Assembly (NCBI RefSeq): GCF_947259545.1
Contig: NZ_CAMYMK010000002.1
Location: 372,001-436,000 of the forward strand
DNA length: 64,000 nt
Source: an uncultured Marinobacter sp.
GTDB lineage: Bacteria > Pseudomonadota > Gammaproteobacteria > Pseudomonadales > Oleiphilaceae
Reading direction: 5' to 3'
The translations under genes were made by a program, and so were the position numbers. The number at the start of each line of letters is the position of its first letter. The stretch's first letter is position 1. The notes under the pieces are model-generated. The model saw only the letters and a list, made by a program, of their open reading frames with translations. It searched no databases and was not told where the DNA came from. Below, in pieces: positions 1 through 64,000 of the stretch.

Positions 1-1
1 G

Positions 2-145
2 GCAGTGTCCCCTGTCGATGGCAGCATACTGGTCACCAGTCGGGGCGAGGCCAAGCTCTGGGTGCTCGATCCGGTATCACTCGCCATTGTTGATGAGGTT
101 TCACTGGATGGGATAGGTCATCAGATATCGATTGAGAGCCGGTAA
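2..145 (+). CDS. C-terminal end of a propeller-like protein (partial)
   Basis: The frame is open from the window edge to a TAA at 143-145 and gives 47 residues containing stretches such as GSILVTSRGEAKLWVLDP and SLAIVDEVSL. Alternating short hydrophobic strands with a KLWVLDP segment resemble the last blade of a WD40/YVTN-type beta-propeller. The start and most of the protein lie outside the window, so function cannot be assigned. It runs in the same direction as the envelope ABC cluster that begins 53 bp downstream and may belong to it. Confidence 0.5.
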   Translation, partial: AVSPVDGSILVTSRGEAKLWVLDPVSLAIVDEVSLDGIGHQISIESR

Positions 146-198
146 CTAACGGGGATTGGGGCGTCCGGCGCGAAGATAACTGAGAAAGGACATGACCA

Positions 199-948
199 AT
201 GAAACTCTGGATAAGCACTGTACTTCTTCTATTTGCGATATCGGGTCAAGTACTTGCGAATACTCCCTCGGCTGTTTCCTTGATCGAAGGCATGGAGCAG
301 ACCCTCTGGTCAGACAGTAACCACGGCCGGTACGTGATGCGTATCGAGAGCGAGTACTGGACCCGTGAGCTGCAGCTGGAAGCCTGGATGGACCGGCCCG
401 ATCACACGTTAATCCGCATTCACTCGCCGAAAAAGGAGGCGGGCGTGGGCTCGCTAAGAATCGGCGATGCCATGTGGAACTACCTTCCGAAAGTGGATCG
501 CACTATCAAGATTCCGCCGTCGATGATGCTGCAGCCGTGGATGGGGTCTAACTTCAGTAATGATGATCTGGTCAAGGAAAGCTCGTTCGTGGACGACTAT
601 ACCCATGAGCTGGCCGAGGTTGATGATTCTGGACAGGTACCTGTGTACCGCGTGGTCTCGACACCTCGGCCCGACGCGCCGGTTGTCTGGAGCCGGCTTG
701 AATTCGAGGTTCGCTCGGACGCGATTCCCGTGTCTGTGGCTTACTATGGGGAGCGGGATCAGCTCGTCAAACGGCTGACCTATGACCAGATCAAGACCAT
801 GGACGGGCGCCGGATACCCACGCTTTGGACCATGGTTGACGCGGACAATCCCGAATCCCGCACGGTCATCCGAATTGAATCCATCGAATTCGATCTTCCC
901 CTGGACGAGGCCCTTTTCTCACTGCGCCGTCTGCGCAACCCGGAATGA
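199..948 (+). CDS. LolA-like outer-membrane lipoprotein-sorting protein
   Basis: This 249-residue protein has a clear Sec signal peptide (residues 1-20, ending VLA) and a mature part rich in amphipathic beta strands, with the motif GSLRIGDAMWNYLPKVDR that is typical of the LolA-like family annotated as outer membrane lipoprotein-sorting protein. Such proteins have a half-barrel fold that shields a lipid or lipoprotein in the periplasm. It is the first of four tightly packed genes: the ATPase begins 10 bp after its stop, followed by a permease and an outer-membrane barrel. A role carrying hydrophobic cargo between inner and outer membrane is inferred from fold and context; the cargo is unknown. 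Confidence 0.75.
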   Translation: MKLWISTVLLLFAISGQVLANTPSAVSLIEGMEQTLWSDSNHGRYVMRIESEYWTRELQLEAWMDRPDHTLIRIHSPKKEAGVGSLRIGDAMWNYLPKVDRTIKIPPSMMLQPWMGSNFSNDDLVKESSFVDDYTHELAEVDDSGQVPVYRVVSTPRPDAPVVWSRLEFEVRSDAIPVSVAYYGERDQLVKRLTYDQIKTMDGRRIPTLWTMVDADNPESRTVIRIESIEFDLPLDEALFSLRRLRNPE

Positions 949-957
949 GTTCCCGCT

Positions 958-1644
958 ATGAGCATCGTCAATGTGCAGAATGTATCGAGGATTTACCGGC
1001 AGGATTCCATCGCGGTCAAAGCCCTGAACGACGTATCGGTGGCGATTGAACCCGGTGAGTTCACAACACTGGTGGGGCCTTCGGGTTCGGGCAAGACCAC
1101 CCTGCTGAACCAGATCGGGGCTCTGGACGAACCGGATACGGGGCGTATTCAGGTGGCGGGTGAGGAAATCACCGGGCTGAGCCGCAAGAAGCGCACCATT
1201 CTTCGGTTGTGGAAAATTGGCTTTGTATTCCAGGAGTACAACCTCATCGGCGTGCTGTCGGCCCAGGAGAATGTCGAGTATGTGCTCATGCTTCGCGGTG
1301 TTCCGTTTCGGGAACGACGAGCCGAAGCACAGCGAATTCTTGCGGAGGTTGGGCTGCAGGGAATGGAACAACGTCTGCCCCACGAACTCTCCGGCGGCCA
1401 GCAGCAACGTGTGGCGGTGGCCAGGGCCACCGTCAGTAAACCCGCCATTGTCCTGGCCGACGAGCCAACCGCCAATCTTGACTCCGCAACCGGCGCGGCC
1501 CTGCTGGACCTGATGCGGGGGCTGAACGCCGAGCACGGGATTACCTTTGTGTTTTCCACCCACGATCCGATGGTGATGGAGCGGGCGCGCCGGGTAATCC
1601 ATCTCCGGGATGGTGGCGTTGAGCGTGAGGAGCGCCGGCCGTGA
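958..1644 (+). CDS. ABC transporter ATP-binding protein, LolD/MacB type
   Basis: The 228-residue protein is a complete ABC ATPase: Walker A GPSGSGKT at residues 40-47, Q-loop FQEYN near 91, signature LSGGQQQ at 144-150, Walker B IVLADEP at 164-170 and an H-loop STHD near the C-terminus. The signature and length are those of the LolD/MacB/FtsE group, which power mechanotransmission rather than import. Its stop overlaps the GTG start of the two-module permease by 4 bp, so the two are translationally coupled and probably form one complex. Confidence 0.88.
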   Translation: MSIVNVQNVSRIYRQDSIAVKALNDVSVAIEPGEFTTLVGPSGSGKTTLLNQIGALDEPDTGRIQVAGEEITGLSRKKRTILRLWKIGFVFQEYNLIGVLSAQENVEYVLMLRGVPFRERRAEAQRILAEVGLQGMEQRLPHELSGGQQQRVAVARATVSKPAIVLADEPTANLDSATGAALLDLMRGLNAEHGITFVFSTHDPMVMERARRVIHLRDGGVEREERRP

Positions 1645-4148
1645 TTGCCTGGCTGCGACTGGCGTTTGGCAATCTTCGGGTCAATCGTCGGCGTACCGGC
1701 ATTACGCTGTTGTCGGTGGCTGTCGGTGTCGGTGGGTTGGTGTTTCTCTGGGCGTTTATCGATGGCATCAATGCCCAGATGATCAACAATATGACCGGTT
1801 ATGTGACCGGCGACCTGAAAGTGCATCAGCGCGGGTTTCACGACGACCGGGAGATGAACATTGCGCTGGCCGAACGCTGGAACCTTGCCCAAGAGGTGTC
1901 AGCCGTATCCGGAGTCGCGGCGACCACACCCAGGGTGACAGGCAACGCGCTGGCCAGCCATGGCGACCAGTCACGGGCGTTGCAGGTGATGGGGGTCGAC
2001 AGCGAAATCGAGCCGACGGTTACCCGGCTTGATCGGTCAATTGTGCTCGGCCGCTATCTGGAGGGGGGCAATGAGATCATTATGGGGGTGGACGCCGCCA
2101 GTGCCCTGAGTACCTCACCGGGAGACGAGCTGGTGCTGATGGTCCAGGCGGCGGACGGCTCCATTGGTGCGGATCGATTCGAGGTGGTGGGTGTTTTTGA
2201 AACCGGCATCAAGCGAATTGATGGCTTCGTGGCCCAGATACCCCTGGCGTCCGCCCAGGCACTCTATGCCTTCCAGGGACGGTTTACCGAGATTGCGGCC
2301 CGCGTAGAGGAATCCGATCAGCTTGAAGCGGTGGTTGGGGGGCTGCGGAATCAGTTGCAGGGCCGCACCTTGGAAGTCCTGGGCTGGCCAGCACTGATGC
2401 CATCGCTGGTACAAATGGTCGCCTTTCATGATGCTGTCGCCTACATCGTGATCTTCGTGGTGTTTGTGGTGGTGGCGGCCGGCATCGTCAACACCATTCT
2501 GATGTCGGTGCTGGAACGTGGCCGGGAATTCGGTGTGATGATGGCGCTGGGTACCCCCAGCAGCCGTATTGTCTGGCTGGTGCTTCTGGAGACAGCGATC
2601 CTGGCCGGCCTGGGCTACCTGTTGGGTCTGGTGCTGGGGTTGTCGCTGACGGGCTACTTCGGTACCCATGGGCTGGACTTCAGCGCCTATATCAAGGCCA
2701 TGGACACCATGCCGGGGCTGAGTGGCATCGTCTATCCCACCATTGAATTCCAGCGCCTGGTGGTGATTGGCATCGTGGTCATATCGGTGGCTCTGTTGGC
2801 AGCGGCCATCCCGGCCTGGAAAGCCAGTCGCAACAGCCCGCTGGAGGCGATGGGCGCACGGCGCACTATGATCAACCGTATCCGCCGGATCCACTGGGAA
2901 GTGACGTCTGATCACCGGTTGCTGATATTCGCGCAAATGGCACTGCGCTCGGTATTCCGCAATCCGCGACGGTCGGTGATTACCGCCTCGGCCACCGCGT
3001 TCGGACTGGCCGCCTATCTGTTCCTGTACGCCTTTGCTGATGGTTTCTTCGAGCAGATGATCCACAACTCGACACAGCAGCTCAGCGGGCATGTGCAGGT
3101 GATGGAAGCGGGGCACGACGTGGACCTGTCGCCAGCTTTACGTATTGCCGACAGTCAGGCACTGCAGCGGCAGTTGCAGGAGCGCCCTGAGGTTGAGGCT
3201 GCCGCACCGCGGGTGGCGCTGCGTGCCATGGTGGCCAACCCCGGGAAAAGCCTGCCGGTGGAACTGGTGGGCATTGCGGCGGAACAGGAGAGGGCGGTTA
3301 CGGAACTTTCCGGGTATATGGTGCAGGGCGCCTACGTTCAGTCCGGGGAGAGCGGGATTGTGATTGGTCAAAAACTGGCCGAGGAGCTGAATGCCCGGCT
3401 GGGGGACAAGCTGGTCATCACGGTTCAACAGGCTGGCGGAGATCTTGCCTCCAGTGCCCAGGCTATTCGTGGTATCTATCGCACAGGTAGTGATCTTTTC
3501 GACACAGAGTACGCGTTCATCGATATCAACGCTGCCCGAAACCTGGGTGGCCTACAGGGAGACGAAGTCTCGCGGATCGTACTGAGGCTGTCTAACCGTG
3601 CAGAGAGTGCCGGCCTGGCAAGGACCTTGAACGAGTCGCTGGCTAACAACGGACTGGTGGCCCAGGACTGGGAGACCTTGCTCCCGGTGGTTGTGCAGAT
3701 GGTGGAAATGAGTCAGGTGGATTTCTATCTCATCCTGTCAGTGGTCTTTGTTGTGGTCGCCATAGGTGTCATGAACACCATGGTGATGTCGGTGATGGAG
3801 CGTACCCCGGAGCTGGGCGTAATGCTGGCGTTGGGCACCAGAGGGGGGCAGCTGCAACTGACGATTCTGTTTGAAGCGTTCTTTCTCGCAATACTGGGAA
3901 TGCTGGCAGGAACGGTGGTTGGCGGCCTGCTTGTCTACTGGCTTGGCACTACCGGCATTGATCTGTCGTCGATCAGCGGCGCTCTGGAAGCCATCCCCGG
4001 TATTACTGATCGTATCTATCCGGTGCTGATTTTCGATCACGTCTGGCTGCCCAGCCTGCTGTTGTTCATGTGTTCGGTGCTGGTGGCGCTTTACCCGGCG
4101 TGGCGGGCCTCACGACTGGATCCGGTGGAGGCAATCCGACATGGTTAA
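1641..4148 (+). CDS. ABC permease with two fused FtsX/MacB modules
   Basis: The protein is 835 residues, about twice the size of LolC, LolE or a single MacB permease module. Residues ~1-415 and ~432-835 are two copies of the same plan: an N-terminal membrane helix preceded by a basic stretch (NLRVNRRRTGITLL; ALRSVFRNPRRSVITA), a periplasmic MacB_PCD-like domain, then three membrane helices containing NTILMSVLERGREFGVMMALGT or NTMVMSVMERTPELGVMLALGT. A LolCE-like heterodimer therefore appears to be encoded as one chain. The GTG start at 1641 overlaps the ATPase gene, and its stop overlaps the downstream barrel gene by 8 bp. Confidence 0.85.
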   Translation: MIAWLRLAFGNLRVNRRRTGITLLSVAVGVGGLVFLWAFIDGINAQMINNMTGYVTGDLKVHQRGFHDDREMNIALAERWNLAQEVSAVSGVAATTPRVTGNALASHGDQSRALQVMGVDSEIEPTVTRLDRSIVLGRYLEGGNEIIMGVDAASALSTSPGDELVLMVQAADGSIGADRFEVVGVFETGIKRIDGFVAQIPLASAQALYAFQGRFTEIAARVEESDQLEAVVGGLRNQLQGRTLEVLGWPALMPSLVQMVAFHDAVAYIVIFVVFVVVAAGIVNTILMSVLERGREFGVMMALGTPSSRIVWLVLLETAILAGLGYLLGLVLGLSLTGYFGTHGLDFSAYIKAMDTMPGLSGIVYPTIEFQRLVVIGIVVISVALLAAAIPAWKASRNSPLEAMGARRTMINRIRRIHWEVTSDHRLLIFAQMALRSVFRNPRRSVITASATAFGLAAYLFLYAFADGFFEQMIHNSTQQLSGHVQVMEAGHDVDLSPALRIADSQALQRQLQERPEVEAAAPRVALRAMVANPGKSLPVELVGIAAEQERAVTELSGYMVQGAYVQSGESGIVIGQKLAEELNARLGDKLVITVQQAGGDLASSAQAIRGIYRTGSDLFDTEYAFIDINAARNLGGLQGDEVSRIVLRLSNRAESAGLARTLNESLANNGLVAQDWETLLPVVVQMVEMSQVDFYLILSVVFVVVAIGVMNTMVMSVMERTPELGVMLALGTRGGQLQLTILFEAFFLAILGMLAGTVVGGLLVYWLGTTGIDLSSISGALEAIPGITDRIYPVLIFDHVWLPSLLLFMCSVLVALYPAWRASRLDPVEAIRHG

Positions 4149-5274
4149 GCATACGCCACTGATGCTGGTAGCGATGGCCTGGCTAATGCTGGCTTCAAAT
4201 GCCGAGGCAGACTTCAGCCATTCGGGATCGCTCAAGAATCTCAGTGTCGGCTCGCGTTCGTTGATTGACGACAATCGTTACTTCTCAAACCTTACCCGCC
4301 TGCGTCTGGAACCTCGCTATCGATATCAGGACTGGGTTCTGGATGCGGCCTACGACCTTGAACTGGTGACAGGCAGTTTCCTGGACAGCCCGGAGTTTGG
4401 CCTGCTCAGGGATTCTCCCGATCCGCGCTACTGGGATCTTCAGGGGGAGGTGCATGAATCGGGGGATGTATTGGCCCGCCATCAACTTTACCGCGGCACG
4501 ATACAGTGGCGCTCTCCGGTCGGTGATTTCCGATTTGGCCGCCAGCAGGTGAATTGGTCCACGGCCCTGATCTGGAATCCCATGGATATCCTCAATCCTG
4601 TCAGCCCACTCCAACTGGAGCCCGATGAAAGGATTGGCGTGGACGCGCTGTTATGGGACAGATCCTGGGGCGCGACGGGCCGAATCAGCGCCGTTCATGC
4701 CCCGCAACACAGTGATGAGAGCGCCAGCACGGCGGCACGAGCCAAGCGTTTTTTCGCCGGAGTCGATGCCGGTGTGATGATGGGCGAGTTCGCCGACGTC
4801 ACCAAAGCGGGGCTCAGCGGCAGCGGTTCAGTGCTTGGCACCGGTTGGCGCGCTGAACTTGTCTGGAGTGAGCCAGATACCAGGGACAGCTACTGGCAGG
4901 GGGTGGCGGATCTGAACTGGGCATTTCGCAGCGGGCTCAATCTGGCTGTTGAATATTTCTATAACGGTCAGCCCGTGTCGCCGGGAGCGATACATCTGGC
5001 CAGCCTGGTGTCCGCACAGCCCCTGTATGCCGGCCGCCATTATGCCGGGCTATTGGTATGGCAGGATATCAATCCATTCTGGCAGTACCGGGTGGTGACC
5101 ATCCGGAATGTCGATGATGCCAGCTGGGTGCTTTACCCGAGATCCACATGGGTACTGCCACTTGATCATGAGATCTATTTCACCGCCGGAGCCCAATGGT
5201 TTGGGGGTGACGATGACAGTGAGTACGGAAAACTCGAACCGTTAGGGTTGATGGAGGTGCAGTGGTTTTTCTGA
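4141..5274 (+). CDS. Outer-membrane beta-barrel protein of the ABC cluster
   Basis: This 377-residue protein has a signal peptide (residues 1-23, ending AEA) and then strongly alternating beta-strand sequence rich in W, Y and R (for example YRGTIQWRSPVGDFRFGRQQVNW) and ends in WFF. A terminal aromatic residue is the usual BAM signal of outer-membrane barrels. No specific family was recognised with certainty. It overlaps the permease gene by 8 bp, which places it as the outer-membrane partner of the LolA-like protein and the fused permease. Confidence 0.7.
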   Translation: MVKHTPLMLVAMAWLMLASNAEADFSHSGSLKNLSVGSRSLIDDNRYFSNLTRLRLEPRYRYQDWVLDAAYDLELVTGSFLDSPEFGLLRDSPDPRYWDLQGEVHESGDVLARHQLYRGTIQWRSPVGDFRFGRQQVNWSTALIWNPMDILNPVSPLQLEPDERIGVDALLWDRSWGATGRISAVHAPQHSDESASTAARAKRFFAGVDAGVMMGEFADVTKAGLSGSGSVLGTGWRAELVWSEPDTRDSYWQGVADLNWAFRSGLNLAVEYFYNGQPVSPGAIHLASLVSAQPLYAGRHYAGLLVWQDINPFWQYRVVTIRNVDDASWVLYPRSTWVLPLDHEIYFTAGAQWFGGDDDSEYGKLEPLGLMEVQWFF

Positions 5275-5315
5275 ACGTTAGAAGCCGATCGCGAGCCGCA
5301 GTTGAGCTTGCTCCC

Positions 5316-5329
5316 ATGACCCAGGTCAA
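5316..5329 (+). promoter_or_regulatory. Possible Anr/Dnr-type box upstream of the Met-rich gene
   Basis: ATGAC-CCAG-GTCAA is a near-perfect inverted repeat of the TTGAC/T-N4-G/ATCAA type, 108 bp upstream of the methionine-rich gene. A -10-like TATAAC follows at 5340-5345, but the spacing (about 20 bp centre to centre) is not that of a class II FNR promoter, so activation is uncertain. Confidence 0.35.
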
Positions 5330-5436
5330 GATCGATTGATATAACCTCGCTGAGAGCTCACTTTTCAGCCTGAATTCAGTTTCATGAACTTTACTGATTG
5401 TGATGCAGACATATTCCCGATGTTGAGGAGGATCTT

Positions 5437-5940
5437 ATGAATAAATTTGCCCATTTAGTGGCGTGTTCCGTTCTGGTGGCTGCGCCTGCTTTGGCGCTCG
5501 CGCAGAGCAATGCCGGGCAGATGCCCCACGGTGGCATGATGAACCAGGAACAGATGCAGCAGATGCAAGAAAACATGTCGCAAATGCAGGGGATGATGCA
5601 GCAAATGCCCAATACAGGCTCACCGGAAGAGCGCCAGAAGCTAATGCAGCAGCATATGGAAGCCATGCAGGAACACATGGGGATGATGCGTGGTGGCATG
5701 ATGGGCCAGGGCATGATGGGTCAAGGCATGATGAATAACCAGGGCATGATGGATAATGGCCAAGGCATGATGGGTAATAACCAGGGCAAAAAGCAGTCTG
5801 GTAACGCCCCGGGCAAAGGCTCTGGTGGAGCAGGGATGGATTATGGGCAGCGCATGAACATGATGGATAATCGCATGGATCAGATGCAGCTTATGATGGA
5901 GCAGATGCTGGAGCATCAGCGGCAACTGAACCGGAAATGA
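5437..5940 (+). CDS. Secreted methionine-rich protein
   Basis: The 167-residue protein starts with a signal peptide (about residues 1-23, ending ALA-Q). The mature part of about 144 residues contains 35 methionines, many as MM pairs in a Gly/Asn/Gln context (GMMGQGMM, NNQGMMDNGQGMM), and there is no cysteine. RBS-like GAGGAGG precedes the ATG at 5437. Met-rich periplasmic proteins often bind Cu(I)/Ag(I) or act as oxidant sinks; that function is inference here. It is flanked by intergenic DNA on the left and the BCCT gene on the right and has no recognised domain. Confidence 0.7.
   Translation: MNKFAHLVACSVLVAAPALALAQSNAGQMPHGGMMNQEQMQQMQENMSQMQGMMQQMPNTGSPEERQKLMQQHMEAMQEHMGMMRGGMMGQGMMGQGMMNNQGMMDNGQGMMGNNQGKKQSGNAPGKGSGGAGMDYGQRMNMMDNRMDQMQLMMEQMLEHQRQLNRK
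5695..5787 (+). repeat. In-frame tandem repeat coding GMM units
   Basis: Degenerate 15-21 bp units beginning GGCATGATG occur five times in a row (5695, 5710, 5725, 5743, 5764) inside the Met-rich gene. They differ in the length of the Asn/Gln/Gly linker, which suggests expansion by in-frame slippage or recombination. Confidence 0.75.
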
Positions 5941-6018
5941 TCTTCGTCCCGCAACCCGCCGGCGCATGTGGTAGCGTAAGGTCTTTCGTGGATCGTTCCT
6001 GAAGAAACGGAGGCGCGT

Positions 6019-7638
6019 GTGCTGGAACGGCTGCAACGCCGATTGGGGCTGCAGACCATACCCGGGGTGTTTTTCACCTCTGCCGGGGTGGCGACGCTGT
6101 TTGTCGCTCTGGCTGTCCCTTTTGACCAGACCGTTGCTGACAGTTTTGGCCTGCTCACTGGCTGGGTAGCCCGGAACCTGGGCTGGTTCTACATTCTTGC
6201 AGTTACCTCTCTGCTGGTGTTTCTGCTTGGCCTGGCGGTCAGCCGTTATGGGGCCATTCGTCTCGGAGCCGATGACAGCCGGCCCGACTATTCCAACCTG
6301 ACCTGGTTCACCATGCTGTTTGCCGCCGGCATCGGCACCATCCTGATGTTCTGGGGGGTGGCGGAACCGATTTCCCACTTCGCCAACCCACCTTTTGAGG
6401 GTGTGAAGCCGGGTTCGGAAAGGGCTGCCAGCGATGCCATGACCGTGGCGCTCTACCACTTCGGTTTGCATACCTGGACCATCTTTGCCTTGCCGGGACT
6501 GGCCATCGGTTACTTTGCCTACCGTCACAACCTGCCCATGCGTATCAGCAGTCTGTTCTATCCGATCCTTGGAGAGAGGGCGTTCGGGCCCTGGGGCTGG
6601 GCAGTCGACGTGATTGCCGTGCTGGGAACCCTGTTTGGTGTGGCTACCTCACTGGGCCTGGGGACTCTGCAGTTGAACAGCGGTCTGAACTATCTGTTCG
6701 GGGTGCCTTCCACCGGTGCGGTTCAGGTGATTCTGATTGCAATCATCAGCAGTATCGCCGCTACCTCGGTTGCCCTTGGTCTGGATAAGGGCGTCCGCCG
6801 GCTATCGCAGCTCAACATTATTCTGGCCATGGTGTTACTCGCGTTTGTGCTCACCGTTGGCCCCACCGTGTTTATTGCCGAAGGCCTGGTTCAGATTGTG
6901 GGTGACTATTTCGACGCATTGCCCTGGCTGGCCTTCTGGACGGAAACTTTCAGGGAATCCGACTGGCAGCGGCAGTGGACCCTGTTCTACTGGGCCTGGA
7001 CCATTTCATGGGCCCCTTATGTGGGAATCTTCATCGCCCGGATTTCCCGGGGGCGGACCATCCGTGAGTTTGTTGCAGGCGTTCTGTTTGCCCCTACGGC
7101 GTTTACCCTGGTGTGGTTCGGGATCTTCGGATTATCCGCCATCCACGTGGAGATGAACGGTCAGGTAGCTCTGGCTGAGCAAGTTCAGCAGGACCCCTCC
7201 GTGGCTATCTTCGCTTTTCTGGAAGCCTTCCCACTGGCTGAAGTGGCATCGGCCCTGAGTGTGGTCATCATCGTCATCTTCTTTACCACTTCTTCGGATT
7301 CGGCCTCCCTGGTGATCGATATGTTGACCCGTCGGGAAGATCAGCCTTCCCTTGTGCGCCAGCGGATCTTCTGGGCCGCGGCCCAGGGCATTATCGCAGC
7401 TACTTTACTGTTAGCGGGTGGTCTGGATGCCTTGCAGAACGTCATTACCTCCCTGGGATTGCCCTTCTGTATTTTGCTGATTTTCATGGCGGTTGCACTT
7501 TTCCGGGCACTCAGGGCGGACTATCGGGGATACAGCATGAACGAACTGGTTCAGGGAAGAGCCTTCCCGGAGGTGGAAGCCATCTCCGAAACGACACAGG
7601 AGAGCGACTATGTATCGGAAACTGTTGATCGCCATTGA
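6019..7638 (+). CDS. BCCT-family transporter (compatible solute or quaternary amine)
   Basis: The 539-residue membrane protein has about 12 hydrophobic helices and the hallmark tryptophan-rich segment of BCCT carriers, beginning at W320 (WTLFYWAWTISWAPYVG), followed by the basic RISRGRTIREF loop. BCCT proteins take up or exchange glycine betaine, choline, carnitine or related compounds, driven by Na+ or H+. The GTG start has an RBS (GGAGG at about 6009-6013). The last 29 bp overlap the uspA-like gene, implying translational coupling. Substrate cannot be inferred from the sequence. Confidence 0.88.
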   Translation: MLERLQRRLGLQTIPGVFFTSAGVATLFVALAVPFDQTVADSFGLLTGWVARNLGWFYILAVTSLLVFLLGLAVSRYGAIRLGADDSRPDYSNLTWFTMLFAAGIGTILMFWGVAEPISHFANPPFEGVKPGSERAASDAMTVALYHFGLHTWTIFALPGLAIGYFAYRHNLPMRISSLFYPILGERAFGPWGWAVDVIAVLGTLFGVATSLGLGTLQLNSGLNYLFGVPSTGAVQVILIAIISSIAATSVALGLDKGVRRLSQLNIILAMVLLAFVLTVGPTVFIAEGLVQIVGDYFDALPWLAFWTETFRESDWQRQWTLFYWAWTISWAPYVGIFIARISRGRTIREFVAGVLFAPTAFTLVWFGIFGLSAIHVEMNGQVALAEQVQQDPSVAIFAFLEAFPLAEVASALSVVIIVIFFTTSSDSASLVIDMLTRREDQPSLVRQRIFWAAAQGIIAATLLLAGGLDALQNVITSLGLPFCILLIFMAVALFRALRADYRGYSMNELVQGRAFPEVEAISETTQESDYVSETVDRH

Positions 7639-8071
7639 TCCGGATGATGACGGTGAGGGCAAGCGGGCCCTGGAGGCGTCCATGGATCTGCTGGCCGAGG
7701 ATGGTGAGCTCCACCTTGCCAGTGTTTTCAGTCCCGGTGGTGGCGGATTCTTCCCTCATGTAGCGGAAGAGGCGCCAGAAGAGAAAGAGGCTGCAGTCCG
7801 GGAAACGCTGGATCTCCTGGTGCGCAAGTATCTGCCTTTGAACCGCAATGCGACCCTGCATGTGGTGGCCGGCAGCGCCGGTGAGAGACTGGTGGGCCTT
7901 GCGGGCCAGCTGTGTGCCGATCTTGTGCTACTGGTATCCCGTGGCAGCAGCGGGCACTGGCCTTTGCGCCGGGCGACTGTGGAGTATGTTTCGGTGAATG
8001 CCCCGTGCCCGGTCCTGGTGTTGCCAGCACTGGGAAAGGCCGAGCCGGGGGCAAGTGAAGGCAGCGAATAG
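7610..8071 (+). CDS. Universal stress protein (UspA family)
   Basis: This 153-residue protein starts YRKLLIAIDPDDDG and carries a Usp-like fold. The nucleotide-loop region reads RGSSGHWPLRRATVEYV: the first two glycines of the G-x2-G-x9-G(S/T) ATP motif are present but the final GS/GT is EY, so ATP binding may be lost. It starts inside the last 29 bp of the BCCT gene. Usp domains regulate some transporters, so a regulatory partner role is plausible. Confidence 0.8.
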   Translation: MYRKLLIAIDPDDDGEGKRALEASMDLLAEDGELHLASVFSPGGGGFFPHVAEEAPEEKEAAVRETLDLLVRKYLPLNRNATLHVVAGSAGERLVGLAGQLCADLVLLVSRGSSGHWPLRRATVEYVSVNAPCPVLVLPALGKAEPGASEGSE

Positions 8072-8092
8072 AAAAGCAAATGGTGCCCGAGG

Positions 8093-8869
8093 TTATTGTT
8101 CCACGAACGCGCGTTCAATGACGTAGTCGCCAGGCTCCCCTTGATGGCGTGAGGCTTTGAACCCAAGGTTGTCGAGCATGGCGGACAAGTCTTTCAGCAT
8201 GGCCGCACTTCCGCAGAGCATGACCCGGTCAGTGTCCGCATTCAGTTGCGGAAGGCCGGTATCTTTCGCCAGCTGGCCGGATTCAATCAGGGTAGTGATG
8301 CGGCCCTCATTGCGGAATGGTTCCCGGGTCACGGTGGGGTAGTAGATCAGCTTATCGCCGATGACCTCCGCCAGAAACTCATGGCCGGGCAGTTCGCTGG
8401 TGAGGTAATCGTGATAGGCCAGTTCGCTGACTTCACGTACGCAATGTACCAGTACCACCTTCTCAAAACGCTCGTAGGTTTCGGGGTCACGAATGATGCT
8501 CATGAAGGGGGCAAGCCCGGTGCCAGTACCAAACAGGTACAGGTGCTTGCCCGGGTTCAGGTCGTGTATCACCAGAGTGCCCACCGGTTTGCGGCTGACA
8601 AACAGCGTATCGCCTTCCTGGAGATGCTGCAGGCGAGAGGTTAACGGACCGTCCGGTACCTTTATGCTCAGAAACTCCAGATACTCTTCGTGGTTGGCGC
8701 TGACAATGCTGTAAGCGCGAAGCAGCGGTTTGCCGTCTACCGGTAGCCCGATCATCACGAAGTGCCCGTTCTCAAAGCGTAGGCTCTGGTCGCGGGTGGT
8801 CCTGAAACTGAACAGGGTGTCGTTCCAGTGATGGATGCTGATAACGCGTTCGGTTCCAAGTGCCGCCAT
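8093..8869 (-). CDS. fpr: Ferredoxin--NADP+ reductase
   Basis: The 258-residue protein has the FAD-binding motif RAYSIVSA near residue 71, a flavin/pyrophosphate GTGTGLAPFMSIIRD segment, an NADP-binding CGSAAMLKD segment, and a C-terminus VIERAFVE that matches bacterial Fpr (subclass I). It transfers electrons between NADPH and ferredoxin or flavodoxin in the cytoplasm and is often part of oxidative stress defence. It is convergent with the UspA gene, 21 bp away. An RBS-like GGAGGAA lies just upstream of its start. Confidence 0.93.
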   Translation of the reverse strand: MAALGTERVISIHHWNDTLFSFRTTRDQSLRFENGHFVMIGLPVDGKPLLRAYSIVSANHEEYLEFLSIKVPDGPLTSRLQHLQEGDTLFVSRKPVGTLVIHDLNPGKHLYLFGTGTGLAPFMSIIRDPETYERFEKVVLVHCVREVSELAYHDYLTSELPGHEFLAEVIGDKLIYYPTVTREPFRNEGRITTLIESGQLAKDTGLPQLNADTDRVMLCGSAAMLKDLSAMLDNLGFKASRHQGEPGDYVIERAFVEQ

Positions 8870-9045
8870 AGGGTATTCCTCCGTACGTCCATTGTAGTTG
8901 ATGTCAGGGTGAGTATGTGGTCATGGACGCCATGGCCGTGATAACGAGCAGGGCGCTGAGCAGCAGGTCTTTGTAGTCCGGATGGAAATGGTTTTTACTG
9001 AAAGCAAGACGCTTGCAAAACGCCCGACACCACGAGGGAAGGTTG

Positions 9046-10734
9046 ATGGCCCGATTCAGTAACGATATACAGCCGCCATCCATATTGATCTTTGACTGGC
9101 ATGGCACGTTGGTGGATACCCACGATGCCATGTTCAGCGCCATGGAGGAGATGCTGCCGCAACTGGAGGACCTGGGGCTGGTGGAGCGGCTGTTGCCGGA
9201 GGACAAATGCCGCACCGCTGATGACGCCCGCCTGGTGCGCTATATCCGCATCTTTCGTCGGTTACACCCCCGCATACTGGCGGAACGTCGGGTGTCGCGT
9301 ACCGATATCTTCAACGCCATCTTCGGTGACGACAAGGGCGCCAAACTGATCGCCCACGAGGCTTATAATGCCTGTTACCGCAAGCATTTCGGCAAGGTGA
9401 AACCCTTCCAGCCCGGTGCCCATGACTATCTCACCGCCCTGAGGGAAATGGGCATACGCCTTGCGGTGTCCACCAACCGCAACCGCGAGTTTCTCGACAA
9501 AGAGCTGGAGACCGTGGACGAGGGTCGTTGGCAGGATCTGTTTGACGTGACCGTGTGTGCCGACGATGTCACCGAATACAAGCCGGACCCGGAAGTTATT
9601 CTCAGAGCTCTGGAAAAAGCCGGCTTACCGGTGGATCAGCGAGCCTGGTATGTGGGTGACAGTTACGTGGACATGCTGACCGCCCACAAGGCCGGGGTGG
9701 CTGGTGTATTTTATAACGGCGCGTGCTGGGAATCTGGCCGCATCGACAGTTGGTTCTCCCACCGCGATGCGCCCGTTGCGATTCTCGACAGTTTCGAGGA
9801 TCTGGTGGACCTGTTGGCCTTGCTGGAGCGGAGCGCTCCGGACGCGTTTCGTTTCTCTCCCGCAGAGGTCAGGCCTCGCCCGTTCCCACCGCCTGAGCGG
9901 CCAAAGCCGCGAGTTGAGCCGGACTGGCACCCGGCGGTGGTCAGACTGATTCGTCCGTCGGTGGTCCTGTTCGACTGGCACGCGACCCTGGTGGATACCC
10001 TGGACGCGATGTACCACGCCGTGGACGACATGCTGCCGGATTTCCACAAGCTAGAGTTGATGGATCGGATGGTGTCTCCGGAAGACAGCAAGACGCCTGA
10101 GGACGTAAAACTCGTGGCCTATGTCCGGGAGTTTGCGAGGTTGCACCCCAAGGTGAAGGCGGACCGGAAGATTTCCCGTACCGATATCTTCGAGGTGCTG
10201 TTTGGTGAGGATCACGACGCCAAGCAGATTGCTCACAGGGTCTTCAACCATCACTACCGGAAGCACTATGGCACGGTAAAGGCGTTTGAACCGAAGGTGC
10301 GGGATGTGCTGGAAGGGTTGCGCCGTCTGGACATCCAGGTGGGGGTGATTACCAACCGGGACCGGGAGTTTTTCGAGCACGAACTGGCGGCGGTGGAAGA
10401 TACCGGCTGGACGGAACTGTTTGAAGTAGACGTTTGCGGTGATGACACGCCGCTGCGCAAGCCTCATCCTGACCAGTTATTGCTGGCGGTGCAGAAACTG
10501 GATTATCCTCCCGATCCCAGTGTCTGGTATGTCGGGGACAGCACCACGGATGTGATAGCGGCCAAACGGGCAGGCATGACCTCCGTGTTCTTTAACGGGG
10601 CGCAGTGGGATCAGCCCTGGCTCAACAAGATCTTTCCCGGAACCCATAAGCATCCCGACAAACCCGATGTGGTGGTGAATGATTTCTCCGAATTCTGGGC
10701 GCTGATGCTGGCGTGTGAAATAGGACCGCCGTGA
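9046..10734 (+). CDS. Tandem HAD-superfamily protein with DxH motif I
   Basis: From the ATG at 9046 (RBS GAGGGAAGG) this is a 562-residue protein made of two similar HAD domains joined by a proline-rich linker (around residues 280-300). Both have motif I with the nucleophile Asp but His at the +2 position normally held by the acid/base Asp: D17-W-H19-G-T and D310-W-H312-A-T. Motif II (STN / ITN), motif III lysine (YKPDPE / RKPHPD) and motif IV (VGDSYVDM / VGDSTTDV) are kept in both halves. It is likely a phosphatase or another HAD hydrolase; the substrate is unknown. It is followed by a terminator. Confidence 0.8.
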   Translation: MARFSNDIQPPSILIFDWHGTLVDTHDAMFSAMEEMLPQLEDLGLVERLLPEDKCRTADDARLVRYIRIFRRLHPRILAERRVSRTDIFNAIFGDDKGAKLIAHEAYNACYRKHFGKVKPFQPGAHDYLTALREMGIRLAVSTNRNREFLDKELETVDEGRWQDLFDVTVCADDVTEYKPDPEVILRALEKAGLPVDQRAWYVGDSYVDMLTAHKAGVAGVFYNGACWESGRIDSWFSHRDAPVAILDSFEDLVDLLALLERSAPDAFRFSPAEVRPRPFPPPERPKPRVEPDWHPAVVRLIRPSVVLFDWHATLVDTLDAMYHAVDDMLPDFHKLELMDRMVSPEDSKTPEDVKLVAYVREFARLHPKVKADRKISRTDIFEVLFGEDHDAKQIAHRVFNHHYRKHYGTVKAFEPKVRDVLEGLRRLDIQVGVITNRDREFFEHELAAVEDTGWTELFEVDVCGDDTPLRKPHPDQLLLAVQKLDYPPDPSVWYVGDSTTDVIAAKRAGMTSVFFNGAQWDQPWLNKIFPGTHKHPDKPDVVVNDFSEFWALMLACEIGPP

Positions 10735-10735
10735 G

Positions 10736-10764
10736 TGTGGTGGGGCTTTTGCACCACAGCTTTT
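10736..10764 (+). terminator. Rho-independent terminator after the HAD gene
   Basis: TGTGGTG (10736-10742) pairs perfectly with CACCACA (10752-10758), followed by GCTTTT. It starts 2 bp after the HAD stop codon and separates it from the two-component operon. Confidence 0.6.
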
Positions 10765-10806
10765 AGTCCTATGCTGGCCAGCCTCAATAACAAGAAAGGT
10801 CTTCCA

Positions 10807-11523
10807 ATGTCGGATGTTAAAGCGTCGATCCTGGTCGTGGACGACGACCTGGCGATACGCGAGCTATTGCAAGAACACCTGTCCCGGGTTGGCTACGATG
10901 TGACGACAGCCGCTGATGGCGATGGCATGCGGCAACGGCTGGCGCAGTCACGGGTGGACCTGATTGTGCTTGATGTCATGTTGCCCGGGGATGATGGCTT
11001 CACGCTTTGCCGTGAAATCCGTGAGCATTCGCAGGTCCCCATCATCATGCTGACGGCAAGCTCCGATGAAACCGACCGGGTCGTCGGCCTGGAAATCGGT
11101 GCCGATGATTACCTGGCCAAACCGTTCAGTGCCCGCGAACTGCAGGCCAGGGTCAAAGCCCTGTTGCGGCGTTCGAGTTTCACCCGGGCGGACAACCCCA
11201 GGTTTGTGCGGTTTGATCGCTGGCGGTTGGACACTCTGGCCCACGAGCTCATCTCGGAAGAGGGCAGAACCACAGCGCTGTCCGGCGCTGATTTTGCCCT
11301 GTTGCAGCTTTTCCTCGCTCACCCCAACGAAGTGCTGGACCGTGACACCATTTCCGGCGTGACCCGCGGCCGCGAGTCCATGCCGCTGGACCGGGTTGTG
11401 GATGTGGCAGTCAGCCGCCTGCGCCAGCGTCTGGGGGATCAGGGGCGTAATCCCAGGCTGATCAAGACTGTGCGTGGGGCCGGGTACCTGCTGGCGGCAA
11501 CGGTGACCTATGTCGCGGAATGA
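10807..11523 (+). CDS. gltR: OmpR-family response regulator, GltR-like
   Basis: The ATG at 10807 follows AAGAAAGG and gives 238 residues: a receiver domain with the acidic pocket D12-D14 and phosphoacceptor D56 (LIVLDVMLP), K near 106 (YLAKPFS), and a C-terminal winged-helix domain ending RLIKTVRGAGYLL. The open frame extends further upstream from a GTG at 10735, but that would run through the terminator. Position next to a LamB-like porin and a sugar ABC operon matches GltR, the glucose-transport regulator of pseudomonads. The symbol is by context. Confidence 0.8.
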   Translation: MSDVKASILVVDDDLAIRELLQEHLSRVGYDVTTAADGDGMRQRLAQSRVDLIVLDVMLPGDDGFTLCREIREHSQVPIIMLTASSDETDRVVGLEIGADDYLAKPFSARELQARVKALLRRSSFTRADNPRFVRFDRWRLDTLAHELISEEGRTTALSGADFALLQLFLAHPNEVLDRDTISGVTRGRESMPLDRVVDVAVSRLRQRLGDQGRNPRLIKTVRGAGYLLAATVTYVAE

Positions 11524-12979
11524 TGCTGGGGCAAGTCGGGCCAGCGGTAAGGTCTGGCGGTTTGTGCCGTCGTCGCTCCTTGGCCGGATCCTGCTGCTGA
11601 CGCTGCTGGCCATGGGGGTTGCCCAGGTGGTCTCAAGCGTGATCTGGGTAGGCACCTTCCGGGCTCAGCAAGTGGAGGGGCTGGTCAGCACCACCCGCAA
11701 CCTCGCGTCTTCCGCCGCGGCAACCACACAGTTCTTCAAGTCGCTGCCACTGCAATACCGGCATATTGTGCTCGACCAATTGAGAGATATGGGGGGCTCC
11801 CGCTTTTTTGTCTCCCTCAACGACAAGCGCATCAATATGCGTGCGCTGCCAGACAGTGAGCGCAAGCAACTGGTCACAGAGGAAGTAAAATCGGTGCTCA
11901 GAAGCCGGCTGGGCAAATCGACCAACCTGCATGTTGAATTTGTTCACCCCGATGATCTGCGAATCCTCAATACCGAGCTGCCATTGGATGCGTTACCCAG
12001 ATCCTGGGCTCATTACGCACTGACCCTGGAGCCCATCAAACCCCCGGTGCTGGTTACTCAGGTGGAAGTGGCCGAAGGCGAGTGGTTGTATCTGGCTTCG
12101 TTGTTGCCGGCGCCCTATGTGTCACTGGATGACGAAAGCGTCCCCGGCCAGCAGATTGTCTTTATCCTGGTGATGATCGGCGTACTGTTTCCCGTGCTGG
12201 CATGGCTGGTGCGCCGCCAGACCCGTCCGTTACGTAAGCTGGCCCGTGCGGCGCGGGATCTGCCACTGGATGAATACCAGCCGCCATTGCAGGAGCAGGG
12301 CAGCGCTGAAATTGTCGCGGTTACCCGGGGGTTCAACGCCATGCGCCGGCGATTGCAAAGTTACATCAGCGACCGGGACCAACTATTTCGCGCAATCTCC
12401 CATGACCTTAAAACCCCGATAACGAGGCTGCGCCTGCGAGCCGATCTTATCGACGACGATGACATTCGCGAGCGCTTTGAAAGTGACCTTCAGGAGTTGG
12501 AGTTACTGGTTAAAGGTGCCCTGCAGAGCATGAAGGACACCGACATTCATGAGAATGTTGAGCTTGTCGATATTGACGGCATGTTGCGTCGAATGGCCGA
12601 TGCCTATGCGGGGGACAGCCCGCGTGTTGTGGTGGAGGGAAGCTGTGCAGCGTATCGCGGCAAACCCCTGGCGCTGAAACGCTGCCTGGGCAATCTGGTG
12701 GATAATGCAATCAAGTACGGGGAGACGGCGACTATCAGCGTGGAGGACTCCCCTGAACAGCTCACCATTCATGTCAGGGATTCCGGTCCGGGAATTCCGG
12801 AGGCAGAGCTTGATCGGATTTTCGAGCCCTATTACCGACTTGGTCAGGAGCACCGGCGGGGCCATGGTCTTGGTCTCGGGATTGCCCGCAACATTGCCCA
12901 GACTCATGGCGGCGATCTTGAAATAGAGAACTGGCCCGAGGGCGGCCTGGACGTGACGCTTACGCTACCCCGACATTGA
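11510..12979 (+). CDS. gtrS: Sensor histidine kinase, GtrS-like
   Basis: The 489-residue kinase overlaps the regulator gene by 14 bp. It has membrane helices near residues 22-48 and 216-236 that bracket a periplasmic sensor domain, then a HAMP domain, the H-box FRAISHDLKTPITRLRLRADL with H298, an N-box DNAIKYGE, and G-boxes DSGPGIP and GHGLGLGI. In Pseudomonas the equivalent kinase responds to glucose-derived ketoacids; the ligand here is inferred only from neighbourhood. Confidence 0.82.
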   Translation: MSRNDAGASRASGKVWRFVPSSLLGRILLLTLLAMGVAQVVSSVIWVGTFRAQQVEGLVSTTRNLASSAAATTQFFKSLPLQYRHIVLDQLRDMGGSRFFVSLNDKRINMRALPDSERKQLVTEEVKSVLRSRLGKSTNLHVEFVHPDDLRILNTELPLDALPRSWAHYALTLEPIKPPVLVTQVEVAEGEWLYLASLLPAPYVSLDDESVPGQQIVFILVMIGVLFPVLAWLVRRQTRPLRKLARAARDLPLDEYQPPLQEQGSAEIVAVTRGFNAMRRRLQSYISDRDQLFRAISHDLKTPITRLRLRADLIDDDDIRERFESDLQELELLVKGALQSMKDTDIHENVELVDIDGMLRRMADAYAGDSPRVVVEGSCAAYRGKPLALKRCLGNLVDNAIKYGETATISVEDSPEQLTIHVRDSGPGIPEAELDRIFEPYYRLGQEHRRGHGLGLGIARNIAQTHGGDLEIENWPEGGLDVTLTLPRH

Positions 12980-12984
12980 AATTG

Positions 12985-13008
12985 CCATGTAACAGCATTG
13001 TTACATGG
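12985..13008. promoter_or_regulatory. Perfect 10-4-10 inverted repeat between gtrS and the porin gene
   Basis: CCATGTAACA (12985-12994), a 4-nt GCAT spacer, then TGTTACATGG (12999-13008): a perfect 10-bp palindrome 5 bp after the kinase stop and 82 bp upstream of the porin ATG. The T tract after it is poor (GGCCTTTCCGTTT). It could be a weak terminator or the operator of the porin/ABC operon. Confidence 0.6.
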
Positions 13009-13050
13009 GCCTTTCCGTTTGATACTTTCCCCCTCCGGGTATTGCCATAG

Positions 13051-14526
<1,476 letters not shown>

Positions 14527-14565
14527 TTCTGACAAGCGTCTCCACTACAAAAACAAGGAGTCAAC

Positions 14566-15825
14566 ATGAATACGTTCAAGCGTCATCTTACAGCCCTGGC
14601 GGTCTCTGCCGCCCTGATGCCTGCAGCGGCCGTCCAGGCCGGGGAAGTCGAGGTTCTGCACTGGTGGACCGCCGGTGGTGAAGCGCGGGCTGCTGCAGCC
14701 CTGAAACAAATGATGGAAGAGCAGGGCCACAGCTGGAAAGATTTTGCGGTGGCCGGCGGTGGTGGTGAAGCCGCCATGACCGTACTGAAAACCCGGGCTG
14801 TTTCCGGTAACCCGCCTGCGGCCGCCCAGATCAAGGGCCTGGACATTCGCGAATGGGCGGAACTGGGCTTCCTGACCAGCCTGGACAGTGTTGCTGATTC
14901 CGAGAACTGGGATCAGCTCATTCCGCCCATGATTTCCGATGTCATGAAGTACGAAGGTGAATACGTGGCTGTGCCGGTGAACGTGCATCGGGTGAACTGG
15001 TTGTGGGTGAATCCGGAGGTCATGAAGGATGTCGGCGTTGAAGTCCCCACCACACTGGATGAGTTCTTCGAAGTGGCCGACAAGCTCCAGGCTGCGGGAT
15101 ACATTCCCCTGGCGCACGGTGGCCAGCCCTGGCAGGACGCGACCGTGTTCGATGCAGTGGCGATCGCACAGCTGGGCCCCGAGGATTACCGCAAGGCGTT
15201 TGTAGACCACGATATGGACGTGATTAACAGCGGCAAGATGGAAGAGGTCTTCGCGCAGTTTGCCAGGGTAATGAGCTACGTCGATGACGATGCCGCGGGT
15301 CGCGACTGGAACACCGCCACGGGCATGGTGATTCGTGGTGAGGCGGCCATGCAGATCATGGGTGACTGGGCCAAGGGTGAATTTTCCGCTGCCGGGCTGA
15401 CGCCGGGAGAGGATTACCTGTGCGCCCCAGCTCCGGGCACCACCGGGCGGTTCACTTTCAACGTGGACTCCTTCGCCATGTTCAGCCTGACAGAGGATGA
15501 GGACATCAAGGCGCAGAAGGATCTGGCACGTACCATTCTGGAACCCGAATTCCAGACCCTGTTCAACCAGAACAAGGGCTCCATTCCGGTTCGTACTGAC
15601 ATGGATATGAGCGCGTTTGATATCTGTGCTCAGGCGTCGATGGAGACGTTCAAGACCAGTGCCGACGATGGCGGCCTGGTGCCAAGCTTCTCCCATGGCC
15701 TGGCGACCACCAGCTACATCCAGGGCCAGATCTTCGATGTGGTCACCAATTTCGTCAACTCCAACAACCCAGACCCGGCAAAAACCACGGACCAGTTGGC
15801 AGCCGCCATCAAGTCCGCAATGTAA
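14566..15825 (+). CDS. gtsA: Sugar ABC transporter substrate-binding protein
   Basis: The 419-residue protein has a signal peptide ending [13 protein letters not shown], a motif common to group 1 sugar-binding proteins, plus a C-terminal region with SIPVRTDMD and TSYIQG. It fits the glucose/mannose-binding GtsA/GltB proteins of pseudomonads. An AAGGAG RBS precedes the ATG. Two permease genes and an ATPase follow in the same direction. Glucose as substrate is an inference from gene order with the GltR/GtrS-like pair and the porin. Confidence 0.85.
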
Positions 15826-15879
15826 TGCCGTACCAGGCCGCCTGCCGGGCGGCCCTGGGGTTTATTCGGAGGAATTCTC

Positions 15880-16806
15880 ATGGAACACACTCAAAGTCGC
15901 CCTGCCGGGGTGGCCAGGGCACCGTCTGGCCTGATGGACGGCCTGCAGCGCTGGCTACCCAAGCTTGTGGTGGCGCCAACGTTCATCCTGATCGGCATTG
16001 GTATCTATGGCTACATGCTATGGACGGGCGTGCTGTCGTTTACCAATTCCAGCTTCCTGCCCAGCTATGATTTCGTCGGCCTTGCGCAGTACGCCAAGCT
16101 GATGGAGAGCGAGCGCTGGCTGGTCGCGTCCCGGAATCTCGCCATCTTTGGCGGGCTGTTCATCGGCATCTGCCTGCTGATTGGTGTGGTGCTGGCCATT
16201 TTCCTGGACCAGCGTATCCGCCAGGAAGGCGCCATCCGCACCATCTATCTCTACCCCATGGCGCTGTCGATGATTGTGACGGGCACGGTCTGGCGGTGGA
16301 TTCTGAACCCGCGCCTGGGCCTGGAAAAGCTGATGCACGACTGGGGCTGGACCTCCTTCAGCTTCGACTGGCTGGTGAATTCCGACTTTGCCATTTACAC
16401 CATTGTGATGGCGGCGGTATGGCAGGCCTCAGGCTTTGTCATGGCGCTGTTCCTGGCCGGCCTGCGAGGTGTTGATTCGTCCATCATTCGCGCAGCACGG
16501 GTGGATGGTGCCAGTCTGCCGGTCATCTACTGGAAAATTATCCTGCCTTCCCTGCGGCCGGTGTTCTTCAGCTCGGTGATGGTGCTGGCCCACATCGCCA
16601 TCAAGAGTTTTGATCTGGTCATGGCCATGACGGCGGGTGGCCCGGGCTATTCCACCGACCTGCCTGCGGTATTCATGTACGCCCACACCTTTACCCGCGG
16701 CCAGATGGGCCTGGGCTCTGCCAGCGCCATGCTGATGCTGGGCGCCATTCTCGCCCTGCTGGTGCCTTACCTGTATTCCGAACTGAGGGAGAAGCGCCAT
16801 GACTGA
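15880..16806 (+). CDS. gtsB: Sugar ABC transporter permease (MalF type)
   Basis: The 308-residue protein has six predicted membrane helices and the inner-membrane EAA loop at about residues 204-222 (IRAARVDGASLPVIYWKIILP), which contacts the ATPase. It starts with an ATG after GGAGGAATTCTC and ends 4 codons into the next permease gene with an 8-bp overlap, so the pair is co-translated. It forms the pore together with the downstream MalG-type protein. Confidence 0.9.
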   Translation: MEHTQSRPAGVARAPSGLMDGLQRWLPKLVVAPTFILIGIGIYGYMLWTGVLSFTNSSFLPSYDFVGLAQYAKLMESERWLVASRNLAIFGGLFIGICLLIGVVLAIFLDQRIRQEGAIRTIYLYPMALSMIVTGTVWRWILNPRLGLEKLMHDWGWTSFSFDWLVNSDFAIYTIVMAAVWQASGFVMALFLAGLRGVDSSIIRAARVDGASLPVIYWKIILPSLRPVFFSSVMVLAHIAIKSFDLVMAMTAGGPGYSTDLPAVFMYAHTFTRGQMGLGSASAMLMLGAILALLVPYLYSELREKRHD

Positions 16807-17668
16807 TGTCATTCGTACCGGCTTTCGACCCAGCCGCATCGCCATCTACGGGGTACTGCTGCTGGCGTGCCTGGTGTACCTGATTCCGCTGATCGTTATG
16901 TTGATCACCAGCTTCAAGACACCCATGGATATCCGCACCGGTAACCTTCTGGCCCTGCCGACCGACTGGACGGTCGTGGGCTGGACCAAAGCCTGGTCCG
17001 AGGCCTGCACCGGTGTGCAATGCAACGGAGTGAGTGGCTACTTCTGGAACTCGTTCAAGATGACCGTACCAGCGGTGCTGATCTCCACACTGTTGGGCGC
17101 CTTTAACGGATACGTGTTGTCCAAGTGGAAGTTCAAGGGCTCTGACCTGATGTTTGGCATGTTGCTGTTTGGCTGCTTTGTGCCATTCCAGGTCGTCCTG
17201 CTGCCCATGGCGGCCACCCTGGGCAAGCTGGGTCTGGCGAACACCACGGCCGGTCTGGTGCTGGTCCACGTGATCTACGGGGTGGCGTTCACCACGCTGT
17301 TTTTCCGTAACTATTACGTGGCCATACCTGACGCCCTGGTGAAGGCCGCTCGGCTGGACGGTGCCGGCTTTTTCACCATCTTTTTCCGCATCCTGCTGCC
17401 CATGTCCACACCGATCTTCATGGTGTCGCTGATCTGGCAGTTCACCCAGATATGGAACGACTTCCTGTTCGGCGTGGTCTTCGCCAGTGGCGACAGCCAG
17501 CCGATAACGGTCGCCCTGAACAATCTGGTGAACACCAGCACCGGGGTGAAGGAATACAACGTGGATATGGCGGCCGCCATGATCGCCGCACTGCCAACGC
17601 TGGTGGTGTACATCGTGGCAGGCAAGTACTTTATACGCGGCCTGACGGCCGGCTCGGTTAAGGGGTAA
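16799..17668 (+). CDS. gtsC: Sugar ABC transporter permease (MalG type)
   Basis: This 289-residue protein has six membrane helices, an EAA loop KAARLDGAGFFTIFFRILLP near residues 180-200, and the MalG-like C-terminus YFIRGLTAGSVKG. It overlaps the MalF-type gene by 8 bp and precedes the ATPase by 7 bp. A Cys pair (EACTGVQCNGVSG) lies in the first periplasmic loop. Confidence 0.9.
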   Translation: MTDVIRTGFRPSRIAIYGVLLLACLVYLIPLIVMLITSFKTPMDIRTGNLLALPTDWTVVGWTKAWSEACTGVQCNGVSGYFWNSFKMTVPAVLISTLLGAFNGYVLSKWKFKGSDLMFGMLLFGCFVPFQVVLLPMAATLGKLGLANTTAGLVLVHVIYGVAFTTLFFRNYYVAIPDALVKAARLDGAGFFTIFFRILLPMSTPIFMVSLIWQFTQIWNDFLFGVVFASGDSQPITVALNNLVNTSTGVKEYNVDMAAAMIAALPTLVVYIVAGKYFIRGLTAGSVKG

Positions 17669-17675
17669 AACAACA

Positions 17676-18794
17676 ATGTCACAACTTGAACTGCGGGATA
17701 TCCGCAAGACCTACACAGGGGCCCTGGACGAGACCCTCAAGGGTATCAATATTGACATCGCATCCGGTGAATTCCTGACCCTCGTCGGGCCATCGGGCTG
17801 TGGTAAATCCACGCTGATGAACAGCATTGCCGGCCTGGAATCCATTACCGGTGGTTCGATTGTGGTGAATGGCAGGGACATATCGGGCATGGAGCCGAAG
17901 GATCGGGACATCGCCATGGTGTTCCAGTCTTACGCCCTGTACCCCACCATGTCGGTGCGCGAGAACATTGCCTTCGGACTGAAGATTCGCGGTATGCCGA
18001 AAGAGGAGATCCGTCAGGAGGTGGAGCGCGTGGCCGATTTGCTGCAGATCTCCCCATTGCTGGATAAAAAGCCGGCACGGCTATCCGGTGGTCAGCAGCA
18101 GCGGGTGGCCATGGGGCGCGCATTGGCCAGACGGCCCAAAATCTACCTGTTCGACGAACCGCTTTCCAACCTGGATGCCAAGCTGCGGGTGGAGATGCGC
18201 ACCGAGATCAAGAAGCTGCACCAGCGCCTGAGAACCACCATTGTGTACGTCACCCATGACCAGATAGAAGCCATGACCCTGGCAGACCGGATTGCCGTGC
18301 TCAAGGATGGCGAGTTACAGCAACTGGGCACACCAAAGGAAGTGTATGACACCCCGGAGAACCTGTTCGTGGCGAGCTTTATGGGCTCGCCGTCCATGAG
18401 CTTTATTGAGGTGGCGATCGAGAGGTCGGAGGCTGGCCTGTCAGTTACGGTTGAAGGTAGCGATGGCCGCACGCTGGCTCTGCCAGTGCCGGCTTATCTG
18501 GAGAGTTGGGCCGGTAAACGGGTGGTGCTTGGCATCCGTCCGGAGCACATAAGCCAGCCGGACGATCAGAAGACGGATCATCCGATGGTGACCAGTGGCC
18601 GGTTCAAGGTAGAGGTCACCGAACCGACCGGGCCGGACGTACTCGCGGTTATCCGCCTCAATGATACGGATGTGCAATGCCGGCTGGATGCGGAGCACCC
18701 GGTGAACTGGGGCGAGGAGGCCGATCTGATGTTCGACATGCGAAAAGTCGTGTTCTTCGACCCGGAAAGTGAGAAACGCATTCGTCCGCAGTAG
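17676..18794 (+). CDS. gtsD: Sugar ABC transporter ATP-binding protein (MalK/UgpC type)
   Basis: The 372-residue ATPase has Walker A GPSGCGKS at residues 38-45, signature LSGGQQQRVAMGRAL, Walker B IYLFDEPLSNLD, H-loop VTHDQ, and a C-terminal regulatory OB-fold (TOBE) domain with GIRPEHI. This domain set is typical of the CUT1 sugar family. It closes the five-gene uptake operon and is convergent with the photolyase gene, 19 bp away. Confidence 0.92.
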   Translation: MSQLELRDIRKTYTGALDETLKGINIDIASGEFLTLVGPSGCGKSTLMNSIAGLESITGGSIVVNGRDISGMEPKDRDIAMVFQSYALYPTMSVRENIAFGLKIRGMPKEEIRQEVERVADLLQISPLLDKKPARLSGGQQQRVAMGRALARRPKIYLFDEPLSNLDAKLRVEMRTEIKKLHQRLRTTIVYVTHDQIEAMTLADRIAVLKDGELQQLGTPKEVYDTPENLFVASFMGSPSMSFIEVAIERSEAGLSVTVEGSDGRTLALPVPAYLESWAGKRVVLGIRPEHISQPDDQKTDHPMVTSGRFKVEVTEPTGPDVLAVIRLNDTDVQCRLDAEHPVNWGEEADLMFDMRKVVFFDPESEKRIRPQ

Positions 18795-18813
18795 AACTGG
18801 CAGGGCTCCCGGT

Positions 18814-20346
18814 TCAGAGTTGCTCCAGCTGTGCCAATAATGTGTTGGCGCGGTGGAGCAACGCCTCCCGCCTCTCCGGTTTCTGCTTGTCCCAGTTCCG
18901 GTACATCATGCCCATGCGGGGATTGCTGGCAAAGTCGTCCCGGTGGCGGTCGATGAAATGCCAGTAAAGGGCGTTGAACGGGCAGGCATCCTCTTCTGTG
19001 GATTTGTTCACGTTGTAGTGGCAGTTGCTGCAATGATCAGACATCCGCTGGATGTACTTGCCGCTGGCGGCGTAGGGTTTGGAGCCCAGGTAGCCGCCAT
19101 CAGCGTGCATCACCATGCCGAGTACATTGGGTAGCTCGACCCAGTCATAGGCATCGGCGTACACCGCCAGGTACCAGTCACAGATCTCCTCCGGTTGGAC
19201 GCCGGCCAGCAGCGCAAAATTACCGGTGACCATCAGCCGCTGGATATGGTGGGCGTAGGCGTTGCGGCGGGTGGCATCAATGGCCTTGTGCATGCATCGC
19301 ATCTTTGTTTCCCCCGTCCAGTAGAACCAGGGCAGGGCGCGAGTATTGCCGAGGCGGTTTTCCTGAGCATACCCCGGCATATTCAGCCAGTAGATCCCCC
19401 GCACAAACTCCCGCCACCCCAGAATCTGCCGGATAAAACCCTCTACCGCATTGATCGGCGCCCGCCCGGAATACCAGGCCTGGGCAGCGGCTTCACATAC
19501 GGCCAACGGGTCAAGCAGACCGCAGTTGATGTAGGGAGATAGAATGGAATGAAACAGCCAGTCCTCATTATCGGACATGGCGTCCTGAAAATCGCCGAAG
19601 CAAGGCAGTGCGAAATCGATGAAGTAGTCCAGGGCCTGCTCCGCGTCTTCCGGCGTCACGGCAAAGTGGAAGTCCTCGGTGGTGCCAAAGTGATCGGAAA
19701 AATGCCTCTCCACCAGTTCAATCACCTCCTGCGTCACCTCATCCGGCTCCACACGGAAGGGTGCGGGAGCCGGCGGCTTGCCGGCCCATTTGCGCCGGTT
19801 GTCCGCATCGAAATTCCACTGCCCACCTTCGGGCTTTCCATCAGGAGTCATCAATAACCCAGTTTTTCGCCGCATTTCCCGGTAGAAGAACTCCATTCGA
19901 AGCTGTTTGCGACCTTTTGCCCAATCCGCGAACTCCTGCTTGCTGGCAATAAACCGGGTATCCGAACGGATCTCCACTGGCACTCCCATCCGTTCCTGCC
20001 ACTGACCGATCTGCTCATGCAGCCGCCATTCGCCGCATTCGGTGGTGATCACTCTATCCGCGCCGGTTTCTGTGAGCTGACCGGCGATAACCGCTTCCAG
20101 GCTCTGGGCATCGTTTTGCGGGTGGTAGGTCTGGTAATGAACCTGCCAGCCATCGGCTTCCAGGCGCTGTGCGAAATGGCGCATGGCGCTAAACAGCAAC
20201 ACCAGTTTTTTCTTGTGGTGATTGGTGTAACTGGCCTCATCATGGGCCTCTGCCATTACGATCCTGTCCCGTTTCCGGTCGCCGTTTTCGAGGGCGCTGA
20301 TGTGGGTGGTCAGCTGGTCGCCGAGAATCAGAATAAGGTTTGGCAT
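18814..20346 (-). CDS. FeS-type (6-4) photolyase / cryptochrome-related protein
   Basis: The start is set at the ATG at 20346, giving 510 residues beginning MPNLILILGDQL as in the family; a longer open frame to 20616 would run through a hairpin repeat. The C-terminal half has KMRC, then 88 residues later C-SN-C, and 13 residues further DAC: the spacing (88, 3, 13) matches the four [4Fe-4S] ligands of Agrobacterium PhrB. Such proteins bind FAD and 6,7-dimethyl-8-ribityllumazine and repair (6-4) photoproducts. It is divergent from hemN and convergent with gtsD. Confidence 0.9.
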   Translation of the reverse strand: MPNLILILGDQLTTHISALENGDRKRDRIVMAEAHDEASYTNHHKKKLVLLFSAMRHFAQRLEADGWQVHYQTYHPQNDAQSLEAVIAGQLTETGADRVITTECGEWRLHEQIGQWQERMGVPVEIRSDTRFIASKQEFADWAKGRKQLRMEFFYREMRRKTGLLMTPDGKPEGGQWNFDADNRRKWAGKPPAPAPFRVEPDEVTQEVIELVERHFSDHFGTTEDFHFAVTPEDAEQALDYFIDFALPCFGDFQDAMSDNEDWLFHSILSPYINCGLLDPLAVCEAAAQAWYSGRAPINAVEGFIRQILGWREFVRGIYWLNMPGYAQENRLGNTRALPWFYWTGETKMRCMHKAIDATRRNAYAHHIQRLMVTGNFALLAGVQPEEICDWYLAVYADAYDWVELPNVLGMVMHADGGYLGSKPYAASGKYIQRMSDHCSNCHYNVNKSTEEDACPFNALYWHFIDRHRDDFASNPRMGMMYRNWDKQKPERREALLHRANTLLAQLEQL

Positions 20347-20395
20347 GGCAAAAATTGTGCTCCGTTGTCTGGTTTGCGGGCGCGCAGCCAAGTGA

Positions 20396-20505
20396 GGTAA
20401 TCGGAGGGACTCCCTGCCAAAATCGTGCGGAGCCATGGATGGCGGAGCCCGAGCGTACAGGGACGTATTTACAGCGTATTTTGGCAGGGAGTCCCTCCGA
20501 TTACC
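20396..20505. repeat. Hairpin element R1 (28-bp arms, conserved core)
   Basis: The arms 20396-20423 and 20478-20505 are a perfect 28-bp inverted repeat (outer end GGTAATCGGAGGG, inner end TGCCAAAAT). They enclose a 54-nt core that contains a small inner palindrome GCCAT-GG-ATGGC and the stretch GAGCGTACAGGGACGTATT. The same core occurs in elements R2-R4 with different arms. R1 lies between the divergent photolyase and hemN genes. Confidence 0.9.
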
Positions 20506-20607
20506 GGACGGCGGACACCGAGCATCCCCCCAAAGGGTTAGCCAGAATACGCCAGAAGCGGGAGGGTGGTTCAGAATGAAGGTTGATAAAATCCTGAGAT
20601 CGGTGAG

Positions 20608-20621
20608 CTGACCCACATCAA
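20608..20621 (+). promoter_or_regulatory. Anr/Fnr/Dnr box of the hemN promoter
   Basis: CTGAC-CCAC-ATCAA matches TTGAT-N4-ATCAA with a perfect right half. A -10-like CATAAC at 20642-20647 lies 30 bp downstream (centre to centre), the class II FNR geometry, predicting a transcript start near 20655 and a 40-nt leader. The box overlaps a perfect 16-bp palindrome, CCACATC-AA-GATGTGG (20613-20628). Confidence 0.6.
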
Positions 20622-20696
20622 GATGTGGTGGTTCGGATTGTCATAACATGACGACTGTTCACGGCTTGCCCCAAATCGACGATCAGAGTTTCTGCT

Positions 20697-22115
20697 ATGG
20701 TTTCCATCCCCGCACTTTCATCCAGCGAATCCACCCTCCCGGAATTTATCTGGGATGAAGCGCTGATCAGGCGTTATGACCTGAGTGGTCCGCGCTATAC
20801 GTCCTATCCGACAGCTGTGGAATTCAACCCGAGCTACCCGTTGGGAGACATGGTAAAAGCGGCGGGACGCAGCAAGGCCAGTGGCCGGCCCCTGTCCCTG
20901 TACACCCATCTGCCATTCTGTGCCCACCTTTGCTACTACTGTGCCTGCAACAAGGTGATTACCAAGCAGCGCCACAAGGCCATACCATACGTGGAACGAG
21001 TGCTGAAGGAAGCCGCGATACAGTCCCGGCTTTTCGGCGCGGACCGGCCAGTGAAGCAATTGCACTGGGGCGGCGGCACCCCGACTTTCCTGCCGAATGA
21101 TGTCATGGCGCATTTGATGGCGGGTTACGGTGAGCTGTTCAACCTGCAGACCGATGAAGATCGTGACTACAGTGTAGAGATCGATCCGCGCGAGGTGGAC
21201 CAGGATACCCTTTCCACCTTGTGGCAGCTGGGCTTTAACCGTATCAGCCTGGGGGTGCAGGATGTGAACCCCAAGGTTCAGAAAGCCGTTAACCGTATCC
21301 AGCCCCGGGAAATGACCGAGGCCGTGCTTAACGAGGCCCGCCGCATCGGCTTTCGCTCCATCAACCTGGACCTGATCTACGGCTTGCCCCATCAGACGCC
21401 GGAGAGTTTTGCCGAAACCCTCGAGGCGGTGATCGAGATGTCCCCGGATCGTCTGTCGGTATTCAGTTACGCCCATTTGCCAGACCGGTTCTACCCGCAA
21501 ACCCGTATCCTGGCGGAGACACTGCCAACGCCGCAGCAGAAGCTGACCATTCTGCACAACACCATCAACCGGTTGCTGGAGGCAGGTTACGAATACATCG
21601 GCATGGACCATTTTGCCAAGCCGGACGACAGTCTTGCGGTGGCCCAGCGCGAAGGGCGACTGCACCGGAATTTCCAGGGTTACACCACCCATTCCGATTG
21701 CGACCTCGTATCCCTGGGGGTTTCCGCCATCGGCCAGACCAATGATGCCTACTTCCAGAACAACCACGACCTGCCCTCCTGGGAGGCGGCTATCGATGCC
21801 GGTCAGCTCGCCATCACCAAAGGCGTAAACCTGACCCGGGACGACCGCATTCGCCGCTGGGTGATCGGTCAGCTGATCTGCCAGTTCCGTCTGGATCGCC
21901 AGCAGTTTGCCAGTGAATGGGGAGAGGCCTTCGATGGTTACTTTAGGGATGAACTCAACCGACTTAAGCCAATGATTCAGGATGAGCTGATTGCCGATGA
22001 TGGTAATGCACTGCAGGTTCAGCCCGCTGGCCGGCTGCTGATCCGCGCCATCTGTCAGATCTTCGATCTGTACAGGAAGGAAGGAGCGAGTCAGAGGTTT
22101 TCGCGGATTATCTAG
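20697..22115 (+). CDS. hemN: Oxygen-independent coproporphyrinogen III oxidase
   Basis: The 472-residue radical SAM protein decarboxylates coproporphyrinogen III to protoporphyrinogen IX without oxygen. It has the HemN CX3CX2CXC motif (C75, C79, C82, C84 in HLPFCAHLCYYCACNK), the start-proximal SGPRYTSYPTA, and the GGGTPTFL SAM-binding segment. The length is normal. It supplies haem for anaerobic respiration, and an Anr/Dnr-type box with correct promoter spacing lies upstream, so induction under anoxia together with the nearby nar/nos genes is likely. Confidence 0.95.
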   Translation: MVSIPALSSSESTLPEFIWDEALIRRYDLSGPRYTSYPTAVEFNPSYPLGDMVKAAGRSKASGRPLSLYTHLPFCAHLCYYCACNKVITKQRHKAIPYVERVLKEAAIQSRLFGADRPVKQLHWGGGTPTFLPNDVMAHLMAGYGELFNLQTDEDRDYSVEIDPREVDQDTLSTLWQLGFNRISLGVQDVNPKVQKAVNRIQPREMTEAVLNEARRIGFRSINLDLIYGLPHQTPESFAETLEAVIEMSPDRLSVFSYAHLPDRFYPQTRILAETLPTPQQKLTILHNTINRLLEAGYEYIGMDHFAKPDDSLAVAQREGRLHRNFQGYTTHSDCDLVSLGVSAIGQTNDAYFQNNHDLPSWEAAIDAGQLAITKGVNLTRDDRIRRWVIGQLICQFRLDRQQFASEWGEAFDGYFRDELNRLKPMIQDELIADDGNALQVQPAGRLLIRAICQIFDLYRKEGASQRFSRII

Positions 22116-22212
22116 ATCACGGTGCGGTCGGTCCTTGGTGTGCCAACGAACAGACGAATAGCTGGCGGCAGCATAGTCTGACTCTGAAGCCATCAACAGA
22201 GGAGCGGCTATC

Positions 22213-22419
22213 GTGAGCATGTTCAGTGCGGACGAAATGAAAGGTAAGTGGAAGCAACAGGTCGGCAAAGCAAAGCTGGCCTGGGGTAAGCTGACGGAAG
22301 ATGAACTTTTGGCGGCAGAAGGTCGTCAGGAGAAGCTTGCAGGCCTCGTGCAGGAACGGTATGCGATAACCCGTGAAGAGGCAGAAAAGCAGGTCAAGGA
22401 ATTCTTCAGCAAGAACTAG
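22213..22419 (+). CDS. CsbD-family small stress protein
   Basis: The 68-residue protein contains MKGKWKQQVGKAKLAWGKLTEDELLAAEGRQEKLAGLVQERYAITREEAEKQVKEF in outline (positions 12-66), the CsbD consensus; it is a small, highly charged helical protein induced by general stress in many bacteria, of unknown mechanism. AGAGGAG at about 22197-22204 favours the GTG at 22213, although an ATG at 22219 is also possible. A short hydrophobic peptide gene follows after a hairpin. Confidence 0.85.
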   Translation: MSMFSADEMKGKWKQQVGKAKLAWGKLTEDELLAAEGRQEKLAGLVQERYAITREEAEKQVKEFFSKN

Positions 22420-22433
22420 GATGTCAGTCCACC

Positions 22434-22463
22434 CGAACCACGAGTTCAGATATTCGTGGTTCG
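22434..22463. terminator. Perfect 10-bp hairpin between csbD-like gene and membrane peptide
   Basis: CGAACCACGA (22434-22443) and TCGTGGTTCG (22454-22463) are perfectly complementary with a 10-nt loop. There is no T tract after it, so it may be a factor-dependent or partial terminator, an mRNA stabiliser or an operator rather than a classical terminator. Confidence 0.5.
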
Positions 22464-22490
22464 ACGGGGGATCAACACGGGGATACAGCC

Positions 22491-22637
22491 ATGCTGGAAA
22501 CAATTGTCGTTATTCTACTGGTGCTTTGGGTTCTGGGTCTGGTGACTTCGTACTCCATGGGCGGTTTGATTCACATTCTGCTGGTGGTTGCGGTTGTGGT
22601 GATTCTGCTGCGGGTTTTCCGCGGGCGCGGGGTTTGA
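22491..22637 (+). CDS. lmo0937-family small membrane protein
   Basis: A 48-residue ORF, MLETIVVILLVLWVLGLV..., has two hydrophobic helices split by TSYSMGGLIH and ends RVFRGRGV. This is the pattern of the lmo0937-type membrane peptides that are widespread next to csbD-like stress genes. Function is unknown. It lies 71 bp after the CsbD gene in the same direction, so co-expression under stress is plausible. Confidence 0.75.
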   Translation: MLETIVVILLVLWVLGLVTSYSMGGLIHILLVVAVVVILLRVFRGRGV

Positions 22638-22692
22638 TCCGGGAGCTGTATGTCGTCGTCTGGTCTGAATTTTTGCGATAAGGAACGGGGCG

Positions 22693-22706
22693 CTGATAAA
22701 GGTCAA
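22693..22706 (+). promoter_or_regulatory. Anr/Fnr/Dnr box of the ubiUV promoter
   Basis: CTGAT-AAAG-GTCAA matches TTGAT-N4-A/GTCAA at nine of ten positions. A -10-like TATGTT at 22730-22735 lies about 33 bp from the box centre, consistent with class II FNR activation and a transcript start near 22742, just before the ubiU RBS. Confidence 0.7.
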
Positions 22707-22762
22707 GGCACTTCCTGCTTGGGTAGCGGTATGTTAGCCGCACGCTTGCAGTGGAGAACACC

Positions 22763-23758
22763 ATGGAACTCGTCTGCCCGGCCGGTAGCTTACCGGCCCT
22801 GAAAACCGCTGTGGATAACGGCGCTGATGCAGTGTATTTCGGTTTCCGGGACAGCACCAATGCCCGCCAGTTTGCCGGCCTGAACTTCAATGACAAACGC
22901 GCCGCCGAAGGCATCGGATATGCCCACACCAGGGGCCGCCGGGTGTTCTGTGCGATCAATACCTATCCGCAGCCGGATGGTTGGGAGCGGTGGAAATCCG
23001 CAGTAGATCGTGCTGCGGGCCTGGGTGTGGATGCCATCATCCTGGCCGATATGGGCCTGCTGGATTACGCCGCCAACAAATACCCGCATATTCCCCGGCA
23101 CCTTTCTGTGCAGGGTTCTGCCACCAGTTACGAGGCCCTGTCTTTCTACAAGGACAACTTTGACATCCGCCGTGCAGTGTTGCCGCGGGTGCTTTCGCTG
23201 GACCAGGTGCGGGGCGTGGCAAAACATAGCCCGGTGGAGCTGGAAGTCTTCGCCTTCGGCAGCCTGTGCATTATGGCCGAAGGCCGTTGCTATCTTTCTT
23301 CCTACCTGACAGACGAATCCCCCAATACTCGCGGCGCCTGCTCGCCGGCCAAGGCTGTCCGTTGGGAGGAGACGGCCCAGGGGCTTGAGTCCCGTCTCAA
23401 TGATGTGCTGATTGATCGCTACGGCGAGGGCGAATCCGCTGGCTACCCGACCCTGTGTAAGGGCCGTTTTGAGGTTGAGGGCAATGTGTACCACGCCATT
23501 GAGGAACCGGTCAGTCTGAACACGATGGACCTGCTGCCGGAGCTGAAGTCGCTGGGTATCAGTGCCGTGAAAATTGAGGGCCGTCAGCGCAGCCCCGCCT
23601 ACATCGCCGATGTGGCGGGCACCTGGCGACAGGCTCTGGATCACCTGGACGTAACGCCGGATGACTTCACGGTCGAATCCAGCTGGCGGAACACACTCTC
23701 CAGCCTCTCCGAAGGCGGCCTGACCACCCTGGGCGCCTATCACCGCAAGTGGAAATAA
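22763..23758 (+). CDS. ubiU: Anaerobic ubiquinone hydroxylase subunit UbiU
   Basis: The U32-peptidase-fold protein (331 residues from the ATG at 22763, RBS GGAG) has cysteines at 169, 176, 193 and 232, exactly the positions of the [4Fe-4S] ligands described for E. coli UbiU. UbiU and UbiV form a heterodimer that hydroxylates ubiquinone precursors without oxygen, using prephenate as oxygen donor. ubiV follows 16 bp downstream. An Anr/Dnr-type box upstream suggests anaerobic induction. Confidence 0.93.
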   Translation: MELVCPAGSLPALKTAVDNGADAVYFGFRDSTNARQFAGLNFNDKRAAEGIGYAHTRGRRVFCAINTYPQPDGWERWKSAVDRAAGLGVDAIILADMGLLDYAANKYPHIPRHLSVQGSATSYEALSFYKDNFDIRRAVLPRVLSLDQVRGVAKHSPVELEVFAFGSLCIMAEGRCYLSSYLTDESPNTRGACSPAKAVRWEETAQGLESRLNDVLIDRYGEGESAGYPTLCKGRFEVEGNVYHAIEEPVSLNTMDLLPELKSLGISAVKIEGRQRSPAYIADVAGTWRQALDHLDVTPDDFTVESSWRNTLSSLSEGGLTTLGAYHRKWK

Positions 23759-23774
23759 GGTTCAAGTCGGTATG

Positions 23775-24665
23775 ATGAAACTCTCACTTGGGCCGATTCT
23801 GTGGTTCTGGTCCAAACAGACGGTGTTCGATTTCTACGGCAAGGCCGCCGAGTGGCCGGTGGATACCTTCTACCTGGGAGAAGCCGTGTGCTCACGCCGG
23901 CGGGAGCTGAAGCCGGATGACTGGTTCGGTCTGGCCCGCGATCTGAAAGCCTGTGGCAAAGAGGTAGTGCTTTCTACCCAGACTCTCATTGAGTCCGAGG
24001 CCGACCTTCGCCGCTTGCGGCGAATTTGCGATCAGAACGAGTTCATGGTGGAAGCCAATGACCAGAGTGCGATGCAGGTGGCGATCCGTAACGGGATTCC
24101 ATTTGTTACCGGCCCGTCCATGAACATCTACAATGTGGCCACGCTCAAGGTACTGGCAAAGCAGGGACTGAAGGGCTGGAACCTGCCGGTGGAACTGGGC
24201 AGGGAAACCCTGGATGAGCTTATCAAAGGTTTGCAAGAAGAAGGCCTGGATCTGCCAGCGGAAGTGTTCGCCTGGGGCTTCCTGCCTTTGGCCTGGTCCT
24301 CCCGTTGTTTCACGGCACGCCATTACAATCTGCCCAAGGACAACTGCGAGTTCCGCTGCCTGGAGCATCCGGACGGTATGGAGCTGCGCTCCCGGGAGTC
24401 CCAGGAACTGTTCCGACTGAACGGCATTTCGACCCTGTCTGGTTCGCGCTATGACTTGATGCGGGAGCTGCCGGACATGGAACGAATGGGTGTATCGACG
24501 GTGCGCCTGAGTCCGGAACACCTGGGTATGGAGGGCGTTGTTCAGCGTTTCGATCTGGTTCGTCGAGGGCAGGTGCCGGAGCAGGACCCGTTGACTCTGG
24601 TGGAGGCTCCGCCCTGCAATGGATACTGGTACGGTCGTCCGGGCATGGAGCTGGTCCTGCGTTAG
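23775..24665 (+). CDS. ubiV: Anaerobic ubiquinone hydroxylase subunit UbiV
   Basis: Counting from the second of two adjacent ATGs (23775; the other is 23772), the 296-residue protein starts MKLSLGPILWFWSK and has C39, C178, C191 and C195, the spacing of the E. coli UbiV [4Fe-4S] ligands (C39, C180, C193, C197). It works with UbiU in O2-independent ring hydroxylation of ubiquinone. It is convergent with ubiT, only 3 bp away, so the three anaerobic quinone genes are kept together. Confidence 0.93.
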   Translation: MKLSLGPILWFWSKQTVFDFYGKAAEWPVDTFYLGEAVCSRRRELKPDDWFGLARDLKACGKEVVLSTQTLIESEADLRRLRRICDQNEFMVEANDQSAMQVAIRNGIPFVTGPSMNIYNVATLKVLAKQGLKGWNLPVELGRETLDELIKGLQEEGLDLPAEVFAWGFLPLAWSSRCFTARHYNLPKDNCEFRCLEHPDGMELRSRESQELFRLNGISTLSGSRYDLMRELPDMERMGVSTVRLSPEHLGMEGVVQRFDLVRRGQVPEQDPLTLVEAPPCNGYWYGRPGMELVLR

Positions 24666-24668
24666 CGC

Positions 24669-25148
24669 TTATCTGAGCAGGGACCGGAAATCCCATTCCA
24701 GGCTATCGAGCAGGTTTTTCAGTCCCAGTCCAAGCTCCGTATCACCTTCAATAACCAGCTGGCGCTGAAAGAAGAGTTGATCCGGGTCCTGCCGTTGCTC
24801 TGCCAGCATTCTGAATGCGCCCAGGGAGCCCCGGATCGTGGTTTCGCCCGGGCCATCGAGAATGCGAAGGCGACCAGCCCAGAAGCCGATGGTAATGCCG
24901 GGTTGCCCGCCCGTTGCTTCCAGCCGGATCCGGCGCCCTTCAAAGTCATCGAACTCACCATCAGTGATGGCTGCTGCAAACAGTCGGTTGAGTGGTGCTT
25001 CAGCGGCCAGTTGCTTGAATGGAACCGGAATACGGCGGTCTATGGTTTCAAGCATCGGAAAAGGCGAGGGCAAATACTCTCTGAGAACGGCCAGGGATTG
25101 ATCGAGAAGAGGGTTGTTCAGCAATGCAGGGGGCAGGGGGAATGCCAT
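24669..25148 (-). CDS. ubiT: Ubiquinone biosynthesis accessory factor UbiT (SCP2 domain)
   Basis: The 159-residue protein consists of one SCP2 sterol-carrier-like domain (VPFKQLAAEAPLNRLFAAAI near residue 42, then FWAGRLRILDGPGETTIRGSLGAF). UbiT binds isoprenoid quinone intermediates and is needed for anaerobic ubiquinone synthesis. It is transcribed toward ubiV and probably from its own promoter: an FNR-like box lies 59-72 bp upstream of its start codon. Confidence 0.9.
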   Translation of the reverse strand: MAFPLPPALLNNPLLDQSLAVLREYLPSPFPMLETIDRRIPVPFKQLAAEAPLNRLFAAAITDGEFDDFEGRRIRLEATGGQPGITIGFWAGRLRILDGPGETTIRGSLGAFRMLAEQRQDPDQLFFQRQLVIEGDTELGLGLKNLLDSLEWDFRSLLR

Positions 25149-25206
25149 GGTGTACTCCGGGCGGTTTCAAACACACCCAGAGTAATGGAAACCATGCTGC
25201 AGTGAT

Positions 25207-25220
25207 TTGATATAACTCAG
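25207..25220 (-). promoter_or_regulatory. Possible Anr/Dnr box for ubiT
   Basis: Read on the minus strand, CTGAG-TTAT-ATCAA matches TTGAT-N4-ATCAA at eight of ten positions. It slightly overlaps the 3' end of narL (stop at 25217). The ubiT start codon lies 59 bp downstream. The -10 is weak (CATTAC-like). Confidence 0.45.
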
Positions 25221-25876
25221 CCTTTATGCAGACCTTCTTCCACCGCCCACACAGCCACTTCCACCCGGGAGCGCAGGTTCAGTTTCTTCAGCAGGTGCTT
25301 GACGTGAACCTTCACGGTGCCGTCGCTGATGTCCAGCTTGCGGCCAATCATCTTGTTGGACAGGCCCTCGGCGATCAGGCGGAGGATGTCTTTTTCCCGT
25401 GGGGTCAGGCTGTCAAAGTCCGGGCGTGAGGACTGCTGGGGCTTCTGTGACCGCAGGGCCTCGGCCAGCAGGGTAGTGAGACGGTCACTGATGACCATCT
25501 TGCCAACGGCGGCCTGGTGTAGCTGCTGGATCATGTCTTCCGGCTCCATGTCCTTGAGCAAGTAGCCGTCGGCGCCGGCGCGCAGGGCGGCCACCACGTC
25601 GTCTTCATGGTCAGATACCGTAAACATGATAATGCGGGAGCTGATGCTCTGCTCCCGCAGTTTTTTCAGGGCCTCAATGCCGTTGATTTCGGGCATGTTG
25701 AGATCCATCAGGATCAGGTCCGGCTCCAGGTCTGTGGCCAGGCGGATACCATCGGTGGCGTTGCTGGCCTCACCGACAACCCGCATGTCATCTTCCATTT
25801 CGATCAGTTGTTTGATGCCCTGACGCAGTAGCGGATGGTCATCAATGAGCAGGATGCTTGCGGGTGTTTCAGCCAT
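25217..25876 (-). CDS. narL: Nitrate/nitrite response regulator NarL
   Basis: The 219-residue protein has a receiver domain ([10 protein letters not shown], phosphoacceptor D58 in [10 protein letters not shown] near 110) and a C-terminal LuxR-type HTH ([22 protein letters not shown]...[15 protein letters not shown]). Phosphorylated NarL binds heptamer pairs to activate nar operons; a candidate 7-2-7 site is present upstream of narG. It follows narX by 36 bp in the same transcript. Confidence 0.93.
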
Positions 25877-25912
25877 GGATTCTCTCTCTGTCTCTGATTC
25901 TGGTTATTGATC

Positions 25913-27772
25913 TTAGCTGTTGGATGCCTGGGATGTTATCAGGTGTCGGCTTTTCGGTACGAAGCCCAACGATACTTCCACCCCCCCGGTATCGCGGTTC
26001 TGTACGCTAATCTTGCCACCCAGGGTCCGGGCGCGATCCTGCATGATGATCAGGCCGTAGTGCTGCATTGGCTGGTCGCCTCCGGGCAGACCCTTCCCGT
26101 TATCCAGTATTCTGACGCGTACAGTGGGTGATTCAAACAGCACCTGAACGGCAATGTCGGTCGCCTTGGAGTGTTTGACGGCGTTGGCCAGGCCTTCCCG
26201 GACAATTTGCAGTGCATGAATTTCTTCGTTCGGCGACAGGGTTTGTGGTGGCAGGTTGTATTCCAGTCTTACCGGATAACCCAGGCGGTCCGAAAATTCA
26301 TCAACGGTTTGTCTGAGAGCGGTGGCCAGATCCGGTGTGTCGAGTTTAAGGCGAAACGTGGTCAATAGTTCCCGCAACTGGCGGTAGGCGCTGTTCAGGC
26401 CCGTGCTCAGTTCTTCAAGGATGCTGTTATGCAAGGCTTCGTGGTCGCCGGTGATGTCCAGCCGGCGCAAACGTGCCACCTGCATTTTCAGGTAGGAAAG
26501 TGACTGGGCGAGGGAGTCGTGCAGTTCCCGGGCAATGACCGTGCGTTCTTCAGCCAGGGTCAGCTGTTGTTCTTCTGTAATCTGTCGTTCCAGGAAGATG
26601 GCGGTGGCAAGCTGGTCACTGAGGGTTTCCAGCAGGCGCCGGGCCGTTTCTGAAAGTCCCTCGCTGGCGGGGTACCAGACTTCCAGGGTGCCCAGCAGTT
26701 GTCCCGGCGTGCGGATAGGCAATAGCAATCTTCGGCCATCGTTGTCTTCGGATGGCAGTTCGTCGAATACTTCCGGCGTCACCAGGCAGGCATTACAATG
26801 GTGATCCTTGCAATAGAACGGTCGTTCCTTTGTCGAGGTGGTAATGGCTTCCACCGGTTCGCTGGAGTTCTTGTCATGGAGAAACAGCCGGATGGGACCA
26901 ATGCCCAGCAGCAGCTCGAGATCCTGAAGCATGGGGATAGCGCCGCTGCAAAGATCGTGGTTGGCGAACAGTGAACGGCTGGCAGAATGGAGTAGCTCCA
27001 GCGCAGCGTGGCTTTTCTCCAGCTCCCGGGTTTTGTCCCGTGCCTCTTTTTCCAGTTCGTGATAACTGAGTGCGAGTTCGCTGGTCATCTGGTCAAAGGC
27101 GCTGCCCAGGCGTGAAAGTTCATCAGACCCGGTCAGGTCGGCCTTGCGGGTAAAGTCCTTCTCTCCCACAGCCATGGCAATGTCTACCAGCTTTCTGAGC
27201 GGTCGCAGTACCCGGTTCTTCAGATCGAGGAACAGACCGATAATGATCAGCACGGAAAAGACCAGGCTGATAATCTGGATCAGGTGGAGTAAGTCTATGC
27301 GGGCTTCAGTTCGACTCTCCAGCATGCTGACAAGATCGTCCACGGTGACCACGTAGCTTTCTGTGGCAGTAAACAGGCTGCCTGGCGTGCTGCCATTTGC
27401 CGAATGTGCTTCCAGGGCCGGGCGCAGTTCCTGGCGCCAGGTATCCAGAACGTTCTGGTACTGTCGGGCGAGTGGGTGATCGGGGGCTTCCGGAATGGCC
27501 TGACTGAACACCGGATTCTCAAGGCGCTGTTCGTAGGCATCAAGTTGTATGCCGGTTTCCTGCCCGTTACTCCTGTCAGCATCGGTACCGGCAGCGCCTG
27601 CCAATAACTTGAAAGCCCCCATGCGCAGCGAGCCGGCGAGGTTGATGGCGGTGGCATTGCCTTCGATACTCTTCGAGACTCCGAGAGTTACGCCCATGCT
27701 GACAACCGCCGTAAGCACGATGGCTCCGACGACAATGGCTATCCGCGTTACAAGAGGGCTTTTAGGTGTCAT
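25913..27772 (-). CDS. narX: Nitrate/nitrite sensor histidine kinase NarX
   Basis: The 619-residue kinase has a first membrane helix (residues ~9-30), a periplasmic sensor with the nitrate-binding P-box INLAGSLRMGAFKLLAG (43-59), a second helix (~163-185), a HAMP domain, a central GAF-like module with a cysteine cluster (C321, C326, C329), and a HisKA_3/HATPase core with H418 in ARELHDSLAQSL. It senses nitrate and phosphorylates NarL. It is divergent from narK and shares a 168-bp control region with it. Confidence 0.93.
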   Translation of the reverse strand: MTPKSPLVTRIAIVVGAIVLTAVVSMGVTLGVSKSIEGNATAINLAGSLRMGAFKLLAGAAGTDADRSNGQETGIQLDAYEQRLENPVFSQAIPEAPDHPLARQYQNVLDTWRQELRPALEAHSANGSTPGSLFTATESYVVTVDDLVSMLESRTEARIDLLHLIQIISLVFSVLIIIGLFLDLKNRVLRPLRKLVDIAMAVGEKDFTRKADLTGSDELSRLGSAFDQMTSELALSYHELEKEARDKTRELEKSHAALELLHSASRSLFANHDLCSGAIPMLQDLELLLGIGPIRLFLHDKNSSEPVEAITTSTKERPFYCKDHHCNACLVTPEVFDELPSEDNDGRRLLLPIRTPGQLLGTLEVWYPASEGLSETARRLLETLSDQLATAIFLERQITEEQQLTLAEERTVIARELHDSLAQSLSYLKMQVARLRRLDITGDHEALHNSILEELSTGLNSAYRQLRELLTTFRLKLDTPDLATALRQTVDEFSDRLGYPVRLEYNLPPQTLSPNEEIHALQIVREGLANAVKHSKATDIAVQVLFESPTVRVRILDNGKGLPGGDQPMQHYGLIIMQDRARTLGGKISVQNRDTGGVEVSLGFVPKSRHLITSQASNS

Positions 27773-27833
27773 GTGTCCGGTTCAGTAACTGCCTTTGAAT
27801 TATGGCATTTTGACCTAGCGTCATCCCCGAGTA

Positions 27834-27849
27834 TACCTATTAGAGGATA
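27834..27849. promoter_or_regulatory. Possible NarL 7-2-7 site in the narX-narK intergenic region
   Basis: TACCTAT matches the NarL heptamer TACYYMT fully; after TA comes GAGGATA, whose reverse complement TATCCTC matches only partly. A further heptamer-like TACCCCG lies at 27856-27862. I saw no good FNR box between narX and narK. Confidence 0.35.
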
Positions 27850-27940
27850 GTCATTTACCCCGATAGGCGATCACCCATCATAGTCTTTGACCCTTTGCCG
27901 GACAAAACACGACACTGAAAGTCAGTTCAGTCGGCAACTG

Positions 27941-29221
27941 ATGGGCAACGCCATGGGTCCTGAATCCTATCAAGACGATGATATCCTGACCTCTCTGGCG
28001 GTGGTGCTTCCGCTCGCCCTGGCCGGCTTCGTCGTGGCGGCGGGATGCTGGACCCTGTTTGCCGTCTCGGGTGTGCATGTCAGGGAAGCCCTGAACCTGA
28101 GTAATGTACAGTTTGGGTTGTTGCTGGCCATGCCGATGGCAGCAGGTGCTTTGCTGGCGGTACCAGCCGGACTGCTGGCACAGCGTTTTGGCGCCAGGCG
28201 CGTGATGATTGCCTGCCTGGCCGGGCTGGCAGTGTCTATGGTGCTGATTGTCATCGCCCGTTCGTTCACAGGGTACCTTCTCGCCTCCGCCGGCCTGGGC
28301 CTGGCGGCAGGATTCTACAGTGCCGGCCTGCAGTTTGTGACCAGGCATTCGCCACGGGAACATATCGGTCTTGTACTGGGGATTTTCGGCGCCGGGGTCA
28401 CCGGGGCCGGCTTTAACTACTATCTGGTGCCGCTGATTCATCAGGCATTCACTTGGCAAGGCGTGCCACTGGCCTACCTTACCGTGCTTTTGCTGGTTCT
28501 CGTCTTGCTGCTGTTACTGACCGACGACGTGGACTCTGCCGGAGAGCCTGCAGAGGACGCCACCGTCGGTCAGCTACTGTTGCGCCTGCGGACTTTGCGA
28601 ATGTGGCAACTTTGTCTGTATTTCGGAGTTGTGGCCGGAAGCTTTTTCACCCTGGCGCTGTGGCTTCCCGATTACCTCTCCTCCAGATTTTTGCTCACGG
28701 TGGAAAGTGGAGCAAAACTGGCTCTGTGGTTTGTCATCCCCGGAGCGCTGGCCCAGATCGTGGGAGGCGGTCTGTCTGACCGCTTCGGAACAGCGCGGGT
28801 GATTGTTCGGGCCCTGGCGGTGTGCCTGACGGTGCTGTTCGTGCTTTCCTACCCACCCATGACGCTCTTCATTCAGGGCGTGGAGCAAACCCTGGAGCTT
28901 GAGCTGGCGATGCCGCTGTATCTGGAACGGGTTTTCGTACTGTTGCTGGGCATGGCTCTGGGGTGTGCCATGGGAGGCCTGCAGCGGATGATGGTGGCGG
29001 AGAATCACGACGGTGCGGCGTTTGCAGCTGGCATGTTGCTGGTGAGTGCCTGCACTGTGGCCTTCCTTCTGCCCCTGTTGTTTGGCGCTGTTAACCAATG
29101 GCTCGGGGTTCGCAGTGCCGTGTTCATGATCCTGTTTGTGGTGTTCGCGGGCTGCCTGTTCCTGTTTGCCCGGGGCCAGCGTCGCAGTGAGCGTCAGGCC
29201 CTACTCCATACCGGCATATAG
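27941..29221 (+). CDS. narK: Nitrate/nitrite MFS transporter NarK
   Basis: The protein has 12 predicted membrane helices (426 residues from the ATG at 27941; a longer frame starts at 27887 with TTG, and an ATG at 27953 is also possible). NarK-type features are the early GVHVREALNLSNVQFGLLLAMP, RFGARRVM, and the glycine-rich GIFGAGVTGAGFNYYLVP segment in the fifth helix and GGGLSDRFG in the loop of the second half. It moves nitrate in and nitrite out. It lies 141 bp before narG and probably shares its control. Confidence 0.87.
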   Translation: MGNAMGPESYQDDDILTSLAVVLPLALAGFVVAAGCWTLFAVSGVHVREALNLSNVQFGLLLAMPMAAGALLAVPAGLLAQRFGARRVMIACLAGLAVSMVLIVIARSFTGYLLASAGLGLAAGFYSAGLQFVTRHSPREHIGLVLGIFGAGVTGAGFNYYLVPLIHQAFTWQGVPLAYLTVLLLVLVLLLLLTDDVDSAGEPAEDATVGQLLLRLRTLRMWQLCLYFGVVAGSFFTLALWLPDYLSSRFLLTVESGAKLALWFVIPGALAQIVGGGLSDRFGTARVIVRALAVCLTVLFVLSYPPMTLFIQGVEQTLELELAMPLYLERVFVLLLGMALGCAMGGLQRMMVAENHDGAAFAAGMLLVSACTVAFLLPLLFGAVNQWLGVRSAVFMILFVVFAGCLFLFARGQRRSERQALLHTGI

Positions 29222-29227
29222 ACGTTA

Positions 29228-29243
29228 TACCCACTGGGTGGTA
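29228..29243. promoter_or_regulatory. NarL 7-2-7 site upstream of narG
   Basis: TACCCAC-TG-GGTGGTA is a strongly palindromic pair of NarL-type heptamers in tail-to-tail 7-2-7 arrangement, 6 bp after the narK stop and 119 bp upstream of narG. It is followed by another inverted repeat, GTGGT-AGTA-ACCAC (29255-29268). Confidence 0.6.
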
Positions 29244-29316
29244 GAGACGGGTTATGTGGTAGTAACCACGCAGATTTCGGGGTCTTTCTCCCACACAATG
29301 GTCTCAAATCGGAGCT

Positions 29317-29334
29317 GCATCAGAACAGTGATGC
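29317..29334 (+). other. Small hairpin in the narG leader
   Basis: GCATCA-GAACAG-TGATGC is a perfect 6-bp inverted repeat 28 bp upstream of the narG start codon. It could affect leader RNA structure or be a half-operator; no function is known. Confidence 0.4.
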
Positions 29335-29362
29335 GGCAGACGGGCAGATGGAGAGAGAGACC

Positions 29363-32300
29363 ATGAGTCATTTGATCGACAAACTGAATTACTTCAGGAA
29401 GAAGCGCGAGCCGTTCGCCAACGGCCACGGCGAAACCCACGATGTCAGTCGCGAGTGGGAGGACAGCTATCGCCAGCGCTGGCAGCACGATAAGATCGTG
29501 CGCTCCACCCACGGTGTAAACTGCACCGGCTCCTGCAGCTGGAAGATCTACGTCAAGAACGGCCTGGTCACCTGGGAAACCCAGCAAACCGATTACCCCC
29601 GTACCCGTCCGGATCTGCCCAACCACGAACCCCGTGGCTGCCCCCGCGGTGCCAGCTATTCCTGGTACATGTACAGCGCCAATCGTCTCAAGTATCCGCT
29701 GATGCGCAAGCACCTGATGCAACTGTGGCGGGCTGCAAAGATCCAGTACAACGATCCGGTGGACGCCTGGGCCTCCATCGTCGAGGACCCCAGGAAAACC
29801 GCCGAGTACAAACCGCGCCGTGGCATGGGCGGTTTTGTGCGTTCCAGCTGGGACGAGGTCAATGAGCTGATCGGCGCCTCCAACGTCTACACCGCCAAAA
29901 CACACGGTCCGGATCGTATCCTCGGCTTCTCGCCGATTCCGGCCATGTCCATGGTGTCTTATGCCGCAGGCAGTCGTTACCTGTCCATGATCGGTGGCGT
30001 GTGCATGAGTTTCTACGACTGGTACTGCGACCTGCCCCCGGCCTCTCCGCAGACCTGGGGTGAGCAGACCGACGTGCCGGAGTCCGCGGACTGGTACAAC
30101 TCCGGTTACATCATTGCCTGGGGCTCCAACGTCCCCCAGACCCGGACCCCGGACGCCCACTTCTTCACCGAGGTCCGCTACAAGGGCACCAAGACCGTTG
30201 CCATCACCCCGGACTACGCAGAAGTCTCTAAGCTTTCCGATGAGTGGATGAACCCCAAGCAGGGCACCGATGCAGCTCTGGGCATGGCCATGGGTCACGT
30301 GATTCTGAAGGAATTTCACGTTGAGAAGCCCAGCGAATACTTCACCGATTACGTGCGCCGCTACACCGACATGCCTTATCTGGTCATGCTGGAGCAGCGT
30401 GAGGACGGTCGCTTTGTACCGGGCCGCTTCCTGCGTGCCAGCGATCTGGTGGACGGTCTCGGAGAAGAAAACAATCCCGAGTGGAAAACCATCGCCATCG
30501 ACGAGAAAACCAACCAACTGACAGCGCCCAATGGGTCTATCGGTTACCGTTGGGGTGAGAAGGGCAAGTGGAACCTCAAGCAGACTGCCAGCACCCAGGA
30601 TGTAGAGCTGCAGCTATCCATGGTCGAGAAGCACGACGAAGTCGTGGATGTTGCCTTCCCGTACTTTGGCGGTATCGAGCATGATCATTTCCAGCACGTT
30701 GAAATCAGCGACACCCTGACCCACAAGCTCGGCAGCCGCAAGGTACAACTGGCCGATGGCTCCGAGGCGCGTGTGGTTACCGTCTACGACCTGATGGTGG
30801 CCAACTACGGCATCAGCCGCGGGCTGGGTGATGATGACGGCGCCACTTCCTATGACGAAGTGAAGCCATACACCCCGGCCTGGCAGGAAAAGATCACCGG
30901 CGTACCTGCCGACAAAGTGATCCGCATTGCCCGTGAATTCGCCGACAATGCGGACAAGACCAAGGGTCGCTCCATGGTCATCGTCGGTGCCGGCATGAAC
31001 CACTGGTACCACATGGACATGAACTACCGCGGCCTGATCAACATGCTCATCATGTGTGGCTGTATCGGCCAGAGCGGTGGCGGCTGGGCCCATTACGTCG
31101 GCCAGGAAAAACTGCGCCCCCAGACCGGCTGGCAGCCCCTGGCCTTTGGTCTGGACTGGCAGCGGCCGCCTCGCCACATGAACTCCACATCGTTCTTCTA
31201 CGCCCACTCCGGGCAGTGGCGTTACGAGAAACTGGGTGTGGACGAAATCCTGTCGCCGCTGGCGGACAAGTCCAAATTCGGTGGCAGCCTGATCGACTAC
31301 AACGTGCGCGCCGAGCGTATGGGCTGGTTGCCGTCGGCCCCGCAGCTCAACCGCAACCCCCTGGGTATCGCGGCGGAAGCTGAAAAGGCCGGTATGGAAG
31401 TATCGGACTACGTGGCCCAGTCCATGAAAGACGGCTCCCTGGCGTTCGCCAGTGAAGATCCGGAAGCGCCCCAGAACCATCCGCGCAATATGTTCATTTG
31501 GCGCTCCAACCTGCTGGGTTCCTCCGGTAAGGGCCACGAATACATGCTCAAGTACCTGCTGGGAACCACCAGTGGCCTGCAGGGCAAGGACCTCGGCCAT
31601 GAAGGCGGCGCCAAGCCGAAAGAAGTGAAATGGCATGACGAGGCGCCGGAAGGCAAGCTCGACCTGCTGGTGACCCTGGATTTTCGCATGTCCACTACCT
31701 GTCTGTATTCAGACATCGTTCTGCCGACGGCCACCTGGTACGAAAAGAACGACCTGAACACATCGGATATGCACCCGTTCATTCACCCGCTCACCGCGGC
31801 CACCGACCCGGCCTGGGAAGCGCGCAGTGACTGGGAAATCTACAAGGGCATTGCCAAGGCATTTTCCAAGGCGACCGAAGGCCACCTGGGTGTTGAGAAA
31901 GACGTGGTGACCCTGCCGCTGCTGCACGACGCACCAGCCGAACTGGGCCAGCCGTTTGACGTCAAGGACTGGAAGCGGGGCGAGTGCGAGCTGATTCCGG
32001 GCAAGACCGCGCCCAACTTCATCACCGTTGAGCGGGACTACCCGAATACCTACGCACGGTTTACCTCCCTTGGGCCGCTGATGGACAAGCTGGGTAACGG
32101 TGGCAAGGGTATTAACTGGAACACCGAGAAAGAAGTGAAGTTCCTCGGTGAGCTGAACTACAAGCATATAGACGGCGCCAATGCCGGCCGGCCGAAGATT
32201 GAAAGTGCCATCGATGCGGCAGAAGTGATTCTGACCCTGGCACCGGAAACCAACGGCCAGGTAGCAGTGAAGGCGTGGGCTGCCCTGTCGGAAATGACCG

Positions 32301-33106
32301 GCCTGGACCACACCCACCTGGCGAAGAACAAGGAAGAGGAGAAGATCCGCTTCCGGGATGTCGTGGCGCAGCCGCGCAAGATCATCTCCAGCCCGACCTG
32401 GTCTGGCCTGGAAGACGAGCACGTGTCCTACAACGCGGGCTATACCAACGTCCACGAGCTGATTCCCTGGCGCACCCTGACCGGTCGTCAGCAGTTCTAC
32501 CAGGACCACGAATGGATGCGCGCTTTCGGCGAGAGCCTGCTGGTCTACCGTCCGCCCATCAACACCAAAGCGGCGGCTCCAATGCTGGGTAAGAACACTA
32601 ACGGCAATCCGGAGAAGGCGCTGAACTGGATCACCCCGCACCAGAAGTGGGGGATTCACAGCACCTACAGTGACAACCTGCTGATGCTGACCCTGTCCCG
32701 CGGCGGCCCGATTGTGTGGCTGAGCGAAGACGACGCCAAAGAGATCGGCGTGGAAGACAACGACTGGATCGAACTGTTCAACGCCAACGGTGCCATTGCG
32801 GCCCGTGCAGTGGTGAGTCAGAGGGTGATGCCGGGCATGGTGATGATGTACCACGCCCAGGAGCGGATCGTGAACATTCCGGGGTCTGAAATCACCGGTA
32901 CCCGGGGGGGGATCCACAACTCGGTCACCCGGGTGTGCCCGAAACCGACCCACATGATTGGTGGTTACGCCCAGTATTCCTACGGTTTCAACTACTACGG
33001 CACCGTAGGCTCCAACCGGGACGAGTTCGTGGTAGTGCGCAAGATGCACAACATCGACTGGCTCGATGGCGAAGGTAATGACACTGTTCAGGAGGCTGTA
33101 AAATGA
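29363..33106 (+). CDS. narG: Respiratory nitrate reductase alpha subunit NarG
   Basis: The ATG at 29363 follows GGAGAGAGA and gives 1247 residues, the same length as E. coli NarG. It carries the FS0 [4Fe-4S] motif H-x3-C-x3-C in THGVNCTGSCSWK, YPRTRPDLPNHEPRGCPRG, and the molybdopterin-binding core and C-terminal domain. It is the catalytic bis-MGD subunit reducing nitrate to nitrite on the cytoplasmic side of the membrane with quinol electrons delivered by NarH and NarI. No Tat signal is present beyond the vestigial N-terminus. Its stop overlaps the narH ATG. Confidence 0.97.
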   Translation: MSHLIDKLNYFRKKREPFANGHGETHDVSREWEDSYRQRWQHDKIVRSTHGVNCTGSCSWKIYVKNGLVTWETQQTDYPRTRPDLPNHEPRGCPRGASYSWYMYSANRLKYPLMRKHLMQLWRAAKIQYNDPVDAWASIVEDPRKTAEYKPRRGMGGFVRSSWDEVNELIGASNVYTAKTHGPDRILGFSPIPAMSMVSYAAGSRYLSMIGGVCMSFYDWYCDLPPASPQTWGEQTDVPESADWYNSGYIIAWGSNVPQTRTPDAHFFTEVRYKGTKTVAITPDYAEVSKLSDEWMNPKQGTDAALGMAMGHVILKEFHVEKPSEYFTDYVRRYTDMPYLVMLEQREDGRFVPGRFLRASDLVDGLGEENNPEWKTIAIDEKTNQLTAPNGSIGYRWGEKGKWNLKQTASTQDVELQLSMVEKHDEVVDVAFPYFGGIEHDHFQHVEISDTLTHKLGSRKVQLADGSEARVVTVYDLMVANYGISRGLGDDDGATSYDEVKPYTPAWQEKITGVPADKVIRIAREFADNADKTKGRSMVIVGAGMNHWYHMDMNYRGLINMLIMCGCIGQSGGGWAHYVGQEKLRPQTGWQPLAFGLDWQRPPRHMNSTSFFYAHSGQWRYEKLGVDEILSPLADKSKFGGSLIDYNVRAERMGWLPSAPQLNRNPLGIAAEAEKAGMEVSDYVAQSMKDGSLAFASEDPEAPQNHPRNMFIWRSNLLGSSGKGHEYMLKYLLGTTSGLQGKDLGHEGGAKPKEVKWHDEAPEGKLDLLVTLDFRMSTTCLYSDIVLPTATWYEKNDLNTSDMHPFIHPLTAATDPAWEARSDWEIYKGIAKAFSKATEGHLGVEKDVVTLPLLHDAPAELGQPFDVKDWKRGECELIPGKTAPNFITVERDYPNTYARFTSLGPLMDKLGNGGKGINWNTEKEVKFLGELNYKHIDGANAGRPKIESAIDAAEVILTLAPETNGQVAVKAWAALSEMTGLDHTHLAKNKEEEKIRFRDVVAQPRKIISSPTWSGLEDEHVSYNAGYTNVHELIPWRTLTGRQQFYQDHEWMRAFGESLLVYRPPINTKAAAPMLGKNTNGNPEKALNWITPHQKWGIHSTYSDNLLMLTLSRGGPIVWLSEDDAKEIGVEDNDWIELFNANGAIAARAVVSQRVMPGMVMMYHAQERIVNIPGSEITGTRGGIHNSVTRVCPKPTHMIGGYAQYSYGFNYYGTVGSNRDEFVVVRKMHNIDWLDGEGNDTVQEAVK

Positions 33107-34677
33107 AAATCCGCTCCCAAGTCGGCATGGTACTGAACCTGGACAAGTGCATCGGATGCCACACCTGTTCCGTGACCTGCAAAAATGTGTGGACCAGCCG
33201 TGAAGGCATGGAATACGCCTGGTTCAACAACGTCGAGACCAAGCCCGGTATCGGCTACCCGAAAGAGTGGGAAAACCAGGACAAGTGGAAGGGCGGCTGG
33301 ATGCGCGACAGCTCCGGCAAGATCCGTCCGAAGATCGGGGGCCGTTTCCGGGTGCTGGCGAACATTTTCGCCAACCCGGACCTGCCGGAAATCGACGACT
33401 ACTACGAGCCGTTCGACTTTGACTATCAACACCTGCACACCGCAGGCGACAGCAAGCATCAACCAGTCGCCCGGCCGCGCTCGCTGATCTCCGGCCAGCG
33501 CATGCAGAAAATCGAGTGGGGCCCGAACTGGGAAGAAATCCTGGGTACGGAATTTGCCAAGCGCCGCAAAGACAAGAACTTTGACCAGGTGCAGGCGGAT
33601 ATCTACGGCCAGTTCGAGAACACCTTCATGATGTACCTGCCGCGCCTGTGCGAGCACTGCCTCAATCCGGCGTGTGTTGCCAGCTGCCCGAGCGGTGCCA
33701 TCTACAAGCGGGAGGAAGACGGCATCGTCCTGATCGACCAGGACAAGTGTCGTGGCTGGCGGATGTGTGTGTCCGGCTGCCCGTACAAGAAGATCTACTT
33801 CAACTGGAAAACCGGCAAGTCCGAGAAGTGCATCTTCTGCTACCCGCGTATTGAAGCCGGGATGCCGACCGTGTGCTCCGAGACCTGTGTTGGCCGGATT
33901 CGCTACCTGGGTGTGCTGCTTTACGACGCAGACCGCATCGAGGAAGTGGCCAGCACCCCGGGTGAGCATGAGCTTTATGAAAAGCAGCTGGAAATTTTCC
34001 TGGACCCGAACGACCCGAAGGTAATCGAACAGGCCAGAAAAGACGGCATCCCGATGAACGTGATCGAGGCGGCCCAGCGCAGCCCGGTCTACAAAATGGC
34101 GGTGGACTGGAAACTGGCCCTGCCGCTGCACCCGGAATATCGCACCCTGCCGATGGTCTGGTACGTGCCGCCCCTGAGCCCCATCCAGTCTGCGGCGGAA
34201 GCCGGCAAGGTCGAGTTCGACGGCATATTGCCGAAGATCGAAAGCCTGCGGATTCCGGTCAAGTACCTTGCCAATCTGCTGACGGCTGGCGACGAGAAGC
34301 CGATAGTTCGAGCCCTGAAGCGGATCATGGCCATGCGCCTGTACAAGCGTGCGGAAACCGTGGAAGGCAAAGAGGACTTGCGGGCACTGCAGGAGGCCGG
34401 CCTGACCAAGGCTCAGGCCGACGAAATGTACCGTTACCTGGCCATTGCCAACTACGAGGACCGCTTCGTGATTCCCACCAGCCATCGCGAGCTGGCGAAA
34501 GAAGCGTTCCCGGACGCCACTGCTTACGGCGAGCGCAACGGCTGTGGCTTCAGCTTCGGCGACGGTTGTAACGGCGACAGCGAGTTCAACATGTTTGGAG
34601 GCCGCAAGCAGACCACCAGCATGGTCCAGAAACTGTCTACCGTGAAGCAGGTAGATCCGAAGCAGCTGCAGGAATAA
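33103..34677 (+). CDS. narH: Respiratory nitrate reductase beta subunit NarH
   Basis: The 524-residue ferredoxin-like subunit has four cysteine groups: CIGCHTCSVTC near the start, CEHCLNPACVASC, CRGWRMCVSGC (with Trp in place of one Cys, as for the [3Fe-4S] centre), and CIFCYPRIEAGMPTVCSETC. These bind three [4Fe-4S] and one [3Fe-4S] cluster that pass electrons from NarI to NarG. It overlaps narG by 4 bp (ATGA). Confidence 0.97.
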   Translation: MKIRSQVGMVLNLDKCIGCHTCSVTCKNVWTSREGMEYAWFNNVETKPGIGYPKEWENQDKWKGGWMRDSSGKIRPKIGGRFRVLANIFANPDLPEIDDYYEPFDFDYQHLHTAGDSKHQPVARPRSLISGQRMQKIEWGPNWEEILGTEFAKRRKDKNFDQVQADIYGQFENTFMMYLPRLCEHCLNPACVASCPSGAIYKREEDGIVLIDQDKCRGWRMCVSGCPYKKIYFNWKTGKSEKCIFCYPRIEAGMPTVCSETCVGRIRYLGVLLYDADRIEEVASTPGEHELYEKQLEIFLDPNDPKVIEQARKDGIPMNVIEAAQRSPVYKMAVDWKLALPLHPEYRTLPMVWYVPPLSPIQSAAEAGKVEFDGILPKIESLRIPVKYLANLLTAGDEKPIVRALKRIMAMRLYKRAETVEGKEDLRALQEAGLTKAQADEMYRYLAIANYEDRFVIPTSHRELAKEAFPDATAYGERNGCGFSFGDGCNGDSEFNMFGGRKQTTSMVQKLSTVKQVDPKQLQE

Positions 34678-34687
34678 GGAGGCCATC

Positions 34688-35428
34688 ATGCAACTATTAA
34701 AAGTTATGGCAAGGCTGCTGGAATACCCCACCGCCGAGCTGCAGGAATCGAGGGATGCTCTGGTGGCGGTTGTGCTCGAAGACAATCGCCTGCCACGCCA
34801 AAACAAAGAGCAACTGCTGCGCTCTGTGGAGCTGATCTGTGATCAGAATCTGCTGGACCTGCAGGAAAACTACGTGGGCACTTTCGACAAAGGCAGGGCA
34901 ACGTCCCTGCTGTTATTCGAGCACGTGCATGGCGAGTCCCGCGACCGGGGGCAGGCCATGGTGGACCTGATGGAGCAGTATCGCGCAAACGGCCTGGAAA
35001 TCGATGTGAAGGAACTGCCGGACTATCTCCCGCTGTTCCTGGAATACCTGTCGACCCGGCCGTGGGAAGAAATCAAAAACTGGCTGGAGGATATCCACCA
35101 CATACTGGGACTGCTGGGAGAGCGGCTCTATCAGCGCGAAAGCCTCTACCACGTGGTGATGGACTCATTGCTGGAGCTGTCCGGACGCCAGACCAATCGT
35201 CAGGAACTGGCCCAGATCGTAGCCGCCGAGGAGCGCGACGACACCCCGGAAGCCCTGGACAAAGTCTGGGAAGAGGAAATGGTGAAGTTCGTGGACGACC
35301 AGGGCAGCTCCTGCAGCACCGGCGGCGTGGTCGGACAGCGCCGCCGCGAGCTGGAACAGACCCAGACGATCCATCTCAGTGACCAACTGATGACAGATGC
35401 AACCCCCCAGCAGGCAGGGAACGCCTGA
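34688..35428 (+). CDS. narJ: Nitrate reductase chaperone NarJ
   Basis: The 246-residue protein starts MQLLKVMARLLEYPTAELQ and contains LPDYLPLFLEYLS, both typical of NarJ/TorD-like chaperones. It binds apo-NarG and is needed for Mo-cofactor insertion and membrane attachment; it is not part of the final enzyme. RBS AAGGAGG lies just upstream, 10 bp after narH. Confidence 0.94.
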   Translation: MQLLKVMARLLEYPTAELQESRDALVAVVLEDNRLPRQNKEQLLRSVELICDQNLLDLQENYVGTFDKGRATSLLLFEHVHGESRDRGQAMVDLMEQYRANGLEIDVKELPDYLPLFLEYLSTRPWEEIKNWLEDIHHILGLLGERLYQRESLYHVVMDSLLELSGRQTNRQELAQIVAAEERDDTPEALDKVWEEEMVKFVDDQGSSCSTGGVVGQRRRELEQTQTIHLSDQLMTDATPQQAGNA

Positions 35429-35448
35429 CGGCGCAGGAGGAAATAACG

Positions 35449-36129
35449 ATGATGTCCTATCTCAATACACTGATTTTCGGAATCTACCCCTACGTGGCTA
35501 TCGCCATCATGGTGCTTGGCACCTGGGCACGTTACGACCAGGGGCAATTCACCTGGAAGGCTCACTCCAGCCAGATGCTTCGCAAGAAGAACATGGTCAT
35601 GGCCAGTGTGCTGTTCCATGTGGGCGTACTGGTGATCTTCTTCGGCCACCTGGTGGGGTTGCTGACGCCGCACTGGGCCTATGAGTGGCTGATGACCCCG
35701 GGCCAGAAACAGGTTATGGCCATTGTGGTTGGCGGCATTGCTGGCGTGATGGCCCTGATTGGAGGCGCCATGCTCGCCTGGCGTCGCCTGACCGATCCTC
35801 GTGTGCAGGCGAGCAGCTCCTTTGCGGACAACATGATCATCGTCATTCTGGTAATCCAGCTGGTCCTCGGACTGGCAACCATATTGCCAACCATGGGACA
35901 CCTGGACGGCGGCACCATGCTCAAGTTTGCAGCCTGGGCGCAGGGGATTCTGACCCTTCAGGGCGGAGTGGCCGACTACATCGCCGATGTGCACTGGATC
36001 TACAAGACCCATATCTTCCTGGGCCTGACCATCTTCGTGCTGTTCCCGTTTACCCGATTGGTGCACATGTTGAGCGTACCGGTGGAGTATTTCGGGCGTA
36101 AGTACCAGGTTGTGCGCAAGCGCGCGTGA
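35449..36129 (+). CDS. narI: Respiratory nitrate reductase gamma subunit NarI
   Basis: The 226-residue membrane protein has five hydrophobic helices and paired histidines for two b haems (SVLFHVGVLVIFFGHLVGLL and IADVHWIYKTHIFLGL...RLVHMLSVP). It oxidises quinol on the periplasmic side and anchors NarGH. RBS GGAGGAA precedes two adjacent ATGs (35449 and 35452). It closes the reductase genes before the parvulin gene. Confidence 0.95.
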   Translation: MMSYLNTLIFGIYPYVAIAIMVLGTWARYDQGQFTWKAHSSQMLRKKNMVMASVLFHVGVLVIFFGHLVGLLTPHWAYEWLMTPGQKQVMAIVVGGIAGVMALIGGAMLAWRRLTDPRVQASSSFADNMIIVILVIQLVLGLATILPTMGHLDGGTMLKFAAWAQGILTLQGGVADYIADVHWIYKTHIFLGLTIFVLFPFTRLVHMLSVPVEYFGRKYQVVRKRA

Positions 36130-36140
36130 GGAGAAACATC

Positions 36141-36947
36141 ATGCAACTGATACCTGTTGGCGAAGCCGAAAAGCCCAGAAACCAGTTCCCGCCGGTCTAC
36201 GTGGGTGACACCCTCATCCACGAAGACGACATCGCCCGGGAGCTGCAACACCACCCGGCTGAAGAAGTCGCCGAAGCCTGGCACGAAGCCGCCAAAAGCC
36301 TGGTCATCCGCGAGCTCCTGCTGCGGCAGGCCAGCCGCCTGGATCTGGACGATATCGACGACGAAGAAGACCGCATCGCCCGCGTCCTCGAACGGGAACT
36401 CAGCGTCCCTGACCCCAGCGAACAGGACTGTGAACGCTTCTACGCCGCCAACCCCGGCCGCTTTTGCAGCCCGACCTTGATGGCCGTCAGCCACATCCTC
36501 CTCGCTGCCGCCCCGGACGACGTCCAGGAACGCATCCGCCAGGAAGAAGCGGGCCGACAACTGCTGTCCTCCCTGCTCGATGGCCGCGCCCAATTCGCCG
36601 AGTTCGCCAGGCAATACTCCGCCTGCGAATCCCGCCACCAGGGCGGCAGCCTCGGCCAGATCAGCAAAGGCCAGACCGTGGAAGAGTTCGAGCGCCCCGT
36701 TCTCTCCCTCCAGGAAGGCCTCAACCCGGAACTGATCGAAAGCCGCTACGGCTGGCACATCGTCCGAGTGGATCAGCGAATTGACGGCGAACAGTTGCCC
36801 TACGAACACGTCAAGCCGCAGATACGACAGTACCTGAGCGAAAGCGTCACCCGACGGGCATTACGTCAATACCTGCAGGTTCTTGCTGCGGAAGCCGGTG
36901 TAGAAGGTGTGGACTTGGAAATACCAGATTCACCGCTGATGCAGTAA
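36141..36947 (+). CDS. Parvulin-type peptidyl-prolyl isomerase of the nar operon
   Basis: From the ATG at 36141 (RBS GAGGAG) the protein has 268 residues. The C-terminal half is a rotamase domain: MAVSHILLAA, FAEFARQYSACESRHQGGSLGQI, and RYGWHIVRVDQRI. There is no signal peptide, so it acts in the cytoplasm, like the NifM group. A PpiC-type gene also follows narI in Pseudomonas nar operons, which suggests a folding role for NarGH rather than for exported proteins. The gap to narI is 11 bp. Confidence 0.85.
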   Translation: MQLIPVGEAEKPRNQFPPVYVGDTLIHEDDIARELQHHPAEEVAEAWHEAAKSLVIRELLLRQASRLDLDDIDDEEDRIARVLERELSVPDPSEQDCERFYAANPGRFCSPTLMAVSHILLAAAPDDVQERIRQEEAGRQLLSSLLDGRAQFAEFARQYSACESRHQGGSLGQISKGQTVEEFERPVLSLQEGLNPELIESRYGWHIVRVDQRIDGEQLPYEHVKPQIRQYLSESVTRRALRQYLQVLAAEAGVEGVDLEIPDSPLMQ

Positions 36948-36972
36948 AGCGTGTACCCGTAAACTCTCGAGA

Positions 36973-37080
36973 CTGGCGGGGAACCTCTTTCCAAAACTGT
37001 GCGGAGCCATGGATGGCGGAGCTCAAGCGTCACAGGGACGTGCCGCAAGGAGCGTGTTTTGGAAAGAGGTTCCCCGCCAG
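36973..37080. repeat. Hairpin element R2 (25-bp arms, conserved core)
   Basis: Arms 36973-36997 and 37056-37080 are perfectly complementary over 25 bp (outer end CTGGCGGGG, inner end TTTCCAAAAC). The 58-nt core begins TGTGCGGAGCCATGGATGG and is shared with R1 and, inverted, with R3. It lies between the parvulin gene and dnr. Confidence 0.9.
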
Positions 37081-37091
37081 GCTGCGCACCA

Positions 37092-37139
37092 GAGCCCAAG
37101 CGCCACATGGATGTGCCGCAAGGAGCGTGTTTTGGAAAG
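37092..37139. repeat. Half copy of the hairpin element (R2b)
   Basis: GAGCCCAAGCGCC, then GTGCCGCAAGGAGCGTGTTTTGG and GAAAG, repeat the right half of the R2 core and inner arm, but the left arm is absent and the sequence continues with an unrelated outer arm. It looks like a truncated or rearranged copy placed directly after R2. Confidence 0.75.
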
Positions 37140-37200
37140 TGGTCCCACCCGTAGGCCTGTGCTCCCATGTAAAAGAACAAATAAACAGCCAACCCCTTCT

Positions 37201-37214
37201 TTGAGGTAAATCAA
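37201..37214 (+). promoter_or_regulatory. Anr/Dnr box upstream of dnr
   Basis: TTGAG-GTAA-ATCAA matches TTGAT-N4-ATCAA at nine of ten positions, 113 bp upstream of the dnr start. The -10 at the class II distance is poor (AACTAC). A perfect 7-1-7 palindrome TGCATTA-T-TAATGCA lies at 37300-37314, just before the RBS. Confidence 0.6.
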
Positions 37215-37326
37215 TTACTCAGAAAGAACCCACCAACTACCCCCAACGGGGGAGCGATTTCCCCCTCTCGTCCCACTACCATGAAAGCCAGATATGAGAT
37301 GCATTATTAATGCAGAGGCAAACATC

Positions 37327-38076
37327 ATGGCACTACTACAAACCACCGAAACACGATACAGCAAGCCGGTCCTGGTCGCGGTGAACAAGGCTTTCAACGA
37401 AGACGACCGATTGGCCCCCATGCGCCAACATGCGCTGTTCTCATCGCTGAGCGATGCAGACCTCACCGCACTGATGCAACAGTCCAGACGCCTGCGTCTT
37501 GGCCATCATCAACTGCTGTACCGCCAGGATATGCCGGCCCACCACTTCTTCTTCGTGATCTCCGGCCGGCTTCGCCTGTATCGCCTGGACGCCTCCGGCA
37601 TAGACCGCACGCTCGAAAGCATTGCGCCCGGCGACTGCTTTGCAGAAGTCATGATCTACGCCGACCCGGCAAAGTACGCCTGTTACGCCGAAGCGCTCAA
37701 ATCCAGCGAAGTCCTGATGATCCCCGTCAAGGCCTACCAGGAACTGCTGGAGAGAAAGCCCGAATACACCCAGTCAGCACTTCGCCACTACGCCAAACGC
37801 GCCGTCTCCCGCTTCCACGACCTGGAAATCATGACGGTACAGAGCGCCCGGGATCGCCTGATCAGGTACCTGATTGACCTGTTACCCGAGGGTTCCAGTG
37901 AAGGCGGCGAAGTGGAGTTGCCTTTACCGAAATGCCTGGTGGCATCCCGTCTGGCCATGCAGCCGGAAACGTTCTCCCGAATTCTGGCCGACCTGAAATC
38001 AAACGGCCTGGTGCGGGTCAATCGCAGCCGCCTGTTTATTTCAGACCCCGGCCGGCTGGTCCAGATCAGCCAGTGA
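37327..38076 (+). CDS. dnr: Crp/Fnr-family regulator, Dnr type
   Basis: From the ATG at 37327 (GAGG RBS) the protein has 249 residues: an N-terminal cyclic-nucleotide-like sensor domain (LFSSLSDADLTAL, HHFFFVISGRLRLYR, GDCFAEVMIYA) and a C-terminal HTH whose recognition helix reads ETFSRIL. The E-xx-SR pattern is that of FNR and predicts TTGAT-N4-ATCAA binding. It lacks the N-terminal cysteine set of FNR/Anr, so it fits the haem-dependent NO sensors of the Dnr group. It lies between nar and nos, whose promoters carry such boxes. Confidence 0.85.
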   Translation: MALLQTTETRYSKPVLVAVNKAFNEDDRLAPMRQHALFSSLSDADLTALMQQSRRLRLGHHQLLYRQDMPAHHFFFVISGRLRLYRLDASGIDRTLESIAPGDCFAEVMIYADPAKYACYAEALKSSEVLMIPVKAYQELLERKPEYTQSALRHYAKRAVSRFHDLEIMTVQSARDRLIRYLIDLLPEGSSEGGEVELPLPKCLVASRLAMQPETFSRILADLKSNGLVRVNRSRLFISDPGRLVQISQ

Positions 38077-38154
38077 GTTTCCAGGGCCGTCAGCAGCTGC
38101 GACACACAGAACGTCAGGACTGACTACACTTACAGAACACAGGATAACCGGCAC

Positions 38155-38556
38155 ATGATTTCCAGCTATTCCGATTTACTCAAAGCCGCCCAGGCTGAAT
38201 CAGAACCCCAGCGACTGCTGTTTGTATTCTGCCGGGCGGAACTTCCGGACGACGCTTCGGCAGCCGAGAAGGCCGCCTTTGCCAAAGGAGAGGGTGGGGC
38301 ACTGACGCCGGTGGTGTGTGTCGACAAGATGCCCGATGAGGTAAGTGACTTCCAGGCGCTTGTCGAAGAATCGCGCCAGACAGGACAAGCGTGGCAGGTG
38401 GTCTTTGTCGCCGCCATGTCCGGTCGGGGAGGCATGGCACCGTCCTCGGATGAGGCACAACAACCACTCACAATGATGGTGGAATCGGTCCGCCTGGGCC
38501 ACATTGGAAATTACTTGCCTCTGGACCGTGAAGGTCAGGCAGTTGCTCTCGGATAA
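38155..38556 (+). CDS. Conserved small protein between dnr and nosR
   Basis: This 133-residue cytoplasmic protein (SYSDLLKAAQAESEPQRLLFVFCRAELPDD..., GGALTPVVCVDKMPDEVSDF, MVESVRLGHIGNYLPLDREG) resembles short proteins from pseudomonads and relatives that are sometimes labelled ribonucleotide reductase subunit alpha. Nothing in the sequence supports a reductase role: it is far too short and lacks the known motifs. Function is unknown; the position suggests a link to denitrification. Confidence 0.7.
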   Translation: MISSYSDLLKAAQAESEPQRLLFVFCRAELPDDASAAEKAAFAKGEGGALTPVVCVDKMPDEVSDFQALVEESRQTGQAWQVVFVAAMSGRGGMAPSSDEAQQPLTMMVESVRLGHIGNYLPLDREGQAVALG

Positions 38557-38622
38557 GCCTACATAAAGATGCATTTGAAGTTTGTGTTTTATCGGCTAGA
38601 TTTCTCATACAGCCCGTTGGCA

Positions 38623-38636
38623 GTGAGAAATATCAA
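38623..38636 (+). promoter_or_regulatory. Anr/Dnr box of the nosR promoter
   Basis: GTGAG-AAAT-ATCAA has a perfect right half and matches eight of ten positions overall. A -10-like GAATAG at 38656-38661 lies about 29 bp downstream of the box centre, close to the class II distance. The nosR start codon is 76 bp further on. Confidence 0.55.
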
Positions 38637-38711
38637 ATCTCCAAAAGCGCCAAGCGAATAGCATTTCCTCTGTCGCTACTGTCATTCATTCAGGTATCCC
38701 CCGGGGGTGTC

Positions 38712-40871
38712 GTGAGTCTAATTCAGCGTGCTGTCACATCCATCATCTCGCTGGCGTGTCTGGTTCTGCTTCCAATAACGGCTGCCGTCGCCGCGGCTCC
38801 GGATACCTATGAGCCGCTGGCCGCCCGCCAGGTGATCGAGCACGCGTTCCCCTCTGTTTCGGATATTTCACCCCATGAAGACAATCGCGCCATCCAGGAG
38901 CTTCGGCGTGGTGAAGAGCTTCTGGGATATGCCTATCAGACCCTGGATTTCATACAGACTCCGGCGTATTCCGGCAAACCGGTAAACGCCATTGTGGTGC
39001 TGGATACCGCTGGCATGATCAAGGCCGCCAAGGTGATTGCCCACGACGAACCGATCCTCCTGGTGGGTATTCCCGAGAGCAAACTGCATGCCTTCACAGA
39101 CCAGTACACCGGGTTGGCGGCGGATCAGCGGGTGACTGTGGGCGGTCGCTCATCCGACACTCGGGTATCAGTCGACGGGCTGTCTGGCGCTACGGTCACG
39201 GTGATGGTGATCAACGAAGTCATCATGAAGACCGCCCATCGGGTGGGTGCCGAGCTGGGACTGGTAGAAGGTGGACGCGATTCCAGGCCACCGACGGCGG
39301 AACTTCGATCCGGTGACTTTACCGAAAAAAGCTGGGCCGAACTGACCGGTGACGGCTCCGTGCGCCGTTTGCTGCTCACCCGGGGGCAGGTGGACGACGC
39401 CTTCAAGGGGACAGAAGCGGAAGGCATCGATGAAGCCACTCCGGGCGAACGAGAGGAGGCGCTGATTGATCTCTACACTGGCTACCTGAATGTGCCGAGC
39501 ATCGGCAAAAACCTGTTGGGCGAAAGCCAGTACCAGTGGTTGATGTCCGAACTGGAAGAAGGTGAACACGCCATTGCCGTGATGGCCAACGGCGACTACT
39601 CGTTCAAAGGCTCCGGATACGTGCGTGGCGGTATTTTCGACCGCATACAGGTGCGTCAGTTTGGCGATACCTTCAATTTCCGCGATCTGGACTATCACCG
39701 CCTGAGCGATGTGTACGCAGAAGGTATGCCTAGATTTTCCGAAATGGCGATCTTCATCATCCGCCAGCAGTATAACTTCGACCCGGGTACACCCTGGTCG
39801 CTCGAGTTGTCGGTCAAGCGCCAGACCGGCCCCCTGGACAGTGAGTTCGCGGTGTTCCCGCTGGAGTATCAGCTGCCGGATCAGTACTACACCCGGCCTG
39901 CGGCCGAGCTGACTGAGGAAGAGTGGCTGGAAACGCAGCCCCTGTGGGTCCAGGTGTGGTACCAGCGCCAGTTCCAGGTCGCGGTGCTGGGCGTCGGCCT
40001 TGTTGCTCTGCTGTTGATCCTGTTCTTCCAGGACTGGCTGGCCAGTCGTCCCAGGTTGATTCGCTATATCCGCCACGCCTTCCTGACCTACACCCTGTTC
40101 TTTATAGGTTGGTACGCGCTGGGGCAGTTGTCGATTGTGAACGTGCTGACCTTTGTGCACAGCCTGATCAGTGGTTTCAGCTGGGATACCTTCCTGATTG
40201 ATCCGATTATGTTTGTGCTCTGGGCTGTCGTCGCCGGCATCGTGCTGTTGTGGGGGAGAGCGGTCTATTGCGGCTGGCTCTGCCCCTTCGGTGCGCTGCA
40301 GGAGTTGCTCAATGAAATTGCCCGCAAGCTGAAGGTGCCCCAGTACAACTTGCCTTTTGCGGTCCACGAACGGTTGTGGGCGATCAAGTACCTCATTCTT
40401 CTCGGGCTGTTTGGCGTATCCCTCGACTCCCTGGCTACGGCGGAGCAACTGGCGGAAATCGAGCCGTTCAAGACCGCCATTACCCTCCGATTCGACCGCA
40501 GCTGGCCGTTTGTGACCTACGCGGTGCTGTTGCTGGTGGTCAACCTGTTCACCCGCAAGGTTTTCTGTCGCTATATGTGCCCGCTGGGAGCCGCTCTGGC
40601 GTTGCCCACCAAACTGAGAGTGTTCGATTGGCTGAAACGTCGCAGGGAATGCGGAAACCCGTGCCGGTTGTGTGAGCACGAGTGTGAGGTTCAGGCCATT
40701 CACCCTGATGGCAGGATCAATTACATGGAGTGCCACTACTGCCTCGACTGCCAGGTCACCTATTTCAATGACAACAAATGCCCACCACTGATTGTGAAAC
40801 GACGGGGTAAACGCCGTGGCCATAACGCGCCGGGCCACCCGGAACAGATACCGGTCACTCAGGTGACATAA
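38712..40871 (+). CDS. nosR: NosR, membrane flavoprotein of nitrous oxide reduction
   Basis: The 719-residue protein has a signal peptide, a periplasmic FMN-binding domain with the covalent flavin motif S-G-A-T (T161), membrane helices from about residue 415, two CxxxCP motifs ([27 protein letters not shown]) and a C-terminal cytoplasmic cluster-binding region ([20 protein letters not shown]...CPPL). NosR feeds electrons to NosZ and is needed for its activity and expression. The start is a GTG without a strong RBS. It begins the nosRZDFYL cluster. Confidence 0.93.
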
Positions 40872-40927
40872 AAAAAGCAGTAATACGAAACGCAAAACCG
40901 CCATTACCGACAACGGAGTTGGACGTT

Positions 40928-42817
40928 ATGAAAAAGAGAGACGAACTTGGCAAAGAGGCACCGGAAGAAAACGGTCTGAGTCGCCGTAAATTCCTCGGGG
41001 CAACCGCCCTGGCTGGTGCCGTGGGCGCAACGGGGCTCGGCGGCGCGGTCATGTCGCGGGAGTCTTGGGCCGCGGCGGTCAAGGAAGCCAAAAACAAGTA
41101 CCAGGTTGCGCCTGGTGAGCTGGACGAGTACTACGGCTTCTGGAGCGGTGGTCACCAGGGCGAGGTTCGTGTTCTGGGTGTGCCTTCCATGCGTGAGCTG
41201 ATGCGTATTCCGGTTTTCAATGTGGACTCGGCGACCGGCTGGGGTATTACCAACGAAAGTAAGGAAGTTCTGGGTGGTGACCAGCAGTATCTGAACGGTG
41301 ACTGTCACCACCCACACATCTCCATGGAAGACGGGCGCTACGATGGCAAATACCTGTTCATCAACGACAAGGCCAACAGCCGTGTTGCCCGCATCCGTCT
41401 GGATATCATGAAGACGGACAAGATCACCCACATTCCGAACGTACAGGCCATTCACGGACTGCGGCTGCAAAAGGTACCGCGTACCAAGTATGTATTCTGC
41501 AACGCGGAATTTGTGATCCCGCACCCCAATGATGGCAGCGACTACAGCCTGGAAAACAGCTACACCATGTTTACTGCCGTTGATGCGGACACCATGGATG
41601 TGGCCTGGCAGGTAATTGTGGACGGCAACCTGGATAACACCGACGCCGATTACACCGGCAAGTACGCCGCCTCCACCTGTTACAACTCGGAGAAAGCGGT
41701 GGATCTGGCCGGCACCATGCGCAACGACCGGGACTGGGTAGTGGTGTTCAACGTCGAGCGGATTGAAGCCGCAGTCAAGAACGGCGACTTCAAGACCGTT
41801 GGTGACTCCGATGTGCCGGTAGTGGACGGCCGAGCAGACTCGAAGCTGACCCGTTACATTCCGGTTCCGAAGAACCCGCATGGCCTGAATACCTCGCCGG
41901 ACGGCAAATATTTTATTGCCAATGGCAAGTTGTCACCCACCTGCTCCGTAATCCAGATCGACAAGCTGGACGATGTGTTTGATGACAAGATCGAGTTGCG
42001 TGATGCCATCGTGGCGGAGCCGGAACTGGGGCTTGGGCCTCTGCATACCACCTTTGATGGTCGTGGCAACGCTTACACCACACTGTTTATCGACAGTCAG
42101 GTATGCAAGTGGAACATTGCGGACGCTATCAAGAATTACAACGGTGAGAAAACCAACTACATCCGCCAGAAACTGGATGTGCATTATCAGCCCGGCCACA
42201 ACCATGCCTCTCTGACCGAATCCCGCGATGCGGACGGCAAGTGGCTGGTGGTTCTGTCGAAGTTCTCCAAGGACCGTTTCCTGCCGGTTGGCCCGCTGCA
42301 TCCGGAGAACGATCAGCTGATCGATATTTCCGGTGAGGAGATGAAGCTGGTTCACGATGGTCCGACCTATGCGGAGCCCCACGACTGTATTCTGATTCGC
42401 CGTGATCAGATCAAGACGAAGAAGATCTACACTCGTGACGATCCTTCATTCGCCAGTGCCCGGGCGCAGGCTGAGAAGGATGGCATCACTCTGGAGGCTG
42501 CTAACGAGGTCGTCCGTGATGGCAACAAGGTGCGTGTCTACATGACGTCTGTGGCGCCGCAGTACGGGATGACGGAGTTCAAGGTGAAGGAGGGGGATGA
42601 GGTTACGGTATATGTGACCAATCTGGATTCTGTTGAGGATGTGACCCATGGGTTCTGTATGGTGAATCATGGTGTGAGTATGGAGGTCAGTCCCCAGCAG
42701 ACGTCTTCGGTGACCTTTAAGGCAGGTAAGCCGGGGGTTTACTGGTATTACTGCAACTGGTTCTGTCATGCGTTGCACATGGAGATGGGTGGTCGCATGT
42801 TGGTGGAGAAGGCCTGA
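40928..42817 (+). CDS. nosZ: Nitrous oxide reductase NosZ
   Basis: From the ATG at 40928 the protein has 629 residues. A Tat signal ([14 protein letters not shown], twin Arg at 19-20) exports it folded; this is a clade I NosZ. CuZ histidines include DCHHPH, and the CuA site is the C-terminal [12 protein letters not shown] (C-x3-C-x3-H-x2-M). It reduces N2O to N2 in the periplasm. nosD follows, but the two are separated by 226 bp holding hairpin element R3. Confidence 0.97.
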
Positions 42818-42886
42818 CCTTCTTCTGTCTGAACCTGAGTTGGGGCTCGTTATTTGGGCCCCAGCTTTCTGGTTTGGAGAAGCAAA

Positions 42887-42990
42887 CCAAGAGGAGACTG
42901 CTTTCCAAAACACGCTCAAGCCCATCCATGGGGCGCTTGGGCTCCGCCATCCCTGGCTCCGCACAGTTTTGGAAAGCAGTCTCCTCTTGG
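42887..42990. repeat. Hairpin element R3 (25-bp arms, core inverted)
   Basis: Arms 42887-42911 and 42966-42990 are perfectly complementary over 25 bp and continue a further 5 bp with one mismatch. The inner end is TTTCCAAAAC, as in R2. The 54-nt core is in the opposite orientation to R1 and R2; its reverse complement starts TGTGCGGAGCCAGGGATGG. It sits between nosZ and nosD, inside the presumed operon. Confidence 0.9.
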
Positions 42991-43043
42991 CTTGCCGTAC
43001 CTTGGGTGCTGGCCTCTTGTTTTTTATCCGCAGAGAGAAATTG

Positions 43044-44309
43044 ATGTACCAACATTTGCGTTATGGGGTGGCCCTGACAGTCGCTCTGTTATCGCTGACC
43101 GCTCACGCGGACCTGCAAGAACAGCTTGATGCACTGGAACCCGGTGCTGTCATTGAGCTGCCTCCCAAGCAACTTCCGCCGCTGGATTTTCGCGTGCCCG
43201 GTGTCACGGTGTCCTGTCATGCCGATACGGTGATTGACGGTGGCGGTGAGGGAAATGCCGTGGATATTCTGGCGGAGGAGGTGACGTTTTCCGGTTGTGA
43301 GGTTCGCAACTGGGGGGATGATCTGAACGAGTTGGATGCGGGGATTTTTGTGGCGCGGGAGGCCCGTGGTGCTGTAATAGAGAATAACCGTTTGCAGGGG
43401 CCGGCGTTTGGGGTCTGGTTGGATGCAACGAAGGATGTGACGGTTCGGAATAACCAGATTCGTGGGGATGCCGGTATCCGCTCCCAGGATCGGGGGAACG
43501 GGATTCATCTGTTCAATACCACCGGGGCGTTGATCGAGGGCAATGACATCCGTCAGACGCGGGATGCGATTTATATCGAGACTGCGAATAACAACGAGAT
43601 CCGCAACAATCTGATGACGGACCTGCGTTATGGCATTCATTACATGTATTCGATGCATAACCTGCTGGAGGGCAATGTCACCCGGGGGACTCGGACCGGG
43701 TATGCGTTGATGCAGAGTAAGTATCTGACGGTGATCAATAACCGGTCCGAGAATGATGAGAATTACGGCATTCTGATGAATTTCATCACCAACTCCGAGT
43801 TTCGGGGCAATGTGGTCACCGGGGTGTCTCAGGGCGAGACGGCAGGGGTTGCCATTTCCGGGGCCGAGGGCAAGGCGGTGTTTATCTATAACTCGCTGTA
43901 CAACACCTTCGAGAGCAATGTGTTCCGGGACAGCAACATTGGTATTCACCTGACGGCGGGGTCGGAGGACAACGAGGTTTTCAGTAATGCGTTCGTGAAT
44001 AATCAGCGCCAGGTGAAGTATGTGGCGACCCGTACCCAGGAGTGGTCGAAAGAGGGGCGGGGCAATTACTGGAGTGATTATCTGGGGTGGGACCGTAATC
44101 AGGACGGCATTGGCGATGTGGCCTATGAGCCCAATGACAATGTGGACCGGCTGTTGTGGACCTACCCGGAAGCCAAGGTGCTGATGTTCAGCCCGGCGGT
44201 GGATACGTTGCGGTGGGTGCAGGATGCGTTTCCGGTGGTCAAGGCCGCTGGTGTCAGCGATTCGCACCCGTTGATGCGCCCTCCCGAACCGTTACAACCG
44301 GAGTCCTGA
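43044..44309 (+). CDS. nosD: NosD, copper-site maturation protein
   Basis: The ATG at 43044 (RBS GAGAGAAA) gives 421 residues with a signal peptide (ending AHA-D). A longer open frame exists upstream but it reads through R3. The body is a right-handed parallel beta-helix (CASH/carbohydrate-binding repeats such as NNRLQGPAFGVWLDATKDVTVRNN). NosD works in the periplasm with NosF and NosY in assembly of the CuZ centre of NosZ. Its stop overlaps the nosF start (TGATG). Confidence 0.93.
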   Translation: MYQHLRYGVALTVALLSLTAHADLQEQLDALEPGAVIELPPKQLPPLDFRVPGVTVSCHADTVIDGGGEGNAVDILAEEVTFSGCEVRNWGDDLNELDAGIFVAREARGAVIENNRLQGPAFGVWLDATKDVTVRNNQIRGDAGIRSQDRGNGIHLFNTTGALIEGNDIRQTRDAIYIETANNNEIRNNLMTDLRYGIHYMYSMHNLLEGNVTRGTRTGYALMQSKYLTVINNRSENDENYGILMNFITNSEFRGNVVTGVSQGETAGVAISGAEGKAVFIYNSLYNTFESNVFRDSNIGIHLTAGSEDNEVFSNAFVNNQRQVKYVATRTQEWSKEGRGNYWSDYLGWDRNQDGIGDVAYEPNDNVDRLLWTYPEAKVLMFSPAVDTLRWVQDAFPVVKAAGVSDSHPLMRPPEPLQPES

Positions 44310-45241
44310 TGAGCTGTTTCCGTCTTGAGAATGTGAGTTACCGTTATGATAAGGCCCTGGTATTGCGGGGGGTGGATCTTCGCCTGGAGCCCGGGGAGAT
44401 TCTTGGGCTGTTTGGCCATAACGGGGCAGGCAAAACCACCAGCATCAAGCTGATCCTGGGGCTGATGACGCCGACGCAGGGCAAGGTGTCTGTGCTTGGT
44501 GGTGAAGCGGGTGAGCCTCAGGTCAGTCAACACATTGGTTATCTGCCGGAAAATGTGATGTTTTACCCGCAGTTGACCGGTCGCGAGATCCTCAACCATT
44601 TTGCCCGCCTCAAGGGGGCCTCGCTGGCACAGGTGCCCGAGCTGCTGGAGCAGGTGGGGCTTGGCGATGCCATGAATGCGCGGGTGAAGACGTACTCCAA
44701 AGGTATGCGCCAGCGTCTGGGGCTGGCTCAGGCGCTTCTGGGCAAACCGAAGCTGCTGATGCTGGATGAGCCTACCGTGGGACTCGACCCGGTGGCGACG
44801 GCGGATCTATACCGGTTGCTACGTAGGTTGCGGGATGAGGGCACGGCGATTGTGCTTTGCTCCCACGTGCTGCCCGGGGTTGAGCCCTATATCGACCGGG
44901 CAGCGATTCTCACCGAAGGCGCAGTGCAGGCGGTGGGTGATCTGGCGTCCCTGCGACGGCAGGCAAACATGGCTGTGACTCTGTCCATCGAACCCGCCAA
45001 CGGGGTGTCCGCCCTGGAAAAGGTGATTGCCAACGCGTCAGCGGGAAACGGCTTAATGACCCATGACAGTAACGGGCGGCTGCGCGTGGATGTTCGCCCC
45101 TCGGAGAAAATGGCGATGATCCAGACGTTGCTGGATTCGGGGGAGGTTGGGGATCTGGGGATTCATCAGCCGACTCTCGAGGATATCTATGTGCACTTTA
45201 TCGGTTCCGGTGGCCTGGCTCACCGAGGGGGCAGCCAGTGA
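44309..45241 (+). CDS. nosF: NosF, ABC-type ATPase for NosZ maturation
   Basis: The 310-residue ATPase has Walker A GHNGAGKTT near residue 36, signature YSKGMRQRLGLAQALLG, Walker B LLMLDEPTVGLDP and H-loop CSHVL. It energises the NosFY complex that delivers the sulfur-containing component or otherwise drives NosD during CuZ assembly. It overlaps nosD by 1 bp and nosY by 4 bp. Confidence 0.94.
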   Translation: MSCFRLENVSYRYDKALVLRGVDLRLEPGEILGLFGHNGAGKTTSIKLILGLMTPTQGKVSVLGGEAGEPQVSQHIGYLPENVMFYPQLTGREILNHFARLKGASLAQVPELLEQVGLGDAMNARVKTYSKGMRQRLGLAQALLGKPKLLMLDEPTVGLDPVATADLYRLLRRLRDEGTAIVLCSHVLPGVEPYIDRAAILTEGAVQAVGDLASLRRQANMAVTLSIEPANGVSALEKVIANASAGNGLMTHDSNGRLRVDVRPSEKMAMIQTLLDSGEVGDLGIHQPTLEDIYVHFIGSGGLAHRGGSQ

Positions 45242-46068
45242 ACAGTATCTGGACCATAGCCCGCAAGGAGTTCAGCGACAGCCTGAGAAATCGTTGGTTG
45301 ATGGCCATTGCCCTGGTGTTTGCCGTGCTGGCCCTGGGTATAGCCTGGTTTGGCGCAGCGGCATCCGGGCAGGTGGGGTACGCCTCCACCCCGGCCACCA
45401 TTGCCAGTCTGGCCAGCCTGGGCATTTTCCTGATTCCGCTGATTGCGCTGTTGCTGTCCTACGACGCGATTGTGGGCGAAGAAGAGGGCGGCACGCTGCT
45501 CCTGTTATTGACCTACCCACTGAGTCGCGGGCAGTTGCTGTTCGGCAAGTTCCTCGGGCATGGGCTGACATTGGCGCTCGCCACGCTGATCGGGTTTGGT
45601 GTTGCTGGCGTTGCCATTGCTGTGCTGGTCGATGACGTGGTCATAGGAACGCTGGCGGTCGCCATGTTCCGGTTTGTGCTTTCCACCATTCTGTTGGGCT
45701 GGGGATTCATTGCGCTGGCTTACCTGATCAGCGTTCGTGTCAGTGAAAAGCCCGTCGCTGCCGGTCTGGCTCTGGGGGTCTGGTTCTTCTTTGTGCTGAT
45801 CTTTGACCTGATGCTGTTGGGCACGCTGGTGGCCAGCGAGGGCAAGATGAACCCCGAGCTGCTGCCCTGGCTGCTGATGCTCAACCCCACCGACATATAC
45901 CGCCTGCTCAACATCGTTGCCTTCGGCGATGGGGGTCAGTTAAGCGGCGTTCTGAGCCTGGGTGCGGACCTTCCCATTAGCGCGGGCGGGCTGTGGTTCG
46001 CCCTGGCGCTCTGGTGTGTTATCCCCCTGGCAGGCGCCTGGGCCCTGTTCCGTCGCCGTCGAATCTGA
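45238..46068 (+). CDS. nosY: NosY, ABC-type permease for NosZ maturation
   Basis: The 276-residue protein starts with GTG inside the nosF stop (GTGA) and has six hydrophobic helices. The N-terminus IARKEFSDSLRNRW and the EEEGGTLLLLLTYPLSRGQLLFGKFLG loop are standard for ABC-2 permeases of the NosY type. It partners NosF in the inner membrane. Confidence 0.93.
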   Translation: MNSIWTIARKEFSDSLRNRWLMAIALVFAVLALGIAWFGAAASGQVGYASTPATIASLASLGIFLIPLIALLLSYDAIVGEEEGGTLLLLLTYPLSRGQLLFGKFLGHGLTLALATLIGFGVAGVAIAVLVDDVVIGTLAVAMFRFVLSTILLGWGFIALAYLISVRVSEKPVAAGLALGVWFFFVLIFDLMLLGTLVASEGKMNPELLPWLLMLNPTDIYRLLNIVAFGDGGQLSGVLSLGADLPISAGGLWFALALWCVIPLAGAWALFRRRRI

Positions 46069-46081
46069 CCTGGAGATTGTC

Positions 46082-46645
46082 ATGCGTACTGTTCATTTCA
46101 AGGCTTTGTCTGTCATGGCGCTGTTTGCCGTATTCCTGACCGGTTGCTCCGAATCGGAGGAGCAGGTCACAGAAAAGCCCACTCCGGTCCATTTCGAATC
46201 CGGTGACGAATGCCATGTGTGCGGCATGATCATCACCAGTTTCGATGGCCCCAAAGGCCAGGCCATTACCGCCAGGGAACAGCTTACGCGTAAGTTCTGT
46301 TCAACCCGGGACATGTTCTCCTGGGCGTTACAGCCTGAAAATGCAAAACGTGACCACACCCTGTACGTCCACGATATGGCTCAGACAAGTTGGGAAAGTC
46401 CGGACGACACGGCACTGATTGACGCACGTGAAGCCTTCTTTGTGGTCGGGTCAGGGCGAACGGGTGCAATGGGGCCAACCCTGGCTTCATTTGCGTCTGA
46501 AAGTTCAGCGGTAGGGTTCGCCAATGAATTTGGCGGGGAGGTCGTTGAGTTCAAAGATGTGACTATGAAGCACCTGACCCGAGACATGAGCCAGACGATG
46601 TCAGAACACAGCATGGGAATGAACAATCACGAGGGCAAACATTAA
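46082..46645 (+). CDS. nosL: NosL, copper-binding lipoprotein
   Basis: From the ATG at 46082 the protein has 187 residues with a lipobox LTGC (C22), so it is a lipoprotein. The conserved CHVCGM motif (DECHVCGMIITSFDGPKGQA) is the Cu(I) site; further Met/His residues cluster at the C-terminus (MKHLTRDMSQTMSEHSMGMNNH). NosL supplies copper to apo-NosZ. The gap to nosY is 13 bp. Confidence 0.93.
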   Translation: MRTVHFKALSVMALFAVFLTGCSESEEQVTEKPTPVHFESGDECHVCGMIITSFDGPKGQAITAREQLTRKFCSTRDMFSWALQPENAKRDHTLYVHDMAQTSWESPDDTALIDAREAFFVVGSGRTGAMGPTLASFASESSAVGFANEFGGEVVEFKDVTMKHLTRDMSQTMSEHSMGMNNHEGKH

Positions 46646-46655
46646 GGTCGCATAA

Positions 46656-46763
46656 GCCCGGAGGTGGGTGAACCTTCCGGGATCGTCAAAATCATGGATG
46701 ATTTTGTCGAGCGTACAGGGACGTATTCACAGCGTATCCCGGAAGGTTCACCCACCTTCGGGC
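46656..46763. repeat. Hairpin element R4 (28-bp arms, one mismatch)
   Basis: Arms 46656-46683 and 46736-46763 pair at 27 of 28 positions (inner end TTCCGGGAT). The 52-nt core has the right part in common with R1 (GAGCGTACAGGGACGTATT, then CACAGCGT), but its inner palindrome is CAAAATCAT-GG-ATGATTTTG instead of GCCAT-GG-ATGGC. It lies between convergent nosL and moaA and could end transcription from both sides. Confidence 0.9.
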
Positions 46764-46803
46764 GTTAACTCCAAATATCGAGGGCCAAATACCGGGAAAG
46801 GCC

Positions 46804-47796
46804 TCAACCACCAGTCATATTCATAAACCGGAGAATCTGAACATCACCATCAGTAGAGAAGTGGTGACGCTCAGGTTTCAGGTCCATGGCATTAATAATG
46901 GTTTCCTTCAGCTTGTCATCAGTCACCGGATGACCACGCAGAACACGGCGCAGGTCTACGGAGTGCTCATTGCCAAGACAAAGCAGCAAGCGCCCCTCTA
47001 CCGTTACCCGTACGCGGTTGCAGGTAGAGCAGAAGTTGTGGGAGTGCGGCGAAATAAACCCGACGCGGACATCGCTGTCCGGCATGCGGTAATAGCGGGC
47101 GGGGCCGCCGGAGTCTTCCGGTGTGGGGATCAGCTCATGCCGCTGGCCAATAATGTCGCGGACTTCATCGCTGGTGCATAGCACCTGACCACGATCATGC
47201 TCGGAAATCTCGCCCAGGGGCATTTCCTCAATGAAGGTAATGTCCACTTTCTTTTTGCGCGCAAACTCGATCAGCTCGGGTACTTCCTGATCGTTGCCAC
47301 CTTTCATGACGACCGTATTGAGCTTGATGCCCTCAAAGCCGGCGTCTTTTGCAGCCTCAATGCCTTCCAGAACCTGGGTGAGTTTGCCGGTGCGGGTAAT
47401 ACGGTTGAATTTCTCGGCATCCAGCGAATCCAGGCTTATGTTCAGCCGCCTGAGGCCGGCTTTCCGAAGAGGTTCTGCCATGGTGGGCAACTGGCTGCCA
47501 TTGGTGGTCATGGCAAAATCACGCAGACCGTAAGTACCGATTTCCTTGACCAGTTCCAGAATGTCCTTCCGCACCAGCGGCTCGCCCCCGGTCAGCCGGA
47601 TTTTCTCGGTACCGAGTGATACAAAGGTTCTGGCAACGCGGGCAATTTCTTCAAGGGTAAGCACCTGCTGGCGGGGCAGGAAGGTCATTTCTTCAGCCAT
47701 GCAGTAGACGCAACGGAAGTCGCAGCGGTCTGTGACAGACAGGCGCACATAATTCACAGTGCGACCGAAACGGTCAGTCAGCTTGGCTTGGGACAT
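46804..47796 (-). CDS. moaA: GTP 3',8-cyclase MoaA (molybdopterin synthesis)
   Basis: The start is set at 47796 (330 residues, [33 protein letters not shown] after AGGGAAAC in outline); a longer open frame exists upstream. The radical SAM motif CxxxCxxC is [10 protein letters not shown], the C-terminal [4Fe-4S] motif is [19 protein letters not shown], and GG at the C-terminus is conserved. It makes the first molybdopterin intermediate from GTP; the Mo cofactor is required by NarG. It lies downstream of norB but behind a strong terminator. Confidence 0.94.
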
Positions 47797-47924
47797 TGGC
47801 AGGTTTCCCTGTCTGAAAGATTGATTAAATATGATCCAAGTATCGCAGAATGGCGGCAGGATTCCGATACCTCTCGCGGGGTAATCCATGCGGACCTGGA
47901 GAGGAAGCGCCTGGCGCTGACACG

Positions 47925-47950
47925 AAAAAAGCGGGCCCTCCATGGCCCGC
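47925..47950 (-). terminator. Rho-independent terminator of norB
   Basis: On the minus strand GCGGGCC-ATGGAG-GGCCCGC is a perfect 7-bp GC-rich stem followed by TTTTTT (47930-47925). It begins 22 bp after the norB stop codon, so norB is probably monocistronic and moaA has its own promoter. Confidence 0.9.
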
Positions 47951-47971
47951 CGGGTTTACGCATTGGGGTCA

Positions 47972-50251
47972 TCAGGCCCGTGCTTGCTGTGAATCGGGCA
48001 ATGCGGATTCCGGTTCCAGGTCCGGGAAGAACAAGCCTTTGACCACCTGCCAGGTGACCGCTAGGGCGCCGATAATAAACACGACATCGCCAACGGTACG
48101 AATCCAGCGCAGGGTTTGCAGGAGTTCGCTCTGCATAAAGCTCTCGCTGCGGGCGTACCACAGACCTTCGCTGGCGCTGGCCACGAACTGGATGATGCCG
48201 ATGGGTAGCAGGCTGGTGAACAGCATCAGTACCAGGCCAATGTTCAGCCACCAGAAGCCCACTTTCATCAATCGCTCGTCAAAGACGATGCGTGGACGGA
48301 TGTACCGCAGGATCAGCAACGAGAAGCCCAGGGCCAGGAAGCCATAAACACCGAACAGTGCTGCGTGAGCATGAGTCGGCGTGGTGTTCAGCCCCTGGAT
48401 GTAATAGAGCGCAACCGGCGGGTTGATCATAAACCCGAGCACCCCTGCGCCCAGCATGTTCCAGAAGGCGACAGCCACGAAGAAGATCAGAGGCCAGCGG
48501 ATATTCTCCATCCACGGGGCGCGGGACTTCAGTCTCCAGTTCTCCCAGGCCTCGTAACCGAGAACCACCAGGGGCACCACTTCCAGTGCGCTGAAGGTAG
48601 CGCCGACCGCCATGACCGGCGTGGTAGTGCCGGAAAAGTACAGGTGGTGGAACGTTCCCGGCACACCACCGAGCATAAACAGGCTGGCAGACGCCAGGCT
48701 GGCTGAGGTGGCCACGGTGCGGGACACCAGGCCCATGCTGCAGAAGATGAAAGCCAGCGCGGCTGTGGCGAATACTTCGAAGAAGCCTTCCACCCACAGG
48801 TGGACGATCCACCAGCGCCAGTATTCCATGATGGAAATGTGAGTGCGCTCGCCATAGAAGAAACCGGCGCCATAGAACAGGCCGATGGCCACCACGGAGG
48901 CGGTAAGCAGGGCCAGCAGGTTCTTGTCACCGGGCTGGCGCAGGGCCGGGATAATGCCGCGAAGCATCAGTACCAGCCAGAACACGATGCCAAGGAACTT
49001 GCCAATCTGCCAGAGGCGGCCAAGGTCGACATACTCGTAACCCTGATGGCCCAGCCAGAAGCTGAGGTTAGCCGGCATGATCTGGGCGATGGCCAGGAAA
49101 TTGCCAATGAACGAGCCGGCGACCACAGCCACCAGAGCCCAGAAAAGCACGTTGACGCCCAGTTTCTGGAATTTCGGGTCCTTGCCGCCGTTGATGATAG
49201 GAGCGAGGAACAGACCGGCTGAAAGGAATCCGGTGGCGATCCAGAACAGCGCAGCCTGGATGTGCCAGGTGCGAACCAGGGAGTAAGGGAACCACTCGGA
49301 GACATTGAAACCATAGAAGCTCTGGCCCTCCACGGTATAGTGCGCGGTAAAGCCGCCCAGCATCACCTGGAAGGTAAACAGACCGACCACCAGCAGCAGA
49401 TATTTCCCCAAGGCTTTCTGTGACGGTGTCAGGGCAAAGGTGCTTAGGGGGTCCTTAACCGGAGCGGCAGGGTCATCCTCCTCTTTACGCAGGAACGCCC
49501 AGGCCCAGACCAGGCCGCCCACACCGGCAATCAGCAGAACGACGCTGACGATTGACCAGACCACATTTTCCGCTGTCGGTTTGTTGTCAATCAGTGGCTC
49601 ATGGGGCCAGTTGTTGGTATAGGTAGCATCGCTACCCGGGCGTTCAGTTGCTGCTGCCCAGGCGGTCCAGAAAAAGAATTCGGTCATCTGCTCGCGGCGC
49701 TCTGCGCTGGGCAGGGTGTTCTCCTTCATGGCGTAGTTTTCACGGGTCGCCTGCAGTTCCGGCGAATTGCTGAACAGCCTGCTGTAGTAGTCAGCCGTTT
49801 CGGCAATTGCGCGGGTCCGACGTTCTGACAGATGAAGGGTGTCGGTGGCTTCATCATAGCTGTTGGTGCGGTACTCGGTTTTCAGATCGTACTGCAGGGC
49901 GTTTTGCTGCTGGCCATTGAGTTCATGCCAGCCTTGCCCGAACGTTTCCTGAGCTGCTATTTCCAGCCAGTTTTCCAGTTCCCGGTGAAGCCAGTCCGCA
50001 GTCCAGTCCGGTGCCTGGTAGGCGCCATGACCCCAGATGGACCCCAGCTGCATACCGCCGACAGATTGCCAGGCAGTCTGGCCGTCGAGAATGCTTTCCT
50101 CAGTCATCAGGGTGTCGCCATTGGCAGACACTGTCCGATCCGGAATGGGGGGTGCGGCGCGGTAGACCTCTGCGCCGAAGTATCCCAGCAATGTGAAGGT
50201 GACCCCCACGATTGCAATCAGTAAAAACCATAGACGGCGGTATTTGGCCAT
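47972..50251 (-). CDS. norB: Quinol-dependent nitric oxide reductase (qNor)
   Basis: From the ATG at 50251 (RBS AAGGGAG) the protein has 759 residues. An N-terminal extension with a membrane helix and a soluble periplasmic domain (WGHGAYQAPDWTADWLHRELENW) is fused to a 12-helix NorB core with haem/FeB histidine motifs such as VRTWHIQAALFWIATGF, WIVHLWVEGFFEV, GTFHHLYFSG and HAHAALFGVYG. This is the single-subunit type that takes electrons from quinol and makes N2O from NO. No norC is next to it. Its promoter carries an FNR-type box and an NsrR site. Confidence 0.95.
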   Translation of the reverse strand: MAKYRRLWFLLIAIVGVTFTLLGYFGAEVYRAAPPIPDRTVSANGDTLMTEESILDGQTAWQSVGGMQLGSIWGHGAYQAPDWTADWLHRELENWLEIAAQETFGQGWHELNGQQQNALQYDLKTEYRTNSYDEATDTLHLSERRTRAIAETADYYSRLFSNSPELQATRENYAMKENTLPSAERREQMTEFFFWTAWAAATERPGSDATYTNNWPHEPLIDNKPTAENVVWSIVSVVLLIAGVGGLVWAWAFLRKEEDDPAAPVKDPLSTFALTPSQKALGKYLLLVVGLFTFQVMLGGFTAHYTVEGQSFYGFNVSEWFPYSLVRTWHIQAALFWIATGFLSAGLFLAPIINGGKDPKFQKLGVNVLFWALVAVVAGSFIGNFLAIAQIMPANLSFWLGHQGYEYVDLGRLWQIGKFLGIVFWLVLMLRGIIPALRQPGDKNLLALLTASVVAIGLFYGAGFFYGERTHISIMEYWRWWIVHLWVEGFFEVFATAALAFIFCSMGLVSRTVATSASLASASLFMLGGVPGTFHHLYFSGTTTPVMAVGATFSALEVVPLVVLGYEAWENWRLKSRAPWMENIRWPLIFFVAVAFWNMLGAGVLGFMINPPVALYYIQGLNTTPTHAHAALFGVYGFLALGFSLLILRYIRPRIVFDERLMKVGFWWLNIGLVLMLFTSLLPIGIIQFVASASEGLWYARSESFMQSELLQTLRWIRTVGDVVFIIGALAVTWQVVKGLFFPDLEPESALPDSQQARA

Positions 50252-50345
50252 ATTGAGTGTCTCCCTTACGACCATCGATTTGATGGAGAGAATGTCGTTT
50301 CCGAGTTGGGTGTGTTGTTGGGCAATTCTCAGGCACCTTCATGTG

Positions 50346-50368
50346 AAGATGTAAAAATAATATATCTT
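50346..50368 (-). promoter_or_regulatory. nsrR site: NsrR operator over the norB promoter
   Basis: AAGATGTA-N7-TATATCTT is a near-perfect match to the NsrR palindrome (AAGATGYA-N7-TRCATCTT). It covers the predicted -10 of norB (TATATT on the minus strand, 50364-50359), so binding would block transcription until NO destroys the NsrR cluster. The regulator gene nsrR is 0.7 kb away. Confidence 0.8.
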
Positions 50369-50385
50369 TAAAGATTAAGGTGTAA

Positions 50386-50399
50386 ATAACATAAATCAA
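50386..50399 (-). promoter_or_regulatory. Anr/Dnr box of the norB promoter
   Basis: On the minus strand TTGAT-TTAT-GTTAT has a perfect left half. Its centre is 31 bp upstream of the -10 TATATT (centre 50361.5), which is the class II activation geometry. This suggests that Dnr/Anr activates the promoter that NsrR represses. Confidence 0.6.
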
Positions 50400-50483
50400 A
50401 CTATGTGGTGATAGGGACATTAACCCTGAATGGACAGAGATGTAGGCAGCGGTTGCTTGTGGGTAAAAATCGACCTACCCTAG

Positions 50484-50494
50484 AAGATGTAAAT
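50484..50494 (+). promoter_or_regulatory. Possible NsrR half-site upstream of the DUF454-nsrR genes
   Basis: AAGATGTAAAT repeats the left half of the norB operator, 137 bp upstream of the DUF454 start. No matching right half is present. NsrR is known to use single half-sites at some promoters, so autoregulation is possible. Confidence 0.35.
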
Positions 50495-50620
50495 GAAATA
50501 AATAATAGTGGGCTGGGTCGCAGCGTGGCGGCATGGAGGCGGTTAAACCAACCGGGGAGGCCTGGGCGCAGATTGCTGGTAGACTGTGGAGTATCTAATC
50601 AGGTGACAGAGCTCTTGCAA

Positions 50621-50989
50621 ATGAATGGTGCTCCAGGGAAAACCGTATTCAAATTTCTTGCGTATATGTTTGCTGGACTCGGTTTGCTGGGTGTTGCTCT
50701 TCCGCTCCTGCCGACCACCCCGTTCATACTGCTGGCCGCCTTCTGCGCCAGCAAAGGGTCGCCGGAGTTCGCTTCATGGCTGGAGAACCACCCGACCTTC
50801 GGGCCAGCGATCGAGAACTGGAGGGAACGGAGGGCAGTGCCCTTGCGTGGGAAATTTTTAGCCTGCGTTATGTTGGGGATCAGCTGGTCGGTTCTGTTCC
50901 TGTCAGGTGCGTCTTTAGTCTTGCTGACCGGGCTTGGCGTGTTTTTCTGCGGGCTGGCTGTATTTCTGCTGTCCAGACCGTCGTGTTAA
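50621..50989 (+). CDS. DUF454 (YbaN-type) inner-membrane protein
   Basis: From the ATG at 50621 the protein has 122 residues; the open frame extends to 50405 but the upstream part shows no family similarity. It has the YbaN consensus GLLGVALPLLPTTPFILLAAFCASKGSPEFASWL and HPTFGPAIENWRERRAVP, with membrane helices at the N- and C-terminal parts. Function is unknown. It precedes nsrR by 30 bp and is probably co-transcribed with it. Confidence 0.85.
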   Translation: MNGAPGKTVFKFLAYMFAGLGLLGVALPLLPTTPFILLAAFCASKGSPEFASWLENHPTFGPAIENWRERRAVPLRGKFLACVMLGISWSVLFLSGASLVLLTGLGVFFCGLAVFLLSRPSC

Positions 50990-51019
50990 GTTTTTCAATC
51001 GCAGTCTTGGAGTATATGA

Positions 51020-51457
51020 ATGCACATCACCCGCTACACCGACTATTCAATGCGCGTGCTGATTTATCTGGCGGTTCAGGGTGATCGGCTGGCTACCATT
51101 CAGGAAATTGCCGACAGTTACGACATCTCGAAGAATCACCTGATGAAGGTGGTTCATCAGCTGAACAAGAAGGGCTACATCGAAACGATTCGCGGGAAAA
51201 AAGGGGGCATTCGCCTGCATCTGGCACCGGAAGAGATTAATGTAGGCGTGCTGGTGAGGGAAACCGAACAGGATATGAACATTGTCGAGTGTTTTTCCTC
51301 AGGCAATGTCTGCCGGATTACACCAGTATGTGGGTTGAAATCGATGTTTGCGGAAGCCCTGAACGCATTCCTGGAAACTCTCGATAAATACACGTTGGCC
51401 GATGTGGTTCAGAGCCAGCATCGGCCGCAGTTACTCAGATTGTTGCAGATCGCCTGA
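51020..51457 (+). CDS. nsrR: NO-sensing repressor NsrR (Rrf2 family)
   Basis: The 145-residue protein has an N-terminal winged HTH (MHITRYTDYSMRVLIYLA, ISKNHLMKVVHQL) and the three cluster cysteines C91, C98 and C104 (CFSSGNVCRITPVC). NsrR holds a [4Fe-4S] cluster that is destroyed by NO, releasing its operators. RBS GGAG precedes the ATG. A strong NsrR site lies in the norB promoter. The stop is 1 bp from the end of the convergent desaturase gene. Confidence 0.93.
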   Translation: MHITRYTDYSMRVLIYLAVQGDRLATIQEIADSYDISKNHLMKVVHQLNKKGYIETIRGKKGGIRLHLAPEEINVGVLVRETEQDMNIVECFSSGNVCRITPVCGLKSMFAEALNAFLETLDKYTLADVVQSQHRPQLLRLLQIA

Positions 51458-51458
51458 A

Positions 51459-52544
51459 TCAGGCGGTCTGTGGCTGAGCTGTCCACTTCTCGCGCAGGCG
51501 ATCCGGCAGGGAGTAGCTGAGGATGCGCTTGAGCACTGTGCCATACTGCCTGGCGAAACTTCCGGTGTTGTAGTGAATGCCGTGCTTTTTGCACACCGCC
51601 TGGACCTTCTCGGAGATCTCCGGGTAGCGATGGGCCGGCAGGTCCGGGAACACGTGGTGTTCCATCTGGTAGCTCAAGTGACCGCTGAGCAGGTGTACAA
51701 ACCGGTTGCCGGAGAAGTTGGACGACCCGGTCAGCTGTCGCAGGTACCAGTGGCCCTTGCTCTCGCCTTCACACTCTTCCTCGGTAAACGTTTCCGCATC
51801 CTGGGTAAAATGCCCGCAGAAAATCACCGTGGATGACCACAGGTTACGAATCAGGTTGGCGCCAACGTTGCCGGCGAGCACGATCGGTGCAACCGGGAAA
51901 GTGACCAGCGGGAAGAACACGTAGTCCTTGAATGCCTGGCGACCACCCTTGCGGACAAATCCCTTCAGGAACGGCAGCTTCTCTTTCAGGCTGACCTCGC
52001 CACGGCGTATGCGCTCGAACTCCAGCTCGTGCAGTGCCACGCCCCACTGGAAGAACACGCTCAGCAGGACATAGTTGATGAACTGCAGGCTGTGAGCCGG
52101 GCGCCACTTCTCGTCATCGCTCAGGCGGAGCAGGGCGTAACCGTAGTCCCGGTCCTTGCCGATGATGTTGGTGTAGGTGTGGTGCTCATAGTTGTGGGTC
52201 AACCGCCAGGAGTCGCTGTCGCACGCCGTATCCCACTCGTAGGTCTGTGAGTGCAGGGACGGGTCGTTCATCCAGTCGTACTGGCCGTGCATGACGTTGT
52301 GGCCAATCTCCATGTTCTCGATGATCTTGGAAATGCCCAGCGCTGCCGTGGCCGCGACAAAAACCGGGGGAATAAAGCCAAAGGGCATCATCACCCGACC
52401 GGCGACTTCCAGTGACCGGTGCAAACGCACGACGCGGCGAATGTAGTCGGCGTCACGCTCACCCAGATCGGCGAGTACCTCGTCGCGGATGGCATTCAGG
52501 TCTTGTTCAAGCTCGTTCAGTTGTGCTTCGTTCATCTGTTTCAT
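51459..52544 (-). CDS. desB: Acyl-CoA/fatty acid desaturase, DesB type
   Basis: The 361-residue membrane di-iron enzyme has three His boxes: H82-x3-H86 (GHNVMHGQYD), H117-x3-HH121-122 (HNYEHHTYTN) and QMEHH near residue 300. It introduces a double bond into acyl chains using electrons from the ferredoxin-reductase-like protein encoded just upstream. Order reductase-desaturase with a divergent TetR gene matches the P. aeruginosa desCB/desT locus. The gap to the reductase is 25 bp. Confidence 0.88.
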   Translation of the reverse strand: MKQMNEAQLNELEQDLNAIRDEVLADLGERDADYIRRVVRLHRSLEVAGRVMMPFGFIPPVFVAATAALGISKIIENMEIGHNVMHGQYDWMNDPSLHSQTYEWDTACDSDSWRLTHNYEHHTYTNIIGKDRDYGYALLRLSDDEKWRPAHSLQFINYVLLSVFFQWGVALHELEFERIRRGEVSLKEKLPFLKGFVRKGGRQAFKDYVFFPLVTFPVAPIVLAGNVGANLIRNLWSSTVIFCGHFTQDAETFTEEECEGESKGHWYLRQLTGSSNFSGNRFVHLLSGHLSYQMEHHVFPDLPAHRYPEISEKVQAVCKKHGIHYNTGSFARQYGTVLKRILSYSLPDRLREKWTAQPQTA

Positions 52545-52569
52545 TTGATAGTGCTCCAGTTCTTTTCAA

Positions 52570-53673
52570 TTAAAGCTCGACGGTAACGGGGCCCTGGGGA
52601 ACGGATACGCACAATTGAATGTTCTCCTCTCCGGGCCCGGAGCTTTTTCCGGTTAAACGATTAACAACGGTGCCACTGGTTTTCTTGCAGCTGCACTGGT
52701 GGCAGATGCCCATGCGGCACCCGTAACGGGGTGACAGTTTTGCGGCTTCGGCAATGTCCAGTAACGGCGCGTCGCCTTCCGACGATACGTTGATGTCGCT
52801 GTTGCTGAAGCGGACCTCGCCTCCCAGGGCATCGGTATCCAGAGCGGCCTGTGGCGCTGCGAAGAAAGTGCTGTGCATCCGGTCTTCGGTAATCCCGCGT
52901 TGGCTGAGCAGGTCAGTGGCCAGATCCATCAGGCCCTTCGGACCGCACAGGTAGCAGCGGCGGCTTTCAATGCCGGATACTTCGTCAAGGTCGGCTTCTT
53001 TCAGGAAGCGCGGCGTTTCACTCTCATTGGTTGCAATAATGTTGAGGGTGAGTGACGTCCAGTTCTGGCGCAGCTCGTACAGCTTCTGCGCCGCAATGAT
53101 GTCTGCCTGGGTCCGTACGAAGTACAGCAACGTAACCGGCGCTTCGTAGTTGGCTGCAGCCAGGGTTTCCAGCTGGCTCAGTACCGGTGTGATACCGCTG
53201 CCGCCGGCGATGTAGAGCAAAGGCTCGCCGGCTTCGGGAATCAGGAATTCGCCGAATGCCTCGCCCAGACCGATGGTGGCGCCCGGCTGCAGGTTATCGT
53301 GCATCCAGTTGGTCACCAGACCGCCCGGCAGACGCTTGATGGTGAGCGTGACCGTTCCGTTGCTGTGCCATTGTGCGGGTGCGCTGGACAGACTGAAGGT
53401 CCGGTTGCGGCGAATACCATCAATATCAATACAGATGTTCACATGCTGGCCGGCCTGGAATCCTGCCCAGCGCTTCGATGGCTTCAGAACGAAGGTTTTG
53501 GTGTCGGCAGTTTCGTCTTCAACACGCTCAACCCGCGCTGGTGTATACTGTTGAACCCACATGGGGTTGATGCGCTCCAGTAGCGGGTCAAAAAAGGCAG
53601 CCGGGTCTTCCCGGTTAAAAAGCTGCTTGCCAAGCCACTGCAATGCGGATGTTCTTTCAATTCTGGATAACAT
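52570..53673 (-). CDS. desC: Ferredoxin/flavodoxin reductase-type electron donor for the desaturase (DesC-like)
   Basis: From the ATG at 53673 (RBS AGAGAGG) the protein has 367 residues: FAD-binding RTFSLSSAP, NAD(P)-binding GGSGITPVLSQLE, CGPKGLMDLATDLL, and a C-terminal plant-type [2Fe-2S] domain with CRMGICHQCSC and a fourth Cys in QLCVSVP. It passes NAD(P)H electrons through FAD and [2Fe-2S] to the desaturase. Three operator-like palindromes lie between it and the regulator gene. Confidence 0.9.
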   Translation of the reverse strand: MLSRIERTSALQWLGKQLFNREDPAAFFDPLLERINPMWVQQYTPARVERVEDETADTKTFVLKPSKRWAGFQAGQHVNICIDIDGIRRNRTFSLSSAPAQWHSNGTVTLTIKRLPGGLVTNWMHDNLQPGATIGLGEAFGEFLIPEAGEPLLYIAGGSGITPVLSQLETLAAANYEAPVTLLYFVRTQADIIAAQKLYELRQNWTSLTLNIIATNESETPRFLKEADLDEVSGIESRRCYLCGPKGLMDLATDLLSQRGITEDRMHSTFFAAPQAALDTDALGGEVRFSNSDINVSSEGDAPLLDIAEAAKLSPRYGCRMGICHQCSCKKTSGTVVNRLTGKSSGPGEENIQLCVSVPQGPVTVEL

Positions 53674-53698
53674 AATGCCTCTCTCTTTCTGTACCGTT

Positions 53699-53714
53699 GT
53701 GTACAGTTGTTCAC
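53699..53714. promoter_or_regulatory. DesT-like operator 1
   Basis: GTGTACA-GT-TGTTCAC is a near-perfect 16-bp palindrome beginning 25 bp upstream of the desC start. It is 20 bp (about two helical turns) from operator 2. The TGTACA/TGTNCAC half-sites are of the FabR/DesT kind. Confidence 0.65.
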
Positions 53715-53718
53715 TTAT

Positions 53719-53734
53719 GTGTACGACTGTACAC
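53719..53734. promoter_or_regulatory. DesT-like operator 2
   Basis: GTGTACG-AC-TGTACAC is the same palindrome with one mismatch, on the same face of the helix as operator 1. Confidence 0.65.
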
Positions 53735-53813
53735 ACGGAGCTGTTGGCGGGCAATCCGTATTTTTGCTATTGGCGCAAAATGACAAGCGTTAGGTACTTT
53801 ATTTTTCCCAAAT

Positions 53814-53829
53814 GTGTACACTTGTGTAC
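53814..53829. promoter_or_regulatory. DesT-like operator 3, close to the regulator gene
   Basis: GTGTACA-CT-TGTGTAC lies 34 bp upstream of the TetR-family start codon and suggests that the regulator also controls itself. Confidence 0.6.
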
Positions 53830-53863
53830 CCGATATAACTGAAACCTGCAGTACGGTGAGGGC

Positions 53864-54493
53864 ATGGCAGAAAAGCAGCGGCGAAAACCCGGCGAAACCC
53901 GGGAGAAACTGATGAATGCGGCGTTGACCCTGGTTGGCAAGGGGCGGCATTTTGCCAGTCTTGGTATCCGTGAGGTGACGCGGCAGGCGGGCGTAGTGCC
54001 TACTTCCTTCTATCGCCACTTCCGCAATATGGACGATCTGGGTTTGCAGCTGGTCGATGAGCTGGGGCTGGTGCTCCGGCGCATGATGCGGGAGGCACGC
54101 AATAATGTATTGCAGGCAGACAAACTGATGGAAGAGTCCGTTGGCATATTCATCAGCCACGTGCAGGCAAACCGGAGCTTCTTCTTCTTTATGGCTCAGG
54201 GACTGGCGGGGGAGAGCCGGGCCGTGCAGGAAGGAATCCGAAGTGAGTTGCGGTTTTTCGCCAGTGAATTGGCAAACGACCTGAGGCGTCTACGGCTGGC
54301 GGATCACCTGAGTGATGCCGACCTCGATTTGACCTGTGATCTTGTGGTGCGGACGGTAGCCTTCAGCCTGACCGACCTGTTGGGCGTTTCGCCGGATGAC
54401 GATTACCAGATCGAACAGATCCGGAAGCGGACCACCCGCTTCCTTCAACTGGTCTTTGTTGGTGCTGCTCACTGGCAGAGTGGTGAGGCCTGA
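53864..54493 (+). CDS. desT: TetR-family regulator of unsaturated fatty acid synthesis, DesT type
   Basis: The 209-residue protein has an N-terminal TetR HTH (LGIREVTRQAGVVPTSFYRHF) and a helical ligand domain. It is divergent from the reductase-desaturase pair, as desT is in P. aeruginosa, where it senses the ratio of unsaturated to saturated acyl-CoA. Its 3' end lies inside a terminator stem. Confidence 0.85.
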   Translation: MAEKQRRKPGETREKLMNAALTLVGKGRHFASLGIREVTRQAGVVPTSFYRHFRNMDDLGLQLVDELGLVLRRMMREARNNVLQADKLMEESVGIFISHVQANRSFFFFMAQGLAGESRAVQEGIRSELRFFASELANDLRRLRLADHLSDADLDLTCDLVVRTVAFSLTDLLGVSPDDDYQIEQIRKRTTRFLQLVFVGAAHWQSGEA

Positions 54494-54511
54494 CGGTAAT
54501 CAGGCCTTTTT
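54486..54511 (+). terminator. Rho-independent terminator of desT
   Basis: AGGCCTGA (54486-54493) pairs perfectly with TCAGGCCT (54500-54507) across a 6-nt loop, followed by TTTT. The stop codon of desT is within the left arm and that of the convergent wax synthase within the right arm. Confidence 0.88.
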
Positions 54512-55936
54512 GCGGGACGTCTGTTTTTTCGTTTCAGGCTTCGGCGCCAGAATCAGATCTTCCAACTCTTCCAATGCCTCACCTGTATACACCGCAAGTT
54601 TCTGCATGCTCGGCAATGTATCGCGACATCCGGTAAAGCCAAAGTTCAGTGAACCCGCATAGCTCAGGCAAGTGATGTTGAGCGCGCCGCCATGGGCTAT
54701 AAGTGAGACTGGATACATCGCTTCCAGCTTTGCACCTTCGTAATAAAGGGTGCGCTGAGGTCCCGGAACATTGGAAATGGTGACGTTGAATACCGGCCGC
54801 ATTCTTCCCCCCAAGCCAGACATCAATTGCAGGATATAGGGAGACATCAACAGCATGGTGTATTGGTTTAAGGCGCTTTTCGGCAGTTTCTGCAGGTGTT
54901 CCTTGGCGCGTCGGGTAGACTGCTTGATGTTCTGCAGGCGTGTCAGGGGGTCGGCGTTATCCGTTGCCAGTGAGGCAATCATGAAGCTGATCTGTGTGCC
55001 GGTACCCTCGTCATCCGCTGGGCGGATATTGACCGGGATTCCGGAGGTCAGCGGTGCATTGGGCAGGTTATCCTGTTCAAGCAGGAACCGACGAAGTGCA
55101 GTACCACAGAGGTACAACACAATGTCGTTGAGTGACCCGCCGGACACATGGGCCAGTTCCTTGAGCCGGTCCAACTGGTAGTGTTGGGTGGCAAACCGGC
55201 GCTGGCCGGTGACCCGGTGATTGAGGGCGGAGACCGGACCGGTAAAAGGCGCCGTCAGTCCGTCTTCCGGATGTCGGGCGGAATGGACCAGCCGGTTCAT
55301 CGCCTGCCACAGCCGCGGGGCCAGGTCCGCCTGCAGTTTCAGGGCGTCCCTGGCCTGGGAGAACGCTGCGGGAAGGGTGGCTTCCTTGTCGGTCTTGCTG
55401 CCCCGGCGGCGTTCCGGTTTGACCGACCATGGCGGTAACATGTTGGTTTTGTGAGGATCGGTAGTGAGCACCCTTTGCATCAGGCGGACGCCACTGATGC
55501 CATCAATCATGGAGTGATGCATCTTGGTGTAAAGGCCGAAACGGTTGTTCTCCAGGCCCTCAATTACGTGGCATTCCCACAGCGGGCGGGAAAAATCCAG
55601 TGGGTTCGAGTGCAGGCGTGATACCAGAATACCCAGCTCACGCTCTCCACCGGGCTTTGGTAGCGCCGAGTGCCGAACGTGATAGTCCAGGTCGATGTCC
55701 TTGTCGGTTTTCCAGGCGGGAGCGACCAGTCGCCCCAACAAGCCGGAGTAGGCCAGCTTTGAGTTCCAGGGCGGCGCAACATCACCGGTTTCTTTCATTC
55801 GGTTGACCATGTCCCGGAGGAAGGTATCGGGGGCTCCTTCGGGTAATGAAAAAATCTGCAGGTTACCCACATGCATCGGGGTGTCTTCAGATTCAACGGC
55901 TAACCATGAGGCATCCAGGGTTCCCAGGCGTTTCAT
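54500..55936 (-). CDS. Wax ester synthase / acyl-CoA:diacylglycerol acyltransferase (WS/DGAT)
   Basis: The 478-residue protein has the catalytic HHxxxDG motif at H140-H141-SMI-D145-G146, an N-terminus DASWLAVESEDTPMHVGNLQIF and a C-terminal NVTISNVPGP segment, all standard for bifunctional WS/DGAT enzymes. It esterifies fatty alcohols or diacylglycerol with acyl-CoA to make wax ester or triacylglycerol storage lipid, a trait well known in Marinobacter. It is convergent with desT. The C-terminus is Lys-rich (KKQTSRKKA). Confidence 0.94.
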   Translation of the reverse strand: MKRLGTLDASWLAVESEDTPMHVGNLQIFSLPEGAPDTFLRDMVNRMKETGDVAPPWNSKLAYSGLLGRLVAPAWKTDKDIDLDYHVRHSALPKPGGERELGILVSRLHSNPLDFSRPLWECHVIEGLENNRFGLYTKMHHSMIDGISGVRLMQRVLTTDPHKTNMLPPWSVKPERRRGSKTDKEATLPAAFSQARDALKLQADLAPRLWQAMNRLVHSARHPEDGLTAPFTGPVSALNHRVTGQRRFATQHYQLDRLKELAHVSGGSLNDIVLYLCGTALRRFLLEQDNLPNAPLTSGIPVNIRPADDEGTGTQISFMIASLATDNADPLTRLQNIKQSTRRAKEHLQKLPKSALNQYTMLLMSPYILQLMSGLGGRMRPVFNVTISNVPGPQRTLYYEGAKLEAMYPVSLIAHGGALNITCLSYAGSLNFGFTGCRDTLPSMQKLAVYTGEALEELEDLILAPKPETKKQTSRKKA

Positions 55937-56007
55937 TCGTGTCTCGTCCTTATGTCCTTGTTGTGCTTCGACTGCTTGTTGTCAGCCCGCACGGATTATT
56001 AGTTGTT

Positions 56008-56025
56008 TTGCGAAAGTATACGCAA
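56008..56025. other. Small inverted repeat between WS/DGAT and the BASS gene
   Basis: TTGCG-N8-CGCAA lies in the 259-bp region between the divergent wax synthase and BASS transporter genes; this region must hold both promoters. No stronger motif was seen in it. Confidence 0.3.
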
Positions 56026-56195
56026 CAATACGGATCATTCACACGAATTACAGGGCCAATAGTTCCCTGTGGCGGGGTGTGCTGACTGGCTGCGATTGTT
56101 ACATGTTGTTGCGAAATCCCTGTCACGGAGGCAAGCCGGCTTGTGCTACCTTCCTTAGCTGACTAACTTCATAAAAACAACAATCTGGAGACAAT

Positions 56196-57083
56196 ATGGA
56201 ATCCAGCTCACTGATTTCAGCCGGGTTGCCGATCGCTCTGTTTATTATCATGATCGGCATTGGAATGACGCTGACGATTCGCGATTTTCGTCAGGTGGCG
56301 GTGTATCCGAAGGGAATGATCGTCGGCACCGTGGCGCAGATTCTGGTAATGCCGCTGGTTGCTTTTGCCCTGGCAAGTCTGCTGGCCGTGCCTCCCGCCA
56401 TCGCCGTAGGGCTGGTCATTATTGCCGCCTGCCCCGGGGGAACGACCTCCAACCTGTTCGTATTGCTGGCAAGGGGCAACATTGCGCTGTCCATTGTTCT
56501 CACGGTCAGCGCCAGCCTGATCACAATCCTGACCTTGCCGATGTTTACCAACCTGGCACTGGATTTCTATATGGGCACCCAGGAAGCCGTCGTGTTGCCG
56601 GTATGGAAGACTGTCGGGATGCTGGTTGGCATCGTGTTATTTCCGGTTGCCATTGGCATGGTGGTGCGCACCCGAAATCCGGTGCTGGCGAAGAAAGCTG
56701 AGGGAGTGGTCAGTATTTTCGGTGGTATCGTCCTGGCGGTTTTGATTGTCGGGTTGATTTACGGTGTGCGTGACCAGATCTGGGATTTGCTGAAACAGGC
56801 GGGCCCGGCCACCTTCCTGCTGAACATTGCCGGCATCACCCTGGGATTGTTGGTTGGACGGGGCGCGGGGCTCACCCAGAGGGAATCGCTGGCAGTCGCA
56901 GTGGAGCTGGGTGTCAAGAATGGCACCATTGCACTGATGGTAACCCTGACGTTGCTTGAATCCAGTGCCATGTCCATTCCGGCGGCGGTATACGGGGTGC
57001 TGATGTTCCCGATTGGCTTCGTCCTGGCAATGTACGGTCGAAGCATCATTCCGCAAGCCTCGATCAAGGCATCCGCTTCCTGA
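56196..57083 (+). CDS. Bile acid:sodium symporter (BASS) family transporter
   Basis: The 295-residue protein has about nine or ten membrane helices and BASS-family signatures: the early GMTLTIRDFRQV, the unwound-helix CPGGTTSNLFVLLARGNIALSI and the second-repeat ELGVKNGTIALMVTLTLL. Such carriers move organic anions (keto acids, pantoate, bile-acid-like compounds) with Na+. RBS GGAG precedes the ATG. The substrate is unknown. Confidence 0.88.
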   Translation: MESSSLISAGLPIALFIIMIGIGMTLTIRDFRQVAVYPKGMIVGTVAQILVMPLVAFALASLLAVPPAIAVGLVIIAACPGGTTSNLFVLLARGNIALSIVLTVSASLITILTLPMFTNLALDFYMGTQEAVVLPVWKTVGMLVGIVLFPVAIGMVVRTRNPVLAKKAEGVVSIFGGIVLAVLIVGLIYGVRDQIWDLLKQAGPATFLLNIAGITLGLLVGRGAGLTQRESLAVAVELGVKNGTIALMVTLTLLESSAMSIPAAVYGVLMFPIGFVLAMYGRSIIPQASIKASAS

Positions 57084-57090
57084 GGACGTT

Positions 57091-57179
57091 ATTGACACTT
57101 CTGCCTTGGCCCCTTGCCACCAGGGGCCAAGGGGCCGCTGCTTTTCACTGTTACTCTGAGCCCTCGCTTCCAGGCTCAG
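57091..57179 (+). repeat. Direct repeat copy A with two hairpins
   Basis: The sequence begins ATTGACACTTCTGCC and contains a perfect 11-bp stem (CCTTGGCCCCT 57104-57114 with AGGGGCCAAGG 57122-57132) and a second stem CTGAGCC/GGCTCAG at its end. It is related to copy B 920 bp downstream. It is 8 bp after the BASS stop codon and may act as its terminator, though the T tract (TTTT in GCTTTTCAC) is short. Confidence 0.75.
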
Positions 57180-57368
57180 TACTCTAACCGTGATGTTCGA
57201 TTATCCCGCCTATCTTCGATGCTTATACGGACTCTGTCTGCGTGCAAGTTACAGATTTACAACAAGAATCACCTTAACCAGATTGCTGATAAAGGTATTA
57301 TGGCACCCCGTTTTTTTGAATAACGTTTTCGATGTCGACCAACAATCAGATCAAAATTAAGGTGTGAT

Positions 57369-57959
57369 ATGAAAAAAGGAATGACCGGACTTGTTGCCGC
57401 TGCAGCCTTGCTGCCAACTGCTGTTGCCGCCGAGAGCCTCAGCTACAACTACGTGGAAGGCGGCCTGGCACTCTATCCAAGCTTCGAGTCACAAACGTTC
57501 ATGGGTGTTGACGGGCGCGGCTCTGTTGCTATCAACGAGAACGTATTCGCCTTTGGTGGGCTCAAGTACCTGACAGATGATGTGGACCTGACCGCGCTGC
57601 ACGTTGGCGGTGGTTACCGTCATGGCCTGGACGCCAAGACGGATGTCTGGGGTGGCGTGACGATTGAATACCAGGATATCGACGGTGGCAGACAATGCTT
57701 CGATACCGGTTTTGGCGTTCAATGCGTATCCGCTTCGTTTGATGACACCGCCCTTGGTTTGCGCGGCGGCCTGAGACACCAACTGGATGACAAGCTGGAA
57801 ATCGGCGGCAGCGCCCGCATCATCACTGGCGACCTCGACTATGTCGGTTTGACCGGCACCGCGCGTTTCGCCATCCGTGAAAACTTGAAGTTGCTGGGTG
57901 AAGTCGATTTGTATGACGGTGAATTGGGCTTGATCGGAGGTGTTACCCTGGAATTCTGA
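57369..57959 (+). CDS. Small outer-membrane beta-barrel protein
   Basis: The 196-residue protein has a signal peptide (ending AVA-A) and regular short beta strands (VEGGLALYPSF, ENVFAFGGLKYL, LHVGGGYRHGL, TDVWGGVTIEYQDI...) ending in LEF, consistent with an 8- to 10-stranded barrel. It has one cysteine pair (C118 and C125 in QCFDTGFGVQC) that could form an extracellular disulfide. No family with known function was recognised. It is enclosed between direct repeats A and B. Confidence 0.7.
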   Translation: MKKGMTGLVAAAALLPTAVAAESLSYNYVEGGLALYPSFESQTFMGVDGRGSVAINENVFAFGGLKYLTDDVDLTALHVGGGYRHGLDAKTDVWGGVTIEYQDIDGGRQCFDTGFGVQCVSASFDDTALGLRGGLRHQLDDKLEIGGSARIITGDLDYVGLTGTARFAIRENLKLLGEVDLYDGELGLIGGVTLEF

Positions 57960-57976
57960 TTCCGGGACTATCCCGC

Positions 57977-58000
57977 GCCCCGGTAAGCCTATGCCGGGGC
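57977..58000 (+). terminator. GC-rich hairpin after the small barrel gene
   Basis: GCCCCGG-N10-CCGGGGC is a perfect 7-bp stem 18 bp after the stop codon, without a T tract. It is followed directly by repeat copy B. Confidence 0.5.
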
Positions 58001-58010
58001 GGTGTCCTCG

Positions 58011-58100
58011 ATTGACACTTCTGCCATGGCCCCCTTGCCACCAGAGACAGAGGGGCCTTTGCAGTTCACTGGTACCCTGAGACTTCGCTCTGGATCTCAG
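58011..58100 (+). repeat. Direct repeat copy B with two hairpins
   Basis: It begins with the same ATTGACACTTCTGCC as copy A and aligns along about 90 bp with roughly three quarters identity. The first stem is GGCCCC/GGGGCC, followed by TTT; the second stem is CCTGAGA/TCTCAGG, where copy A has CTGAGCC/GGCTCAG, so pairing is kept although the bases differ. It ends 10 bp before the DUF6091-type gene. Confidence 0.75.
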
Positions 58101-58110
58101 GACAATAACA

Positions 58111-59235
58111 ATGATGTTTTATCCCTCCCGTAATTCCATGATCTGCCTGCGGGCGATGGTCGCCTGCGTGCTGTTCCTCCTGTCTACCGCGGCCTGGTCC
58201 GGTGAAGACCAATTGCGGTCCATAATTTACAACCAGTCTCTCCCGCTTGAGGAGCGTGTGGCTGCGCTTCAGGAGCTGACCGGGCTGGAACCGGATCCGG
58301 ATCGTGCTTACCGGGTGTGTATCTGGGACATTTTCGGGCGCTCCGGTCCCGTTTTTGCGGCAGCCCAGGAGCAACGCAAGAAGATCCTGGAATTCGGCGT
58401 CAATGTTGAAATGGTGCCTTACACCAGTGAGTCGGTGATGGTGGAGGAACTGAAATCCGCAACCTGTGATGCAGCCCTGATGAGTGGGCTGCGGGCGCGG
58501 CTGTTCAATCGCTACACCGGCACCCTGGACTCCATTGGCGGATTTCCGGAAAGGGAACAGATGCGCCTGGCGCTGAAGCTGATGGCCGATCCCCGCAGTG
58601 CCGACCGCATGGTCAGCAACGGCTACGTGGTGATGGGCATTGCTCCGGCTGGAGCGGCACATGTGTTCGTTGATGATCGTGAAATCAACACCCTGGCCAA
58701 GGCGGCGGGTAAACGGGTGGCGGTGCTGGACTACGACCCGGTCCAGGCGGAGATGATCTCCGGCATTGGGGCAACCCCGGTGGTGGCGGACATCGTTAAC
58801 GCCCCGAACATGTTCAATACCGGCGTCGTGGATGTGCTGGCAGCCCCACTGGCGGCCTATGAGGTTATGGAGCTCTACAAAGGGCTGGAGCCCGATGGCG
58901 GCATTGTCGATCTGCCCCTGACCCACATCACCGCGCAGCTGATAGGTCGATCGGAAGTGATACCCAATGAATTGGCACAGTTCATACGCGAAGCGTTCTA
59001 CCAGGGGTTCGATGAAATCATCAGCCGGGTCCGCATGGAAGAAGAGAAGGTTCCGGATAAGTGGTGGATTGAGATTCCCCCTGAGGATCGTCTCGAATAC
59101 GACCGAATGATGCAGCAGGCAAGGGTGGAGCTGCGTGATAAGGGCTATTACAGCGCGGACATGCTGACGCTGCAGCGTAAAATCCGGTGCCGGGCGAATG
59201 GCGCCCGCGAGGAATGCACAGACCCGGTGGAATAA
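58111..59235 (+). CDS. Putative solute-binding protein (DUF6091 type) of a TRAP system
   Basis: The 374-residue protein has a signal peptide (ending AWS-G) and a two-lobed binding-protein-like sequence: YRVCIWDIFGRSGPVFAAA, LKSATCDAALMSGLRARLFNRY, GKRVAVLDYDPVQAEMI, and VVDVLAAPLAAYEVMELYKG. Its domain resembles the DUF6091 family of putative solute-binding proteins rather than DctP or TAXI. The TRAP permease gene starts 3 bp after its stop, which supports a transport role. Ligand unknown. Confidence 0.75.
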   Translation: MMFYPSRNSMICLRAMVACVLFLLSTAAWSGEDQLRSIIYNQSLPLEERVAALQELTGLEPDPDRAYRVCIWDIFGRSGPVFAAAQEQRKKILEFGVNVEMVPYTSESVMVEELKSATCDAALMSGLRARLFNRYTGTLDSIGGFPEREQMRLALKLMADPRSADRMVSNGYVVMGIAPAGAAHVFVDDREINTLAKAAGKRVAVLDYDPVQAEMISGIGATPVVADIVNAPNMFNTGVVDVLAAPLAAYEVMELYKGLEPDGGIVDLPLTHITAQLIGRSEVIPNELAQFIREAFYQGFDEIISRVRMEEEKVPDKWWIEIPPEDRLEYDRMMQQARVELRDKGYYSADMLTLQRKIRCRANGAREECTDPVE

Positions 59236-59238
59236 CCG

Positions 59239-61380
59239 ATGACCACCGAAGCCCAAAGCCTGCCGGCCAGCCGAAGCCGTAGTCTGTCGGTCACCCTGGC
59301 CAGCCTGCCGATGCTGGTTATCCTGGTGCTCACCCTGCTGGCCTCGGTAGGGGAGACGCTGCATTCCCGTTTGTTGCAGATTGGTGGGGAGACCTGGCCG
59401 GATTACTTCAACCTGCGGGTGATCGATCAGATCCGGGCGCCAGACTGCCAGGTCGTGGCTGACCCGGAAGCCGCCGTGGAGCTGGCAGTGGCTGCGAAGA
59501 AAGCGGAGATGGCTGCGGATCCGTTCGCCGATGTCTTTGGTGGCAATCTGAACCGCGAGGAAATCCGCTCATCCATCATGGCGACGTCAGAGGCCTGCGA
59601 ACAGCGGCTCGCTGAATGGGATCGCCTGCAATCCCTGGATGGCCCCAGTGTAAGGGCCTTTGCGTTGATGGAAACCGGCCTGTCCCGGGCGGTGGTCCTG
59701 ATCACCGGTAACCGGCGTGTCCTGCTGGGTTTCATGTTGCTGTTCTGTGCCGCTGCGGCGACGCTCGGTCGACAGCACATTGCGTTGCGTCCGGTCGAAT
59801 CCCGGCGGGACGACCGGGTGGCCACCTTAGCCCAGCTGATTGCAAACAGCCTGTTAACAGGCTCCGCCTGGCTTTATCGCCAACAGGAGCTGGCTCAGGC
59901 GGATGCGGGCATGCCTTTGGCGCATCTCTTTATGCACGATATCTGGGTGGCCGGGTTTGGCGCACTGACGCTCATCTCCCTCTGGCAACTTAGGCAGCCA
60001 AGGTCAGATCTGGCTGCGGGGGGCAGCTGGCCCCGATCATTGCTGAGCGTGCCGCTGTACAGTTACATGTGCATCAGCGCCACCATCCAGTTCGCGTTTC
60101 ATGGTTTCTACCATGGCATCGCTGTTTACCTGAACATGATGGCGGAGCTGTCGGCGCTGTTCCTGAATCTGGGGCTTTATGTCTGGGTCGGTATGTTACT
60201 GGCCAGAACCCACTTGCCGCGCAAGGTATTTGATCTTATCCGACCCTGGCAGTTGCCGCCCAAATGGCTGGGGGTGGTGGTTCTGCTTCTGACGGCCTTG
60301 CCTACCGCCTACAGCGGGGCCTCCGGTATCTTCATTCTCGCTGCCGGTCTGACGCTCTATCGTGAACTGCGGCGGGCCGGTACTTCCGAGCAGTTGGCGC
60401 TGGCAACGACGGCCATATCCGGATCCATGGGGACCATGCTTCGTCCCTGTCTGCTGGTGGTGATCGTTGCCACGCTCAACAACAGTGTTACCACGGATGA
60501 ACTGTTCAGCGCCGGTGCCCGTGTACTGTTGCTGACTGCCTCGGTCTATGCGGTCTACGTATTCCTGCTGGGAGGTAAATCCGCGGGCCGTATCGCACCA
60601 CTGCGGGATGCCATTCCGGGAATGCTGCGGGCCCTGGTACCGTTGCTTCCTTACATTACGATCTTTGCGGCTGTGGTGGTGCTGTGGAACGTTCTGCTGG
60701 GGCGGGGGCTGGATGAGTTCTCGGCGCCTGCCATCCTGCCGGTGATTCTGTTGCTGGTCCTCGGCTATGAGCGACTGGTGCTCAAGGCCGGTGACCCGGA
60801 TGCAGACGACTCAACTCACCGGACCGAGGAGATTCCTCCCAGTGGATTCTCGCAATCGGTGATGCGGGCCACCCGGGAGTCCTGCGCGCTGATTGGCGCC
60901 CTGTTAATGCTGATGGCGTTGTCAGTCAGTGTCGGGGGGCTGATCGAACGTTCGGGTCTGCTGGAGCTTTTCCCGGAGCAATTGGGCTCGGTCTGGCTGA
61001 CCCTGACCCTGCTGATGGGACTTCTGGTGTTCATCGGCATGATCATGGATCCCTACGGCGCAGTGCTGCTGGTCAATGCCACCCTGGCGCCGATTGCGCT
61101 GAAGAATGGTATTGATCCCCTGCATTTCTGGGTCATGACCGTGCTGGCGTTCGAGATGGGCTATCTGACGCCGCCAGTTGCCCTTAACCACCTGCTTACG
61201 CGGCAGGTGGTCGGTCTGCCAACAGCGTGGGAGAGTTTGCACGGCACCTTCTGGCAGCGGAACTTCCGTTTTATTTTCCCGGTACTGGTGATGGGTACCG
61301 CGTTGCTCGTCGTGACGTATATTCCGGCTGGGTGGGACACCGGCTTCCGACTGTTGTTGGGTATTCAGCCGTCACCGTAA
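59239..61380 (+). CDS. TRAP transporter large permease subunit with N-terminal extension
   Basis: The 713-residue membrane protein has a first helix (~residues 20-40), a large periplasmic stretch (~42-140, CQVVADPEAAVELAVAAKK...), several helices that could be a fused DctQ-like small subunit, then a DctM-type core with TAYSGASGIFILAAG, LRRAGTSEQLALATTAISGSMGTMLRP and MDPYGAVLLVNATLAPIALKNGIDPLHFWVM. It probably combines both membrane subunits of a TRAP carrier and works with the preceding binding protein. Confidence 0.8.
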   Translation: MTTEAQSLPASRSRSLSVTLASLPMLVILVLTLLASVGETLHSRLLQIGGETWPDYFNLRVIDQIRAPDCQVVADPEAAVELAVAAKKAEMAADPFADVFGGNLNREEIRSSIMATSEACEQRLAEWDRLQSLDGPSVRAFALMETGLSRAVVLITGNRRVLLGFMLLFCAAAATLGRQHIALRPVESRRDDRVATLAQLIANSLLTGSAWLYRQQELAQADAGMPLAHLFMHDIWVAGFGALTLISLWQLRQPRSDLAAGGSWPRSLLSVPLYSYMCISATIQFAFHGFYHGIAVYLNMMAELSALFLNLGLYVWVGMLLARTHLPRKVFDLIRPWQLPPKWLGVVVLLLTALPTAYSGASGIFILAAGLTLYRELRRAGTSEQLALATTAISGSMGTMLRPCLLVVIVATLNNSVTTDELFSAGARVLLLTASVYAVYVFLLGGKSAGRIAPLRDAIPGMLRALVPLLPYITIFAAVVVLWNVLLGRGLDEFSAPAILPVILLLVLGYERLVLKAGDPDADDSTHRTEEIPPSGFSQSVMRATRESCALIGALLMLMALSVSVGGLIERSGLLELFPEQLGSVWLTLTLLMGLLVFIGMIMDPYGAVLLVNATLAPIALKNGIDPLHFWVMTVLAFEMGYLTPPVALNHLLTRQVVGLPTAWESLHGTFWQRNFRFIFPVLVMGTALLVVTYIPAGWDTGFRLLLGIQPSP

Positions 61381-61428
61381 TGGTTATGCTCTGGCTTCAG
61401 GCACGGTCGGAAATCCGGAGTGACAGGC

Positions 61429-61809
61429 ATGAATTTTCTCAATGGCATTACGCTGTTACTGGTGTACCAACTGGTGGGGGAGGTCACGGTCCGATTACTC
61501 GAGGTGCCGATCCCAGGCCCGGTACTGGGCATGGTCATGCTGTTCGTGACCCTGCTGATCCGGGGCCAGGCACCGGAATCGGTTGACCAGGCTTCCTCGG
61601 CTCTGCTCAGCCACCTTTCGCTGCTGTTCGTTCCGGCAGGGGTGGGCATGATGGTCCATTTCGATCGCATTGCCGAAGAATGGGTGCCGATTACCCTGGC
61701 ACTGCTATTGAGCACCATCATCACCATGGTGGCTACCGCCCTGATCATGCAGTTGACCAGCCGCTGGCTGGTCGGGGCCCGCCAGGGCAAGGAGCCGGAC
61801 GGTGACTGA
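61429..61809 (+). CDS. lrgA: LrgA/CidA-family membrane protein
   Basis: The ATG at 61429 (RBS CCGGAG; an in-frame GTG at 61420 is less well placed) gives 126 residues and four membrane helices, with VPIPGPVLGMVMLFVTLL and LLFVPAGVGMMVHFD, the LrgA/CidA consensus. These holin-like proteins take part in murein hydrolase control, and in several organisms in transport of small organic acids such as glycolate or pyruvate. It overlaps lrgB by 8 bp. Confidence 0.88.
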   Translation: MNFLNGITLLLVYQLVGEVTVRLLEVPIPGPVLGMVMLFVTLLIRGQAPESVDQASSALLSHLSLLFVPAGVGMMVHFDRIAEEWVPITLALLLSTIITMVATALIMQLTSRWLVGARQGKEPDGD

Positions 61810-62551
61810 TCCCGGTCTCAAGGATATCTGGGTTTATCTTTCGGCATCGCCGCTGCTGGGCCTGACCATGACCCTGGTCGCCTACGGTCTGGCCTACCGC
61901 CTGTATCTGCGGACACGGTCCAACCCGCTGGCGAACCCTGTCGTCACCTCGGTGGTGATGCTGATCGGGGTGCTGGTGCTGACCGGAACCCCCTATAACG
62001 ATTATTTCGAGGGCGGGCAATTCGTGCACTTCCTGCTGGGGCCCGCCACTGTCGCTCTTGCGGTACCGTTATACCAGCAGTTCTCCAGACTGCGACAATT
62101 ATGGTTACCGGTGACCATCTCCCTGGTGTGTGGCGTAACGATTGCAGCCGGCAGTTCCATTGGCCTGGCCTGGCTCCTCGGCGGCTCCACCGAGATCCAG
62201 ATGTCCCTGGCTCCGAAATCGGCGACGGCTCCGGTGGCCATGGGTATTTCGGAAAAGATCGGCGGTCTGCCGTCCCTGACAGCAGTGCTGGTGGTGATCA
62301 CCGGTATCACCGGTGCGGTGCTTGGGACCAAGCTGTTTGAGTGGATTCGGGTGACAGACGACACCGCCAGGGGGATTGCCATGGGGGTTGCCGCCCATGG
62401 CATTGGAACGGCGCGGGCCTTTCAGGTCAGCCCGCAGATGGGCGCTTTCTCGGGGCTGGCGATGGCATTATCCGCTTTTGCCACCGCGTTGTTGGTGCCC
62501 TGGCTGGTGGATCTTATGCAGTTCCTGGTCAGTCAGTCCTCTTCGTCCTGA
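61802..62551 (+). CDS. lrgB: LrgB/CidB-family membrane protein
   Basis: The 249-residue protein begins with GTG inside the end of lrgA. It has the LrgB signatures FLLGPATVALAVPLYQQ, LAPKSATAPVAMGISEKIGG and AHGIGTARAFQ. It is the functional partner of LrgA in the inner membrane. Its last 19 bp overlap the convergent SpoVR-family gene. Confidence 0.9.
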   Translation: MTDPGLKDIWVYLSASPLLGLTMTLVAYGLAYRLYLRTRSNPLANPVVTSVVMLIGVLVLTGTPYNDYFEGGQFVHFLLGPATVALAVPLYQQFSRLRQLWLPVTISLVCGVTIAAGSSIGLAWLLGGSTEIQMSLAPKSATAPVAMGISEKIGGLPSLTAVLVVITGITGAVLGTKLFEWIRVTDDTARGIAMGVAAHGIGTARAFQVSPQMGAFSGLAMALSAFATALLVPWLVDLMQFLVSQSSSS

Positions 62552-64000
62552 ACCTTCGGCGGGCAGTGGTAGTCTTCTACCACCGTGCCCTCGTCGACAC
62601 TTTCCAGGTGCACATCAAAACCCCACAGGCGATGGGCGTGCCGAAGCACCTCCTCGGTGTCCTTGCCCAGCGGAACCCGGTCGACCGGGATATGGCGCAG
62701 TGTCAGTGAGCGGTCGCCCCTGACGTCCACGTTCCAGACCTGGATGTTCGGCTCCCGGTAACTGAGGTTGTACTGACGTGCCAGTTTTTCCCGCAGGGCG
62801 CGGTAGCCGGTCTCGTCGTGAATGGCGGTAATGCGGTAGACATCTTCCTCTTCGTCATTCTGAATCGAGAACAGTTTGAGATCCCGCATGACCTTGGGGG
62901 ACAGGAACTGCTGGATGAAGCTCTCGTCCTTGAAGTTCTTCATGGCGAAGTGAAGGGTTTCCACCCAGTCGCTGCCGGCGATGTCCGGGAACCACTGACG
63001 GTCCTCGTCCGTGGGATTTTCACAGATCCGCCTCAGATCCGTATAAATGGAAAATCCCAGGGTGTAGGGGTTGATGCCCGAATACCAGGGGCTGTCAAAG
63101 GGTGGCTGATAGACCACCGCGGTATGGCTTTGCAGGAACTCCAGCATGAAGCCGTCATTGACCAGGCCTTTTTCATACAGGCTGTGCAGCAGGGTGTAGT
63201 GCCAGAAAGAAGCCCAGCCTTCGTTCATCACCTGGGTCTGGCGCTGGGGATAGAAGTACTGGGCCAGCTTTCGCACGATGCGGATGATTTCCCGTTGCCA
63301 GGTTTCCAGCAAAGGGGCGTTTTTCTCAATGAAATAGAGGATGTTCTCCTGCGGATCCTCCGGGAAGCGTTTTTTGCGACGGACCTGATCGTCGTCATCG
63401 TCCATTCTGGGAATCGTGCGCCAAAGATCATTGATGCGGCGTTGCTGGTATTCCTCCCGCTCCTTCTGGCGTCTTGCTTCCTCGGCCGCCGAGATCGGTG
63501 CAGGCCGCTTGTAGCGGTCGACGCCATAATTCATCAGCGCATGGCAGGAATCGAGGATTTCCTCTACCGCATCCAGCCCGTAACGTTCCTCGCACTCGGC
63601 AACATAGTGACGGGCGAACACCAGGTAATCGATGATTGCACTGGCATCGGTCCAGGTGCGGAACAGGTAGTTACCCTTGAAGAATGAGTTGTGTCCGTAT
63701 GAGGCGTGGGCAATTACCAGGGCCTGCATGGGCAGGGTGTTTTCCTCCATCAGGTAGGCGATGCAGGGGTTGGAGTTGATCACGATCTCGTAGGCCAGCC
63801 CCATCTGTCCGCGTTGATAGCCTTTGGAGGTGCTCAGGAACTGTTTGCCGAAGGACCAGTGATGATAGCCCACGGGCATGCCCACGGAACTGTAGGCGTC
63901 CATCATCTGCTCGGCGCTGATGACTTCAATCTGGTTGGGGTAGGTATCCAGGCCGAATTCTTCAGCGCATTTGGCGATTTCCTCGTTGTATTGCCGGATC
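62533..64000 (-). CDS. SpoVR-family protein (partial, N-terminus outside window)
   Basis: The frame is open to the window edge; 489 residues are visible, including EEFGLDTYPNQIEVISAEQMMDAYSS in outline, GYHHWSFGKQFL, EGWASFWHYTLL and the acidic C-terminus. This matches the E. coli YcgB/SpoVR-like proteins, which are often near yeaG/yeaH kinase genes and linked to stationary-phase or nitrogen-stress responses. The molecular role is unknown. The first methionine in the window, at 63906, is internal. Confidence 0.88.
   Translation of the reverse strand, partial: IRQYNEEIAKCAEEFGLDTYPNQIEVISAEQMMDAYSSVGMPVGYHHWSFGKQFLSTSKGYQRGQMGLAYEIVINSNPCIAYLMEENTLPMQALVIAHASYGHNSFFKGNYLFRTWTDASAIIDYLVFARHYVAECEERYGLDAVEEILDSCHALMNYGVDRYKRPAPISAAEEARRQKEREEYQQRRINDLWRTIPRMDDDDDQVRRKKRFPEDPQENILYFIEKNAPLLETWQREIIRIVRKLAQYFYPQRQTQVMNEGWASFWHYTLLHSLYEKGLVNDGFMLEFLQSHTAVVYQPPFDSPWYSGINPYTLGFSIYTDLRRICENPTDEDRQWFPDIAGSDWVETLHFAMKNFKDESFIQQFLSPKVMRDLKLFSIQNDEEEDVYRITAIHDETGYRALREKLARQYNLSYREPNIQVWNVDVRGDRSLTLRHIPVDRVPLGKDTEEVLRHAHRLWGFDVHLESVDEGTVVEDYHCPPKVQDEED

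Follow-up and report, generated by a model that had tools for sequence, protein, structure and literature searches.

A dispersed Marinobacter hairpin family with a conserved two-loop core and freely varying paired arms, and its probable relation to TwoAYGGAY RNA

Four intergenic elements, R1 to R4, lie in a 64,000-nucleotide stretch of the genome of an uncultured Marinobacter sp. (the window), and raise the question of why pairing should be conserved in their arms where sequence is not. A preliminary description had offered two answers: strong selection on a cruciform or RNA structure, or a mechanism such as fold-back replication that creates an inverted copy of local DNA around the core. In an inverted-repeat check of the window, all four elements were found as first described, with conserved cores of 54, 58, 54, and 52 nt between locus-specific self-complementary arms. 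The features are as follows.

20396..20423, plus strand: R1 left arm, 28 nt, 100% complementary to 20478-20505
20424..20477, plus strand: R1 core, 54 nt, two ANGGAN hairpins, kept in 12 species
20432..20443, plus strand: R1 hairpin 1, GCC-AUGGAU-GGC, loop kept across copies (a figure inflated by the fetch pattern)
20456..20467, plus strand: R1 hairpin 2, UAC-AGGGAC-GUA, closing C-G kept and two N positions free
20478..20505, plus strand: R1 right arm, forming 28 bp with the left arm, 100% complementary
36970..37083, plus strand: R2, arms 36970-36997 and 37056-37083 (28 nt, 1 mismatch), core 58 nt
37094..37146, plus strand: truncated second copy beside R2, 3' half with hairpin 2, GTTTTGG, and a partial arm; approximate start
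42882..42995, minus strand: R3, arms 42882-42911 and 42966-42995 (30 nt, 1 mismatch), core 54 nt
46656..46763, plus strand: R4, arms 46656-46683 and 46736-46763 (27/28 paired), core 52 nt

The pairing first reported held for R1 (28 bp, perfect) and R4 (27/28); in R2 and R3 it is perfect over a narrower stretch (25 bp in R2), with one mismatch each at the full 28 and 30 nt. The reported likeness of the inner arm ends applies to R1-R3 (CCAAAAT or CCAAAAC) and not to R4 (CCGGGAT), whose first hairpin has a different stem with the same loop. The truncated copy downstream of R2 was seen as a second inverted pair, 36980-36997 with 37129-37146. R2 is located 22 nt past the stop of a PpiC-type gene and upstream of a Crp/Fnr-type gene. 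The core of R3 is on the minus strand; the element lies between a nosZ-like and a nosD-like gene, both on the plus strand, and is antisense to nosZ/nosD. R4 follows a nosL-like ORF (45962-46645) by 10 nt and precedes the end of a convergent moaA-like gene by 40 nt. R3 and R4 flank denitrification genes (nosZ, nosD, nosL-like) at 40919-46763 of the window. Between R1 and a hemN-like gene, at window positions 20546-20575, the stretch near ATACGCCA...GGGTGGTTCA is similar among the aligned species whether or not they have R1, and is perhaps a regulatory site.

To define the extent of the family, the genome of origin was searched with R1 by BLAST, which yielded 44 matching stretches with E values down to 8e-29, two of them being the R1 arms read backwards. 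From this genome, 40 stem-bearing rows with different arms were compiled (two copies listed twice). The matches and the rows together show that R1 is not a chance structure. A covariance-model search with a copy count, as the preliminary description had proposed, was then run with a model built from 25 copies of the same genome. R1, R2, and R3 were among these copies, so their scores prove nothing; R4, absent from the model set, was recovered at 82.4 bits and an E value of 1.5e-14. At least 85 copies were counted among the listed places of 82 bits or more; the 105 model matches include antisense readings of the palindromes, and only the 85 rows of at least 82 bits were used. In six further genomes of the genus, 143, 105, 29, 3, 3, and 2 copies were found at E ≤ 1e-8, at most 150 candidates being scored per genome. 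Across the class, a match at E ≤ 1e-4 was present in 67 of 369 genomes and 60 of 272 genera, the genome of origin included. The two-loop core within long, different arms was seen in 17 of 19 inspected loci of other genera; the remaining two (L331 and L332) lacked a long stem by a script that also rewards two GGA loops. A 22-base core pattern found at least 115 loci, and Marinobacter accounted for 106 of the 115 named loci listed. The other nine, from Planctomycetota/Kuenenia MAG contigs (L073, L087, L098, L116, L131, L137, L159, L169, and L180), share the 22-base hairpin 1 and have additional hairpins bearing GGA; those that were read also show a short outer stem. They are perhaps a related RNA. 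The same detector found no long arms in them, and they were rejected as family members, being different if similar in design, and left out of all counts.

Each element consists of a conserved core of 52-58 nt with two ANGGAN hexaloop hairpins, GCC-AUGGAU-GGC and (U/C)AC-ANGGAN-GU(A/G), closed by arms of 25-30 bp that differ between loci. The fold noted earlier (GCCAT-GG-ATGGC) is hairpin 1, and the core has two hairpins rather than one. Hairpin 1 is commonly GCGGAGCC-AUGGAU-GGCGGAGC, and hairpin 2 is followed by a short tail, AGCGU. The arms mostly end inward in CCAAAAC/GTTTTGG. Beyond these inner ends they had been called unlike; they do differ by locus, with a weak G-rich consensus on the 5' side. 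Two weak motifs were found outside the arms of 119 thinned loci: TAACTCCAAAGTTTG on the left, touching the arm, and CACCAAAC, or C(A/T)CCAAAC, on the right, mostly 2-3 nt beyond it. Their log-likelihoods were 104.5 (left) and 109.7 (right) versus 36.9 and 26.4 in shuffled flanks, and simple match limits were passed by 65 and 39 of the 119 loci, respectively. No locus-specific pairing was found beyond the arms.

At least two ANGGAN sequences were present in all 75 thinned cores. In the 61 tabulated copies of hairpin 2, the information content was 0.29 bits at N, 0.55 bits at the base after GGA (X), and 1.88 bits at each of the closing C and G, which are kept in 60 of 61 copies each; the hairpins were located by A.GGA., hence the A and the GGA are fixed by the search. 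A pyrimidine follows the A in 68 of 75 copies of hairpin 1, a figure inflated by the fetch pattern, and in 31 of 61 copies of hairpin 2, where a G precedes GGA in 27 of 61, outside a literal AYGGAY. The conservation of hairpin 1 as a whole is likewise inflated, most loci having been fetched by its sequence. Most copies have the layout GC-GGA-GCC...GGC-GGA-GC; others, e.g. R4, have paired bases instead. The GGA triplets beside hairpin 1 were considered as further CsrA sites and dropped, because they stand opposite each other in a stem and are replaced by paired bases elsewhere.

Copies fetched by core sequence alone also pair: among the core matches (L001-L236), only 10 of 192 failed a stem test that required a stem score of 12 or more. 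Five of the ten (L041 in the genome of origin, L121, L143, L157, and L182) form a long subtype, in which the arms match farther apart around an extra conserved domain entering at hairpin 2. Their arm scores were 22 to 27, compared with 6 to 12 in upstream controls, so arm pairing is kept whatever stands between the arms. By eye, the second ANGGA loop appears to be missing from the long subtype. In L144 the partner arm was not seen; the other failures were L016, L071, L102, and L132.

Inheritance was examined at orthologous sites. Of 19 species aligned at the R1 site, taken from among the best matches, 12 have the element there (a twentieth was excluded for an overlong segment). Two of the seven species without R1, G006 and G096, retain a piece of its left arm and have therefore lost the element. 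Across the 12 species, identity was 95.8% in the core, 76.2% in the outer arms, and 75.0 and 75.1% in the flanks, and the arm cells comprised 334 Watson-Crick pairs, 6 G.U pairs, 1 other pair, and no A.C pair. In 80 kb from each of five relatives, where R2-R4 were assigned as orthologs by their order and flanks, R1, R3, and R4 were present in all five with pairing retained. R2 was intact in three; the family-model search gave no match at its site in G063. The copy in G007 (L247 16660-16763) resembles G000, the genome of origin, in its left half and G003 in its right half, with mismatched arms. This chimera looks like the product of recombination through the shared conserved core, of which such an arm mismatch is to be expected. 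The copies in the window are, on this evidence, old and vertically inherited.

Differences between close orthologs of R1, R3, and R4 were counted for pairs with equal arm length and no more than 5 differences, using 11 of the 12 orthologs for R1 and the inner 27 and 25 positions for R3 and R4. All 31 one-sided differences were steps between a Watson-Crick pair and G.U, which indicates stepwise compensatory change; a further 102 differences affected both sides (all were counted pairwise and not as independent events). A G.G mispair in the R3 copy of G024 lies outside the counted positions. The suggested comparison of orthologous loci thus gave arm changes that are compensatory and leave pairing intact. 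As judged from these alignments, selection keeps the core-strand fold while the arm letters turn over.

The same picture was obtained between paralogs. In an alignment of 25 copies of the genome of origin, 99.8% of the outer-helix cells were paired, and 23 of the 24 pairs carried changes on both sides. Covariation scored 0.607, compared with 0.153 for shuffled alignments and no more than 0.124 for slid controls; a search with the Rfam model RF01731, which favors paired arms, had supplied 20 of these rows. Mispairs were counted with Watson-Crick pairs as the sole matches, so that the method cannot favor wobbles. On the core strand of 210 distinct elements, G.U outnumbered A.C by 103 to 10, G.G outnumbered C.C by 12 to 1, and G.A outnumbered C.U by 20 to 4. 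After thinning to 103 elements, G.U and A.C stood at 49 and 3, and the other two contrasts lost significance. A G.T on one strand is an A.C on the other, so a double-stranded cruciform alone should give both equally often. The cruciform half of the proposed structural selection is ruled out as the sole explanation by this strand bias. The G.U excess points to the core strand, folded as a single strand and most simply as RNA, as the structure under selection. Single-stranded DNA folding would yield the same bias, G.T again outranking A.C, and C-to-T mutation biased toward one strand could contribute to the excess of G.U.

To identify the family, it was compared with known RNAs. According to Weinberg 2010 (PMC2864571), TwoAYGGAY is a probable RNA of the human gut, Gammaproteobacteria, and Clostridiales and is not cis-regulatory; Rfam types RF01731 as cis-reg. 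A second source describes tandem G-A in one stem and a predicted binding to CsrA, with validation then in progress (PMC4333381). In the genome of origin, RF01731 gave 44 matches, of which one (44.3 bits) reached the 43-bit cut-off and 43 fell below it. R2 scored 42.3, R3 31.6, and R1 26.1 bits; R4 was unmatched, and there was no match at the gathering threshold within the window. By eye, 43 of the 44 matches are among the listed places of the family model, and one (C6:29518) is not. Matches occurred in only one of 14 control genomes, none above the cut-off, and at 3 of the 17 loci scanned in other genera, one above it.

Like TwoAYGGAY, the family has a closing outer stem of poorly conserved sequence, two GGA-loop hairpins, and GGA opposite GGA in most first-hairpin stems. 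It differs in its second loop, which is ANGGAN and often AGGGAC or AGGGAU, in hairpins shorter than those of the 168-position model, in copy numbers of up to 143 per genome, and in having head-to-head close pairs and a long subtype. The high-affinity RsmE site is described as a hexaloop, ANGGAX, that sits immediately on a stem and varies at N and X (PMC4005645), and this arrangement is found in the family. Hairpin 2 keeps the positions that RsmE/CsrA would read, and the others vary. ANGGA hexaloops on stems are shared with the CsrA/RsmA-sequestering small RNAs CsrB and RsmZ, but each unit of the family has two sites inside one long stem, and the units are many and dispersed. One csrA gene was found in the genome of origin. 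RsmZ gave no match above the cut-off there or in the 14 control genomes, and CsrB gave none there and one among the 14 controls; such a result does not prove the absence of either RNA. RsmZ matches at 28.9 and 24 bits were gene ends with terminator-like hairpins and were rejected. A 6S RNA gene is present in the genome of origin at L030 2562-2741 on the minus strand (Rfam RF00013, 94.6 bits). We consider the family to be probably a Marinobacter variant of TwoAYGGAY RNA (RF01731), each element being a structured RNA of about 110 nt, or 130-140 nt counting the weak flanking motifs, with candidate CsrA loops.

The gene context was examined with regard to transcription. Core orientation was nearly independent of the neighboring genes (36 copies in the ++ and 39 in the -- setting; 42 versus 30 in another count). 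This near-even orientation and the antisense position of R3 to nosZ/nosD indicate that many copies are not simply parts of neighboring mRNAs. Promoter-like matches numbered 73 in the sense 5' flank, compared with 70, 88, and 94 in three controls. They cluster at two distances, with 18 and 22 per 15-base bin (orthologs included). The one motif recovered upstream was a T-rich word, with a score close to that of the 3' flank. Neither search demonstrated a promoter belonging to the elements.

Close pairs (<800 bp) follow one arrangement, head-to-head with the left copy on the minus strand, the right copy on the plus strand, and the 5' ends facing each other. It was observed in all 33 listed pairs of four genomes (19 of 19 in G000 and G036, from 150 listed places, and 14 of 14 in G007 and G010, from 145) and in 17 of 17 pairs at separately inspected loci, which partly overlap the G000/G036 set. 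Pairs 800-6000 bp apart among the listed places occurred in all orientations (-+, +-, ++, and --), with counts of 8, 6, 6, and 4 in G000 and G036 and 5, 5, 2, and 7 in G007 and G010. Of 20 close pairs, 19 had a gene on both sides, 9 in convergent and 10 in co-directional settings, and the rule is therefore not set by the genes. No shared sequence was found in the close-pair spacers. A shared divergent promoter and an insertion preference are two ideas for the origin of the head-to-head rule.

Could the long stem alone matter, as a passive 3' stabilizer or terminator in neighboring mRNAs that works in either orientation? Copies do lie near gene ends, at a median of 28-45 nt from the stop in convergent and ++ settings, and R2 and R4 are close behind stops as well. 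Yet a run of at least five T starting within 30 nt of the right arm was present in only 5 of 151 copies, and the bias among mispairs stays with the core strand also where that strand is antisense to both neighbors: the G.U to A.C counts were 19:2 (++), 17:0 (+-), 14:0 (-+), and 16:3 (--) in 152 elements (160 given, six weak stems dropped, and identical ones merged). A passive stem also leaves the 95.8% conservation of the R1 core in orthologs unexplained, and we regard this explanation as rather unlikely. Production or maintenance of identical arms by fold-back replication or template switching between them would fit R1 ortholog arms whose length changes (27-30 nt) are matched on both sides, arms that diverge as fast as 100-base flanks, and ortholog differences that are mostly two-sided. 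It does not account for the excess of G.U over A.C and of G.G over C.C on the core strand, for conserved motifs outside the arms, or for one-sided changes that are all wobble steps. With pairing also ending at the arms, fold-back copying of local DNA as the sole cause, the second of the original answers, was rejected, and we give arm copying as the explanation very little credence; template switching may still add paired changes.

A mobile hairpin of the REP/REPIN, IS200/IS605-like, or attC-like kind, whose core strand folds as single-stranded DNA and is moved by a recombinase, would explain both dispersal and inverted pairs. The copies are intergenic, dispersed, orientation-free, and present in 2 to 143 per genome, the listed close pairs are without exception head-to-head, and the G.T bias is what such DNA would give. 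REP families too show mostly head-to-head dimers and common GT pairing, but have stems of 5-13 bp with a GTAG or CGTC tag (PMC3733652). The arms of the family are 25-30 bp long and free in sequence, and its flanks carry the TAACTCCAAAGTTTG and CACCAAAC motifs in place of a terminal GTAG/CGTC. The family is thus like REP/BIME/REPIN in being made of short dispersed intergenic palindromes with inverted close pairs, and the contrast originally drawn with REP/BIME, pairing kept with sequence free, holds for the arms. In attC the outer boxes are conserved and the center is variable; here the center is conserved and the arms are variable. A match to a described repeat family with a known transposase had been named as a refuting case, and it is half borne out: RF01731 is a described RNA family, but a search for Y1 transposases (RAYT, Y1_Tnp) gave no matches in the genome of origin (99.33% complete) and was positive in 5 of the 14 control genomes. 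Plasmid and phage records gave no match to a 67-base query, the pair spacers share no sequence, and 65 listed places on the G036 chromosome, whose origin was not located, showed no clear change of strand along its length. R1, R3, and R4, still paired in five of five relatives, are not what decaying insertions would leave. A mobile DNA hairpin is therefore, in our judgment, unlikely.

For the RNA reading, the following mechanism is proposed. The core strand would be transcribed and the RNA would form the long stem, fixing the two loops side by side for one CsrA dimer. The stem would act by pairing alone, holding the loops in place, protecting the RNA, and shielding its ends, which would explain why the arm sequence is free. 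The dispersed copies may act together as a CsrA-binding reservoir (titration) or as local CsrA sites. Several observations speak against an RNA that binds CsrA: the near-even orientation, the antisense position of R3, the 43 of 44 RF01731 matches below the cut-off with R4 missed, the G before GGA in 27 of 61 second hairpins, the promoter searches that demonstrated none, the apparent loop loss of the long subtype, and the 2-3 copies of some genomes. It is only tentatively suggested that about 100 separately transcribed RNA units of two sites each, some of them arranged as divergent head-to-head pairs, titrate or place CsrA chromosome-wide, including beside and antisense to nos genes.

In the mostly open-access literature searched, no account of the family as a dispersed high-copy element in Marinobacter was found, and searches for the core letters or for REP with Marinobacter gave nothing relevant among the listed results. 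The high and variable copy number (2 to 143), the vertical persistence, the long subtype, and the head-to-head rule for close pairs look new. As a general tool, counting G.U against A.C is a simple way, needing sequence only, to recognize a palindrome in which a single-stranded fold of one strand is maintained. TwoAYGGAY has been on record since 2010, and its function is a prediction (PMC2864571 and PMC4333381); within one genus the family ranges from a few to more than 100 copies per genome. With a single csrA gene and this many copies, a single strain offers a large set of natural copies that can be examined together.
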